Part shown: one piece after another, positions 1 through 39,823 of the stretch
Numbering within the stretch: position 1 is the stretch's first letter
Layout: each line of letters starts with the position of its first letter
IMG/VR virus record: IMGVR_UViG_3300031857_000483
Span: 1-39,823 of that record
DNA length: 39,823 nucleotides
Reading direction: 5' to 3' (one strand)
DNA from: a virus
Translations under genes and position numbers: made by a program
Notes under the pieces: model-generated
The model's input: only the letters and a program-made list of their open reading frames with translations
Told to the model about the DNA's origin: nothing
Database searches by the model: none

Positions 1-208
1 TCTGGCTATCTGGCTATCTGGCTATCTGGCTATCTGGCTATCTGGCTATCTGGCTATCTGGCTATCTGGCTATCTGGCTATCTGGCTATCTGGCTATCTG
101 GCTATCTGGCTATCTGGCTATCTGGCTATCTGGCTGTCTGGCTGTCTGGCTATCTGGCTATCTGGCTATCTGGCTATCTGGCTATCTGGCTATCTGGCTA
201 TCTGGCTG
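1..208. repeat. 8-bp tandem repeat, 26 units
   Basis: The unit TCTGGCTA is repeated 26 times without interruption; units 17, 18 and 26 read TCTGGCTG. Because 8 is not a multiple of 3 the array is not protein-like, and the minus strand carries TAG in every frame. The array starts at the first base of the window, so its true length is unknown and the contig probably broke here. It ends in a small inverted repeat, GGCTG-TTTC-CAGCC at 204-217. Confidence 0.95.
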
Positions 209-248
209 TTTCCAGCCATTTTTTCGCTGTTTTCACCTGGCCCGACAT

Positions 249-392
249 GCACCCGATTCAGCGACTGCACCCGATTCAGCGACTGCACCCGATTCAGCGA
301 CTGCACCCGATTCAGCGACTGCACCCGATTCAGCGACTGCACCCGATTCAGCGACTGCACCCGATTCAGCGACTGCACCCGATTCAGCGACT
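249..392. repeat. 18-bp tandem repeat, 8 perfect units
   Basis: The unit GCACCCGATTCAGCGACT is present in eight head-to-tail copies with no mismatch that I can see. As 18 is a multiple of 3, some frames stay open and would give a six-residue repeat (HPIQRL on the plus strand), but no ribosome binding site or protein context supports coding. After the last unit the sequence continues into a short 9-bp repeat (GGAACCAAT) at about 402-420. It may be a binding-site array or a structural DNA element. Confidence 0.93.
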
Positions 393-499
393 GCACCCCA
401 TTGGAACCAATGGAACCAATGGCATCCCATGTTCTCAGATTGCTAAAAATTATCGAAAAGGACATACTATACATTATCGGACATAGGTTTCTTCGTTTT

Positions 500-720
500 T
501 TGGCGCTTTGGTGCTTTCGGGTTCTGGTGGTTCCATCGGTTCTGATTGGCTTCCTTTGGATGCTTTCGGACCGCTCGCCTCCCCTTTGTCCCCCCTGGAG
601 CCCATCGGCGCCCTTGGGGCTTGTGGCCTTTGGCGCCTTTGGGTCCGATTGGTTCCCCTTGGTTCCCTTTGTTCCCTTTGGGTCCGATTGGTTCCCTTGG
701 TTCCCCTTGGTTCCATCGAG
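500..720. repeat. Low-complexity GGTTCC/TTCCCTTTGG-rich tract
   Basis: This stretch is built from imperfect copies of GGTTCC, CCCTTTGG and GGTCCGATTGGTTCCC; the last occurs near 639-655 and 680-696. Read on the minus strand, it encodes broken Gly-X-Y-like runs with GPKG, GNKG and GTKG in more than one frame. I see no continuous reading frame with a ribosome binding site, so I call it a degenerate repeat, possibly a relic of a collagen-like tail-fibre gene. Confidence 0.6.
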
Positions 721-777
721 TGTCAAGAAAAATTGACAACCTGCCGCACTGCCGCCCAACGTCAAGAAAAGTTGACA
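721..777. promoter_or_regulatory. Pair of TGTCAA-N6-TTGACA palindromes
   Basis: Two inverted repeats, 721-738 (TGTCAA-GAAAAA-TTGACA) and 760-777 (the same with one changed outer base), lie 39 bp apart, nearly four helical turns. A matching half site, GTTGACAAGCG, recurs at 1594-1604 in the candidate early promoter. Such spaced dyads are typical of repressor operators; no DNA-binding assay or cognate regulator is known. Confidence 0.55.
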
Positions 778-930
778 AGCGGTTCCATCGGTGCATCGCG
801 ATGGATCGATAGGTGACCGCTCGTTAACATTCGCAAGCCTCGGTGCCAGCGATCGGGCACCCCTCTGCCCCGTTTTTCCCCAGGAATGTATTTTCAGCCA
901 GAAAACAAGGGTTCAACATAGCGAAAAAAA

Positions 931-1278
931 TTTCTACATAGCGAACAAGCGAGACAACGGCTTGCATGGTAAGCGTTTATACATCAAGAGTGTTCGTGAA
1001 TGTAGAAAATGCAAATATGTTGGTAAAAGTCACCCGGTCGTTCCTTCTGCGCCCCACGCTCTGTCACGATCCGCGCGGTGAAAGGCACACCCCAAGCCCC
1101 AAGGCGTACCCTTAGTGAAAGCAGGTCCGGGTTCTTATTATATTACATATTTACAATATAACATTTCCATATATACAAGGTACCGTTTCGCATAGACTTA
1201 TGTCGATGCTGTTCGTGAATGTAGAACATGCAAAAGTACAACAAAAGAATCATTCTGCCGACTTTTCTACATTGAAAC
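931..1278. repeat. Iteron-like repeats TGTTCG-N-ATGTAGAAA
   Basis: An 18-bp word, TGTTCGTGAATGTAGAAA, occurs at 991-1008 and again (17 bp) at 1210-1226. Inverted versions lie at 931-947 (TTTCTACATAGCGAACA) and, as a half copy, at 1263-1278. A second small repeat, ACATAGCGAA, occurs twice 20 bp apart at 916 and 936. The region between is AT-rich (about 1130-1200). The arrangement resembles replication origin iterons or a cluster of operator sites upstream of the early genes. Confidence 0.5.
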
Positions 1279-1316
1279 AGGGCCCAGGCGGTCCTTTCAC
1301 ACTTTCAACCTTGTAC

Positions 1317-1438
1317 TAGTTTTCCAAACGCTAGCAATATGTCATATGTCCACGAACAAAAAAGCGCCTGTCATACTTTCCCAAACGATCCCCCTTGTTA
1401 TAGTTTCACAAACATATAAATATAACACTTTCGCAATG
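1317..1438. repeat. Four copies of a TA-N-TTTC-N-CAAA motif
   Basis: Related 14-16-bp words sit at 1317-1330, 1372-1387, 1398-1413 and 1424-1438, all on the same strand, with the shared core TTTC(C/A/G)CAAA or a one-base variant. The block is followed by an inverted repeat. The copies are degenerate but regularly oriented, as expected for a multi-site binding protein. Confidence 0.4.
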
Positions 1439-1454
1439 TTATAGTTTTGCTATA

Positions 1455-1472
1455 GTGTTGCAATCCCAACAC
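1455..1472. promoter_or_regulatory. Inverted repeat GTGTTG-N6-CAACAC
   Basis: A perfect 6-bp dyad with a 6-nt spacer, directly after an AT-rich run containing CTATAG words. It has no T-run and so is not a terminator; an operator dyad is more likely. Confidence 0.45.
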
Positions 1473-1594
1473 TTACCACAGACAACCCGGACCCCCTCTT
1501 GTCTCCCCTGTTCCCCGTTCTCTCACACTCTCAAAAGACCACCCCCCGTGGTTTCCTTTTTGTAACCTATTGCAGCGCAATGCGTTGGCAAGTG

Positions 1595-1621
1595 TTGACA
1601 AGCGAAAAAAGGCTGTATGCT
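1595..1621 (+). promoter_or_regulatory. Candidate sigma70-type early promoter
   Basis: A perfect -35 TTGACA (1595-1600) is followed after 15 bp by TATGCT (1616-1621), a fair -10. It lies about 85 bp upstream of the first convincing gene and overlaps a half site shared with the palindromes at 721-777. The spacing is shorter than the ideal 17 bp, so the call is tentative. Confidence 0.4.
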
Positions 1622-1706
1622 TTGAATCCATGAGGGTGAGAGAGAAAGAAAAAACCTTTCAGACTCTCGCACTCTCTTGCAACCCTCTGATCCGAAGGAA
1701 ACCACC

Positions 1707-2054
1707 ATGGTCACCATAGAATACAAAGACTCCACAAATGATGGCTGCGAGTATGCTGCCCGTCCCCACCTAGGGGGCGGGTGGAGCGTGTCCGGGGTGG
1801 ATGGCCTGGGGCACCGCTGGACACTCTCAGGATATGATGAATTGCCTGCCGTTTTTTCCAATCGCTTGCCTGTCATTCGCTTTGACCTTGCGACTTTTGA
1901 TGCAGTCTCTGCCTGCCTTCGCGGTGAAGTGCCTGATCCTTGCGATATGGTGCCGCATTGCGAGCGGCAAGGCATCCCTGTGGAGTATCCGAAAGCATGG
2001 ACGAGCATGCCTCCCATGCCTCACTTGTCTGATTGTGAACCTCTGATTCCCTGA
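1707..2054 (+). CDS. Hypothetical early protein, 115 aa
   Basis: This is the first convincing gene of the rightward set. The ATG at 1707 is chosen because AAGGAA (1695-1700) sits 6 nt upstream; an in-frame start 30 nt earlier has no such site. The product is soluble and Gly/Trp-containing in its first third (GGGWSVSG) with no recognisable domain. It opens a run of small early genes, the next starting 42 nt downstream. Phage early proteins in this position often act on the host, but nothing in the sequence shows a function. Confidence 0.7.
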   Translation: MVTIEYKDSTNDGCEYAARPHLGGGWSVSGVDGLGHRWTLSGYDELPAVFSNRLPVIRFDLATFDAVSACLRGEVPDPCDMVPHCERQGIPVEYPKAWTSMPPMPHLSDCEPLIP

Positions 2055-2096
2055 TCCTTCATCCCCTTGAAACCTCTTATACCAAAGGATTCCACC

Positions 2097-2357
2097 ATGC
2101 GAAAACACAACGACTGCACCCGGTATGATTTGCAGGATCTGAAAGAGGGAAAAACTGGCTATGTCTTTTATCATAATAGCATCAACAATGGTGCACGGGA
2201 TCCTGACGCCATCACCTACGACGGCACGACAGACACGGTTGCCCACCTGGGCCAGCATTGGACGCCCTTTCTTGCCGTTCAATTAGCCAAGGCCGGGCGG
2301 ATCGGTGCAACGCCAAACGATGCAATCTTGGCCGACTGCGACAGGATAGCGATATGA
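2097..2357 (+). CDS. Hypothetical early protein, 86 aa
   Basis: The ATG at 2097 follows the typical CAAAGGATTCCACC context, with AAAGGA about 8 nt upstream. The protein is soluble, of mixed charge, and shows no domain I know. The segment around residues 41-56 (TYDGTTDTVAHLGQHW) resembles part of the preceding protein (GVDGLGHRW), so the two could be distant paralogues. Its stop overlaps the start of the next small gene as ATGA. Confidence 0.65.
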   Translation: MRKHNDCTRYDLQDLKEGKTGYVFYHNSINNGARDPDAITYDGTTDTVAHLGQHWTPFLAVQLAKAGRIGATPNDAILADCDRIAI

Positions 2358-2497
2358 TCCGCTTCATCCTCCTATTCCTCGGCTTCCGGCGCCCCCCTCT
2401 GCCCCCTATTGCCAAGCGATCCAGCGCAAAAGAGCGGCGCCGTATGTCTGCCATGCTCGCTGAAGATCGCGCCCAGTTTCCACACTTTTGGTCCTAG
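2354..2497 (+). CDS. Small protein with hydrophobic N-terminus, 47 aa
   Basis: The start overlaps the previous stop (ATGA at 2354-2357) and AGGA lies 7 nt upstream, so translation would be coupled. The first eleven residues (MIRFILLFLGF) are hydrophobic, followed by a proline-rich stretch and a basic, charged tail (KERRR). It could be a membrane-anchored peptide; no family is recognised. The overlap and binding site are the main support. Confidence 0.5.
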   Translation: MIRFILLFLGFRRPPLPPIAKRSSAKERRRMSAMLAEDRAQFPHFWS

Positions 2498-2526
2498 TCT
2501 TTCTCTGATTCCATCGAAAACCACCC

Positions 2527-2555
2527 GAAACCGGGGCCAAAGCTGCCCCAAAGGA
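2527..2555 (+). promoter_or_regulatory. Leader hairpin plus Shine-Dalgarno (site 1)
   Basis: GAAACC is followed by GGGGC (2533-2537), a 7-nt loop and GCCCC (2545-2549), directly abutting AAAGGA (2550-2555), 7 nt before the ATG at 2563. Member of the leader family described in the findings. Confidence 0.65.
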
Positions 2556-2562
2556 TCACGCC

Positions 2563-2913
2563 ATGACCACAGTTTTGCACCATACAGAAGACGCTGCCAC
2601 CCTTTTCGACAACGGCAAAGACCGCTACGGCAATGCCGATACAGTCACAGCGCACCCTGTACAAGATGGGGTGATTGTGTCTTTTCACCGTACCTATGGG
2701 TCTAGCCACTGCCTCTTTTTGCGCATGTACACCATGCAAGAGGTGATTGACCTTGCCGATGGTGAAACCGAAGAATCTTTTCAGTCGCTTGTTGAAGCGA
2801 GGGGCGGTTGTTCTGATGAATGCTGTTGTGATCATTGCATGAATCATGCCTGCCCGTGCGAGTCCTGCGTCGAAAGCGAAACCGAACGAGAACACACACA
2901 CCCGATCAGATAG
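2563..2913 (+). CDS. Cys-rich putative metal-binding protein, 116 aa
   Basis: The N-terminal two thirds look like a small mixed alpha/beta domain. The C-terminal part (about residues 83-104) carries nine cysteines and one histidine in close spacing (CSDECCCDHC, then CPCESC), which should bind one or two zinc ions. The ATG at 2563 follows leader site 1 at the expected distance. The product is unknown; it stands alone, with a 219-nt gap before the next gene. Confidence 0.7.
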   Translation: MTTVLHHTEDAATLFDNGKDRYGNADTVTAHPVQDGVIVSFHRTYGSSHCLFLRMYTMQEVIDLADGETEESFQSLVEARGGCSDECCCDHCMNHACPCESCVESETEREHTHPIR

Positions 2914-3094
2914 TCAGAGAATCCCCCCGGCGCCTCGCCTCTGCCCGATTCTGCCAAGGCATCCCGTGGCCAGTGTCCGAGGATTCCGCCCGATTCCTTG
3001 CCGGCCCTTCGTCCTCCCCTGCTGTCACGTTGAATGCACGCGGATTCAAGCGCGTCAGGTTTTCCCTTCCTCTTTGATTCCACAGAAAACCCTC

Positions 3095-3124
3095 AAAACC
3101 GGGGCCGCCATTGGCCCCAAAGGA
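3095..3124 (+). promoter_or_regulatory. Leader hairpin plus Shine-Dalgarno (site 2)
   Basis: GGGGCC (3101-3106), loop GCCATT, GGCCCC (3113-3118), then AAAGGA (3119-3124) with no gap; the ATG is at 3133. The 208 bases before it (2914-3121) hold no gene that I can support. Confidence 0.7.
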
Positions 3125-3132
3125 TTCCCGAC

Positions 3133-3540
3133 ATGCCCGCTTCGACCCCTTGGCCCCTCGACACTCTGACCGCCTTTTTGTCCCGTCCTGACTTCCTGGG
3201 AATAGATGCCGGCGGCAGAAACGAAAGATATTGGTGGATCACGGGGAAAACGGAGCGCATGATTTCCGCCGCTCCCGAGTCAGCCACGCTTTACGCTGGC
3301 GAGGATATTGCCTTCCTTCGCCAAGAGCGGGACGGGTTCAGTTGTGAATTTGTCCGCCGGGAATTGACGGACTTGAATGCCAGGCGGATCACGGGGCGCA
3401 CGGAGTTCCGAGGACTACAGCGCAACGGCAAGGGACGTGCCGCATTCGTAAAATCATTTTGGGCTGCTTGTTCTCGCTTGGATCTGATGCCCACAGACTG
3501 GCTTGTGTTGCGTCGTCCCGGTACCGTTTGGGGCAAGTAG
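3133..3540 (+). CDS. Hypothetical protein, 135 aa
   Basis: The ATG at 3133 is fixed by leader site 2; the frame is open further upstream but lacks a ribosome site. The product is soluble, mildly basic and rich in Arg and Trp (YWWITGKTER near residue 36), ending in WLVLRRPGTVWGK. I see no known motif. It sits directly before the clamp gene, which has its own leader. Confidence 0.7.
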   Translation: MPASTPWPLDTLTAFLSRPDFLGIDAGGRNERYWWITGKTERMISAAPESATLYAGEDIAFLRQERDGFSCEFVRRELTDLNARRITGRTEFRGLQRNGKGRAAFVKSFWAACSRLDLMPTDWLVLRRPGTVWGK

Positions 3541-3556
3541 AACTATCAAAAACACA

Positions 3557-3588
3557 CAAAACCGGGGGCCACAGCGCCCCCAAAGGAG
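3557..3588 (+). promoter_or_regulatory. Leader hairpin plus Shine-Dalgarno (site 3)
   Basis: GGGGGC (3564-3569), loop CACAGC, GCCCCC (3576-3581), then AAAGGAG (3582-3588); the ATG is at 3596. Relative to site 2 the stem differs at its last base pair while pairing is kept (C-G to G-C type change), which supports an RNA stem. Confidence 0.7.
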
Positions 3589-3595
3589 TCCCCTG

Positions 3596-4336
3596 ATGCC
3601 GTTCGTCCACCTTCCCGCCTTCCTTCACGCCGTTGCCAGCGCGTCGGCGTGCGCCGATACTGATAAATCTTCCCCCAGTCTCGTGGGGGTTTCCGTCCAC
3701 GTCGCGCAAGATTCTTGCGTTATCGTTGCAGCCAATGGCAAAGCTCTTGCCGAGTGGTCCCTTGAGGTTTTCCCAGACGCCAGCGCGGCGCCGTCCTTGC
3801 TTAGCCTTCCCCTTGGCGCTTTCATTCTTTCCCCTCAGACCTTCCAAAACTGGGGCAAAGCGGCGAAAGAGCAAGCAAAGGCACGGCCAGAGTGGACCCC
3901 CGCCGTTGCCACTGTTTCCCAAGATGGCCAAGGTTTCACGTTGACGCACCCAAGCGGCGCCGTTGAAGTCTCGCGGCTTATCGTTGGCGCCTTCCCTCCG
4001 TATCGCCCGGCATTCCGTGCCAAGCGCACCTGGGCCAGTTTTGGGAATACGGAATGGGCGGCGCTGGCCTTCGATTCTGCCGTTGTCGCTAAGGCAATCA
4101 AAGGTATTGACGCTGGCAAGGAACAGGTGGAGCATGTTATCCAAGGCGGGCAAAGGGGTTGTCTCTTGTATCCGATGGAAGAATCGCGCCCCTTTGTTGT
4201 GTCCCGCCGGGGGCTGGTCATGCCCGTTGGTTTGCCCGATGATCGGCGCTGTGTTCCTGTTGCCCCCCTCGCAACCTCGGAAACTGTCGATACTGCCGAA
4301 ACCGGGGACCATTCCCCCAAAGGATCCACGCCATGA
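3596..4336 (+). CDS. DnaN-like sliding clamp, short two-domain form
   Basis: The 246-aa protein resembles bacterial beta-clamp domains: an N-terminal L/V-rich helix, then SLVGVSVHV and IVAANGKALAEW, similar to the clamp strand that reads ATDGHRLA. At about residues 121-136 VEVSRLIVGAFPPYRP matches the clamp motif RLIEGxFPDY. The C-terminal part has LYPMEES, like the clamp YLIMPM end. A normal DnaN has three such domains (about 370 aa); this looks like two. It would tether DNA polymerase to the template. The start follows leader site 3. Its last codons contain leader site 4, and its stop overlaps the next start (ATGA). The family call is from motif resemblance only. Confidence 0.5.
   Translation: MPFVHLPAFLHAVASASACADTDKSSPSLVGVSVHVAQDSCVIVAANGKALAEWSLEVFPDASAAPSLLSLPLGAFILSPQTFQNWGKAAKEQAKARPEWTPAVATVSQDGQGFTLTHPSGAVEVSRLIVGAFPPYRPAFRAKRTWASFGNTEWAALAFDSAVVAKAIKGIDAGKEQVEHVIQGGQRGCLLYPMEESRPFVVSRRGLVMPVGLPDDRRCVPVAPLATSETVDTAETGDHSPKGSTP
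4298..4324 (+). promoter_or_regulatory. Leader hairpin plus Shine-Dalgarno (site 4), inside a coding region
   Basis: GAAACC, GGGGA (4304-4308), loop CCAT, TCCCC (4313-4317), then AAAGGA (4319-4324); the ATG is at 4333. This leader lies within the last codons of the clamp gene, where GAAACCGGG is read as Glu-Thr-Gly. Confidence 0.6.
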
Positions 4337-5022
4337 AACTCACCAAAACCGTTCCCCCTGGCCCCCGCGTTGTCCCGCTGGAGGAATACCAAGCCCATGG
4401 CCTCCACGTTCCCCCCGCATTGGCGATAGCTCACTTTTTTGAGTTTTTTGTAACTGCGGCGTATTCACTCCGGCCAACAGTCTGGATTGAGGAGTCCCCC
4501 GGATGCTCGCCCCAGCGTGTCCATGCTGAAGACATGGCGCGAGAGATTGCGCGTATGAAGAAAGAAAACAGGAAGGCCACACCCCGCATTGTCCCCGATC
4601 CACAGCAGGATCCCTCCTCGCACCACTTTCGCAATATGAACCGGAGCCCCTTGCCCCTTGTGCCAAGGATTGCGCCCCTTGGCCTGCCAAAGAGTGCGCC
4701 CCCTTCAGTTCCCAGCGATTGCGAAGAGGTAGCTCTTGCCGACATTCAGTCGGCCCTTGCCAATCGCGGGATTGTTCTCTCTGAGGAATCCGCTAAGGCC
4801 CTGGCCAAAGCGGCGGCAAAAGAGCGGCGAGTGTTCTCCCGCGTGGAATGCGTCACCGTCACGGACACAATCACAGAACGAGACAACTGTGGGGCGTGGA
4901 TTGCCACAGAGTCGGCCCCCTACGTTGTCAAAACGCTGGAGGTTTTCACCGAGGCGGCGCATTATCGCGTCCCGTTGACGGATAAAGCCCCCGCCGCCCC
5001 TGCCGCCCCTGCTTCCGTCTGA
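4333..5022 (+). CDS. Hypothetical protein, 229 aa
   Basis: The start overlaps the clamp stop (ATGA) and has AAAGGA 8 nt upstream. The middle, about residues 85-130, is proline-rich and likely flexible. The C-terminal part (DIQSALANRGIVLSEESAKALAK and following) is helical, then beta-rich with VECVTVTDTITERDN, and the protein ends in an Ala/Pro tail. No known domain is seen. Coupling to the clamp gene hints at a replication-linked role, which is an inference. Confidence 0.65.
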   Translation: MKLTKTVPPGPRVVPLEEYQAHGLHVPPALAIAHFFEFFVTAAYSLRPTVWIEESPGCSPQRVHAEDMAREIARMKKENRKATPRIVPDPQQDPSSHHFRNMNRSPLPLVPRIAPLGLPKSAPPSVPSDCEEVALADIQSALANRGIVLSEESAKALAKAAAKERRVFSRVECVTVTDTITERDNCGAWIATESAPYVVKTLEVFTEAAHYRVPLTDKAPAAPAAPASV

Positions 5023-5044
5023 AACCCTAGAAACCCACAAAACC

Positions 5045-5071
5045 GCCCGAAACCGGGCAGCATTTCAAGGA
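5045..5071 (+). promoter_or_regulatory. Leader hairpin plus Shine-Dalgarno (site 5)
   Basis: GCCCG (5045-5049), loop AAAC, CGGGC (5054-5058), then a short spacer and AAGGA (5067-5071); the ATG is at 5079. Here the stem has shifted to use the conserved GAAACCGGG as its loop and 3' arm. Confidence 0.65.
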
Positions 5072-5078
5072 ATACAAC

Positions 5079-5288
5079 ATGCCACAGAATCAATTTCAAC
5101 CCGGCGAGATAAAGCCAGACGACTACTATCGTTCGGCATCGCTCGACCTAATTCTTGACCTGTGCGAGAAGGGAGAAACCGCGCATGCTCAGCACCTCGC
5201 AGGCGAGCTACTTGCCCGGTCGCAGTCTTGCACGCGAAGCGGGATATTGCGGAAAGTCTTCGCCGCCATCGAATTGTCCCTCGACTGA
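5079..5288 (+). CDS. Hypothetical protein, 69 aa
   Basis: The ATG at 5079 is set by leader site 5. The product is a small, mostly helical acidic/basic protein (SLDLILDLCEKGETAHAQHL around residues 21-40), compatible with a helix pair. No family is recognised. The next gene is 40 nt downstream and has its own leader. Confidence 0.6.
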   Translation: MPQNQFQPGEIKPDDYYRSASLDLILDLCEKGETAHAQHLAGELLARSQSCTRSGILRKVFAAIELSLD

Positions 5289-5291
5289 ACA

Positions 5292-5321
5292 GCCCGAAAC
5301 CGGGCAACTTTTTACAAAGGA
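5292..5321 (+). promoter_or_regulatory. Leader hairpin plus Shine-Dalgarno (site 6)
   Basis: GCCCG (5292-5296), loop AAAC, CGGGC (5301-5305), spacer AACTTTTTAC, AAAGGA (5316-5321); the ATG is at 5329. The stem is identical to site 5. Confidence 0.65.
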
Positions 5322-5328
5322 TTCCCCC

Positions 5329-5541
5329 ATGCCATACCAACGCAAAACCCGCGACATATTCACAGTGCAAGCCGAATGGGGCCGGGGGTGGGAAGATGAA
5401 ACCTCAGAACTCACGAGCAAAGCCGCACGCGAGAGGCTCAGAGAGTACCGGCAGAACGCTCCCGGATGTTATCGCATCCGAAAGACACGCGAACGGATTG
5501 CAGCGGCCATGCCAGAAAGGCAAGCAAATGCAAACGCTTGA
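5329..5541 (+). CDS. Hypothetical basic protein, 70 aa
   Basis: The start at 5329 follows leader site 6. The protein is rich in Arg, Glu and Ala (KAARERLREYRQNAPG, then RIRKTRERIAAAM), suggesting a charged helical structure that could bind nucleic acid. No family match is known to me. Its 3' end overlaps the next gene by 14 nt. Confidence 0.6.
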   Translation: MPYQRKTRDIFTVQAEWGRGWEDETSELTSKAARERLREYRQNAPGCYRIRKTRERIAAAMPERQANANA

Positions 5542-5854
5542 AACCGAGCCAGCCCAAGAATCAGAAACCCAATCCCCCGAGGTTTCCCCCGTCAAAAACT
5601 CTTGGCTTGTCGCCATCCATTGGGGGCCAGAAATATCACCTGCCGCATTGAATAAAAACGCCGATGGGTGGGAGCGGTGGCACGGGAGCGAAACCGATGC
5701 CGAAGAATTGGGCCGGATTGCCCTACATGCTGCCATCAGAAAACGGGGGGGAGTTTTGCCCTATGAGCGTTTGCCCGTTTGGGTTCTTGTGCGGCGCGAC
5801 GCTTGGCCAACTGCCGCCGTTTTTCAATATTGCTTGACCCTTGCCAAGTCTTGA
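5528..5854 (+). CDS. Hypothetical protein, 108 aa
   Basis: The ATG at 5528 has AAAGG (5516-5520) 7 nt upstream and overlaps the previous gene, so it is probably translated by coupling. The first 25 residues are acidic and proline-rich; the rest (NSWLVAIHWGPEISPAA, then LPVWVLVRRDAWPTAAVFQY) looks like a compact folded domain with several Trp. Function unknown. Confidence 0.6.
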   Translation: MQTLETEPAQESETQSPEVSPVKNSWLVAIHWGPEISPAALNKNADGWERWHGSETDAEELGRIALHAAIRKRGGVLPYERLPVWVLVRRDAWPTAAVFQYCLTLAKS

Positions 5855-5871
5855 CCAGTCGAAAACCTCTG

Positions 5872-5912
5872 AAACCGTGACGCCACAGGCGTCCCCCTTT
5901 GTCCCGAAAGGA
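5872..5912 (+). promoter_or_regulatory. Leader hairpin plus Shine-Dalgarno (site 7)
   Basis: GAAACC is followed by GACGCC (5879-5884), loop ACA, GGCGTC (5888-5893), then AAAGGA (5907-5912); the ATG is at 5921. The stem sequence is unrelated to the GGGGCC type, yet a hairpin remains upstream of the same ribosome site. Confidence 0.6.
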
Positions 5913-5920
5913 TTACCATC

Positions 5921-7708
5921 ATGAAAACTCTTGCCCCATATGCCACCACTGACAACGCGGACGCCCAAGACAACGCGGCGGCCCTTGTCTCCCCTTCCCC
6001 CTCAGCAACCCCCGAAACCGGGGCCACTCAGGAAGAAACCTTCCCCCATTCCGCCACGTATTCCCCCGAGGATAACAAACTGCGGATTTATCCCGCCTTT
6101 CGCTTGCCCCGCTCGGAATATGACGCAATCAAGGCGGCAGGGTACAAATGGGCGCCAAAACAAGAGCTTTTTGTCTGCCCCCGTTGGACTCCCCAGGCTG
6201 AAGATGCCGCCCTCGATCTCTGCGGTGATATTGGCGACGAGGAGCAACCCGCCGCCGAACGTGCTGCCGAAAGGGCAGAGCGGTTTGACGGATACCGCGA
6301 GAAACGCTTGGACGAGGCCCTGACCGCTGCCAGCCGTTTTGATTCCACAGGTTGGCGCATTGCCCACGCTCGCCGGGTTTCCAATCGGCGCCGCGAGCAA
6401 GCCCGCACCCGTGGCGTGTCCCGTTGGGAGTGCGCGGAATACTGGCGGCACCGCGTGGGCGGGGTGCTTCGCAACTCTGACCATCGGGACCGGGCAGACG
6501 TGCGGCATCGCCGCATCCAAGGGCTAGAATCGGATCGCCGTAAAAGTCTTGCCGACTACGCCGAACGGCAAGCGGAATGGGACCACTTCGCCAAGATCCT
6601 CCAAAACTGGGCAACGTCAGACAAAACGGAGGAAGAGTTTTCTGCCCTGTTCCACTTTTTTCTAGGGCGGCGCTCTGGCGGATCCTATGACTACAAGCAC
6701 CCAACGAATGCCGACCGCCGCCCCTCAGACCTCTATTCCCTCACGAATCCCGACCAGGCCCCAGAGGACAAGATCGACGGCCTCGCCGCGCTTTGCCTTT
6801 GGTTCCAACGCCACCCCTTGCGCCCTGATGAAACAAAGTCCCGATGGCTTGCCCACTACAATTTGAGAATCGACTTTGAGCGGGCACTTTTGGCAGAGCA
6901 AGGCGGCACAGCGGCACAGACCTTGGCCGACACGTTGGCCCCTGGTGCAATCGTTGGGCACTCGGGCAAGTACATTGTCCAGCGCGTTACCAAGGCCAAA
7001 ACTGGGGACTTGTCCAAGATTTACCTGCTGGACGCAGAGCGCGGCAGTGTGCATGCCTTCTCTGCCGAGCGTTTCAAATGGGCCGCCGAGGTGAAACCGG
7101 CAACCGATGAAAGCAAGGCGAAACTGGCGGCCTTTACTGCAAAACTGAAGGCATCCAAGCCAAAAGCGTTGCCCCTGTTGAACCTTTCCAAAGAAGACGC
7201 CGCCGCCGTTCTCGCTCGCCCCGAATGGAAAAACTTGGCGTACCAAGTGCGGGAAATGACATCGGCGGAATATGCCGCGCTTCCATCGTATGCAAAAGAA
7301 GTGGACGGCTTCGATCTTGGCGGCATGCGGTCATATCTTCCCCGCGTTTGCCGGCTTCGCATGGTCCACCGCTTCGGCCCCCTGGGCATCGTTGTCTTGA
7401 CGGACAAACCCGCGAAACCGAGTCCATTTGATTTGACTTCTGACTTATCGGAACCCCGCGACATTGCCCGCAAATTGTTTTCCCACTGTTGCGCCCAGTT
7501 TGAACTGCACCGATACACCTTCGAGCGCACGGGCCAGATGTTTTCCACCTGGAAGGAAGCCGCCTCTGCGCTTTTGGAATACGCCCGCAAAACGTGGCCA
7601 GCCGCTTTTGGAGTCACTGAAGAAACCCCCGAAACCGTGGAAGACGCGGAAGAATCGGCGACCGTTGAAGAATCGGAACCCCTGGAAACTGAGGAGGCCA
7701 ACGCATGA
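5921..7708 (+). CDS. DUF3560-domain protein, 595 aa
   Basis: After a disordered, Ala/Pro/Thr-rich N-terminus (about 1-48) the protein has the typical DUF3560 start: KLRIYPAFRLPRSEYDAIK, then AGYKWAPKQELFVCPRW (about residues 53-89), followed by a long Arg/Glu-rich helical stretch with YREKR and HRDRADVRHRRIQ. DUF3560 proteins are found on plasmids, integrative elements and phages; their biochemical role is not established. The middle (350-400) and C-terminus (about 430-570) look like separate folded domains, and the last 30 residues are very acidic. It follows leader site 7 and its stop overlaps the next start (ATGA). Confidence 0.7.
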   Translation: MKTLAPYATTDNADAQDNAAALVSPSPSATPETGATQEETFPHSATYSPEDNKLRIYPAFRLPRSEYDAIKAAGYKWAPKQELFVCPRWTPQAEDAALDLCGDIGDEEQPAAERAAERAERFDGYREKRLDEALTAASRFDSTGWRIAHARRVSNRRREQARTRGVSRWECAEYWRHRVGGVLRNSDHRDRADVRHRRIQGLESDRRKSLADYAERQAEWDHFAKILQNWATSDKTEEEFSALFHFFLGRRSGGSYDYKHPTNADRRPSDLYSLTNPDQAPEDKIDGLAALCLWFQRHPLRPDETKSRWLAHYNLRIDFERALLAEQGGTAAQTLADTLAPGAIVGHSGKYIVQRVTKAKTGDLSKIYLLDAERGSVHAFSAERFKWAAEVKPATDESKAKLAAFTAKLKASKPKALPLLNLSKEDAAAVLARPEWKNLAYQVREMTSAEYAALPSYAKEVDGFDLGGMRSYLPRVCRLRMVHRFGPLGIVVLTDKPAKPSPFDLTSDLSEPRDIARKLFSHCCAQFELHRYTFERTGQMFSTWKEAASALLEYARKTWPAAFGVTEETPETVEDAEESATVEESEPLETEEANA

Positions 7709-8109
7709 GAGGTTTTTTCCTCCCCGGCGACACGTTCGCCCCTCGCATCCCGTGCGGTTTCTCTTCCCTCCTGCATGACGCCCGCCGCCAATTTTCCGCC
7801 CCCGGCGGCGAGCCAACCGACTGGCAAAAGTTTGGAGGCGCTGAGCGCCGCCGGGTTGAGTTTTACGAAGGGCGGTTTTTTATCACCTCGCAATTTATGC
7901 GGGAGGGGCATTTGTACCGCGAAGACTCTGGCCCCCGATGGTACGCCGGCCCGCTGTGGTGCCGTGCCGGTGGCCGAGAGTATCGCATCACCTACGACGA
8001 AACCGGGCAGCAATTCTACGCTGAGCGGATATTGCCAACGTCCCCGCACCGCCAGTGCATCACCTACGAACTCGGAGACCGCCCACCATGTGCCCCCCAA
8101 TTCGGATGA
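7705..8109 (+). CDS. Hypothetical protein, 134 aa
   Basis: The ATG overlaps the stop of the DUF3560 gene (7705-7708), so translation is probably coupled. The product is soluble and rich in aromatic residues and Arg (RRRVEFYEGRFFITSQFM, then GGREYRITYDETGQQFYAE), which suggests a beta-rich fold. I recognise no family. It overlaps the 5' end of the methyltransferase gene. Confidence 0.6.
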   Translation: MRGFFLPGDTFAPRIPCGFSSLLHDARRQFSAPGGEPTDWQKFGGAERRRVEFYEGRFFITSQFMREGHLYREDSGPRWYAGPLWCRAGGREYRITYDETGQQFYAERILPTSPHRQCITYELGDRPPCAPQFG

Positions 8110-8774
8110 ACCCCGCCGCCCGTGTGTCCCTCTCCTTTCTACAAAGGAGGGGGCAAGCTGCCGCCCGTGTGTCCGATCTGGCGGAACATAACCGGACAAC
8201 AGTGGCGGCGATCCATGCCGCTGCCGCCCCCACGTTTGCCAGGTTAGCGAATGAAACCGCGCCCGCCCACGTTGCCCAGGTTGACCAACTGTTCCCCACG
8301 CCCCCAGCGGTGGCCGCCAGAATGGCGTCACTTGTCCCATCGTGGGCACGCCGCATCTTGGAGCCATCGGCGGGCACTGGCCGCTTGCTCGATGCCTTGG
8401 CAGACCTGGGCCGCCCATTTGATACCGTTGCCGTTGAAGTCTCCCGCGAATTGTCGCCGCACCTGTTCAACAAGTACCCATCGGCCCGCCTCTTTGTCCG
8501 TGACTTTCTTTCATGTTCCGTTGAAGACTTGGGAGGCGCTTTTGATTGTGTTGTGATGAATCCGCCCTTTCGGCGGGGCCTCGATGTTCAGCACATCTTG
8601 CACGCTCGCCGCTTTCTGAAACCTGGGGGGCTTTTGATTTCCCTCTGTTACGGCGGAATCGTGCAGGCTAAGGGGCTTCGCCCCATTGCTACCTCTTGGG
8701 AAGTGTTGCCCCCTGGATCGTTCAAGTCTGAGGGGACTTCTGCCGAGACAGTTTTGCTTACTTTGGCGGGATAA
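8088..8774 (+). CDS. SAM-dependent DNA methyltransferase, adenine (NPPF) type
   Basis: The 228-aa protein has a QLFPTP entry (about 67-72), SAM motif I EPSAGTG (92-98), an acidic motif II around AVEVSR, and catalytic motif IV NPPF (158-161), preceded by DCVVM. This is the amino-methyltransferase signature, so N6-adenine (less likely N4-cytosine) methylation of DNA is expected. No target-recognition domain is obvious, so the enzyme may be small and non-specific. The start at 8088 uses the local CCACCATG context with GGAG 10 nt upstream; an ATG at 8106 forming an ATGA overlap is an alternative. A phage would use it against host restriction or for regulation. Confidence 0.75.
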   Translation: MCPPIRMNPAARVSLSFLQRRGQAAARVSDLAEHNRTTVAAIHAAAAPTFARLANETAPAHVAQVDQLFPTPPAVAARMASLVPSWARRILEPSAGTGRLLDALADLGRPFDTVAVEVSRELSPHLFNKYPSARLFVRDFLSCSVEDLGGAFDCVVMNPPFRRGLDVQHILHARRFLKPGGLLISLCYGGIVQAKGLRPIATSWEVLPPGSFKSEGTSAETVLLTLAG

Positions 8775-8808
8775 AAACCGCTTTTGAGAGAATAATTCAC
8801 CCAAAACC

Positions 8809-8838
8809 GCCCGAAACATGGGCAATTTTTACAAAGGA
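8809..8838 (+). promoter_or_regulatory. Leader hairpin plus Shine-Dalgarno (site 8)
   Basis: GCCC (8809-8812), loop GAAACAT, GGGC (8820-8823), spacer, AAAGGA (8833-8838); the ATG is at 8848. A weaker stem than the others, but the same GAAAC and AAAGGA frame. Confidence 0.5.
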
Positions 8839-8847
8839 AAACAACAA

Positions 8848-9084
8848 ATGAGATACCAAGAGGCATTGGATAAACTCGCCCGCGATACGCACCCGTCCCC
8901 CAATGGTGGCCCTGTGTTCAAGTCTGGGCAAGGGCCAGACACGGGCTGGATCCTGCACAAAGCGCACCCTCGGGCAAAAGCCGACACGCACCGCGCCGAG
9001 TACCACGGGTGGATTCTTGAGTCCCGTGCGCCATGGGGCGCCGAGGATCTTGGTTCTCTGCGGCTCTTGCGCAGGAGAGGCTAG
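8848..9084 (+). CDS. Hypothetical protein, 78 aa
   Basis: The start at 8848 is set by leader site 8; an in-frame ATG 30 nt upstream lies in the hairpin. The protein is basic with His and Trp residues (GWILHKAHPRAKADTHRAEY around residue 34) and a basic end (RLLRRRG). No domain is recognised. The next gene starts 3 nt after its stop. Confidence 0.6.
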   Translation: MRYQEALDKLARDTHPSPNGGPVFKSGQGPDTGWILHKAHPRAKADTHRAEYHGWILESRAPWGAEDLGSLRLLRRRG

Positions 9085-9087
9085 ACC

Positions 9088-9420
9088 ATGGGCGCCCAAA
9101 AATCCTCCGAAACCGGGGCTCCACCGGCAAACACGCGCCGCCGCTTTGTCGCCGAGGGTCTCCAACTGACAAAGCGAATCCGTGTCGTCCCTCGTCCCGT
9201 TGGCCTCAGTGGCTACGTTTGGGTCCAAGGGACGCACCGGGTCCAAGGCATTGGCAAGCGGGACTTCTGGCAGAAATTGGCGGCCCATTTCCGCTACCGT
9301 GCCGCTTGCGTTGTCTATTCGTCAGGCGGACCCAACAAGAAATCTACGGAATACGCGGCCTTCGCCGATTCCGCTGATAAAATGGCGGACTCATATCCTG
9401 CCACATCGGCAACACCATAA
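9088..9420 (+). CDS. Hypothetical basic protein, 110 aa
   Basis: AGGAGAGG (9073-9080) lies 7 nt before the ATG, inside the end of the preceding gene. The N-terminus contains the GAAACCGGGG word read as codons (SETG at residues 7-10). The body is basic (RRRFVAEGLQLTKRIRVVPR) and could bind nucleic acid. No family is known to me. Confidence 0.6.
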   Translation: MGAQKSSETGAPPANTRRRFVAEGLQLTKRIRVVPRPVGLSGYVWVQGTHRVQGIGKRDFWQKLAAHFRYRAACVVYSSGGPNKKSTEYAAFADSADKMADSYPATSATP

Positions 9421-9440
9421 ACCACTTTTTGCCCTCGAAA

Positions 9441-9471
9441 CCCTCGAAACCGGGCAATCTTTCACAAAGGA
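9441..9471 (+). promoter_or_regulatory. Leader motif plus Shine-Dalgarno (site 9)
   Basis: CCC (9441-9443) and GGG (9452-9454) can pair around TCGAAACC, followed by a spacer and AAAGGA (9466-9471); the ATG is at 9479. The GAAACCGGGCAA-N-CACAAAGGA wording closely matches site 6, but the stem is weak. Confidence 0.5.
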
Positions 9472-9478
9472 AAACACC

Positions 9479-9691
9479 ATGGACATCAGTCAGGCAAACA
9501 TCATCACCGAGTGGGAGCGCCTACAGAGCGTAGCAGCCCCCCGCGCAACCGTTCACGTAATGAAAAGCAGTTACGGCACGGTCGAGGTTGAGATTCGAGG
9601 AATCACGCCGGACCCTGTGCGAGTCGATACCGTGAAAGAAGCCTTTGCGTTTTTTGCGGGGTATCGTGCAAACCTTGCGGCAACACCATGA
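9479..9691 (+). CDS. Hypothetical protein, 70 aa
   Basis: The start at 9479 follows leader site 9. The small protein looks alpha/beta (ITEWERLQSVAAP, then TVEVEIRGITPDPVRV). No motif is recognised. Its stop overlaps the next start as ATGA. Confidence 0.6.
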   Translation: MDISQANIITEWERLQSVAAPRATVHVMKSSYGTVEVEIRGITPDPVRVDTVKEAFAFFAGYRANLAATP

Positions 9692-9900
9692 AAATAACAC
9701 AAAGAGATTGCCAAAGGGTGCGAAAGGTCCGCCTTGCCAACGGAGCCACCACTCGGCTGGCCCTGTGGGATCCAAGAAACCGAGCGTCCCCTGTTATGAC
9801 CTCAGCGGGCTTTCGATATTCTGCTGAAGGCGTACTAGAGGGATTCAGCGAGTTTCACGCCACGGCTATTGTGGGATTCGTTGACGAGGAGTCTTTGTGA
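9688..9900 (+). CDS. Hypothetical protein, 70 aa
   Basis: The start overlaps the previous stop (ATGA) and its own stop overlaps the GTG of the helicase half (GTGA), so three genes are coupled. The product is a small basic beta-rich protein (RVRKVRLANGATTRLALW). It shows no helicase motif, so it is not the missing N-terminal part of the next gene. Function unknown. Confidence 0.6.
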   Translation: MKITQRDCQRVRKVRLANGATTRLALWDPRNRASPVMTSAGFRYSAEGVLEGFSEFHATAIVGFVDEESL

Positions 9901-10826
9901 GAGTCTGGCTACTCACAGGCACCCCGGCCCCCAATGGCCGCCCGATAGAGTTGGAACCCCTGCTAGACACGGTGGGCCACCCTGCCACACGCGATCTTGC
10001 GGCCTACCGTGAGCGCCACTGCAAACGCTGGAACCCAACAAAGATGACGCCGGATTTATTGGGGGCAAACAATCTGGGAGAGTTGCGGAAATCTCTCGAA
10101 ACCGGGGGCCATTGGCTAAGGCGAACGGGCAAGGATGTTCCCGGTGAACTCCCTGAATCCATTCTTGAAATTGTTTCACTGGCAAACGTGGCGGCACCTT
10201 TGATTCCAGACGAAACCGGGCTTGGTCCCGATGCTGACCAGGACGGTGCCAGAGCGGCACTTTTGCAAGCCGCTGCGGACCTTGGGCTGAGCGGATATGA
10301 TCCCGCCCGCTCTGACCAAATCCCAGGGCAAGATCGTCTGTCAGCGTACTGCCGAGATTGCGGACTGGCCAAGGTTCCAGCCGTTGCTTCTTGGTATCGT
10401 GACTTCCTTTCTGACCACGGCGGAATGCCTCTTGTTCTTTTAGCCAAACACCGTACCGTCATTGAAACGCTAGCCAAAGAAATTGACGCGCCGTTTGTCC
10501 ACGGTGGGCACAGTGCAGGAAAACGCCAGAAAATCATTGATGAATGGTTGAAAAATGACAAGAAACCCGTCATCGTTGCATCCATTGGGGCCTGCGGCAC
10601 AGGGCTTGATGGACTCCAGCACAAAGCGGTGGCCGGCGCATTTGTCGAACTCGTTTGGAACCCTTCAGAGATCATTCAGGGCACTGGGCGAATCGTTCGC
10701 AAAGGATCAGTCAGTACGTCCCCGGTTCTCATGTTTGAACTCGATGCTGGGTCAACTTTAGAGGACCGCTTGAGAAAAACGCTTCGCCGGAAAACATCTA
10801 ACACCATCAAAATGATAGGAGAATGA
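9897..10826 (+). CDS. SNF2-family helicase, C-terminal half (motifs III-VI)
   Basis: The protein starts directly at helicase motif III, LLTGTPAPNGRP (5-16), and continues with the RR(T)GKDV segment (75-81), motif IV LVLLAKHR (179-186), motif V IVASIGACGTGLDGLQ (226-241) and motif VI QGTGRIVRKG (261-270). The Walker A and DEAH motifs needed for ATP hydrolysis are absent. They occur in another gene 3.3 kb downstream (14096), whose SNF2-like part ends just after motif II. Together the two pieces add up to about 450-460 aa, the usual length of phage SNF2 helicases. The GTG start is supported by the GTGA overlap. The halves may assemble into one ATPase, or both may be relics. Confidence 0.85.
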   Translation: MRVWLLTGTPAPNGRPIELEPLLDTVGHPATRDLAAYRERHCKRWNPTKMTPDLLGANNLGELRKSLETGGHWLRRTGKDVPGELPESILEIVSLANVAAPLIPDETGLGPDADQDGARAALLQAAADLGLSGYDPARSDQIPGQDRLSAYCRDCGLAKVPAVASWYRDFLSDHGGMPLVLLAKHRTVIETLAKEIDAPFVHGGHSAGKRQKIIDEWLKNDKKPVIVASIGACGTGLDGLQHKAVAGAFVELVWNPSEIIQGTGRIVRKGSVSTSPVLMFELDAGSTLEDRLRKTLRRKTSNTIKMIGE

Positions 10827-10830
10827 AACC

Positions 10831-11091
10831 ATGAACATCTACTTGCTAACCCCTGGGAAACGGAAAGGCAAACAGCCAAAGTACGACTACTACGATTCCG
10901 CCGTTGTCGTCGCGTCCAGTGAAGAGGACGCACTCAGCATTCATCCCGGCTTTGACAACAAAACCGGAATGAATCCAAGGGACAACTTCGGAGAATGGCC
11001 GAAACCGGGGCACGTTTTTGCCGAAGTGCTCGGCATTGCAGACCGCAGGCAACAGCGCGGCGTCGTGTGCGCCTCGTTCAACGCAGGATAA
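10831..11091 (+). CDS. Conserved phage hypothetical protein, 86 aa
   Basis: AGGAGA (10817-10822) precedes the ATG by 8 nt. The pattern MNIYLLTP, then DYYDSAVVVASSEEDA, HPG, a W, and an ending VVCASFNAG is one I associate with a widespread small phage protein of unknown function, usually near replication genes. The fold is probably a compact alpha/beta domain. It starts 4 nt after the helicase-half stop. Confidence 0.7.
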   Translation: MNIYLLTPGKRKGKQPKYDYYDSAVVVASSEEDALSIHPGFDNKTGMNPRDNFGEWPKPGHVFAEVLGIADRRQQRGVVCASFNAG

Positions 11092-11127
11092 GACCAAAGA
11101 AACCAAACGAATCTAAGGAGACCGACC

Positions 11128-11331
11128 ATGAACAATCACATTTGCCCTCGCTGCCGAAAACCACTTTTGCCAGATCAGAGTTTGATTCTGGTTGGCACAC
11201 AGTGGGCGCACGTTGACTGCGAGTCTTCCGGCGAGCACAAAGCGGCACACACGGTGGGCGGAGCGTGCTTTTCCCTGAAAGTGAAGGATGCCAAGCCAGG
11301 GCTCACTCCATCTCAACAGGCGCCAACATGA
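11128..11331 (+). CDS. Zinc-ribbon protein, 67 aa
   Basis: CPRC (6-9) and a later HVDC (28-31) make a probable zinc site of the CxxC/HxxC type; the rest is short and polar. AAGGAG lies 8 nt before the ATG. Such small zinc ribbons are frequent in phage accessory clusters, with unknown roles. Its stop overlaps an alternative ATG of the next gene. Confidence 0.65.
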   Translation: MNNHICPRCRKPLLPDQSLILVGTQWAHVDCESSGEHKAAHTVGGACFSLKVKDAKPGLTPSQQAPT

Positions 11332-11369
11332 CTGCCCGCACCAACAACGCATCCCCCAGGGAGAAAACC

Positions 11370-11783
11370 ATGGAAGAATATGAGTGCATGACAGCAAACA
11401 CACTGGAAACATGGCACACAATCGTTGACGCCATTTTTCGTGGTGACTGCGAGATCAAACGAAGTGTAGCAAGTCTGGACCTGGATAAAGACGGAAAATT
11501 TGCGATTTATGTTGTCTGGGATCGTGCCGCGCACGTATTAAACGGCAGGGAGTACCGATGGAAGAAGCCTGCGCCGCCGAAGGTCAAGAAACTGGTTGAT
11601 CGGACGCCGGAGGACATGCTTCTGCTAATAGGAAAGTATGTAATGCGTTTTACAAGCAGAGAGGGAGGAACAAGACTAATACTTTCCAACGATGTCCCTA
11701 GTTTTCAGAATGAACGAGAAATTGCACCGATTGGAACTGAAGACTGGAAACCTATGCAAAAAGAAATTGAGGTGGTAGGATGA
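11370..11783 (+). CDS. Hypothetical protein, 137 aa
   Basis: The ATG at 11370 is preferred because AGGGAG lies 7 nt upstream; an ATG at 11328, overlapping the previous stop as ATGA, would add 14 residues. The protein is charged and mixed alpha/beta (SVASLDLDKDGKFAIYVVWD, then KVKKLVDRTPEDMLLLIGKY). No domain is recognised. The next gene overlaps by ATGA. Confidence 0.6.
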   Translation: MEEYECMTANTLETWHTIVDAIFRGDCEIKRSVASLDLDKDGKFAIYVVWDRAAHVLNGREYRWKKPAPPKVKKLVDRTPEDMLLLIGKYVMRFTSREGGTRLILSNDVPSFQNEREIAPIGTEDWKPMQKEIEVVG

Positions 11784-11971
11784 TTATTCAGAAAACGGTG
11801 TACTATTGCACAGTGTGCGGATGGACACGAGCGGAATACCTCGCCGCTTGCCCACTGTGCCGAAAGGAACCGCCGGGCAGCGCATGGCCTCCGCTCTACT
11901 CTGTGCTCAGGACTGCAGCGGACCCAAACTGCCCGCCACCAATCGTCATCATCAAAGGAAACGAGAAATGA
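11780..11971 (+). CDS. Zinc-ribbon protein, 63 aa
   Basis: Two CxxC pairs, CTVC (10-13) and CPLC (24-27), form a rubredoxin-like or zinc-ribbon knuckle, followed by a proline-rich tail. Start and stop both overlap neighbours by ATGA. The biochemical role is unknown; a zinc-stabilised binding module is the most that can be said. Confidence 0.65.
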   Translation: MIIQKTVYYCTVCGWTRAEYLAACPLCRKEPPGSAWPPLYSVLRTAADPNCPPPIVIIKGNEK

Positions 11972-12228
11972 CATTCACAGCATGCGACGACCAATTCTCA
12001 AGCCCATCACCAGAGGGAATCTTGGTTTCAGACAATACCAAGTTTCCAGAGCAAAAAGCGTTGCCGTGTCCGTTCTGCGGCGCTCAAATGCGCGTGACCG
12101 AGGAGGGAGGCATTGGGCATCCGCCTGGGAAGTGTATGCTTCTCGCGATTTTGCACATGTGCAATAGGACTAGTCTGTCACAAAATGTCAACCTGCTTGA
12201 ACTTTGGAATACGAGGGCAAAACCATGA
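11968..12228 (+). CDS. Lar-like (restriction alleviation family) protein, 86 aa
   Basis: The central LPCPFCGA (about 35-42), a second Cys pair region (CMLL and HMCN), and the C-terminal LELWNTRA match the layout of the Lar restriction-alleviation family, where PCPFCG opens and a WNxR motif closes a small zinc domain. Lar of the Rac prophage modulates type I restriction; most family members are uncharacterised. The N-terminal 30 residues are polar. The start is set by the ATGA overlap. The second cysteine knuckle is not canonical, so the call is moderate. Confidence 0.5.
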   Translation: MTFTACDDQFSSPSPEGILVSDNTKFPEQKALPCPFCGAQMRVTEEGGIGHPPGKCMLLAILHMCNRTSLSQNVNLLELWNTRAKP

Positions 12229-12677
12229 ACAAATCGCGCAAACCAAAAGAACACAAAAAGCCCAAGGTCAAACGCTTGGAATCAGAGGTCAAGCGGATCA
12301 AAGCTGAATTGTACCGCACGCAGTACGATTCCCGCGCCATCATAGACGGACTCCATAGAAAACTCACTATCTCTGAGCGCATGGCCGCAGACGCCAAGCC
12401 GCCCGTTCGGTGGGAGGGACAGCCTGGCCTCGACGTTTTCACGAAAATCCGAAGCGGCGAAGCAAAGCGGTTCATCGCGTCAACCACATACGATCCGTAC
12501 ACCAGAGAATCTTACGCCTGCCGTGAGCACTTTGACGAAACGGCGCAAGTGGAATTGGAGCGACAGATCGCGCACAACCTGGCTGGCCTCGTTCCTGTAA
12601 CGAAAACCATTGATAAACGCACAGGAGCAGAGCGGCACATGGTTGACTTTTATCTTCTTTTTGCAAAGGATGAGTGA
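12225..12677 (+). CDS. Hypothetical protein with basic coiled-coil N-terminus, 150 aa
   Basis: The first 45 residues are very basic and heptad-like (KRLESEVKRIKAELYRTQ), typical of a short coiled coil. The C-terminal domain (FDETAQVELERQIAHNL to the end) is mixed. The start overlaps the previous stop (ATGA). No family is recognised. Confidence 0.6.
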   Translation: MNKSRKPKEHKKPKVKRLESEVKRIKAELYRTQYDSRAIIDGLHRKLTISERMAADAKPPVRWEGQPGLDVFTKIRSGEAKRFIASTTYDPYTRESYACREHFDETAQVELERQIAHNLAGLVPVTKTIDKRTGAERHMVDFYLLFAKDE

Positions 12678-12679
12678 AC

Positions 12680-12853
12680 ATGCCCCTAAATCCAAACGAA
12701 GCCCCAGAAGGCTTTATCGCCGTTAAAGCTCCCGACGACAAGTGCTCTGTCGATTGCGCGTTGCTGGGGTGCTCCGCATGCGCCCAGGCAGTGTGTGAAA
12801 AGGAAAAGCGAAAGGATAAAACCTCTGTCTATTTTGTCAAAAAAAGAAAGTAA
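12680..12853 (+). CDS. Cys-rich small protein, 57 aa
   Basis: AAAGGA (12665-12670) lies 9 nt before the ATG. The protein begins MPLNPNEAPEGFIAVKAP and then has five cysteines (C22, C26, C31, C34, C39) before a basic tail ending VYFVKKRK. This layout, with EGF(I/V)AV followed by closely spaced Cys and a final basic strand, is one I know from small phage proteins of unknown function, presumably zinc-binding. It ends 10 nt before the next gene, and its stop region forms that gene's AAGGAG site. Confidence 0.6.
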   Translation: MPLNPNEAPEGFIAVKAPDDKCSVDCALLGCSACAQAVCEKEKRKDKTSVYFVKKRK

Positions 12854-12863
12854 GGAGAAACCA

Positions 12864-13352
12864 GTGCTGAAACCTTTGCCCGAACCCGTAGAAAAACAAG
12901 CCGACCCCCTCGGCAAAGATCCCCATTCGGCAGGTGCAAAACTTGATGCCAACAAGGAGCCATGGGATCTCCTCATGGACTTCCACCCAGATTGCCTTAT
13001 ATCGCCGCACTACGACATTGAGTTTGACCATCACGCGATATGGCTCCTGATTTCCAGGTTGAAAAACTCGCGCCCCCTGGACATCGTCATGGTGTCAATG
13101 TTCCGAGAGCACCAAGTTTTTGCGGTGGCAAAGTATGGCGCCAAAAAGTACACAAAGGGCGGATGGCTAACTGTTCCCGATGGAATCAAACGGTACAGGG
13201 CCGCAGCCGTGCGCCACCTGTTGCGCTTGGATGAAGGGGAAGACACGGATCCTGAGTCTGACTTGCCGCACATTTACCATGCCGCGTGGAACGTTTGGGC
13301 GGTTTATACTTTGGAACAAAATCAAAAAGGAACGCACCATGTCACACCGTGA
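12864..13352 (+). CDS. DUF5664 dATP/dGTP pyrophosphohydrolase-like protein (MazZ family)
   Basis: The GTG start at 12864 has AAGGAG just upstream. From GAKLDANKEPW (24-34) on, the protein follows DUF5664: KYGAKKY (90-96), W101, a Y..A..RHL block (R117, H118), GEDTDPESDLPH (125-136) and HAAWN (139-143). The conserved Glu/Asp residues are expected to bind metal and cleave dNTPs to dNMP and pyrophosphate; in cyanophage S-2L the related MazZ acts on dGTP/dATP in the aminoadenine pathway. Many DUF5664 proteins occur in phages with ordinary DNA, and no PurZ or DatZ is in this window, so a nucleotide-pool role is all that is supported. It overlaps the next gene by 14 nt. Confidence 0.7.
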   Translation: MLKPLPEPVEKQADPLGKDPHSAGAKLDANKEPWDLLMDFHPDCLISPHYDIEFDHHAIWLLISRLKNSRPLDIVMVSMFREHQVFAVAKYGAKKYTKGGWLTVPDGIKRYRAAAVRHLLRLDEGEDTDPESDLPHIYHAAWNVWAVYTLEQNQKGTHHVTP

Positions 13353-13905
13353 AGTCACACCTGAATCTTTCGCTAAAACTGTGGAAAAACATGTCCTCAC
13401 GGTTTTGCACAATGTTGGCGTTTATCGCCACATTCGCCTTGCCGATCCTGCTACCGGCAACCGATCCTTCAATATAATCACCTGGCCAGGGTATCTCGCG
13501 TATTCTGGTGACATGGGCGACTACGTTTTTGCCCGCACGAAAGACATGTTCGAGTTTTTCCGAGGGCACGCGCCAAACCTTTCGTACTGGGCGGAAAAGG
13601 TGCAAGCGCAAGACAAATGCGATGGCGTTGAAGAGTATTCCCCCGCAAAAGCGAAAGAGTATTTTTACGAAACGCTTAAAGAGGCGTACCCAGGAACCGG
13701 TCCAGACAGTGACGACCCAGACTTTGACCAAGACGAAGCGTCAGTGCGGGCCGACATTACCGCCCTTGGCCTCGATGCGTTCGACGACTTGTGGGAAGCC
13801 GACTTCAAAGATTACACCTTTCGTTTCCAGTGGTGTTGCCATGCGATTCCATACGCTATCGCCATGTTTGACGCATGGGAGAAAGAACAGGAGGCAAAAC
13901 CATGA
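13339..13905 (+). CDS. Conserved phage hypothetical protein, 188 aa
   Basis: The ATG at 13339 follows AAAAAGGA and overlaps the DUF5664 gene end. The segment IYRHIRLADP-like start, then NIITWPGYLAYSGDMGDYVF and DMFEFFR (about residues 52-82), is a strongly conserved signature of a phage protein family without known function. The C-terminal part contains an acidic stretch (DSDDPDFDQDE) and FRFQWCCHAIPYAI. Start and stop overlap neighbours, consistent with one operon. Confidence 0.75.
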   Translation: MSHREVTPESFAKTVEKHVLTVLHNVGVYRHIRLADPATGNRSFNIITWPGYLAYSGDMGDYVFARTKDMFEFFRGHAPNLSYWAEKVQAQDKCDGVEEYSPAKAKEYFYETLKEAYPGTGPDSDDPDFDQDEASVRADITALGLDAFDDLWEADFKDYTFRFQWCCHAIPYAIAMFDAWEKEQEAKP

Positions 13906-14099
13906 CCACCGGATCAGAAGAAAATCGAATCGCCCGCGTTGAACTCGTGGACGAAATGCGTGCCACTGCCCGCCGGATGCGAGAGTGCGCCGAGCGGATG
14001 AAAGCGACTCCAGGGCCAGGGGTTTTCGCCATTGACGCGCTGGCCTTGCGGCGCAGTGCTGAAGACCTGGACGACGCGGCAGATCGCATTCCGACATGA
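13902..14099 (+). CDS. Hypothetical helical protein, 65 aa
   Basis: Overlaps its neighbours on both sides by ATGA. The protein is almost entirely helical and charged (RVELVDEMRATARRMRECAE, then LRRSAEDLDDAADRI) with a central Pro/Gly turn, as in a helical hairpin. No function is recognised. It immediately precedes the helicase N-half. Confidence 0.6.
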   Translation: MTTGSEENRIARVELVDEMRATARRMRECAERMKATPGPGVFAIDALALRRSAEDLDDAADRIPT

Positions 14100-15307
14100 C
14101 ACTTCTCCGCCCCGTCAAACCCTACCAAGAGGAAGGCGCTCGATTCCTTGCTGCTTGGGACCGTGGAATCCTGGCAGACGCGCCCGGCCTTGGAAAAACG
14201 GTGCAAACGCTTCTTGCGTTAGACCTGGCGGGAATCGGACCTTTATCAAATGTTCTCGTTGTCGCCCCTTTGTCCGTTTTACCCTGTTGGCAAAAAGAGG
14301 CGATAAAATGGACAGAATGGCGACGTTTTACAATAGTCAGACGCAACGATTCCGTAACGAAAACGCCAGGACACACCTTGGTTCCATGGACAGACCTGGT
14401 TGTTATGAAAGACCGATTGATGCAGATAAAATGGGACGTTGTTATCCTCGACGAAGCCCACCGCCTGAAGCAAATGGCCAGCGATGGGCAACCCGGCTGG
14501 GGCGAGGTTGTGCGGGACTTAGTAGGCCCCCCAACTTTGTCCCTTGACACGTCAGAAACCCCTGGCATAGTGTTCGGAGAAGCGAACAAAGAAGCCGTTG
14601 CAAACCTTTCTAACCCACCACGTGCCAACGTTGCACAAAAGGAGCCCACCGTGTCTCAGAATCAAGAAGAACTTTTCCAACTCGGCAAGATCGTGAGCGA
14701 ACTTGGCGGCGCACTCAATCGCGTTTCCGCTTTGCTCTCTCGGATTGCTACTGCTAGTGCAGCAGAGGAAACTGCAAAAACCACAGTGAAGATCGACCTG
14801 CAAGCCCCCTGCACGACGATTGGTGTGGGTGCAATCGCCGCCGTTTCCTCAGCGGGGGAAAAGCCCGCTGAGAAAGTCCAGCCGCAAGAGCAGGCCATCG
14901 CCACAATGCTGAACCCGTTAAACAAAGACCCAGTCAATGCAGCCGCACTTGAGGCGCTTTCCGATCCTGATAAACTGCGGCAATACCTCAAAACCCGCCC
15001 TTCGTTGGCCCCACTGCCCCCGGCGGAAGCTGCCGCGTCACCGTGCGCCAATGGGAGTGTCGCGGCCAAAGAAGAGCCCAAGGTCGCAGGCGGTGAAGTC
15101 ACCCCCCTCACCTTCGCCGAGTTCTCCGCTTTCCTCCCCAAGTTCCTTGGCGATCCCGTTGGCGACAAAGCCAACTACGAAGCCCGTCGTGCCAGCGTGT
15201 ACCGCGAATGCTCCGCTGCCGCTGGGGTCACCGAAAAGATTCTGCCCGCGAAGTTGACCGATGCCCAGCGCGGATTGGTCGCAGCTCGCCTGGGGTTTGC
15301 CAAATGA
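14096..15307 (+). CDS. SNF2-family helicase N-terminal half (motifs I-II) fused to an unrelated domain, 403 aa
   Basis: Residues 1-140 are the SNF2 ATPase start: Q-motif-like LRPVKPYQEEGARFL, Walker A DAPGLGKT (28-35), motif Ia VVAPLSVLPCW (55-65), and DEAH (119-122) in VVILDEAHRLKQ. Similarity ends at about residue 150; motif III and all later motifs are absent here but open the gene at 9897. From about 14560 the DNA looks like a gene leader, and AAAGGAG (14637-14643) precedes a GTG at 14651 (codon 186). Residues 186-403 are Ala-rich and probably an independent protein. So this frame joins a truncated helicase to the next gene without a stop. The ATG overlaps the previous stop; its own stop overlaps the nuclease start. 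Confidence 0.85.
   Translation: MTLLRPVKPYQEEGARFLAAWDRGILADAPGLGKTVQTLLALDLAGIGPLSNVLVVAPLSVLPCWQKEAIKWTEWRRFTIVRRNDSVTKTPGHTLVPWTDLVVMKDRLMQIKWDVVILDEAHRLKQMASDGQPGWGEVVRDLVGPPTLSLDTSETPGIVFGEANKEAVANLSNPPRANVAQKEPTVSQNQEELFQLGKIVSELGGALNRVSALLSRIATASAAEETAKTTVKIDLQAPCTTIGVGAIAAVSSAGEKPAEKVQPQEQAIATMLNPLNKDPVNAAALEALSDPDKLRQYLKTRPSLAPLPPAEAAASPCANGSVAAKEEPKVAGGEVTPLTFAEFSAFLPKFLGDPVGDKANYEARRASVYRECSAAAGVTEKILPAKLTDAQRGLVAARLGFAK
14651..15307 (+). CDS. Internal-start protein within the helicase-half frame, 218 aa (alternative product)
   Basis: A GTG with an ideal ribosome site (AAAGGAG, 7 nt spacing) lies in frame inside the gene starting at 14096. The product begins with a helical segment (QLGKIVSELGGALNRVSALL), has a long Ala/Pro-rich, likely disordered middle, and ends in a small helical domain (TFAEFSAFLPKFLGD to LTDAQRGLVAARLGF). 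I recognise no family. I infer that this was a separate gene that the truncated helicase now reads into; it may still be made alone from the GTG. Confidence 0.5.
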   Translation: MSQNQEELFQLGKIVSELGGALNRVSALLSRIATASAAEETAKTTVKIDLQAPCTTIGVGAIAAVSSAGEKPAEKVQPQEQAIATMLNPLNKDPVNAAALEALSDPDKLRQYLKTRPSLAPLPPAEAAASPCANGSVAAKEEPKVAGGEVTPLTFAEFSAFLPKFLGDPVGDKANYEARRASVYRECSAAAGVTEKILPAKLTDAQRGLVAARLGFAK

Positions 15308-16395
15308 ACCTTGACGCCCCCACAAAACATTGGCGCTTTGGCGGCTCGACTGCGTCAATGTGGCTGAACTGTGATGGCTGGTACGCCACCACCAAAGAGT
15401 CGATGAAGGTCGAGTCTGCGGAGATGAAGCGCGGCACAGAGTTTCACCGCATCTGCCACCAGTTCGCCCTCGGCACTTTCACCGGAGAAATGCCTGCTGA
15501 ATGCGCTCCCCATGCAACCGCTTGGGCAAAACTCGTCGGCCCCCACTGGCAGATCGAAGAAGAATGCGAACTGATGAACGGCGTTGCCGGGACGACACTC
15601 GATGCCGTTTGGTACGACGAGTTGACAGACACTCTCCACGTTGCCGATTTGAAAACGGGGGAAATGCTTGTTCACGCTTACGACAACGAACAACTTCTCT
15701 TTGGCGCGGTGTCCTGGTGCGTTGCCAAAAAGATGCGGCCCGCGAACTACCACCTGCACATTGTCCAAGGCGAAGACGATGCAGACGTTGATCCAGACGG
15801 TTCCCATCGCACCCACCGTTCCTGGTGTGTAACGTTGGAAGAATTGGCCGAGTTTGAAAAGAGGGTGTACGCGGCCATCAATCGCAATCACAAGGCGTGC
15901 GAATGGGAAGTGACTCCCTCTGACAAGTGCGGATTCTGTGCTGGACGTGTCACTTGCAAAGCTCACCTGGGAATGATGCAATATGTTACCGCTGGGGCAG
16001 AGCGCGGAATCACTGTCGTCGATTTGCCAGATCCCACAGACGTTGTCAAAATCTTGTCCCCTGAGCAAATGGCCCAGATTCTCAAGTGTGCTCCCTACGT
16101 CAAAAAGATGATTGCCAATGTTGAAAAGTTGGCGCTTTCACTCGGTGGAGTCCCAGGATATGAAGTGGGCACGACGAAACCCTATCCTAAATGGCGGCTC
16201 TCTGATGCGGACACTCTGGACTCGCTGAAAGCCCTTGGTATCGAAAACCCATCTGTCCCTCTCAGCCCAGCGAAAGCACGCGATGCCCTGGCCAAAACCT
16301 ACGGCAAAGTGAAAGCTGCGGCAGCCATTGCCCGCCTGACCGAAACCCCTGAAGGTGAACCCAAATTGGTTCCCTGTGGCAAAAAGGAGGAATAG
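15304..16395 (+). CDS. DUF2800 RecB/Cas4-like PD-(D/E)XK nuclease
   Basis: The 363-aa protein has the nuclease order: GGSTASMWLNC (13-23), RGTEFH (43-48), D100 in GTTLDAVWYD, D115 and K117 in VADLKTG, and QLLFGAVSW (130-138). C23 together with C209, C212 and C218 (KCGFCAGRVTC) gives the four-cysteine pattern of Fe-S-containing nucleases such as Cas4 and AddB. DUF2800 genes stand beside DUF2815 and PolA genes in many phages, as here, which suggests a role in end processing during replication or recombination. The ATGA overlap fixes the start. AAAGGAGG at the 3' end serves the next gene. Confidence 0.85.
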   Translation: MNLDAPTKHWRFGGSTASMWLNCDGWYATTKESMKVESAEMKRGTEFHRICHQFALGTFTGEMPAECAPHATAWAKLVGPHWQIEEECELMNGVAGTTLDAVWYDELTDTLHVADLKTGEMLVHAYDNEQLLFGAVSWCVAKKMRPANYHLHIVQGEDDADVDPDGSHRTHRSWCVTLEELAEFEKRVYAAINRNHKACEWEVTPSDKCGFCAGRVTCKAHLGMMQYVTAGAERGITVVDLPDPTDVVKILSPEQMAQILKCAPYVKKMIANVEKLALSLGGVPGYEVGTTKPYPKWRLSDADTLDSLKALGIENPSVPLSPAKARDALAKTYGKVKAAAAIARLTETPEGEPKLVPCGKKEE

Positions 16396-16399
16396 TGTC

Positions 16400-16588
16400 A
16401 TGCCTGCTCCAAGCGAAGAAACACCGCCTGCGACGCTCCCGCTCCAGAAATGCTGCACTGCCTTTTGCGGAAAGTTCGTAGAAGAAATGACAAGAGAAGA
16501 GTTGATAGCGTGCGTCATGTATTGCGCCGGCAGAATCAAAGAATTAGAAGAAAGATATTACAAAGCCACAATGCGCCAATTTACCTGA
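16400..16588 (+). CDS. Hypothetical protein, 62 aa
   Basis: AAAGGAGG (16383-16390) lies 9 nt before the ATG. The protein has four Cys (CCTAFC, later C) and a helical end (MTREELIACVMYCAGRIKEL). It resembles small helical phage proteins of the MTKEELI type without known role. It sits between the DUF2800 and DUF2815 genes. Confidence 0.55.
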   Translation: MPAPSEETPPATLPLQKCCTAFCGKFVEEMTREELIACVMYCAGRIKELEERYYKATMRQFT

Positions 16589-16652
16589 TATTGCCTCTCT
16601 TACCAAACTCGGCCTGCCTGTGCCGAATCAACCAACCAAACAGGCGGAAAGA

Positions 16653-17384
16653 ATGAATCCCATGGCCACCGGCAATGCTCCCTTTTGGATCCCTGCGATC
16701 ACAGGACTGATCCAATTCATCCACCCTCGCCTCATCAAGCCTTGCGAAAAGAGCGAGTTCATCAACTCCATCGGCAAGTATTCCACCGGCATCGTCTGGC
16801 GGAAGAGTGACGCCGCCGACGTGACAAAGGCGAACCTCTTGGCCGCCGCAGGGGAATATCTGAAGTCGATTGGCAAGCCCCACATCCCCCTGTCGTCAAT
16901 CACGCTCAACATCGCTGACGGAGACACCGACGAGTACAGAGCGAAGGGCCTGGAAGGCACCTGGTCCAAGAACCTGTCAACGTCAAAGGGCAAAGACAAA
17001 CCTGTCAGCAATCCGCCCAAGGTGTTCCAGTTGCCCTCCATTGACGGCCAAGACATCATCTTGGACCCCGCGCGGGAGTGCATCAAGCATGGTGACTTTG
17101 GCTACTGCCGCGTCAAAGTCGGCGTCTCGTTTATCGCCGTCACCAATCAAGACCTCCTGAAACTCTATAAGTCGCAAGGCAAGTATTTGGAAGAGGGAAA
17201 CAAAGAGGTCGTCATGGCTATCGGTCTCACCGAGTGCATCCGGTCCCACGCTGGCGACGGTTCCAAGTTCCTCGGCGGGGATCGCGGCGTTGCGGAGGTA
17301 AAGAGTATGTTTAAGGGATACGTTGCGCCCACTCCTGCCGCACCTACTGACGACAACTCTGACGAACTCTTGTCCTCCCAATAA
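16653..17384 (+). CDS. DUF2815 ssDNA-binding protein
   Basis: Position and pattern fit the DUF2815 phage ssDNA-binding family: an early F(I/L)xPRL strand (IQFIHPRLIKP), a SIGKYSTGIVWRK segment, a central PPKVFQLPSIDGQDIILDP, then a GYCRVKVGVSFIAV strand and a C-terminal VVMAIGLTECIRS and GGDRGVAEVKSMF. The tail is short and acidic (DDNSDELL), as in many SSBs that recruit partners. Gene order DUF2800-DUF2815-(gene)-PolA is typical of this replication module. The ATG at 16653 is chosen because GGAAAG lies just upstream; a GTG at 16620 has none. A terminator follows directly. Confidence 0.6.
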   Translation: MNPMATGNAPFWIPAITGLIQFIHPRLIKPCEKSEFINSIGKYSTGIVWRKSDAADVTKANLLAAAGEYLKSIGKPHIPLSSITLNIADGDTDEYRAKGLEGTWSKNLSTSKGKDKPVSNPPKVFQLPSIDGQDIILDPARECIKHGDFGYCRVKVGVSFIAVTNQDLLKLYKSQGKYLEEGNKEVVMAIGLTECIRSHAGDGSKFLGGDRGVAEVKSMFKGYVAPTPAAPTDDNSDELLSSQ

Positions 17385-17408
17385 ATCTTGAGCGGTAACT
17401 GGTACGCT

Positions 17409-17443
17409 CCCCCGCCTGGGGTGTTCCTGGGCGGGGCTTTTTT
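17409..17443 (+). terminator. Rho-independent terminator
   Basis: CCCCGCC (17410-17416), a 13-nt loop and GGCGGGG (17430-17436) form a 7-bp GC stem followed by C and six T (17438-17443). It closes the operon ending with the DUF2815 gene and separates it from the small membrane protein gene at 17472. Confidence 0.85.
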
Positions 17444-17471
17444 ACCTCAATTTTTCAGAAAGGAATCAGGC

Positions 17472-17666
17472 ATGTTGTTCTTTGCTGTCTTCGTCACATT
17501 GAACCTTGCTGTGGGGATTGCTCGCCTCATGACAGATGTTGTAACAGAAGTTAAAAAATCTCCAGAACGCTCAACCCTCTCGGTTGTTTTTGCGTTCTTT
17601 TCCGATGCCAGCATCCCTGCTGCCGCCATAGTTTTCACTTGGCTTCTCTACGCCGCCACCAAATAA
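17472..17666 (+). CDS. Small membrane protein with two TM helices, 64 aa
   Basis: AAAGGA lies 7 nt before the ATG. Two hydrophobic segments are visible: LFFAVFVTLNLAVGIARLM (about 2-20) and VVFAFFSDASIPAAAIVFTW (about 38-57), joined by a charged loop with KKSPERS. It is the first gene after the terminator. The size would fit a holin-like or membrane-anchoring protein, but its position in the replication region argues against a lysis role. No family is recognised. Confidence 0.6.
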   Translation: MLFFAVFVTLNLAVGIARLMTDVVTEVKKSPERSTLSVVFAFFSDASIPAAAIVFTWLLYAATK

Positions 17667-17690
17667 CAAAAGAACCAAAGGATCCCCCTC

Positions 17691-18938
17691 ATGCCCCCTC
17701 GCAAATCTCTGGCGATCACTCCGCAAGAATTGAATCCGCCGGGCACTGAAAACGTCCCTGCGGTCCATGCCGCTGAGAAAATCACACAAGCCATCATCGC
17801 CGCCGGTATCGACCCAGTGTCAACCGTTGGCATGCAAGAAGTCAAAGTGATCCAAGAGGTGTTCGGCGGACACTTGGCCGCGCTGGAATCGCTGATCCCG
17901 GCTTGCCAAGCGGTCGCAGAAGACGACCATGTCACGGCGAAGAAACTCGCCCTCCAGATCATGCGAATCCGTACCGCAGCGGACAAGGACCGCCTGGCCC
18001 TCAACAAAGACTCCCGCAGCCGCATCGCTGCCGTCGATGGCACCAATAAAGTCCTCTTGCACGTTCTGACTCCAATCGAAGACCATTTGAACAAGATCGT
18101 TGACGCATACGCAGAGAAAGAACGGGAAGCCATTCGTGCTCGTGGCGAGGCCCGGGCAGCCCACATTCGCCTTGTGGGAAACCCCGAAGGCTACGAATTG
18201 GAAACGATGTCTGAGGAACTGTTTCAGCGGCTGCTCGCGCGTTTGACCAAAGAACACGAAGACGCCAAAGAGGCCGCAGCGAAACAGGCGGAAGCCAATC
18301 GCATTGCCGCCGAAGAGAAAGCCAAAATAGCGGAAGAGAAAGCCAAGGTTGACGCGGAAGCCCAGCGGTTGCGCCAGAAAGTCCTGGATAACGAAAGGAA
18401 AGAGCGCGAGGCCCAGGCTGCGCACGAAGCCAAAGAGGCCGCAGCGAAACAGGCGGAAGCCAATCGCCTTGCTGCGGAAGAAAAGCGCATTGCTCGCCTC
18501 CGTGCAGGGCTGAAGCAGTTGTCTGAATTGAGCGCCACGCCTCTTGCGGCTTTGTGGGAGTTGCAAGTCAAACACATTGAAGGCCGCCTTGCCGAAGCCG
18601 AGGCGACCGATTGGGCCGAGTTTGACATGGAAGCCGAAGGGTACATCGCCATCACCCGCGAATGGTTGGCCGTTGCTGCCCCGGCGGCCAAAGCGTTAGA
18701 AGAAGCCAAAGCGAAAGCAGCGGCAGAAGCGGAAGCCGAGAGAAAAGCGGAACTCGCGCCTGACGTTGAAAAACTCGAATCAATGGCGCTAGAGTTTTAC
18801 AATGTTCTCCTGGGATTTGAAGCCCGTGCGGAAACGCTCAAGCATCTTGCCGCACGCGAAACCGTCGGAGTGTTCTGCTCCAAAGCGGCGTATCTGAAGC
18901 AAGAGTTTGAGAACAACATCACCTGCCTATCGATCTGA
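17691..18938 (+). CDS. Long coiled-coil protein, 415 aa
   Basis: AAAGGATCC precedes the ATG in the usual spacing. After about 175 residues of helical sequence, residues 185-275 are Ala/Glu/Lys-rich coiled coil with an internal repeat: EAAAKQAEANR(I/L)AAEEK occurs twice, 55 residues apart (39-bp DNA repeat at 18264-18302 and 18429-18467). A second coiled-coil part follows at about 345-365. The C-terminal ELAPDVEKLESMALEFYNV segment is duplicated downstream at 19204-19268. Such proteins near phage ssDNA-binding and recombination genes are common, but the function is unknown. The next gene follows after 11 nt. Confidence 0.75.
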   Translation: MPPRKSLAITPQELNPPGTENVPAVHAAEKITQAIIAAGIDPVSTVGMQEVKVIQEVFGGHLAALESLIPACQAVAEDDHVTAKKLALQIMRIRTAADKDRLALNKDSRSRIAAVDGTNKVLLHVLTPIEDHLNKIVDAYAEKEREAIRARGEARAAHIRLVGNPEGYELETMSEELFQRLLARLTKEHEDAKEAAAKQAEANRIAAEEKAKIAEEKAKVDAEAQRLRQKVLDNERKEREAQAAHEAKEAAAKQAEANRLAAEEKRIARLRAGLKQLSELSATPLAALWELQVKHIEGRLAEAEATDWAEFDMEAEGYIAITREWLAVAAPAAKALEEAKAKAAAEAEAERKAELAPDVEKLESMALEFYNVLLGFEARAETLKHLAARETVGVFCSKAAYLKQEFENNITCLSI

Positions 18939-18949
18939 AGGAGAGACCA

Positions 18950-19186
18950 GTGGCCACCAACAAACTGAATGCCCCGCCCGCCACAAGGACCGACACGCAG
19001 AAAATGATGGCGATGCACTTGCTTGTAGCGGAAGCGGTTTCCACAGTGTGGACAGATGATGTCCACCACCTGCAATCTGACGAAGCTAAAGTCCTGGCAC
19101 GGGAAATGTGCGAATCAGTATTTACTCGTATCGCCCAGTTCGCAGCGGCAATCGACCGATTCGACACAGGTGCCAAATGCCCGTAA
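18950..19186 (+). CDS. Hypothetical helical protein, 78 aa
   Basis: The GTG start at 18950 has AAGGAGA just upstream. The protein is helical (TQKMMAMHLLVAEAVSTVWT, then VLAREMCESVFTRIAQF) with one HH pair. No family is recognised. Its end overlaps a 39-codon frame carrying a duplicated piece of the coiled-coil gene. Confidence 0.6.
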   Translation: MATNKLNAPPATRTDTQKMMAMHLLVAEAVSTVWTDDVHHLQSDEAKVLAREMCESVFTRIAQFAAAIDRFDTGAKCP

Positions 19187-19296
19187 AGAAACGAAAGAAC
19201 CGAGCGGAACTCGCGCCAGACATTGAAAAACTCGAATCAATGGCGCTAGAGTTTTACAATGTTCTCCTTTGTAATCGGTCGCATACCGAAGTTTAA
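19177..19296 (+). pseudogene. 39-codon frame carrying a duplicated 3' fragment of the coiled-coil gene
   Basis: Bases 19204-19268 repeat 18747-18811 with two mismatches in 65 bp, in the same reading frame (ELAPDIEKLESMALEFYNVL). The frame opens at an ATG overlapping the preceding gene and closes 4 bp before the first attC-like site. Both changes are visible as one silent and one conservative substitution, so the duplication is recent. It may be a mis-insertion product at the left edge of the cassette array, or a short real peptide. Confidence 0.6.
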
Positions 19297-19299
19297 TCC

Positions 19300-19353
19300 G
19301 CCCGACGCACAAGATGGCCGGGCCGAAGGCTCCGGTTCATTGACTTGTTAGGT
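19300..19353 (+). other. attC-like recombination site 1 (array 1, short type, 54 bp)
   Basis: R'' box GCCCGAC (19300-19306; one base off RYYYAAC) and R' box GTTAGGT (19347-19353; fits GTTRRRY) frame an imperfect palindrome. Inner arms CCGG (19318-19321) and CCGG (19332-19335) close around GCCGAAGGCT, and CAAG..ATG pairs with CAT..CTTG with unpaired bases, as in integron L boxes. It shares about three quarters of its bases with the site at 26697. Confidence 0.7.
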
Positions 19354-19385
19354 TCTTTTCATTCTCAACAGCAAGGGTAAAACAA

Positions 19386-19763
19386 ATGGACGACATCGAC
19401 ACGATCATAGCTACAAAGATAATGGGTTGGGTTGTTCACCCACGCGATACAGGAAACTGGGTGAAATCATGCGACGACCAGATTGGTTATAAGGTCATGG
19501 GGTCAACCTGTTTTCCTTTTAAGTTTTCGCCGTCACAAAACATCGACGATGCCTGGCAAGTAATCGAGCACATATCAACTCCTGGGGCTGGAACGCGTAT
19601 CGATGGTTTGCCCTGGTCAACTCGCTTTGCGTATTCATTTGAAAAAAGCAATCTTTGGGCATTTGATGCAAAAGGTGCCGCGCTAGAAATTTCAATGATG
19701 GCCTTAAGAGCGGCAGGGATTGAATTGGAATCTAACGCAAAAGATCAGACGGCGGGCGCGTAG
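19386..19763 (+). CDS. Cassette gene 1A: phage ABA-sandwich-like protein, 125 aa
   Basis: The protein begins MDDIDTIIATKIMGW and has FSPSQNIDDAWQVIEHI (about 48-64), an aromatic middle, and AFDAKGAALEISMMALRAAG, which matches the layout of the small Phage_ABA_S (BC1872-like) family: IATKVMGW, a PS.NI.DAW.V motif, and a final A..I..AAL.A.G helix. Its molecular function is unknown. It is flanked by attC-like sites, and the last eight codons lie inside the second one, a classic cassette feature. Upstream AAGGGT is a weak ribosome site. The gene is less GC-rich than its neighbours. Confidence 0.7.
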   Translation: MDDIDTIIATKIMGWVVHPRDTGNWVKSCDDQIGYKVMGSTCFPFKFSPSQNIDDAWQVIEHISTPGAGTRIDGLPWSTRFAYSFEKSNLWAFDAKGAALEISMMALRAAGIELESNAKDQTAGA

Positions 19764-19825
19764 CCCGTCCGTGAAGCATAGAAATCACCCAGTCGCCCGC
19801 TCGTGCTGAATCGTACTTGTTGGGC
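19730..19825 (+). other. attC-like recombination site 2 (array 1, long type, 96 bp)
   Basis: R'' ATCTAAC (19730-19736) and R' GTTGGGC (19819-19825) both satisfy the integron consensus. Long arms pair inside: GATCAGACGGCGGGC near 19743-19757 against GCCCGCTCGTGCTGAATC near 19795-19812, with unpaired bases. From 19736 to the end it is nearly identical to the site at 27032-27120. It overlaps the 3' end of cassette gene 1A. Confidence 0.8.
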
Positions 19826-19861
19826 GGTCTTTATTAACACTGTTTTTTAAGGAGATTATTC

Positions 19862-20155
19862 ATGCTGAAGGGGTTTGATACATTCCGTGAGATAGGATCT
19901 TTTGAGGTTCGGCAATTAACCCAGGAAGAACCATCTTGTTTTAATGGCATTGTTCGCGTGGAAAAGTACCGCGTAAAGATCGAGAAGGTTGAAGAGCATG
20001 TTTGTGTCATTCGCGCACGACTGCAAAAACTGTGGGATGAATGCAAAAATCATCATCACCAAGCCACATTGATTCGTGCTGGACTGAAATACGGTATCGA
20101 CTTGCGTAATCCGACCAACAGTGGGATAGGTGGCGTACCGGAAAACCCGAAATAG
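19862..20155 (+). CDS. Cassette gene 1B: hypothetical protein, 97 aa
   Basis: AAGGAGA precedes the ATG by 8 nt, directly after attC-like site 2. The protein is mixed alpha/beta in the first half (REIGSFEVRQLTQEEPSCF) and has a basic helix with a HHH cluster (LWDECKNHHHQATLIRAGL) that could bind metal. No family is known to me. No attC follows it; instead the TAG stop lies in the closing hairpin of the array. Base composition is AT-richer than flanking phage genes, as expected for an acquired cassette. Confidence 0.65.
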   Translation: MLKGFDTFREIGSFEVRQLTQEEPSCFNGIVRVEKYRVKIEKVEEHVCVIRARLQKLWDECKNHHHQATLIRAGLKYGIDLRNPTNSGIGGVPENPK

Positions 20156-20180
20156 ATGGCAGACCATCTATCCCGACAGA
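20149..20180. repeat. Closing hairpin of array 1
   Basis: GAA then ATAGATGG (20152-20159), loop CAGA, CCATCTAT (20164-20171), CC and GACAGAGAAA. The same element, with a different loop, closes array 2 at 27505-27547. An 8-bp AT-rich stem without T-run is not a typical terminator. Confidence 0.7.
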
Positions 20181-20235
20181 GAAATTGCGTAAGATGATCC
20201 TTTAGATTGAGCTATATGCTTTTGGACGGACACAA

Positions 20236-22227
20236 ATGCGCTTCGTTAGCCTCGACGTTGAGTCCTGCTCAGAACTCGACCTGAAAAAGGCGGGGGGCTG
20301 GACGTACTCAAAGCACCCGACCACTCGCGGACTGTGCGCCGCGCTGGTCGATGGTGACAGAGTGCTGACATGGACGCATCCGGAACCGCTGTCCCCCGCG
20401 TTCCTCTCTGTTCTCTCTGATCCCGATGTAATTTTCCGTGGGCAAAACGTTATGTCATTCGACCGTTTGATGTGGAAACATTGCTTCAGCAAAAAGCACG
20501 GTTGGCCAGAGTGCCCGCCCGTGTCCCGCTGGGATGACACGATGCACCGCTGCTACCTATTGAACCTGCCAGGCGACTTGGAATCGGCGGGGCGCGTCAT
20601 GAAAGCCAAGATCCAAAAGGACCAAGAGGGGCACGATTTGATGATGAAGCTGTGTAAGCCCGCTCGGGTCACAAAGAATCTCAGCGACCCCTGGCGCAAT
20701 CACACCCCAGAGAACCTTGCCCGCCTTACCGAATACTGCGCTACTGACGCCAAAGCAGAAGGCGCTCTGTCTGACATGCTCCCGCCTCCTTCCAAGTTTG
20801 AGCGGTGCGTCATAGACATGGACGCAGACATAAACGACCGTGGTGTGATGATTGACCGCAAGTTTGTCCAGAAACTCATTGAAATCCGCGATGTCAACGC
20901 CGCACACCTTGCAAAAGAATTGCGGACGATCACTGACGGAATGGTGTCTGGTGGTACGGACTTGCGTGGATTGGCCGCATGGTTGTCGTCCAGGGGCATC
21001 GAAGCCAAGTACGAAAAAGGAGGCATGGATAAAAAGGCAATGGTCGAAAAGATCCTGCCGCAGATTGAAGAAAAGCAGGATGAAGACGCCGCCCGTGTTG
21101 TCGAATTGCGCCAGATGTTGGGCAAGACTTCCCTTGCCAAACTCGACCGCATTCTGATTGCAGCGGACCCTGAGACAGATCGGCTCCACTGGATGTATCA
21201 ATACGGTGGAGCCCACACAACCATGCGGTGGGCTGGCCGCATCGTGCAAACTCAGAATCTTCCACGCGGCATCTTGAAAGACGCAGACGTTGACCTCGTG
21301 CGGAATCTCATTGCCACCATTGCAAATCCCCAGGTGGCCTACGACACCCTTGCCGTCATGTTCGGCGCTCGCTCCATCTTTGACCTCTTGTCTGGCATGA
21401 TCCGCTGCGCTTTCATCGCCAAACCTGGACACGTTTTTGTCGTGGCGGACTTGTCCTCCATCGAACCCATCACGACAGCATGGATGGCGGAATGCCCCAA
21501 ACTCATGAAGATTCTCCTAGAGAAACACCCCGGCTTTTATCGGCACATGGCAGCAATGGTTCTGGACCGCCCTGCCGAAACGATTACCGCCGAAGAACGC
21601 GGAGACGTTGGCAAAAAGGTTGGCATTGGCTGGACGTATGGGGCCGGCGCAAAGAAGATGCACGGCGTCACCAAGTTGCCCCTTGACCTTTGCAACAAAT
21701 TGGTGCCCCGTGTTCGCGCCGAGTACCACGAAGTCATTGACTATTGGCGCACGATTGACAGACAGATGATGAACGCCATGCGAAACCCTGGACACGATTT
21801 TGACGCGGGCCCCTGCGCGTTCCGATTTGAGTCACCGGACCTGCGCTTGCGGCTCCCCTCTGGCCGCTGGCTCACCTATCACAATGCTTTCATCGGCGAT
21901 GGCAAGTTTGGCCCAGCGGTGTTCTATTGGTTCCAGCATGCGGAAACTCACCAATGGGTCGCCGATAGCGTCTGGGGCGGCTCCGTTCTGGAAAACCTGG
22001 TGCAAGCGGCTGACCGCGATGTCCAGGCCCGTAACATGTGGCACGCCAACAAAGACGGCCTCTGCCCCGTATTGCATGCCCACGATGAAATCGGTTGCGA
22101 GGTTCCAATCGCTGACGCTCCCGCCGCACTGAAACGCTTGCAAAAGATTATGGCTACTCCTGTTTCCTTTATGCCTGGCTTGCCCGTTGGGTCCGCTGGG
22201 TTCATCTCTCCTTTTTATCGAAAGTAA
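20236..22227 (+). CDS. DNA polymerase, family A, with 3'-5' exonuclease domain
   Basis: Exonuclease motifs: D7-x-E9 in SLDVES, N71..F75-D76 in GQNVMSFD, and YC..D (167-171). Polymerase motif A is VVADLSSIEP (D405, E410), motif B RGDVGKKVGIGWTYG (R455, K460, I464, Y468), motif C HDE (616-618). All catalytic acids are present, so it should be an active replicative polymerase with proofreading, at 663 aa as in other phage enzymes of this group. The residue equivalent to E. coli Phe762 is Ile464, where phages usually have Phe, Tyr or Leu. The ribosome site is weak. It lies directly after cassette array 1 and before small genes and the primase-helicase. Confidence 0.93.
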   Translation: MRFVSLDVESCSELDLKKAGGWTYSKHPTTRGLCAALVDGDRVLTWTHPEPLSPAFLSVLSDPDVIFRGQNVMSFDRLMWKHCFSKKHGWPECPPVSRWDDTMHRCYLLNLPGDLESAGRVMKAKIQKDQEGHDLMMKLCKPARVTKNLSDPWRNHTPENLARLTEYCATDAKAEGALSDMLPPPSKFERCVIDMDADINDRGVMIDRKFVQKLIEIRDVNAAHLAKELRTITDGMVSGGTDLRGLAAWLSSRGIEAKYEKGGMDKKAMVEKILPQIEEKQDEDAARVVELRQMLGKTSLAKLDRILIAADPETDRLHWMYQYGGAHTTMRWAGRIVQTQNLPRGILKDADVDLVRNLIATIANPQVAYDTLAVMFGARSIFDLLSGMIRCAFIAKPGHVFVVADLSSIEPITTAWMAECPKLMKILLEKHPGFYRHMAAMVLDRPAETITAEERGDVGKKVGIGWTYGAGAKKMHGVTKLPLDLCNKLVPRVRAEYHEVIDYWRTIDRQMMNAMRNPGHDFDAGPCAFRFESPDLRLRLPSGRWLTYHNAFIGDGKFGPAVFYWFQHAETHQWVADSVWGGSVLENLVQAADRDVQARNMWHANKDGLCPVLHAHDEIGCEVPIADAPAALKRLQKIMATPVSFMPGLPVGSAGFISPFYRK

Positions 22228-22232
22228 AACCC

Positions 22233-22454
22233 ATGTCTGATACCGACATTGAGTGTTTGATTTGCACCAAACCAGTGCCCGACTATGTTCCGCAGTTTTG
22301 TTGCAGCGGCAGCGATTGCGGGTGCCGAGGACTGCCGATGAATCCTTGCATCTGTTCTGACAAATGCTACGACGCACTCATCGCGGGCGTTGGCACTTCG
22401 TTTGAAGCCAGGAGACTTGCTGCTGGCATCGCCCTTTTTACCCCGCCAAACTGA
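22233..22454 (+). CDS. Cys-rich zinc-binding protein, 73 aa
   Basis: Ten cysteines: CLIC (8-11), CCSGSDCGCRGLP (23-35), and CICSDKC (39-45). The CC.GxxCGC.GxP block followed by CxC is a pattern I associate with small conserved phage proteins of unknown function; two zinc sites are likely. It starts 5 nt after the polymerase stop with only a weak ribosome site (AAAG), so coupling to the polymerase gene is probable. Confidence 0.65.
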   Translation: MSDTDIECLICTKPVPDYVPQFCCSGSDCGCRGLPMNPCICSDKCYDALIAGVGTSFEARRLAAGIALFTPPN

Positions 22455-22490
22455 CCGCACAGATTACATCCACAGAAAGTGATTCCTTCC

Positions 22491-22688
22491 ATGACTCGTT
22501 TGAGACTTTACGAAAAGACACCGATTGCGCAACGCAGAGCCCAACGGATTCTGACTGAAGGGCGCCATGCGCGATCCCTGGCAGAAAAAATAACAGAAAA
22601 CATTGCGGCGCCCATCCAGATTCCAAGGGGCTCAACGGATCCGCTTTGGTTGGCGCAGTTGAAACAGCGGATCAAAGGAAAGCCATGA
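22491..22688 (+). CDS. Hypothetical basic protein, 65 aa
   Basis: The ATG at 22491 follows AAAGTGATTCCTTCC, an altered form of the usual AAAGGATTCCCCC context; a GTG at 22479 is a poorer choice. The protein is highly basic (RLRLYEKTPIAQRRAQRI) and helical. No family is recognised. Its stop overlaps the next start (ATGA). Confidence 0.55.
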   Translation: MTRLRLYEKTPIAQRRAQRILTEGRHARSLAEKITENIAAPIQIPRGSTDPLWLAQLKQRIKGKP

Positions 22689-22840
22689 GCCGCACGAAAA
22701 AGAAACCATGCTCGAAATCAAAGAGATTCGATAAGACCTGCCGAAACCATGGCAAGTGCCCGGTTTGCCGCGACAACCGCCAGATTCAGCGCACACGCGA
22801 AGACTTACGGGTTTCATCGGAACTAAAAACGCTTGAGTAG
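22685..22840 (+). CDS. Small basic Cys-containing phage protein, 51 aa
   Basis: The ATG overlaps the previous stop; AAAGGA lies 7 nt upstream. The sequence is strongly basic at the start (SRTKKKPCSKSKRF) and carries CRNHGKCPVCRDNR, a C..HG.CP.C.xN motif I have seen in small phage proteins placed near replication genes. Zinc binding through three Cys and His is likely. Role unknown. Confidence 0.6.
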   Translation: MSRTKKKPCSKSKRFDKTCRNHGKCPVCRDNRQIQRTREDLRVSSELKTLE

Positions 22841-22939
22841 TGGGTCCGTTTGACCCCACACAAACCCAACAGATACCGTTGCCCCGTTCCACGGCAATGG
22901 TACAGTTCGCCCCCACTCTCCAAATGTCAAGAGGCAAAT

Positions 22940-25414
22940 ATGCTGTTTCTATTTCCTGCATCAGACCAGTTCATCGGCAAACACATTTCCCCCACTGGTC
23001 CCGCCCCTCGTGCCAATGTTTTCTGGTGGCATGCTGCGAAGAGAAAACCCTGTGGCACCCTGGCGGAATTGGTCGAATCGTTGACGTGGGCCGGGGCGGG
23101 CATCTACGTCCACGGTGGATTGCCAGACGAATTGGTTGGCGACAAACGAATGACAAGGAGAATGTTCAACTCTCCTTTCAACACTCCAGACCGCCCGGAT
23201 GAAGTCGGCCACATCGAAGACGATGCAATCACCACGTTTTGCTTGGACTTCGATGGCTCCGCGCGTGACCCGATCTTGCCCCCCTTCCTTCAGGACATTG
23301 GGCACGTTCGGCAATGGACGAGCCGCGATGATCCCGCTGGGGAACTGCGTTACTTCCGCCTTTGGTTTCTCCTGTCTCCGCACTCCCGCCAAACGATTCG
23401 CCGTGACCTCTTGCACGCATTCGATTGGTCAACGATTCCCGGCCTGGACGTGTCCCCATGGGCGGCAGGGTGCCACCCCGTTTTCCTCTCTGCTCCCGTC
23501 TTTGTCGATGGTGCCGTTGATCCGCACGCCGGCAAACCGCGCTGGGAAGTTGTCGAGGGTCTCCTTGGCGACTTCGTGGACATCACACAGATTCCTGAAT
23601 GGGTTCCGCCTGTGCGCGTTGCCGGCCAGGCCAAAGGGACAGCCGGAGAAATCCAAGCGTTATGCCAGGACGTCTTGGGGCAGCGTGCAAAGAATGGACG
23701 CCATGCTCACGCCCTCAACTGCGTGCGTGATCTGGTGTACGTTGGGGCTGACGATGATCTCATTCTGGCCACCATCACGGAATTGTTTCAAGTCCAAGGG
23801 CGTGAGCCTGGCCCGCAAGAGATAGATCGGATGATAAAGTCCGCTCGGGCCAAAGAGTCAACTGGCGAACTCTATGGGCCAACGCTGACATCGAAAATGC
23901 TGGCGGGGGTGCGGGGCGTGGCGCAGTCGTTCGTGCAGCGTGCAGAACCAGGATCAGATGTAACATCAATGCCCCCTGTCTCTGCCCCTACGGAAAGCAC
24001 ACCCACTCCGCCAAGTAAATCCGATGTCAGCGCGGTAATCCTCGGCAAAAACGATACTGCCGACGCCCGGACATACCTTGCGCTCTACTATCCCACCGGC
24101 GGACTGGTCCGCATGTACCGCTCGTTTTACGAATGGAACAACGGAAAATACAGCGTTCTCTCTGATGAAGAAATGGAGTCCCGCATTCAGTTCAAGTGTG
24201 GGCACCTGCCACAGAAAAAGATTAAAGGGATTCTGTCAGCGGTAAAGTCTTACGTCCAGATATATCACTTGCCAAAGGTCATGCCGCCCCAGTTTGAGAT
24301 TGGCGAAGGCGTTGGCCATAGAAAAGAGTTTGTCCGCCCTTTGCCCGACCTCATCATTTTCAAGAATGGCATGCTCAATATCAAAGAGTGGCTGGCCAAT
24401 AGCAAAACGGTAACACTTGCTCCCCTTACGCCAAATGTTTTCTGTCAGAGTGCTTTGCCCTACGCTTTCGACCCTACGGCAACGGCGCCCACGTTGAACA
24501 AGTTTCTAGCGGAATCGTTGCCAAGTGCGGATCAACAGCGCCTTGCCCGCAAAATGATGGGAGCGGTTTTGCTCGCTGAGAATCGGTTCCAAGTCATCTT
24601 TGTTCTCGTCGGCCCCCCTGGCTCCGGTAAGTCAACATTTGCAAAAGTCATGCGTTCAGTCGTCGGCGTCGAAGCGTTGGCGTCTGCCACTATGCAATCG
24701 GTTTCCAGTGAGTTTGGCACGTTCCCTTTGCTGTCTGCCCGCATCATCCTAATGCCAGAAGCCAATTCCACAGAAGGGCACGGAGTCGCCATCACATCCA
24801 AGATCAAAGCGTGGAGTGGGGAAGATCCGATTCCATTCTGCGCCAAGTTTGCGACAGGCTTTACCGCTCAGATGCCAGGGCGAATACTGCTCGTAGCTAA
24901 TGAAGTCCCCACTTTCCCAGACGCGAGTGGCGCCATCCTTCGCCGCATTTCCGCCCTTCAGTTTGACGTGTCTTTCGTTGGTGCAGAAGACCGCGATCTC
25001 AGTGCCAAGATTGAGGCAGAGATGCCAGGCGTGATGAATGAAGCCCTGCGTGGTCTCCGCATTTTGTTACAGGAAGACCAAGGCTTCACAAAGAAAACGG
25101 AAGCGGAAACCGTCATTTTGGAAGAATACCGTGATGAAGTTATGCCCATTCTTGCGTTCCTCAAAGAGTGTTGCCAAGCGGCGGATGCGGCAACCCCAGC
25201 AAAGGATTTGTTTCAGGGCTACCGCCGGTGGTGCGAAGCAACAGGCCGCAAGTTCCCCTGCCAACAAAACACTTTCACGCGCCGCATCGAGCCAGCTTTG
25301 CACTCGTTGAAAATGAAAGCAAAGCGACACCGAGTGGCTACCGGCACGGCATTCGAGGGGCTCACTTGGAGCGAGAACGGCAAGGCATTCGCCCCGGCAT
25401 TCTCCCCCACTTGA
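22940..25414 (+). CDS. D5-type primase-helicase (PrimPol plus SF3 helicase)
   Basis: The 824-aa protein has an N-terminal AEP-like region with FCLDFDGS (about 101-107) and a later FRLWFLLS and SPWAAGCHPVFLSAPVF, consistent with a primase-polymerase fold. The C-terminal helicase of superfamily 3 has Walker A GPPGSGKST (558-566), Walker B RIILMPEAN (601-609) and motif C GRILLVANEVP (647-657), then a winged-helix-like end. It should open the duplex and prime replication for the polymerase. The ATG at 22940 is chosen because AGAGG lies just upstream; a TTG 90 nt earlier is possible. Downstream genes are small and unrelated. Confidence 0.88.
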   Translation: MLFLFPASDQFIGKHISPTGPAPRANVFWWHAAKRKPCGTLAELVESLTWAGAGIYVHGGLPDELVGDKRMTRRMFNSPFNTPDRPDEVGHIEDDAITTFCLDFDGSARDPILPPFLQDIGHVRQWTSRDDPAGELRYFRLWFLLSPHSRQTIRRDLLHAFDWSTIPGLDVSPWAAGCHPVFLSAPVFVDGAVDPHAGKPRWEVVEGLLGDFVDITQIPEWVPPVRVAGQAKGTAGEIQALCQDVLGQRAKNGRHAHALNCVRDLVYVGADDDLILATITELFQVQGREPGPQEIDRMIKSARAKESTGELYGPTLTSKMLAGVRGVAQSFVQRAEPGSDVTSMPPVSAPTESTPTPPSKSDVSAVILGKNDTADARTYLALYYPTGGLVRMYRSFYEWNNGKYSVLSDEEMESRIQFKCGHLPQKKIKGILSAVKSYVQIYHLPKVMPPQFEIGEGVGHRKEFVRPLPDLIIFKNGMLNIKEWLANSKTVTLAPLTPNVFCQSALPYAFDPTATAPTLNKFLAESLPSADQQRLARKMMGAVLLAENRFQVIFVLVGPPGSGKSTFAKVMRSVVGVEALASATMQSVSSEFGTFPLLSARIILMPEANSTEGHGVAITSKIKAWSGEDPIPFCAKFATGFTAQMPGRILLVANEVPTFPDASGAILRRISALQFDVSFVGAEDRDLSAKIEAEMPGVMNEALRGLRILLQEDQGFTKKTEAETVILEEYRDEVMPILAFLKECCQAADAATPAKDLFQGYRRWCEATGRKFPCQQNTFTRRIEPALHSLKMKAKRHRVATGTAFEGLTWSENGKAFAPAFSPT

Positions 25415-25464
25415 CTGTTCGGAGAACCGTACACACTGACGCCAAGAGGAAAAGAGAAAACACG

Positions 25465-25665
25465 ATGTCTATTGTCCGTGCGGTTGATACAAAAGTGTTT
25501 TGCGATTTCTGCGGAGAACTTCGCGCAAAGTGCTTTACCATGAAGAAAGACGGGGAGCTGCGTGAACTGCTTGCCGCAGGCCCCCCAGGGGAGGCTTGGC
25601 GGATTGTCGATGGAAAAGATATGTGCCCTTTTTGTGTGCAGGAGAAAGCGTCCAAATGCTCGTAA
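25465..25665 (+). CDS. Zinc-ribbon protein, 66 aa
   Basis: CDFC (13-16) and CPFC (53-56) form a probable zinc site around a short loop (KDGELRELLAAGPPGEAW). The 50-nt gap after the helicase ends in GAGGAAAAGAGAAAACACG before the ATG. Its end overlaps the next gene by 10 nt and carries that gene's AGGAGA. Function unknown. Confidence 0.65.
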   Translation: MSIVRAVDTKVFCDFCGELRAKCFTMKKDGELRELLAAGPPGEAWRIVDGKDMCPFCVQEKASKCS

Positions 25666-26219
25666 CCGTTAAAGACATCAGCCTCGCCGCCAAACGGACG
25701 CCCCGCTGCATCCGTGGCACCATCATCCGTCTTGGGTGGGAAAACGCCACCATCGGCGGCGTGTACTTGGTGAAAAGCGAGTCCATCCCTGAACCATTGC
25801 GGTCTCTAGCGGAAGCGCATGCAGTCGCTCGTGAATCCGAAGCCGCACGAGTCAAAGACGAACGCCAAGCCAAGAAGCACCGCAAGAATTGGCTACGATA
25901 CCACACTGACAAAACGGAAGCCGATTGGTACGCGATGGCACGCCGGCCCGACGGCACCCTGTGCGATAGCGAGCGTGTAGCCCCATTGATCGCCTTGGCC
26001 AAAGCGGGCCGTGCGGCCAAGGAAGCCAGAAAAAAGGTGCATGCCGATGCCCAAAAAGCGAAACTTGCCGCCCGGTCTCTCGCCGTTGTCACCGAAAGCA
26101 TTGCGGCAAGGTGTCACCCTGGCACAGAGGCAGCAGGCGGGCCTGTGGTGTCATCTGCGCCCAGGCGCCCTAGTCATAAAAAGAAACGCAAGCCGCCCGA
26201 GAGCGCACCTAGTCACTGA
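25656..26219 (+). CDS. Hypothetical basic protein, 187 aa
   Basis: AGGAGA (25641-25646) lies 9 nt before the ATG. The first 45 residues form a beta-rich part (LVTVKDISLAAKRTPRCIRG, then IGGVYLVKSESIP); the rest is Ala/Lys/Arg-rich helix (KDERQAKKHRKNWLRYHTD, then KKVHADAQKAKLAARSLAV) ending in a Lys/Arg/Pro tail. It could bind nucleic acid. A different frame (26047-26682) overlaps its 3' third. Confidence 0.6.
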   Translation: MLVTVKDISLAAKRTPRCIRGTIIRLGWENATIGGVYLVKSESIPEPLRSLAEAHAVARESEAARVKDERQAKKHRKNWLRYHTDKTEADWYAMARRPDGTLCDSERVAPLIALAKAGRAAKEARKKVHADAQKAKLAARSLAVVTESIAARCHPGTEAAGGPVVSSAPRRPSHKKKRKPPESAPSH

Positions 26220-26682
26220 GTGGTGGCCAGGGTTTCCCGTCCCGCGCCTTGCCGTTGTTCCCGTTGACCAAGAGTTTTGCCCCGTCGGCCCCGTCGTTGT
26301 CGTCAAGGCGGACACAGTCACCAAAGTTCACATTAAGGACATCTATGTCTATTCCCCCGAAGCGTACCAAAGAAGAAATTACCGACGTGGAAAACTCAGA
26401 AATACTGCGGACATTGATGATAAAGGCGCAGGCGGTTTCTGGGAAATCGTACCGAACGCTCCAAAAAGAATCCGGCGTCAGTTTAGCGACATTGTCGCAG
26501 ATGCTAGGGGGACGCCTCGTTTCTGGGCACACGGAGCTTCGACAGACTACAGTCGTTATCCGGTTGTGCAAAGCGTTAGGGATCCGCCTCCAAGCACGCT
26601 CGCAGCCTTTCCTAATGCTGAAGTCATTGCCGTCCCCCCTGAAGGTGAAGAAGACCTCGAAGCGATTTACGAATCCTGGTAA
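26047..26682 (+). CDS. Possible overlapping gene, 211 aa
   Basis: An ATG at 26047 (alternative 26041) has AAAAAGG about 8 nt upstream, inside the preceding gene in another frame. The frame is the only open coding option for 26220-26344 and gives protein-like sequence there: TEWWPGFPVPRLAVVPVDQE, then GPVVVVKADTVTKVHIKDIY. Its 3' half overlaps the HTH gene in yet another frame, so one of the two is likely non-coding there. It may instead be a frameshifted continuation of the gene at 25656. Low certainty. Confidence 0.35.
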   Translation: MPKKRNLPPGLSPLSPKALRQGVTLAQRQQAGLWCHLRPGALVIKRNASRPRAHLVTEWWPGFPVPRLAVVPVDQEFCPVGPVVVVKADTVTKVHIKDIYVYSPEAYQRRNYRRGKLRNTADIDDKGAGGFWEIVPNAPKRIRRQFSDIVADARGTPRFWAHGASTDYSRYPVVQSVRDPPPSTLAAFPNAEVIAVPPEGEEDLEAIYESW

Positions 26683-26692
26683 TGTCGAATGA
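26345..26692 (+). CDS. HTH (XRE-like) DNA-binding protein, 115 aa, cassette-adjacent
   Basis: AAGGAC lies about 6 nt before the ATG. Residues about 33-75 fit an XRE helix-turn-helix: GKSYRTLQKESGVSLATLSQ, then MLGGR and VVIRLCKALGI. The C-terminal 35 residues are basic. It may be an antitoxin-like or repressor protein. Its stop lies 4 bp before attC-like site 3, as expected if it is itself the first cassette of array 2. An overlapping frame is open across most of it. Confidence 0.6.
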   Translation: MSIPPKRTKEEITDVENSEILRTLMIKAQAVSGKSYRTLQKESGVSLATLSQMLGGRLVSGHTELRQTTVVIRLCKALGIRLQARSQPFLMLKSLPSPLKVKKTSKRFTNPGNVE

Positions 26693-26696
26693 CCCT

Positions 26697-26750
26697 GCCC
26701 AACGTCCAAGATGACCGGGCCGAAGGATCCGGTTTAGCGAATTGTTGGGC
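26697..26750 (+). other. attC-like recombination site 3 (array 2, short type, 54 bp)
   Basis: R'' GCCCAAC (26697-26703) and R' GTTGGGC (26744-26750) are perfect inverted copies and fit RYYYAAC/GTTRRRY. The inner stem ACCGG-GCCGAAGGA-TCCGGT gives the imperfect palindrome expected of attC. It has the same length and internal layout as site 1. Confidence 0.8.
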
Positions 26751-26788
26751 GTGATTTTATTAACCACGTTTCTTTGAAAGGAAACACC

Positions 26789-27022
26789 GTGAACAACAAC
26801 AAATTAGAAAACGCACTAATCCGTGCTGGAGCAAAAATCAAAAACTCAGGAGTAAAGCGTGCGGCAATACTTGAAGGTCGTGCTACTATAATATGGGAGT
26901 GTAATTGTGGGTACGCGCAAAACGTTATTGGTCCCCATGTTTCTTTTACCCATAAAACTATTAAATCCGCCGTTCTGGCGTACAAACAAGCGCCGTTTTT
27001 GTCAATTCGTCGGGTAGTTTGA
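26789..27022 (+). CDS. Cassette gene 2A: hypothetical protein, 77 aa
   Basis: The GTG start at 26789 has AAAGGA 6 nt upstream. The protein begins with a polar helix (NNNKLENALIRAGAKIKNSG), has a central beta part with CNCGYAQ, and ends in a helix and SIRRVV. It shows no known motif. It lies between the short and long attC-like sites of array 2, its stop 3 bp before the long site, and is markedly AT-richer than the phage genes. It shares no visible similarity with the cassette gene in the same slot of array 1. Confidence 0.65.
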   Translation: MNNNKLENALIRAGAKIKNSGVKRAAILEGRATIIWECNCGYAQNVIGPHVSFTHKTIKSAVLAYKQAPFLSIRRVV

Positions 27023-27025
27023 TCC

Positions 27026-27120
27026 GCCCAACGCAAAAGATCAGACGGCGGGCGCGTTGCCCGTCAGTCAAGCATAGAAAACACCAAGTCGCCCGCTCGT
27101 GCTGAATCGTCTTGTTGGGC
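27026..27120 (+). other. attC-like recombination site 4 (array 2, long type, 95 bp)
   Basis: R'' GCCCAAC (27026-27032) and R' GTTGGGC (27114-27120) are perfect inverted copies. Inner arms GATCAGACGGCGGGC and GCCCGCTCGTGCTGAATC pair with unpaired bases between; a nested stem GACGGCGGGC/GCCCGTC is also possible. It is nearly identical to site 2 apart from a few substitutions and one indel. Confidence 0.85.
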
Positions 27121-27145
27121 GATAAAACAGCAAAGGAAAATGAAT

Positions 27146-27499
27146 ATGCACGGCCCACATGAGTCAATCGAAAACAAACTAGACACTTATCCATGTGTTT
27201 GGGTAATTTTATCTAAGCCGCCAAAACGCGCTGGAGTAGCTGCTGAATTATTTTCCTACGGTCTTCCTGGTCAACCATTCTCTGGTGATTTATTGAGTCG
27301 CGGTTGCGGAATTGGTTTTGCAAGTATTGACGCCGCCAGAGAGCATCTTTCGCAAAGCATTGCCCGCGATAAAGGTGCTGAATACACAAAATGGACCTTT
27401 CGTATTATTCCTGTGTATTTGCCGTATTTGCAGCCCAACAGTCTTGTTAGGCGGCCAGCCATGCTAACCGGGTTAGACGGACAGCCGCATAACCAGTAA
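27146..27499 (+). CDS. Cassette gene 2B: hypothetical protein, 117 aa
   Basis: The ATG at 27146 is 8 nt after AAAGGA; an ATG at 27140 is too close to it. The protein is mixed alpha/beta (TYPCVWVILSKPPKRAGVAA, then GFASIDAAREHLSQSIARD) and looks folded up to about residue 97 (RIIPVYLPYLQP). The last 20 codons run through two tiny palindromes that resemble a collapsed attC, so the native stop may have been lost. No family is recognised. Confidence 0.65.
   Translation: MHGPHESIENKLDTYPCVWVILSKPPKRAGVAAELFSYGLPGQPFSGDLLSRGCGIGFASIDAAREHLSQSIARDKGAEYTKWTFRIIPVYLPYLQPNSLVRRPAMLTGLDGQPHNQ
27433..27452 (+). other. Collapsed attC-like palindrome (array 2)
   Basis: GCCCAAC (27433-27439) and GTTAGGC (27446-27452) match R'' and R' but are separated by only 6 nt (AGTCTT). 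A second small palindrome, CTAAC-CGG-GTTAG, follows at 27473-27485. A functional attC needs L boxes and a spacer, so this is probably a deletion remnant. It sits inside cassette gene 2B. Confidence 0.5.
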
Positions 27500-27504
27500 A
27501 ACAA

Positions 27505-27547
27505 GAAATAGATGATTCACCATCTATCCCATTTTCACCCGACAGGA
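27505..27547. repeat. Closing hairpin of array 2
   Basis: GAA, ATAGATG (27508-27514), loop ATTCAC, CATCTAT (27521-27527), CCC, then GACAGGAAA after a short extra segment (27531-27540). The stem and both flanks match the element ending array 1; only the loop and one insertion differ. Confidence 0.7.
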
Positions 27548-27553
27548 AACCAA

Positions 27554-27895
27554 ATGTCACCCTCCCACCGAACAGCACTTCTCGCCGCCGTTGACGCCGG
27601 AGACGATGTCAGAGCGATAACCCTTATTCTCCAAGTCATCGCACAAAAAGCGAAGGCCGGGGAACAAGACGAAGCCACTCAGATCCGAAAACTCTTGGAC
27701 GAACATCGGGGCAGTGCGGGCGCGGTGACTGCGTATCGCAGACTCTTGCTGGGCGTTGTACCTCACTTCGTCAAAGAGCATACCCCCGTTGGGGTGGCCA
27801 CTGCGGTTAAGGTTGCGGAATGGGCAATCGTTCAGTGCGCATTTGCGCCGCCACCGGAACAACTGATTGAGACGTTGGAGCGGGTGAAGCAATGA
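27554..27895 (+). CDS. Hypothetical helical protein, 113 aa
   Basis: AGGAAA lies about 6 nt before the ATG. The product is largely helical (TALLAAVDAGDDVRAITLIL, then VGVATAVKVAEWAIVQCAF), resembling a small helical-repeat fold. No family is recognised. Composition returns to that of the main phage genes here, marking the end of the cassette insertion. Its stop overlaps the next start (ATGA). Confidence 0.65.
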   Translation: MSPSHRTALLAAVDAGDDVRAITLILQVIAQKAKAGEQDEATQIRKLLDEHRGSAGAVTAYRRLLLGVVPHFVKEHTPVGVATAVKVAEWAIVQCAFAPPPEQLIETLERVKQ

Positions 27896-28149
27896 CCGAC
27901 CAGCTTTCATCGCAGCCACCGGGCCATTCGACGGACCCTGTGCTCCGACTCGTCCATGAGCTTTTCTGTCTAGCGAAGAGGGATCACTGCGTGTGTGAAG
28001 ATCCATGGTACTCCTGCCCGAAGGCTCCAGGTGGGTGTTCAAACGACAACCTAACAGGCTGCGATTGCGGCGCAGACGTGGACAATGCTGCTGCGGCAAA
28101 AGTGTACGCTGACATCTTGCATTTACTTGCCGGCATGGGAGTCAAATGA
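27892..28149 (+). CDS. Cys-rich conserved phage protein, 85 aa
   Basis: ATGA overlaps on both sides. The middle has HCVCEDPWYSCPKAPGGCSN, then GCDCGADVDNAAA, a layout (WYSCP..P.GC, then C.CGA and a helical end) I know from small phage proteins of unknown role next to nuclease and resolvase genes. Several Cys suggest zinc binding. Just upstream of the resolvase gene. Confidence 0.65.
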   Translation: MTDQLSSQPPGHSTDPVLRLVHELFCLAKRDHCVCEDPWYSCPKAPGGCSNDNLTGCDCGADVDNAAAAKVYADILHLLAGMGVK

Positions 28150-28679
28150 CCGATCTTGCACCGTACTCGATTGGACTCGACATTGGCATGGAGGGCTGCG
28201 CTTGCGTCCTGCCTCGCAATGGTCGCCCTATCTTCCACCCGATGCCATACGTGGGGAAGCATCTCGACCTAACAGCGTTGATTGACCTCCTTTCGGGCAC
28301 AATGCTCCAACTGGACCGCGATGGCCTCTGTGTTCCGTACGCCGCCTTTGAATCTCTGAACTCGTTCAGGCAAGGGCGGCAATCAGCCTTCAACTTCGGC
28401 GGATCGTACCATTGCGTTTGGAATCTGCCCCGCTTGATGCAGATTCATCCCGTTGAAGTCAAAGCCTGCGATTGGAAGCAAGCGATTATGCCTGGGCTTC
28501 CGCACGATGGCAAAGAGGGAAAGAAGGCGTCAATCGCCTACGCTCTGCGCCGTTGGCCTGGCGTTGACCTACGGACCAAGCGGCACCTGGACGATAACAA
28601 AGCGGAATGCGCGGAACTCGCCGAGTACGCTATGCGGTATGGGGACCGTGCTGCTGGCAAAGCGTATGCTCACTGCTGA
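28146..28679 (+). CDS. RuvC-like Holliday junction resolvase, 177 aa
   Basis: RNase H-like nuclease with the RuvC acid set: D12 in IGLDIGMEG, E69 in AAFESLNSF, and D149/D150 with E154 in HLDDNKAECAELAEYA. QGRQSAFNFGGSYHC (about 76-90) is the typical phage RuvC segment, and VEVKACDWKQAIM follows the usual V..P..WK pattern. It should cut branched DNA for recombination and for packaging of replicated DNA. The length is normal for the family. The ATG overlaps the previous stop (ATGA) with GGGAG upstream. Confidence 0.85.
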   Translation: MTDLAPYSIGLDIGMEGCACVLPRNGRPIFHPMPYVGKHLDLTALIDLLSGTMLQLDRDGLCVPYAAFESLNSFRQGRQSAFNFGGSYHCVWNLPRLMQIHPVEVKACDWKQAIMPGLPHDGKEGKKASIAYALRRWPGVDLRTKRHLDDNKAECAELAEYAMRYGDRAAGKAYAHC

Positions 28680-28705
28680 ATTACCATTTGACCAAAGGAA
28701 ATCAA

Positions 28706-29218
28706 ATGCTTACCATCGTTGACATGCGCAAAGTCGTACTTTCTGATTTTGCTTTTTCCGTGTGGGATCCTGCCGCCGGTGCGTTCCTAAAGGATCCGCA
28801 CGGAGCCATGTGTTGGTCCAGTTTTGAAGAATTTATGGACGTAGGGTTTCCTCGCGATGTTGTCGGACGGGTGCAATACCTGCTTGTTCGGCAAAACAAT
28901 GGAGAAGGCTGGCCAGTCAAAGAGCTAAGCGCCAGCGTCTTGGCCCCTGACTGGCGCATCGTAGGCCCGGTGTTCGACATAAACTCTGATTTTGAAGATC
29001 CTGCTGACGGCGAAATGGTCGCTGTGTGGCTCGCAAACGACAAGGGCGAGGATGGCCCGCACTTGGGGAAAGTCATCAACGCCAAAAAGATGTGGGTTGA
29101 CATTTTTCGTTTTTGGTCCAGCGGAGAGGGATTTATCGCTGACGAGGGCAACATTCTCCGTTGGGCAAAAGCGGAACACATTCCCGTTAGCGATTTACCA
29201 AAGGAAACCAAATGCTAG
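28706..29218 (+). CDS. Hypothetical protein, 170 aa
   Basis: CCAAAGGAAATCAA precedes the ATG at 28706. The protein is acidic, Trp-rich and soluble (FSVWDPAAGAFLKDP, then WPVKELSASVLAPDWRIVG, then KMWVDIFRFWSSGEG). No known domain is seen. The 3' end AAAGGAAACCAAATG forms the ribosome site and start of the next gene; the same wording is used for the following small genes, perhaps by local duplication of gene starts. Confidence 0.65.
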   Translation: MLTIVDMRKVVLSDFAFSVWDPAAGAFLKDPHGAMCWSSFEEFMDVGFPRDVVGRVQYLLVRQNNGEGWPVKELSASVLAPDWRIVGPVFDINSDFEDPADGEMVAVWLANDKGEDGPHLGKVINAKKMWVDIFRFWSSGEGFIADEGNILRWAKAEHIPVSDLPKETKC

Positions 29219-29409
29219 ACTCCGCTGAGTACCGAAGTCTTCTTGTCCGATACATCCGTCATGTCCAGGTCTGCGAAGGGATTGACTGCATCGTCTCTGG
29301 CAGCCACTATAACGACGACGCTTTCACAGAAGACGAATGGAGCCTGCTGCGATCCCTGTCTGCGGAGGCCAGCGCGTCCGACAGTGACGAGGCAAAGGGA
29401 ACCAAATGA
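29212..29409 (+). CDS. Hypothetical acidic protein, 65 aa
   Basis: The start lies inside the end of the previous gene with AAAGGAAACCAA just upstream. The product is helical and acidic (FTEDEWSLLRSLSAEASASD). No motif is recognised. The stop overlaps the next start (ATGA). Confidence 0.6.
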   Translation: MLDSAEYRSLLVRYIRHVQVCEGIDCIVSGSHYNDDAFTEDEWSLLRSLSAEASASDSDEAKGTK

Positions 29410-29603
29410 ATATCCTGTGTGCGATAGGTCTGCACGCCAGTGTGCAAACGGACAAATGGACTCCGCACATCGCTGCGGAGATAGTCACGGAGTTTGAACA
29501 AACGCACAAGTGCCGAAAGTGCGGAAAGATTTTAGGGTGTGTGCGTTTTGTGTGGAACGGCACAAACATGATCGAGGCGGCACCGACAAAGGAAACCAAA
29601 TGA
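29406..29603 (+). CDS. Zinc-ribbon-like protein, 65 aa
   Basis: The start MNILCAIGLH and a later CRKCGKILG (about 36-44) with the first Cys and His fit a small phage family that opens MxILCxxGxH and ends in a zinc knuckle. AAAGGAACCAA precedes the ATG, which overlaps the previous stop. Function unknown. Confidence 0.6.
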   Translation: MNILCAIGLHASVQTDKWTPHIAAEIVTEFEQTHKCRKCGKILGCVRFVWNGTNMIEAAPTKETK

Positions 29604-29896
29604 AACCGAAAATCATCACGAGCGCATTCGTCACCAAGCACAAGTCTGGCATCACTTCTGTCATGATAAACCTGCTCGAAAAGCAGTGCGAGTGTTACCG
29701 TTTTGGCGGCGACGGATTCCACGAAACATTTATCGCTGGACTGCGGCGAAGGAAAAAAGAAGAATACGTTGTTGATACGAAAGGGTTCGAGCCGGGCCTG
29801 TGGCTGGACAGTCGGTGCAAAGATCAAGCACATTTCTACCATGTTCCTTTCCGCCTTATCAGCGAGGCGTGGGAGAAGAAAGGGAAACCCAAATGA
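29600..29896 (+). CDS. Hypothetical protein, 98 aa
   Basis: AAAGGAAACCAA again precedes the ATG, which overlaps the previous stop. The protein is basic and beta-rich (IITSAFVTKHKSGITSVMIN) with a central RRRKKEEYVVDTKGF stretch. No family is recognised. Overlaps the next gene by ATGA. Confidence 0.6.
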   Translation: MKPKIITSAFVTKHKSGITSVMINLLEKQCECYRFGGDGFHETFIAGLRRRKKEEYVVDTKGFEPGLWLDSRCKDQAHFYHVPFRLISEAWEKKGKPK

Positions 29897-30069
29897 CCAC
29901 ATGCAAAACCTGCAAAAAATATGACGCAAAGAACGCCCGTTGCAAATTTCCTGACGACCAATGGAAACGCTTGCAGGCACTTTTCCCAAAGAGCATTCAC
30001 AGCTACAAAAACATCTCCATGGAACCAGTCAGCGGGTGCTTGCACCATGAGCCAAGGGGCAAAAAGTGA
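29893..30069 (+). CDS. Cys-rich small protein, 58 aa
   Basis: Four Cys (CKTCKKYDAKNARC, then GCLHH) suggest a zinc or metal knuckle. The ATG overlaps the previous stop, and its own stop overlaps the next GTG start (GTGA). Similar short CxxC...C phage proteins are common; role unknown. Confidence 0.6.
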   Translation: MTTCKTCKKYDAKNARCKFPDDQWKRLQALFPKSIHSYKNISMEPVSGCLHHEPRGKK

Positions 30070-30563
30070 ACGAAATCAAAATCCCCACGCAAACGATCTG
30101 TCTCGTCAACGGCAAGATCAACGTTGGCGAACCCTGCACCTTCTTGGACATCAAGCGGATGATTGACGCATATCCACGCAATGCCCACAGAGAAATGCAA
30201 GCGGCCATCGACGAAATGCTGGATGTCCTCGAAATCGAAGATCCCGCTTGGGTGCCTTCCGCCATTGGCACCTTTGTGTTCGTCCACTTGTGCGAAAAGG
30301 CGCCAGAGGATCAGAAAGATGCGCTGGTAAAAGCGGTTCTGACGAGTCTGTGTTCTGGCATTCCTGACATCGTCCTGAGCACATGCTTTGTGTCCATTTC
30401 CAAAGGCACGCTGTGGGCGGACGCAAAGACGTTTGCCACATCTGGCTTCCTCACTGACGGCAACCTCAATCTTCAGTTTCCGTCGGATCCGAACTTTTCC
30501 AAGGATGGCGCTTGGATCGGTGGGTTTCCTGTGGAAACCAAAGCTAACCCAGAACTGAATTGA
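30066..30563 (+). CDS. Hypothetical protein, 165 aa
   Basis: The GTG start is set by the GTGA overlap. The protein is mostly helical in the first 100 residues (CTFLDIKRMIDAYPRNAH, then AAIDEMLDVLEIE) and beta-rich afterwards (TCFVSISKGTLWADAKTF). No domain is recognised. After its stop come 68 bases without a gene, with a GC-rich stretch (30571-30597) that can form only weak hairpins. Confidence 0.6.
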   Translation: MNEIKIPTQTICLVNGKINVGEPCTFLDIKRMIDAYPRNAHREMQAAIDEMLDVLEIEDPAWVPSAIGTFVFVHLCEKAPEDQKDALVKAVLTSLCSGIPDIVLSTCFVSISKGTLWADAKTFATSGFLTDGNLNLQFPSDPNFSKDGAWIGGFPVETKANPELN

Positions 30564-30631
30564 TCCCCTCTCCGCTCGGCTGCGTGTGCGGTCGTGCAGT
30601 AGAAAACCCCGTTTCCTAGAAAGGGAACACC

Positions 30632-30730
30632 ATGGCTACCAAGCCCCAAGCAAAGACCCCCGCCAAACCCGCTGCTAAAGGCAAGAAATCCTGCGCAGCC
30701 CCCGCCAAGAAGGGTGCCGCCAAGAAATAG
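30632..30730 (+). CDS. Ala/Lys-rich basic peptide, 32 aa
   Basis: AAAGGGA lies 7 nt before an ATG and opens a 32-codon frame rich in Ala, Lys and Pro (KPQAKTPAKPAAKGKK, then APAKKGAAKK), with one Cys. It resembles the tail of histone H1-like bacterial proteins and could bind DNA or RNA non-specifically. It stands between two spaces of non-coding DNA. The clean ribosome site is the main support. Confidence 0.5.
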   Translation: MATKPQAKTPAKPAAKGKKSCAAPAKKGAAKK

Positions 30731-30740
30731 CTCTTGGCCC

Positions 30741-30774
30741 GCCGGCTGTGCGGAACCGGCAGAACAACCGCACA
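30741..30774. promoter_or_regulatory. Alternative hairpins between 30730 and 30790
   Basis: GCCGG (30741-30745) can pair with CCGGC (30756-30760), or TGTGCGG (30747-30753) with CCGCACA (30768-30774); the two stems exclude each other. They lie just before the AAAGGA of the next gene. No T-run follows, so not a terminator; two competing stems before a ribosome site could be a leader control element. Confidence 0.4.
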
Positions 30775-30789
30775 CCAAAAGGACACCGC

Positions 30790-31137
30790 ATGGACACGAC
30801 TGAAAAACCAAAACGCGAAATCATCGTAAAGGCCGGACGCTTCCGCAGTCAAACGGTTTTCGCTCCGCTCGATTGGCTCCACCCTTCTGATATGAAAGAA
30901 GCAGTCGAAGCGATGCGAGAGGCTGGCGCTGGGCTCCCGCCCTTGACGATCTGCGCCAGGAACCCATACGTTCTCGATGAGTTCCCAGCAGAACAGTGTT
31001 CCGTCGTTGGCCCGAGCGGAAAGGTCAAACGCCTGCTTGACCACCCACAGGCCAAAGACCACCTGGGTTCTCTATCTACTGGAGAGTTCTGGTCCACTGT
31101 CGGAGAAGAGTGGGTTGACGCAGAGGAGAAACCATGA
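30790..31137 (+). CDS. Hypothetical protein, 115 aa
   Basis: AAAGGA (30778-30783) lies 6 nt before the ATG. The protein looks alpha/beta: KREIIVKAGRFRSQTVFAP, a helical DMKEAVEAMREAGAGLP, and an acidic end. No family is recognised. The stop overlaps the start of the deaminase-like gene (ATGA). Confidence 0.6.
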   Translation: MDTTEKPKREIIVKAGRFRSQTVFAPLDWLHPSDMKEAVEAMREAGAGLPPLTICARNPYVLDEFPAEQCSVVGPSGKVKRLLDHPQAKDHLGSLSTGEFWSTVGEEWVDAEEKP

Positions 31138-31487
31138 CCTGCGCAAAACGAAAAGTCACAGCCGTTCTCGTCGTTGACGATAAGCACTTTGTCGGCGAGA
31201 ACGCCTGCGAGTGCCCGCAGCGTGTGTGCCCACGCAGCCAAGGGGAAGGGTACGATGCTTGCAAGAGCATCTGTGGGCAAAACGACCACGCTGAAGTCGC
31301 CGCAATCAAAGCCGCCCTGGCCGCCAAGGTTGATCTCAAGCGGCGGCGCGAGTGCCCCCCTCGCTTGTTTCTCTACGGGCACAGCGCCGCCTGCGACAAC
31401 TGCCAGGCATGGCTGACAAAATACGGCATCGTTCTCATCGTCCAACACTGCGGCGCGGAAACGCCGCACTCAAAACGAGGAATCTGA
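31134..31487 (+). CDS. Cytidine/dCMP-deaminase-like protein, 117 aa
   Basis: The zinc site of the deaminase superfamily is visible: H52-A53-E54 in GQNDHAEVAAI and C87..C90 in GHSAACDNCQAW. The residue before the first Cys is Ala where most members have Pro. The preceding VTAVLVVDDKHFVGEN strand pair and CPRSQGEGYDAC loop fit a dCMP deaminase or a related free-nucleotide deaminase. With the DUF5664 enzyme it could shape dNTP pools. Length is short for full dCMP deaminase, so the substrate is open. Start set by ATGA overlap. Confidence 0.65.
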   Translation: MTCAKRKVTAVLVVDDKHFVGENACECPQRVCPRSQGEGYDACKSICGQNDHAEVAAIKAALAAKVDLKRRRECPPRLFLYGHSAACDNCQAWLTKYGIVLIVQHCGAETPHSKRGI

Positions 31488-31517
31488 GGATTCCCCTCAA
31501 AAGAAAAGGAGCCTTTT

Positions 31518-31832
31518 ATGTCTGCTTACGATAGCCGCCCCGCGCTAGATCCTGAAACCCTGGACGCCATTCGTCGTGCAACGGAGCACCAAAACGGCGT
31601 CATGCTTTTCCAAGCGATCTGGGCGCTGTACCTGGTCTTGCAGGTGTTGGCGCTGATGATTACGCCCGCCATCTGCGCCAAGATTATCGCCTGTGCCAGG
31701 GGGCGCAACGAGGTCCTTTGGTTCTGGGTTACTCTCGCGTGCCCGCCTGTCATCTTGATTCTGTTGGCGCTGGGGGAGAAGAAGGTTGCGAGCGTTGGCC
31801 GGGGGCTCTTGCGGAACGCGCCTACAGCGTGA
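31518..31832 (+). CDS. Membrane protein with two TM helices, 104 aa
   Basis: AAAGGAG lies 6 nt before the ATG. After an acidic N-terminus come two hydrophobic segments: AIWALYLVLQVLALMITPAI (about 33-52) and VLWFWVTLACPPVILILLAL (about 66-85), with a basic loop between and a basic end. Two-helix phage membrane proteins include holins and superinfection-exclusion proteins; the sequence does not tell which. It is the last rightward gene, 3 bp from the converging tail gene. Confidence 0.6.
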   Translation: MSAYDSRPALDPETLDAIRRATEHQNGVMLFQAIWALYLVLQVLALMITPAICAKIIACARGRNEVLWFWVTLACPPVILILLALGEKKVASVGRGLLRNAPTA

Positions 31833-31835
31833 GGG

Positions 31836-33935
31836 TTAGAGGTTGACCGTTATCTGCTGCATTTCACTGTAGTAAGTGTCAACCACCTGGACATAAACGG
31901 TTCCGGTGTATCGGTCTGGTATGATGCCGCCGAAGCACTCTTCAGCAAACTTCGATACAAGTGATGAACTTGGCTCGAATCTACCCTCGGATGAAACTGT
32001 TGTCGAGTTAGCATCGAACGTAACGAAGGTGCCGTCTGCTGCGGAGTTGGTTCTTCCCACCTTGGAAACAAATACCTTGTATCCCTGGGGCAAATCTACA
32101 GACACGGTGCGGCCCGTTATTGACACGGCAGAAGTGCGACATGCCCCGTATCTATCAAATGCTGCCAAACTGTCCATTTGGAACGTCGGACTCGCTAACA
32201 TCTTTGCTGGTCTTCTATACAGCGGGAATCTTTGTTTCTTTTCGCCATCATCGACTTCAAGAATGTCAACCACATATTCCGCGTTTGACCCAAAATTGAA
32301 AGCGATTGCTCCGTGCTGATTGATTGTCGCAGTCGGCCCGTTTTGTGATTTAGATGTACTCAGTTTCACGGACGTATAGTCTTCAAACGGCGGAAGAATG
32401 TTACCCTCCCAGCCGATGTCGAAAACCATTGCACGAGTGGCGCCTTTCGGTTGCTCTATTCCTGGAGATGTAGTTATACTAATAGGCATTGGACCTTTGT
32501 CAGTGTGCCACTGGGTGCCGCCGAGTCGTTCAAATATTTTGTATTTTGGAGTTACGCGGATCAAATAGACAGGGTCCGCGACTTGGGTAAAGTCAGGCGC
32601 ATACATGCTGGTCCATGAAAACTGTTCATTCAAACGTACCGTGTTGCTAAAATACACTGGGGCTTCTGTGTAGTAAAAACTTTCACCTGTCTGTAGAGAA
32701 TATGGGTACGCGACAACCTTCACCCATGGGTATTTCCTGACGATCTGACAAAGAATCCCATTCGACGGGACACCGACTGGAGAGATGACAGTACGCTCCC
32801 TGTAGTCTTGAGAATCGCGTGGTGAATAGAATGTCGTATAGTAGTCAGGTGTGATTTCTTGCCAAATAAAATGAGAGTTCACGAGGCCAAGATTCATTCG
32901 CTCGTGCCACTCTCCCGAGACTATTCCTTTGCCACCTGAGCCATTGTTGAACTCAGATACAACTACCTTTTCTCCGTTTATCTTTCTGTTATATAGTGTA
33001 CGACTAGGAACCTGTGAAAAATCTAAGTCTTGATAAAAATCAAAAGTTTGGGACTGCGCGTCCACCGCCTTTGCAAACTCAATGCCACCGAAAAATAAAA
33101 TCCCGTGAGTTGTGAAAAAGGTTTCAGGGCGGCCTAAGATGGCTTCGTAGTCAACCGCTGATAATTCTTTTCTCAAGTCGAGCCTAGACCCAACCATGTC
33201 GTTTTCGACTATTCCTAGCCATGCCGTGGATACATCTCGGAAAAAAACTTCCCAGTTTGCTGGATATGAAATGTTCCCTGACATTGTGTCGTCGAGGATT
33301 TCTCGCGGCAGGTCATACCTATTGCCTTCTTTGAATAATTTACTATCAATTTTTCCAGAAAAATTCATCCCGCCAGACTTAATTCCACTTTCAATTTCTG
33401 TCGAGTACCAATTTACGTTCCACGGGGATGGCCTGTCCTCGTTTGGCTCGGTGAAATGCGTGTGAGTGAGCCGCTTCGATGGCTCGGATTCGAGAAAGAT
33501 CAGCCCAACATTCTCGAACTGGAACCCGGATCTAAGACCAACATGCGTCTGGTCCGACCTGTTTGAAAACATCCCACGAACACCGTATGGGTTGAGGCCT
33601 GTAGTAGGGCGCAACGCTACCCCTGCGGTGATTTTGTCCGTCTGCTTAAAACTCTGATACGTTTCCTGAGAGATTGTTCCATAGTTTTCTGTGGAGTATT
33701 CTTGCTGAATGCCCAGAAAGCAATACGGATTGCTTGAATGCCCGACCTCTTGATATTTAATTCTGGCAGTAAAATACTCAGGATATGATTGTCTGTCTTC
33801 GAGTATTTTTGTGACAATGGCATCCCGCTCCTGCTCTAATTCATCCTCAGTGGCTAAGGACGTAAAAAAACCTGACCAGTGCATCAATGCCGCTGGGGAC
33901 ATGTACTGTAAATATTTAAGGTATATATCGGTCAT
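31836..33935 (-). CDS. Putative tail or receptor-binding-associated protein, 699 aa
   Basis: The last gene of the leftward set seen here. The protein is large, beta-rich and aromatic (GFQFENVGLIFLESEP, FDIGWEGNILPPFEDY, TGTVYVQVVDTYYS), with no membrane segment and no enzymatic motif I can recognise. Its position after a 1146-aa tail protein, and its AT-richer coding, suggest a tail-tip, baseplate or adsorption protein. The start overlaps the stop of the upstream gene (ATGA on the minus strand). Function is inferred from context only. Confidence 0.6.
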   Translation of the reverse strand: MTDIYLKYLQYMSPAALMHWSGFFTSLATEDELEQERDAIVTKILEDRQSYPEYFTARIKYQEVGHSSNPYCFLGIQQEYSTENYGTISQETYQSFKQTDKITAGVALRPTTGLNPYGVRGMFSNRSDQTHVGLRSGFQFENVGLIFLESEPSKRLTHTHFTEPNEDRPSPWNVNWYSTEIESGIKSGGMNFSGKIDSKLFKEGNRYDLPREILDDTMSGNISYPANWEVFFRDVSTAWLGIVENDMVGSRLDLRKELSAVDYEAILGRPETFFTTHGILFFGGIEFAKAVDAQSQTFDFYQDLDFSQVPSRTLYNRKINGEKVVVSEFNNGSGGKGIVSGEWHERMNLGLVNSHFIWQEITPDYYTTFYSPRDSQDYRERTVISPVGVPSNGILCQIVRKYPWVKVVAYPYSLQTGESFYYTEAPVYFSNTVRLNEQFSWTSMYAPDFTQVADPVYLIRVTPKYKIFERLGGTQWHTDKGPMPISITTSPGIEQPKGATRAMVFDIGWEGNILPPFEDYTSVKLSTSKSQNGPTATINQHGAIAFNFGSNAEYVVDILEVDDGEKKQRFPLYRRPAKMLASPTFQMDSLAAFDRYGACRTSAVSITGRTVSVDLPQGYKVFVSKVGRTNSAADGTFVTFDANSTTVSSEGRFEPSSSLVSKFAEECFGGIIPDRYTGTVYVQVVDTYYSEMQQITVNL

Positions 33936-36900
33936 AGCAGGTATTGAACCTTGCCCTGGCCTGTCGTACCGAGACCCGCGTGGTTATGCGGCACCGCTTG
34001 CGACGCAGGCCCGATGATTCGATAGCACACCTTGGAAACCGCTTTGTCATCTGTAACCGACGTTTCCGTTTTGTCCAGCATGACGTAAGAACCAAAGGAA
34101 AACCCTTGGCTTCCGGTGTTGTTCAGAACGCGGACAATGGTGTAGTAGTCGCCAACGGGGGTGACGGTGATGCTTCCTGCTGGTACAGGAACTTCGCCCT
34201 GAATGAACGCTGAACCGTCCCAGGTGACAACGATTGGCTTTGTGATGTCGGCTACCGCTTGGAGTGTGATCTTTGCCCCCGATGCGGTCGCGGCAATTGA
34301 ACTTATCGTAGCAGAAACGCCATCGACCGTGACAGTGATGTTTGGCGTGGTCGCCTTCACAATGTCGGTCTTGTTTCCTGTTAGCGTGATAGTTTTCTTG
34401 TCTGGATTGACGTTTGCCACGTTCATCGCTGGGCCGCCCGTGGACGACAATACAACCCATGTGTCATTGTTCGACCACTTTGCGCTACCAAGAGCGTATG
34501 GGCGCACGATCTGAGCAAACCCTATCCCTGAAGGCTGCAATGGTATCTTTGACCCACCAATGACAAAAGTGCTGTCAAGATCCTGGTAATTCACCCAGTC
34601 ATCTACGCTCGGAGTTTCAAATAAGACGCCATTTGGGTTTGAGTATGGCACGGAATGCACGAATAGCCGCCCAAGAGGATCATCGGAGCCAGTCAGAACC
34701 GCAGCGTTTCCGCCGAGAATGCGGGCCATAATCAGCCCCGTGCCCCCGCCCCCGCCCCCGGGTTTAGAGACAAACGGAACCACTGGCGCCGCGCTGGCCT
34801 GATTGGTTTGCATGTCCCTGACCGCCGATTGCAACTTGCCAACTGCCTGCGCCATGGTTCCGCCGAGACTCGGGGACACTGGGCCGCCAAGAGAGGGAGA
34901 GATTGTCCCGTTGTTGTAGAACACCGGGGACATAGGGGCAGCCGTTTTGATGAGCATGCGGCCTGTGGCGAAGTCGCGGGAAACGCTTTCCACCAAGGCG
35001 CTGATCGTTTTGTTTCTGCCCGTTGCCGAATCGGGATCTTTGAGAACCAGGTCGCCAATCCACATTCCTGGGAGAACCTGTGTCAGCCCGCCGTTGACTT
35101 CTAGGGGCTGCTCGGGGCGAGGGAGTTCAATGGAATACGAGGCTTGGTCTTTGAAGTATCGGCGGGCAAGGCGCATGGCATATGCGTGGGCAGCATCGTA
35201 ATCGTTGCGGGTCCAAGTGTGAACGCCATGAGGCGTGGTGGTAAAAGGTGAGTCTGAGATGGAAGGGCCGCCGTCTTCCTGATTGTACCGCTTGGTCAAG
35301 ATAGTTCCTGGCGCAACGTACCACGCTTGCAACCTGTCTTCTTGGATGACGAGTTTGCGAATGATGTTGTTGTTCTTCTCCCCTTCGGCACGGAGGGCAG
35401 GCGGCATCCAGCCGTAGTCGATCCAGTCCTCTCCGTTTGCGTCGGGATTCGTTCGGCCATCGCGGTAGAAAAGAACACGTAGCCGTTGTTGGTGCGGATA
35501 TGCGACCGTCAGGAGCATGCTTTCCCAAGAGTACGCATTTGCTGGCGTTGGCTCACTATCTATGTACGTCCGGTAGTTGCCCTGGTCATTCACGCGGACG
35601 TTGTCTTTGTTGAACGCAAAAAAATCAGGAGGAGAAGTAGAAAGAATCACCGACTCAGTCACGGTGTCTGGAGACATGCCAACGCCTGCTCGTTCCAGTC
35701 CGTCAACTCCGACAGCTAACGTCAGGTCTTCCGCAGTGTGCGCCCCGTCGTAGTAGTGAAGTTGCGGCTTCATCAACTGTTCCGCCGTTACCTGCTGGTA
35801 TTCGAGTCCAGAAATGGCCCCGACTTTTACTGGAATCCACGGCAGCATTCGGAGCACGACAGGCGACGGGTGGGAAAACGCTTTGCCCTCTTCTGAAAAA
35901 ATGCCTACAGTGGTCGTTTTTCCTTCCAGACTTGGCGGCGCCCAAAGCGTAGGAGTGTTGCCCAGGCGAAAGTTCACCGTCGGAAAAAGCGGGCTGCGCA
36001 AGTCGGGGTTTTCGACGTACTCCGGGCGAGATCCAGTCCGGCCAGATACGCCAATGCTGGAGCAATCTCCGCACCACAGTGTGCCGCTGAACAAGTTTGG
36101 TCTAAACGCCCGATACACACGCGACATTGATCCTTGACTGCGGAAAGTAGTAAGGGCTTCGTCGTAAAGCGGAGCGTTGTTGGCTAGATCCGTGAAGATA
36201 GAGAGTTCGGCTTTTACAAACTTCGTCTCAGCCTCCGCAGTCCAGCCTTTGGTCCCCATGACAAAATCGTATTGAGTTTCACCGCTTGTTGCCTGACGAA
36301 ACGGAATGGTCCCGCAGCAAACGATTGGCGCCCCTACGACCTCGACGGCATCGTAGGCTGGCGTTGTGTCTTGGCTTCGCAAGGAAATGACTGGCGCCGT
36401 GATGTTGACGGTCAGCGTGGTTTCCGCTGCATCCGTGCGGACAACGATGACGCGCCATTTGATTGGGTCTAGGATGCCTTCTTTTTCAATAGTGACAATC
36501 CAGGCAAGCCCGCCAGCACGCGGGAAAACGATGTCCAGCAATCCGCGAAAGGTCAAGCCGTTTGGATCAACCACTTCCACGTTGCGGTCCAAAGAATCAA
36601 TGATGTCTGTGGTTCCGGGGGCCAGCACAAGACGTATCTCTGGCCATGCCGCCGGGCGGCCAAATGCGAAAACATGGCGGATGAGATCGGCTTTTGTTCC
36701 GCGCAGTAACGTCCCGGCAGCAGCAATGTCAAGCATATCCGAATAGAAAATCTTTACCCCTGCGTACTTTGTCTGGTCTGGGTGAAGGATGAGGTTCGGC
36801 TGCGATTTCGTCATCGCCAGATCCGTACCATACGCCAGCGGCGGCAGGTTCCACGTCCCTGCCGTTTCGTTTAGTGCAACAGGAACCGGGGACTGCGTTC

Positions 36901-37372
36901 TGTCCCCAATGAACGCCCATCCGCCAGGGGACTTATCGTCCAAGCACGCGCCAAGCTCCATGGCAGTAACCGTTCCAGGCGCATCGTCAAACAGGTCTTC
37001 CGTGCGAGAAACAGACGTGACCGTTCCGCTCCAAACGATGTCCGATTGCGTCATTAACGTCGGGTCGATGATGCCTGTCGTCACGCAAATGAAGTCGCCT
37101 GCGTTCAGCGGAGAATCTACTTCAAAGGAAAACTCGCTGCCTTCTATGGTGTGCGTGGGATCAGCGGGATCGACTTCAACGCGGGCTTTCCGCAGCATCT
37201 TGAAAAGCGCGGTGCCCATGCTGCCGAGCTGCGTGACAGGAGGGCCGTCTGGAATCAATCCCGCGTCTTTCCAGACAGGATTTTCCCATGTTCCCGTGAG
37301 TCTCCAAACGTCGATGAGTTTCTCGTTACCGGACACCCATCCGTTCAGAGTGCTTGCGTCTGGAGTGGCCAT
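33932..37372 (-). CDS. Large tail protein (putative tail-tip/baseplate hub), 1146 aa
   Basis: The ATG at 37372 is chosen because it overlaps the stop of the preceding gene (ATGA); the frame extends 48 nt further upstream without a ribosome site. The first 600 residues alternate beta strands and loops typical of tail-hub proteins (LDIVFPRAGGLAWIVTIEKE, then DAVEVVGAPIVCCGTIPF). A glycine-rich hinge (PGGGGGGTGL) near residue 890 separates a C-terminal region with immunoglobulin-like strands (KTITLTGNKTDIVKATTPNI, then SITVTPVGDYYTI). No enzyme motif is seen. Order after tape measure and a short tail protein supports a hub or fibre role. Confidence 0.65.
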   Translation of the reverse strand: MATPDASTLNGWVSGNEKLIDVWRLTGTWENPVWKDAGLIPDGPPVTQLGSMGTALFKMLRKARVEVDPADPTHTIEGSEFSFEVDSPLNAGDFICVTTGIIDPTLMTQSDIVWSGTVTSVSRTEDLFDDAPGTVTAMELGACLDDKSPGGWAFIGDRTQSPVPVALNETAGTWNLPPLAYGTDLAMTKSQPNLILHPDQTKYAGVKIFYSDMLDIAAAGTLLRGTKADLIRHVFAFGRPAAWPEIRLVLAPGTTDIIDSLDRNVEVVDPNGLTFRGLLDIVFPRAGGLAWIVTIEKEGILDPIKWRVIVVRTDAAETTLTVNITAPVISLRSQDTTPAYDAVEVVGAPIVCCGTIPFRQATSGETQYDFVMGTKGWTAEAETKFVKAELSIFTDLANNAPLYDEALTTFRSQGSMSRVYRAFRPNLFSGTLWCGDCSSIGVSGRTGSRPEYVENPDLRSPLFPTVNFRLGNTPTLWAPPSLEGKTTTVGIFSEEGKAFSHPSPVVLRMLPWIPVKVGAISGLEYQQVTAEQLMKPQLHYYDGAHTAEDLTLAVGVDGLERAGVGMSPDTVTESVILSTSPPDFFAFNKDNVRVNDQGNYRTYIDSEPTPANAYSWESMLLTVAYPHQQRLRVLFYRDGRTNPDANGEDWIDYGWMPPALRAEGEKNNNIIRKLVIQEDRLQAWYVAPGTILTKRYNQEDGGPSISDSPFTTTPHGVHTWTRNDYDAAHAYAMRLARRYFKDQASYSIELPRPEQPLEVNGGLTQVLPGMWIGDLVLKDPDSATGRNKTISALVESVSRDFATGRMLIKTAAPMSPVFYNNGTISPSLGGPVSPSLGGTMAQAVGKLQSAVRDMQTNQASAAPVVPFVSKPGGGGGGTGLIMARILGGNAAVLTGSDDPLGRLFVHSVPYSNPNGVLFETPSVDDWVNYQDLDSTFVIGGSKIPLQPSGIGFAQIVRPYALGSAKWSNNDTWVVLSSTGGPAMNVANVNPDKKTITLTGNKTDIVKATTPNITVTVDGVSATISSIAATASGAKITLQAVADITKPIVVTWDGSAFIQGEVPVPAGSITVTPVGDYYTIVRVLNNTGSQGFSFGSYVMLDKTETSVTDDKAVSKVCYRIIGPASQAVPHNHAGLGTTGQGKVQYLL

Positions 37373-37824
37373 CAGTTGAGCGCCTCTAAAACAAGGGTGA
37401 CCGTTTGGAGAACACTGCAACAGCCCGAGCCCGCACGGGGGGCATCGGCGACAATGTCAATGACCAGGACATCGACGTTCGCGTCTATCCCATTTATGCG
37501 AAGCGTCTGCTTGGTGCCGATGGTGTTATAGAGTCCCCTGACCGCGCTGTCGGCGTCGTATAACCGCTCGAAAAACATGTGCGCTTGGCACCGGCTTGTT
37601 TCCGCTCGGTAATCGACAACTTGGACACCAGATCGTGGCATGCGGTTTTGTCCGCTTGCGCCGCCGCCAATGGGCGCGAATGCGCCGCCCCCGTATGCCT
37701 GATTGTTTGTCGCGCCCAGGCGGTGGAAAACGTCTGCAATCGGTTTCGGACGGTTGAGAGGGCCGGTCCAGGTGTAGAACTGGAAACCGCCTGTCATTTC
37801 TGCTTGGATAACTGGGGAGGACAT
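37372..37824 (-). CDS. Putative minor tail protein, 150 aa
   Basis: AAAAGG lies about 9 nt upstream of the ATG on the minus strand. The protein is beta-rich (TGGFQFYTWTGPLNRPKPIA, then VDVLVIDIVADAPRAGSG) and has a Gly-rich segment (GGGAFAPIGGGASG). Position between the tape measure (17-nt gap) and the large tail protein (4-nt overlap) suggests a distal-tail-type component. No family is recognised by sequence alone. Confidence 0.6.
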   Translation of the reverse strand: MSSPVIQAEMTGGFQFYTWTGPLNRPKPIADVFHRLGATNNQAYGGGAFAPIGGGASGQNRMPRSGVQVVDYRAETSRCQAHMFFERLYDADSAVRGLYNTIGTKQTLRINGIDANVDVLVIDIVADAPRAGSGCCSVLQTVTLVLEALN

Positions 37825-37841
37825 TGCTTGGTGCCTTTTTG

Positions 37842-39823
37842 TTACGGAGCGCCGGTCGCAACTTGTTTTCGCCTATTCTCTTCCTCGAATTCTTTAATCT
37901 TTCGCAGTTTCTCTGCGGTCAAAGATTCCCATACGCCAAGAGACATCACATCCGTCATCGTGCTTATGAACGTGATGAATCCGTTCTGCCCTGAAATCTT
38001 CTCAGAGAACTTGTTGACAGCTTCTATCTGTTTTCTGAAGTTCATCGCATTTTCTATTGCAAGCGGGTCTTTGGCCAAGCTGCGCGTTATGTTCGTTTCT
38101 GTCTTTAGAGCCTTCAGTTCCAGAGGAAGCGTGAACAGTTCGTCTGGGTTGTATGACAACAGCCCCTTGCTTCGCATTTCCTCGTTTTGCTTAATCTTAC
38201 TCTTGATCTCAGCAATGCGGTTTCGCACCCGCTCTTGGTTGCTGAAAAACCGTTCAAAGTTTCGGCCTTCAGCGTAGCCAACATCTCCTCGGTATTCTTC
38301 TGCAAAGGCGCCATACCCGGTGGCCGGCGCTCCGGCGGTCCACGCTTCCCGCATCTGCACTCTGCGCCCGGCAGTTGCGCCCACTTCTTTTGCAAAAATG
38401 TTAGGTGCTCGCCGGTCAAGCGCGTCTGCTGGCAAGCGTCCTGCTCTGGCTTGCAGCAAGGCTTCCATCGCGGACTCTGGCGTCATGTTGTACGTTTTTG
38501 CTGCTTTTTCCGCAGTTGCCATGAGTCGCTTTGCTGCATCTCCGCCAGAAGACCGCACTGCTCTTGCCGCAAGTCCTCGCATCCCAGGGGTCAGATCGGG
38601 GCTAATGCCCGCACTTTCAAGCGCAGCCAAATCCGCTCCTAGATCGCCAGCAAGCCCTTTTTCCATTTGTTCTTGGAGCCCCCTTCGGGACGACCTGCGT
38701 TGTTCATCATTCGCGGCGGTTCCAGCACGGATTGATTCTACCGAGGCTTTCATTCGGTCGTCAAACACTTTCAGCGACATCGCCACCGCGCCGAGCCCAG
38801 CGACAACACCAAGCGCAACACTGCTGACGCCACCAAGTGCGGCAACCGCCAGTCCCGCAGTTTGCATCCCCTTGCCACCGAGTTGCCCCGCTTCAAACAT
38901 TTCAATCCCACGCCCCAAGCGCCCACGAACGCGCCCAGCGGACATGATGTCCACTTGCGCCATTCGTTTCTCACGTTCCGCTGGGGATAGTGCGGCATTG
39001 TTTCTTATCGCCGCCAGGGCGTGCCCAGCGGTCGCAATCTGTCCCGTGGGGCCAACGCCTGCCGCGTTTGCCAGATCGGATCCTGCGCCGAGATCAAACC
39101 CACGATTTCGCCGTTGCCGCTTGAGCGAGTAGTTCTGATATAGCGCCATCGGAGCGAAGGACATGGGGCCAAGAATGTCGCCAGTCGCAAACAGCGATTG
39201 CCAAGCGAGGCCCTGCATGATCGGAGAGGTGCCAGCGGCGAACATGCCTTCGGAGCCGTAACCTTTGCCCACTTTTTGCGCGGGAGGGCGAGGAGGAGGT
39301 TGCTGCTGTAACCGCTGGAGGCGTATCGCCGCCATTTGCTGCTGAGTTCCTTGCAGCGCCAGTTGCCCTTGCGCGAGCTGCAATTTGACTGCGGCAAGTT
39401 GCGATTGGGCGACGGTCTGCTGTGTCCTCTGCGCGGTCTGAGCCGTTGTAAGTTGCAGTTTTGCCGCTGCGAGTTGCGCTTGGGCCGCCGTCTGCTGTGT
39501 CCTCTGCGCGGTCTGTGCGTTTGTGAGTTGTATTTTCGCAGCAGTAAGTTGCGCCTGTGATGCGGCAGCCTGTTGTTGCTGTGCGGTTCTCGCCGTTACT
39601 TGCTGTAACCTTGCCGCTGCGAGTTGCGCCTGTGATGCGGCAGCCTGTTGTTGCTGTGCGGTTCTCGCCGTTACTTGCTGTAACCTTGCCGCTGCGAGTT
39701 GCGCCTGTGATGCGGCAGCCTGTTGTTGCTGTGCGGTTCTCGCCGTTACTTGCTGTAACCTTGCCGCTGCGAGTTGCGCCTGTGATGCGGCAGCCTGTTG
39801 TTGCTGTGCGGTTCTCGCCGTTA
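37842..39823 (-). CDS. Tape measure protein, 3' part, with Gln/Ala-rich repeats (partial)
   Basis: The frame runs open from the window end to a TAA at 37842; its start lies outside. The N-terminal part seen here is a Gln/Ala/Thr-rich 25-residue repeat (LAAARLQQVTARTAQQQQ and so on), likely long helix or coiled coil. Later come a proline stretch (PPPRPPAQK), a hydrophobic segment (LAVAALGGVSSVALGVVAGL) and long charged helices (IAEIKSKIKQNEEMRSKGL). Repeats, hydrophobic patch and place before small tail genes fit a tape measure, which sets tail length and may enter the host membrane. A non-contractile or contractile long tail is therefore likely. Confidence 0.7.
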   Translation of the reverse strand, partial: TARTAQQQQAAASQAQLAAARLQQVTARTAQQQQAAASQAQLAAARLQQVTARTAQQQQAAASQAQLAAARLQQVTARTAQQQQAAASQAQLTAAKIQLTNAQTAQRTQQTAAQAQLAAAKLQLTTAQTAQRTQQTVAQSQLAAVKLQLAQGQLALQGTQQQMAAIRLQRLQQQPPPRPPAQKVGKGYGSEGMFAAGTSPIMQGLAWQSLFATGDILGPMSFAPMALYQNYSLKRQRRNRGFDLGAGSDLANAAGVGPTGQIATAGHALAAIRNNAALSPAEREKRMAQVDIMSAGRVRGRLGRGIEMFEAGQLGGKGMQTAGLAVAALGGVSSVALGVVAGLGAVAMSLKVFDDRMKASVESIRAGTAANDEQRRSSRRGLQEQMEKGLAGDLGADLAALESAGISPDLTPGMRGLAARAVRSSGGDAAKRLMATAEKAAKTYNMTPESAMEALLQARAGRLPADALDRRAPNIFAKEVGATAGRRVQMREAWTAGAPATGYGAFAEEYRGDVGYAEGRNFERFFSNQERVRNRIAEIKSKIKQNEEMRSKGLLSYNPDELFTLPLELKALKTETNITRSLAKDPLAIENAMNFRKQIEAVNKFSEKISGQNGFITFISTMTDVMSLGVWESLTAEKLRKIKEFEEENRRKQVATGAP
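39401..39823 (-). repeat. 75-bp tandem repeat inside the tape measure gene
   Basis: Units begin at 39401, 39476, 39551, 39626, 39701 and 39776 (last one cut by the window end). The three units from 39551 to 39775 are identical; the two before them differ at many positions. 75 bp equals 25 codons, so the reading frame is kept. The contig ends inside identical units, so copy number is uncertain. Confidence 0.95.

Follow-up and report, generated by a model that had tools for sequence, protein, structure and literature searches.

Two loci in the sequence of an uncultivated phage carry integron attC sites with small genes between them. We conclude that both loci are probably integrase-less integron cassette arrays (CALINs), in which turnover by the integron integrase (IntI) of a host replaces the genes and leaves the sites; we give this reading a probability of roughly 0.8. 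The sequence analysed, called here the window, is the whole 39,823-nucleotide linear virus record IMGVR_UViG_3300031857_000483, which encodes a family A DNA polymerase, a D5-type primase, an SNF2-type helicase, and a PDDEXK/DUF2800 exonuclease. A preliminary description of the window had recognized a framework shared by the two arrays; that framework was found again, but the sites had not been named as integron attC, and the inversion of the genes relative to the sites had gone unremarked.

The window was compared with related phage records and with bacterial genomes. A 54,938-base viral contig (IMGVR_UViG_3300042691_027774) was 100% identical to the window over the compared stretches, the longest of which was 22.5 kb; that it carries the window's cassette genes is expected for the same phage. 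Only one informative relative was present in the searched collections: IMGVR_UViG_3300008266_000964 (L005), a diverged phage whose DNA polymerase is 74% identical to that of the window. Four further phage contigs with sites of this attC family were found with a relaxed sequence pattern, giving five phage lineages in all. None of these four is a close relative: of the three compared by searches with their large proteins, two had terminases of different families, and the window's polymerase was not found in the fourth. Sites were scored with a covariance model (R1) trained on eight bacterial attC sites only and on no phage sites. The features of the two loci are as follows.

19177–19296, plus strand: 39-codon open reading frame, stopping three bases before the first attC of array 1
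19300–19353, minus strand: attC of the short type, array 1 (R1, 32.4 bits, E = 2.8e-6)
19386–19763, plus strand: cassette gene 1A, with a Phage_ABA_S domain (PF18066, 4e-9; phrog_8017, 9e-11), inverted relative to attC
19730–19825, minus strand: attC of the long type, array 1 (R1, 20.8 bits, E = 7.8e-3)
19862–20155, plus strand: cassette gene 1B, 97 aa, of unknown function, with an AAGGAG Shine-Dalgarno sequence and then ATG, inverted relative to attC
20113–20119, minus strand: degenerate box GACCAAC closing array 1, matching the L005 anchor in position
20153–20174, plus strand: array-end hairpin of array 1, the same as that ending array 2; folds
26345–26692, plus strand: phage HTH gene directly 5' of array 2, shorter than its homologue L005:15459–16076
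26697–26750, minus strand: attC of the short type, array 2 (bacterial-only model R1, 36.4 bits, E = 1.8e-7)
26789–27022, plus strand: cassette gene 2A, 77 aa, of unknown function, inverted relative to attC
27026–27120, minus strand: attC of the long type, array 2 (R1, 28.5 bits, E = 4e-5; fold z = −3.3)
27140–27499, plus strand: cassette gene 2B, 119 aa, inverted relative to attC, with its last ~20 residues encoded by the anchor
27433–27452, minus strand: two-box core site GCCTAAC-AAGACT-GTTGGGC at the end of array 2, suggestive of attI
27433–27499, no strand assigned: conserved array-end anchor, 91–92% identical to L005:5837–5903
27509–27530, plus strand: array-end hairpin of array 2, TAGATG-N5-CCATCTATCCC; folds

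The decisive test of site identity was the R1 search. The model matched all four window sites, each on the minus strand, at the E values listed above, and it also matched the sites of other phages with scores of up to 71 bits. The long sites scored weakly (20.8–28.5 bits); for the one at 27026–27120 the minus strand was also called by an independent scan for extrahelical bases. By a simple count of box pairs with an inner stem, the window was only weakly above chance (3 pairs against a shuffle mean of 0.63, with 2 of 100 shuffles reaching 3). The R'' box RYYYAAC and the R' box GTTRRRY were matched exactly in three of the four sites, the exception being 19300–19353 with GCCCGAC, and one stem pair is broken in the short site at 26697. 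In an alignment of 17 short sites from phages and bacteria, 93% of cells paired, and the covariation score was above those of all 500 shuffles (0/500). The model matches, the alignment, and the covariation met the criteria for attC, namely an imperfect stem, extrahelical bases in one arm, an unpaired spacer, and a variable loop. We conclude that the window sites are integron attC with their canonical orientation on the minus strand; recombination by IntI has not been shown.

The definition of a CALIN, at least two close attC sites with no integrase nearby, was met by two sites at each locus and by five in L005. The criterion for a complete integron, the presence of intI, was not met in the phage records tested. 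The tyrosine recombinase model PF00589 had no match in G000 to G003, which include the window, the near-identical contig, and L005, and the integron integrase model TIGR02249 had none in six phage records (the two related contigs and the four other phages). The window is a linear fragment and the phage records may be incomplete; another part of the phage genome could encode an integrase. Searches with the sites themselves gave no match to the strict short-site pattern in 84,980 bacterial genomes, no blastn match to the long site in annotated phages or plasmids, and no Rfam match in the window. The relaxed pattern matched Planctomycetota, Chloroflexi, a cyanobacterium, Nitrospiraceae, several proteobacterial or related genomes, and the four viral contigs.

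The sites of array 2 lie exactly where the preliminary description had placed them (26697–26750 and 27026–27120) and have perfect GCCCAAC/GTTGGGC boxes. As it had also stated, the long site is nearly identical to that of array 1 (94% against 19734–19814), the short site resembles its counterpart (81% against 19300–19352), and genes 2A and 2B are unlike the genes of array 1, with no blastp match to 1A or 1B. Its right limit for the array, 27547, was loose; the actual end consists of the attC-type box pair at 27433–27452 and the hairpin at 27509–27530. The TAGATG-N5-CCATCTATCCC hairpin occurs in the window only at the two array ends (27509–27530 and 20153–20174; 0.08 expected by chance). Because of these site identities and the common end hairpin, both arrays have one framework, made up of a short site, a long site, and an end hairpin. 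Because the end anchor and hairpin are the same, locus 2 probably received its array as a copy of that at locus 1, and other genes were gained afterwards.

The cassettes are AT-rich (36–46% GC, against 55% for the phage). Gene 2A has an AAGGA Shine-Dalgarno sequence and a GTG start within 40 nt past the box, its TGA stop lies three bases before the next box, and its product had no match in Pfam or PHROG. The boxes of array 1 are imperfect (GCCCGAC/GTTAGGT and ATCTAAC/GTTGGGC), and the degenerate box at 20113–20119 reads AATCCGACCAACAGT in the window and AATCCGCCCAACAGT in L005. A separate observation concerns the 39-codon frame in front of the first attC of array 1: it contains a 66-bp copy, 97% identical, of part of a neighbouring phage gene (19203–19268 versus 18746–18811) and is possibly a cassette in formation.

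Comparison with L005 addressed the proposal that contents are exchanged while sites are kept. Locus 1 of L005 lies between the homologue of gene 17691–18938 and the DNA polymerase gene and contains five attC sites, with genes entirely different from those of the window; locus 2 of L005 has no array and no attC site. The L005 HTH gene (15459–16076) runs to 205 residues and has a DUF7695-like C-terminal part, which is missing in the window where array 2 begins, the window homologue (26345–26692) stopping at the attC. Residues 14–96 of gene 2B are 53% identical to L005:14403–14717, a free-standing gene outside any array and upstream of the L005 HTH gene. This similarity stops at residue 96, just before the window box GCCCAAC, and residues 90–119 match L005:5811–5900. 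At the nucleotide level, window locus 2 becomes homologous to L005 locus 1 precisely at box 27433 and stays so for 67 bp (91% identity), and the upstream cassette bodies are unrelated. Two unrelated last genes share their final ~20 residues because the array-end anchor is conserved. Proteins 1A and 2B had no relatives among annotated phages.

Because locus 1 of L005 has different genes and gene 2B stands free in L005, cassette turnover between conserved sites is supported, as judged from sequence comparison; no recombination event was observed. The same genes fixed at both loci in relatives would have refuted the preliminary description, and they were found only in the near-identical contig of the same phage; the diverged L005 differs. 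Turnover between relatives supports one part of the proposed exchange, but no cassette was seen to have passed from one locus to the other within a genome, recombination itself was not shown, and the term "cassette reservoir" remains an inference.

The end of array 2 may correspond to an attI site. Its two inverted boxes, read from 27452 to 27433, are six bases apart, and we take the pair to resemble the attI1 core. It also resembles the two attI junctions of a bacterial integron (G007, below), GCCCAACAGCTTATTGG and GCCCAACAGTTTATTG on the other strand. In an alignment scan of the window it was among the best attI matches but was not uniquely best, and for that reason its attI identity stays a suggestion and its role as attI an inference. 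If this core is counted, the elements of array 2 and of the L005 array follow one another as attI, cassette, attC, cassette, attC; array 1 has only a degenerate box at the corresponding position.

The bacterial comparison was provided by G007 (Planctomycetota bacterium LBMAG bin5, BJHQ01000008), which has a complete integron, with an IntI match of 352 bits adjoining about 35 attC sites. Its sites belong to the same attC family as those of the window and include short and long variants, and its attI R-box junction, GCCCAACAG, is similar to the window's array-end box pair. Unlike the window arrays, it has an IntI and about 35 cassettes, and its genes are oriented with attC, except that the attI-proximal cassettes look inverted. 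Inverted start signals occurred after only 2 of 34 sites, the two nearest attI. For the attI-proximal interval the gene was inverted by ORF length too; the second interval was unclear. The position next to attI is the newest in an integron. The inverted signals at the G007 attI end (L067:8463–9143) carry strong Shine-Dalgarno sequences and possibly mark recent arrivals from phages. The inverted G007 cassette had no relatives in annotated phages, and when the cassette proteins of the phages and G007 were cross-compared, only translated attC sequence matched. Significant matches to the attC model were found in 19 of 198 Planctomycetota genomes, and a Planctomycetota host for the phage is inferred from the sites.

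The orientation of the cassette genes differed between phages and bacteria. In the five phage lineages, genes were opposite to attC in 14 intervals, in the same direction in 1, and unclear in 5, whereas in bacterial arrays of the same attC family 47 intervals were in the same direction, 2 opposite, and 4 unclear (Fisher p = 4e-11; intervals within one phage are not independent). Start signals gave independent agreement: of 25 phage sites, 17 had a Shine-Dalgarno sequence and start codon past the right box pointing in the inverted direction, and 2 had them in the canonical one. The criterion for a canonical cassette, a gene oriented with its attC, was not met in the phages. In another phage, with seven attC sites, a DNA methyltransferase gene forms an inverted cassette (L022:2219–2926), in agreement with a report of methyltransferases on phage cassettes.

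These features suggest a mechanism. A single strand of each attC would form a hairpin that the integron integrase cuts, and cassettes would leave as circles and enter at attC or attI. Because the phage records have no integrase, the enzyme is inferred to come from the infected bacterium, most likely one that has a Planctomycetota-type integron; host IntI would act on the phage arrays during infection, while part of the phage DNA is single-stranded. On the minus strand, array 2 is in integron order, with an attI-like end followed by cassettes each closed by attC. Because the genes run against this order, their transcription would start at the phage's own promoters and would include the neighbouring replication genes; inserted behind a bacterial integron promoter, the inverted genes would therefore be silent. 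These consequences for expression are inferred. Transcription itself could expose the recombinogenic strand as single-stranded DNA, because in these phages that strand is the coding strand; this is also an inference.

The sites could instead be relics that came in with host DNA on one occasion, have become inert, and persist as intergenic hairpins or terminators; the gene differences would then arise from ordinary homologous or illegitimate recombination at repeated hairpins. The missing integrase in the phage records, the drifted boxes of array 1 (GCCCGAC, GTTAGGT), and the second hairpin at each array end are compatible with relics, and repeats alone are able to recruit homologous exchange. 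Inert hairpins do not account well for a stem that covaries across phages and bacteria with its extrahelical bases kept, or for homology that breaks exactly at the box at one array end. Sites in the window and L005 were 75–92% identical, and the best-matching pairs (85–92%) were more conserved than the neighbouring genes (~71% for the DNA polymerase gene). The two end boxes of an integron cassette derive from one circle and should match each other. The cassette's own two ends fitted better than the two boxes of a site in 10 of the 13 informative phage intervals, the other 3 going the other way, and in 6/6 intervals of the bacterium; in attC 19730–19825, for example, the left box ATCTAAC fits GTTAGGT, at the cassette's other end, better than its own right box. 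Such half-site matching fits circular cassettes, and we consider relics improbable. It is far harder to credit that another single-strand hairpin system, such as IS200/IS605-type ends or phage-specific repeats, merely resembles attC. The sites are palindromic and the best ones fold on either strand, as such a system would allow; against this, no transposase or recombinase was recognized among the proteins searched, a model built from bacterial sites alone gave significant phage matches, the genome richest in sites has a clear IntI adjoining its array, and the R boxes, extrahelical bases, and spacing agree with attC. IS200/IS605-type ends were considered and rejected.

Within the CALIN reading, the common inversion has more than one possible origin. 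Several unrelated phages may keep a phage-adapted class of inverted cassettes that moves between phages and host integrons by host IntI, the attI-proximal G007 cassettes being arrivals; we offer this, including its direction of traffic, only as a tentative inference. Equally doubtful is an origin by chance, in which attC by coincidence ran against transcription in each phage and only cassettes reading the phage's way were kept. Selection for expression in phage operons would retain sense genes, and just five independent phage lineages were sampled. All five lineages are nevertheless reversed (5/5, about 1 in 32 if random, a figure that rests on five phages), and the attI-proximal cassettes of the Planctomycetota integron are arranged likewise.

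Integrase-free arrays in phages have been described before, for example in Tetrasphaera phage TJE1 (Qi et al. 2023, PMC9892861). In that study 5 of 6 tested sites recombined with IntI1; recombination with IntI1 was shown for two attC sites from TJE1, an isolated phage (PMC9892861). Those arrays resemble the present ones in combining attC with small cassettes in a phage without an integrase. In TJE1, unlike the window, an attC-like site (1016–1075) lies with gene orf2 (318–1046, plus strand) in the canonical arrangement; all lineages here are inverted, and the window has two arrays of one framework. TJE1 had no match to the R1 attC model, and a box-pair scan for attC found none in it; one was detected when extrahelical bases were permitted in the scan. 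Class 1 and Vibrio integrons share with these phages the R boxes, the extrahelical bases, and the rule that extrahelical bases set the attC strand that recombines; there the captured gene thereby reads with the array, and in these phages it reads against it (Bouvier et al. 2009, PMC2727003).

The consistent inversion, the two-locus framework, the turnover in related phages, and the link to Planctomycetota attC appear to be new; only open-licence literature was covered, and an earlier description is not excluded. The current view is that attC strand choice orients integron cassettes in the direction that lets a bacterium express the genes it has captured. If phages do invert their cassettes consistently, this would amount to a second cassette type that follows rules of its own, and it would give phage genes a way into bacterial integrons and out again. 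The related phages are a case showing cassette turnover directly; together with the opposite orientation of the genes, this suggests a phage-specific pool of exchangeable genes, and phage arrays make the open question of cassette origin testable.

Other features of the window were noted. The SNF2-type helicase is apparently split (9897–10826 and 14096–15307), with its C-terminal half about 3 kb upstream of its N-terminal half. Positions 12795–13352 encode a dATP/dGTP diphosphohydrolase N-terminal domain, a domain also seen in phages that have modified purines; a Z-genome (modified-purine) interpretation was dropped when PurZ was not found in the three phage records searched. The left contig end (1–430) has arrays of 8-bp and 18-bp tandem repeats that could be an assembly artefact. 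A leader motif recurs before many window genes (at 2502, 3071, 3534, 5041, 5288, 8805, 9438, and other positions); it reads AAACCGGGG...CCCCAAAGGA, with variants, and apparently combines a hairpin with a ribosome site.
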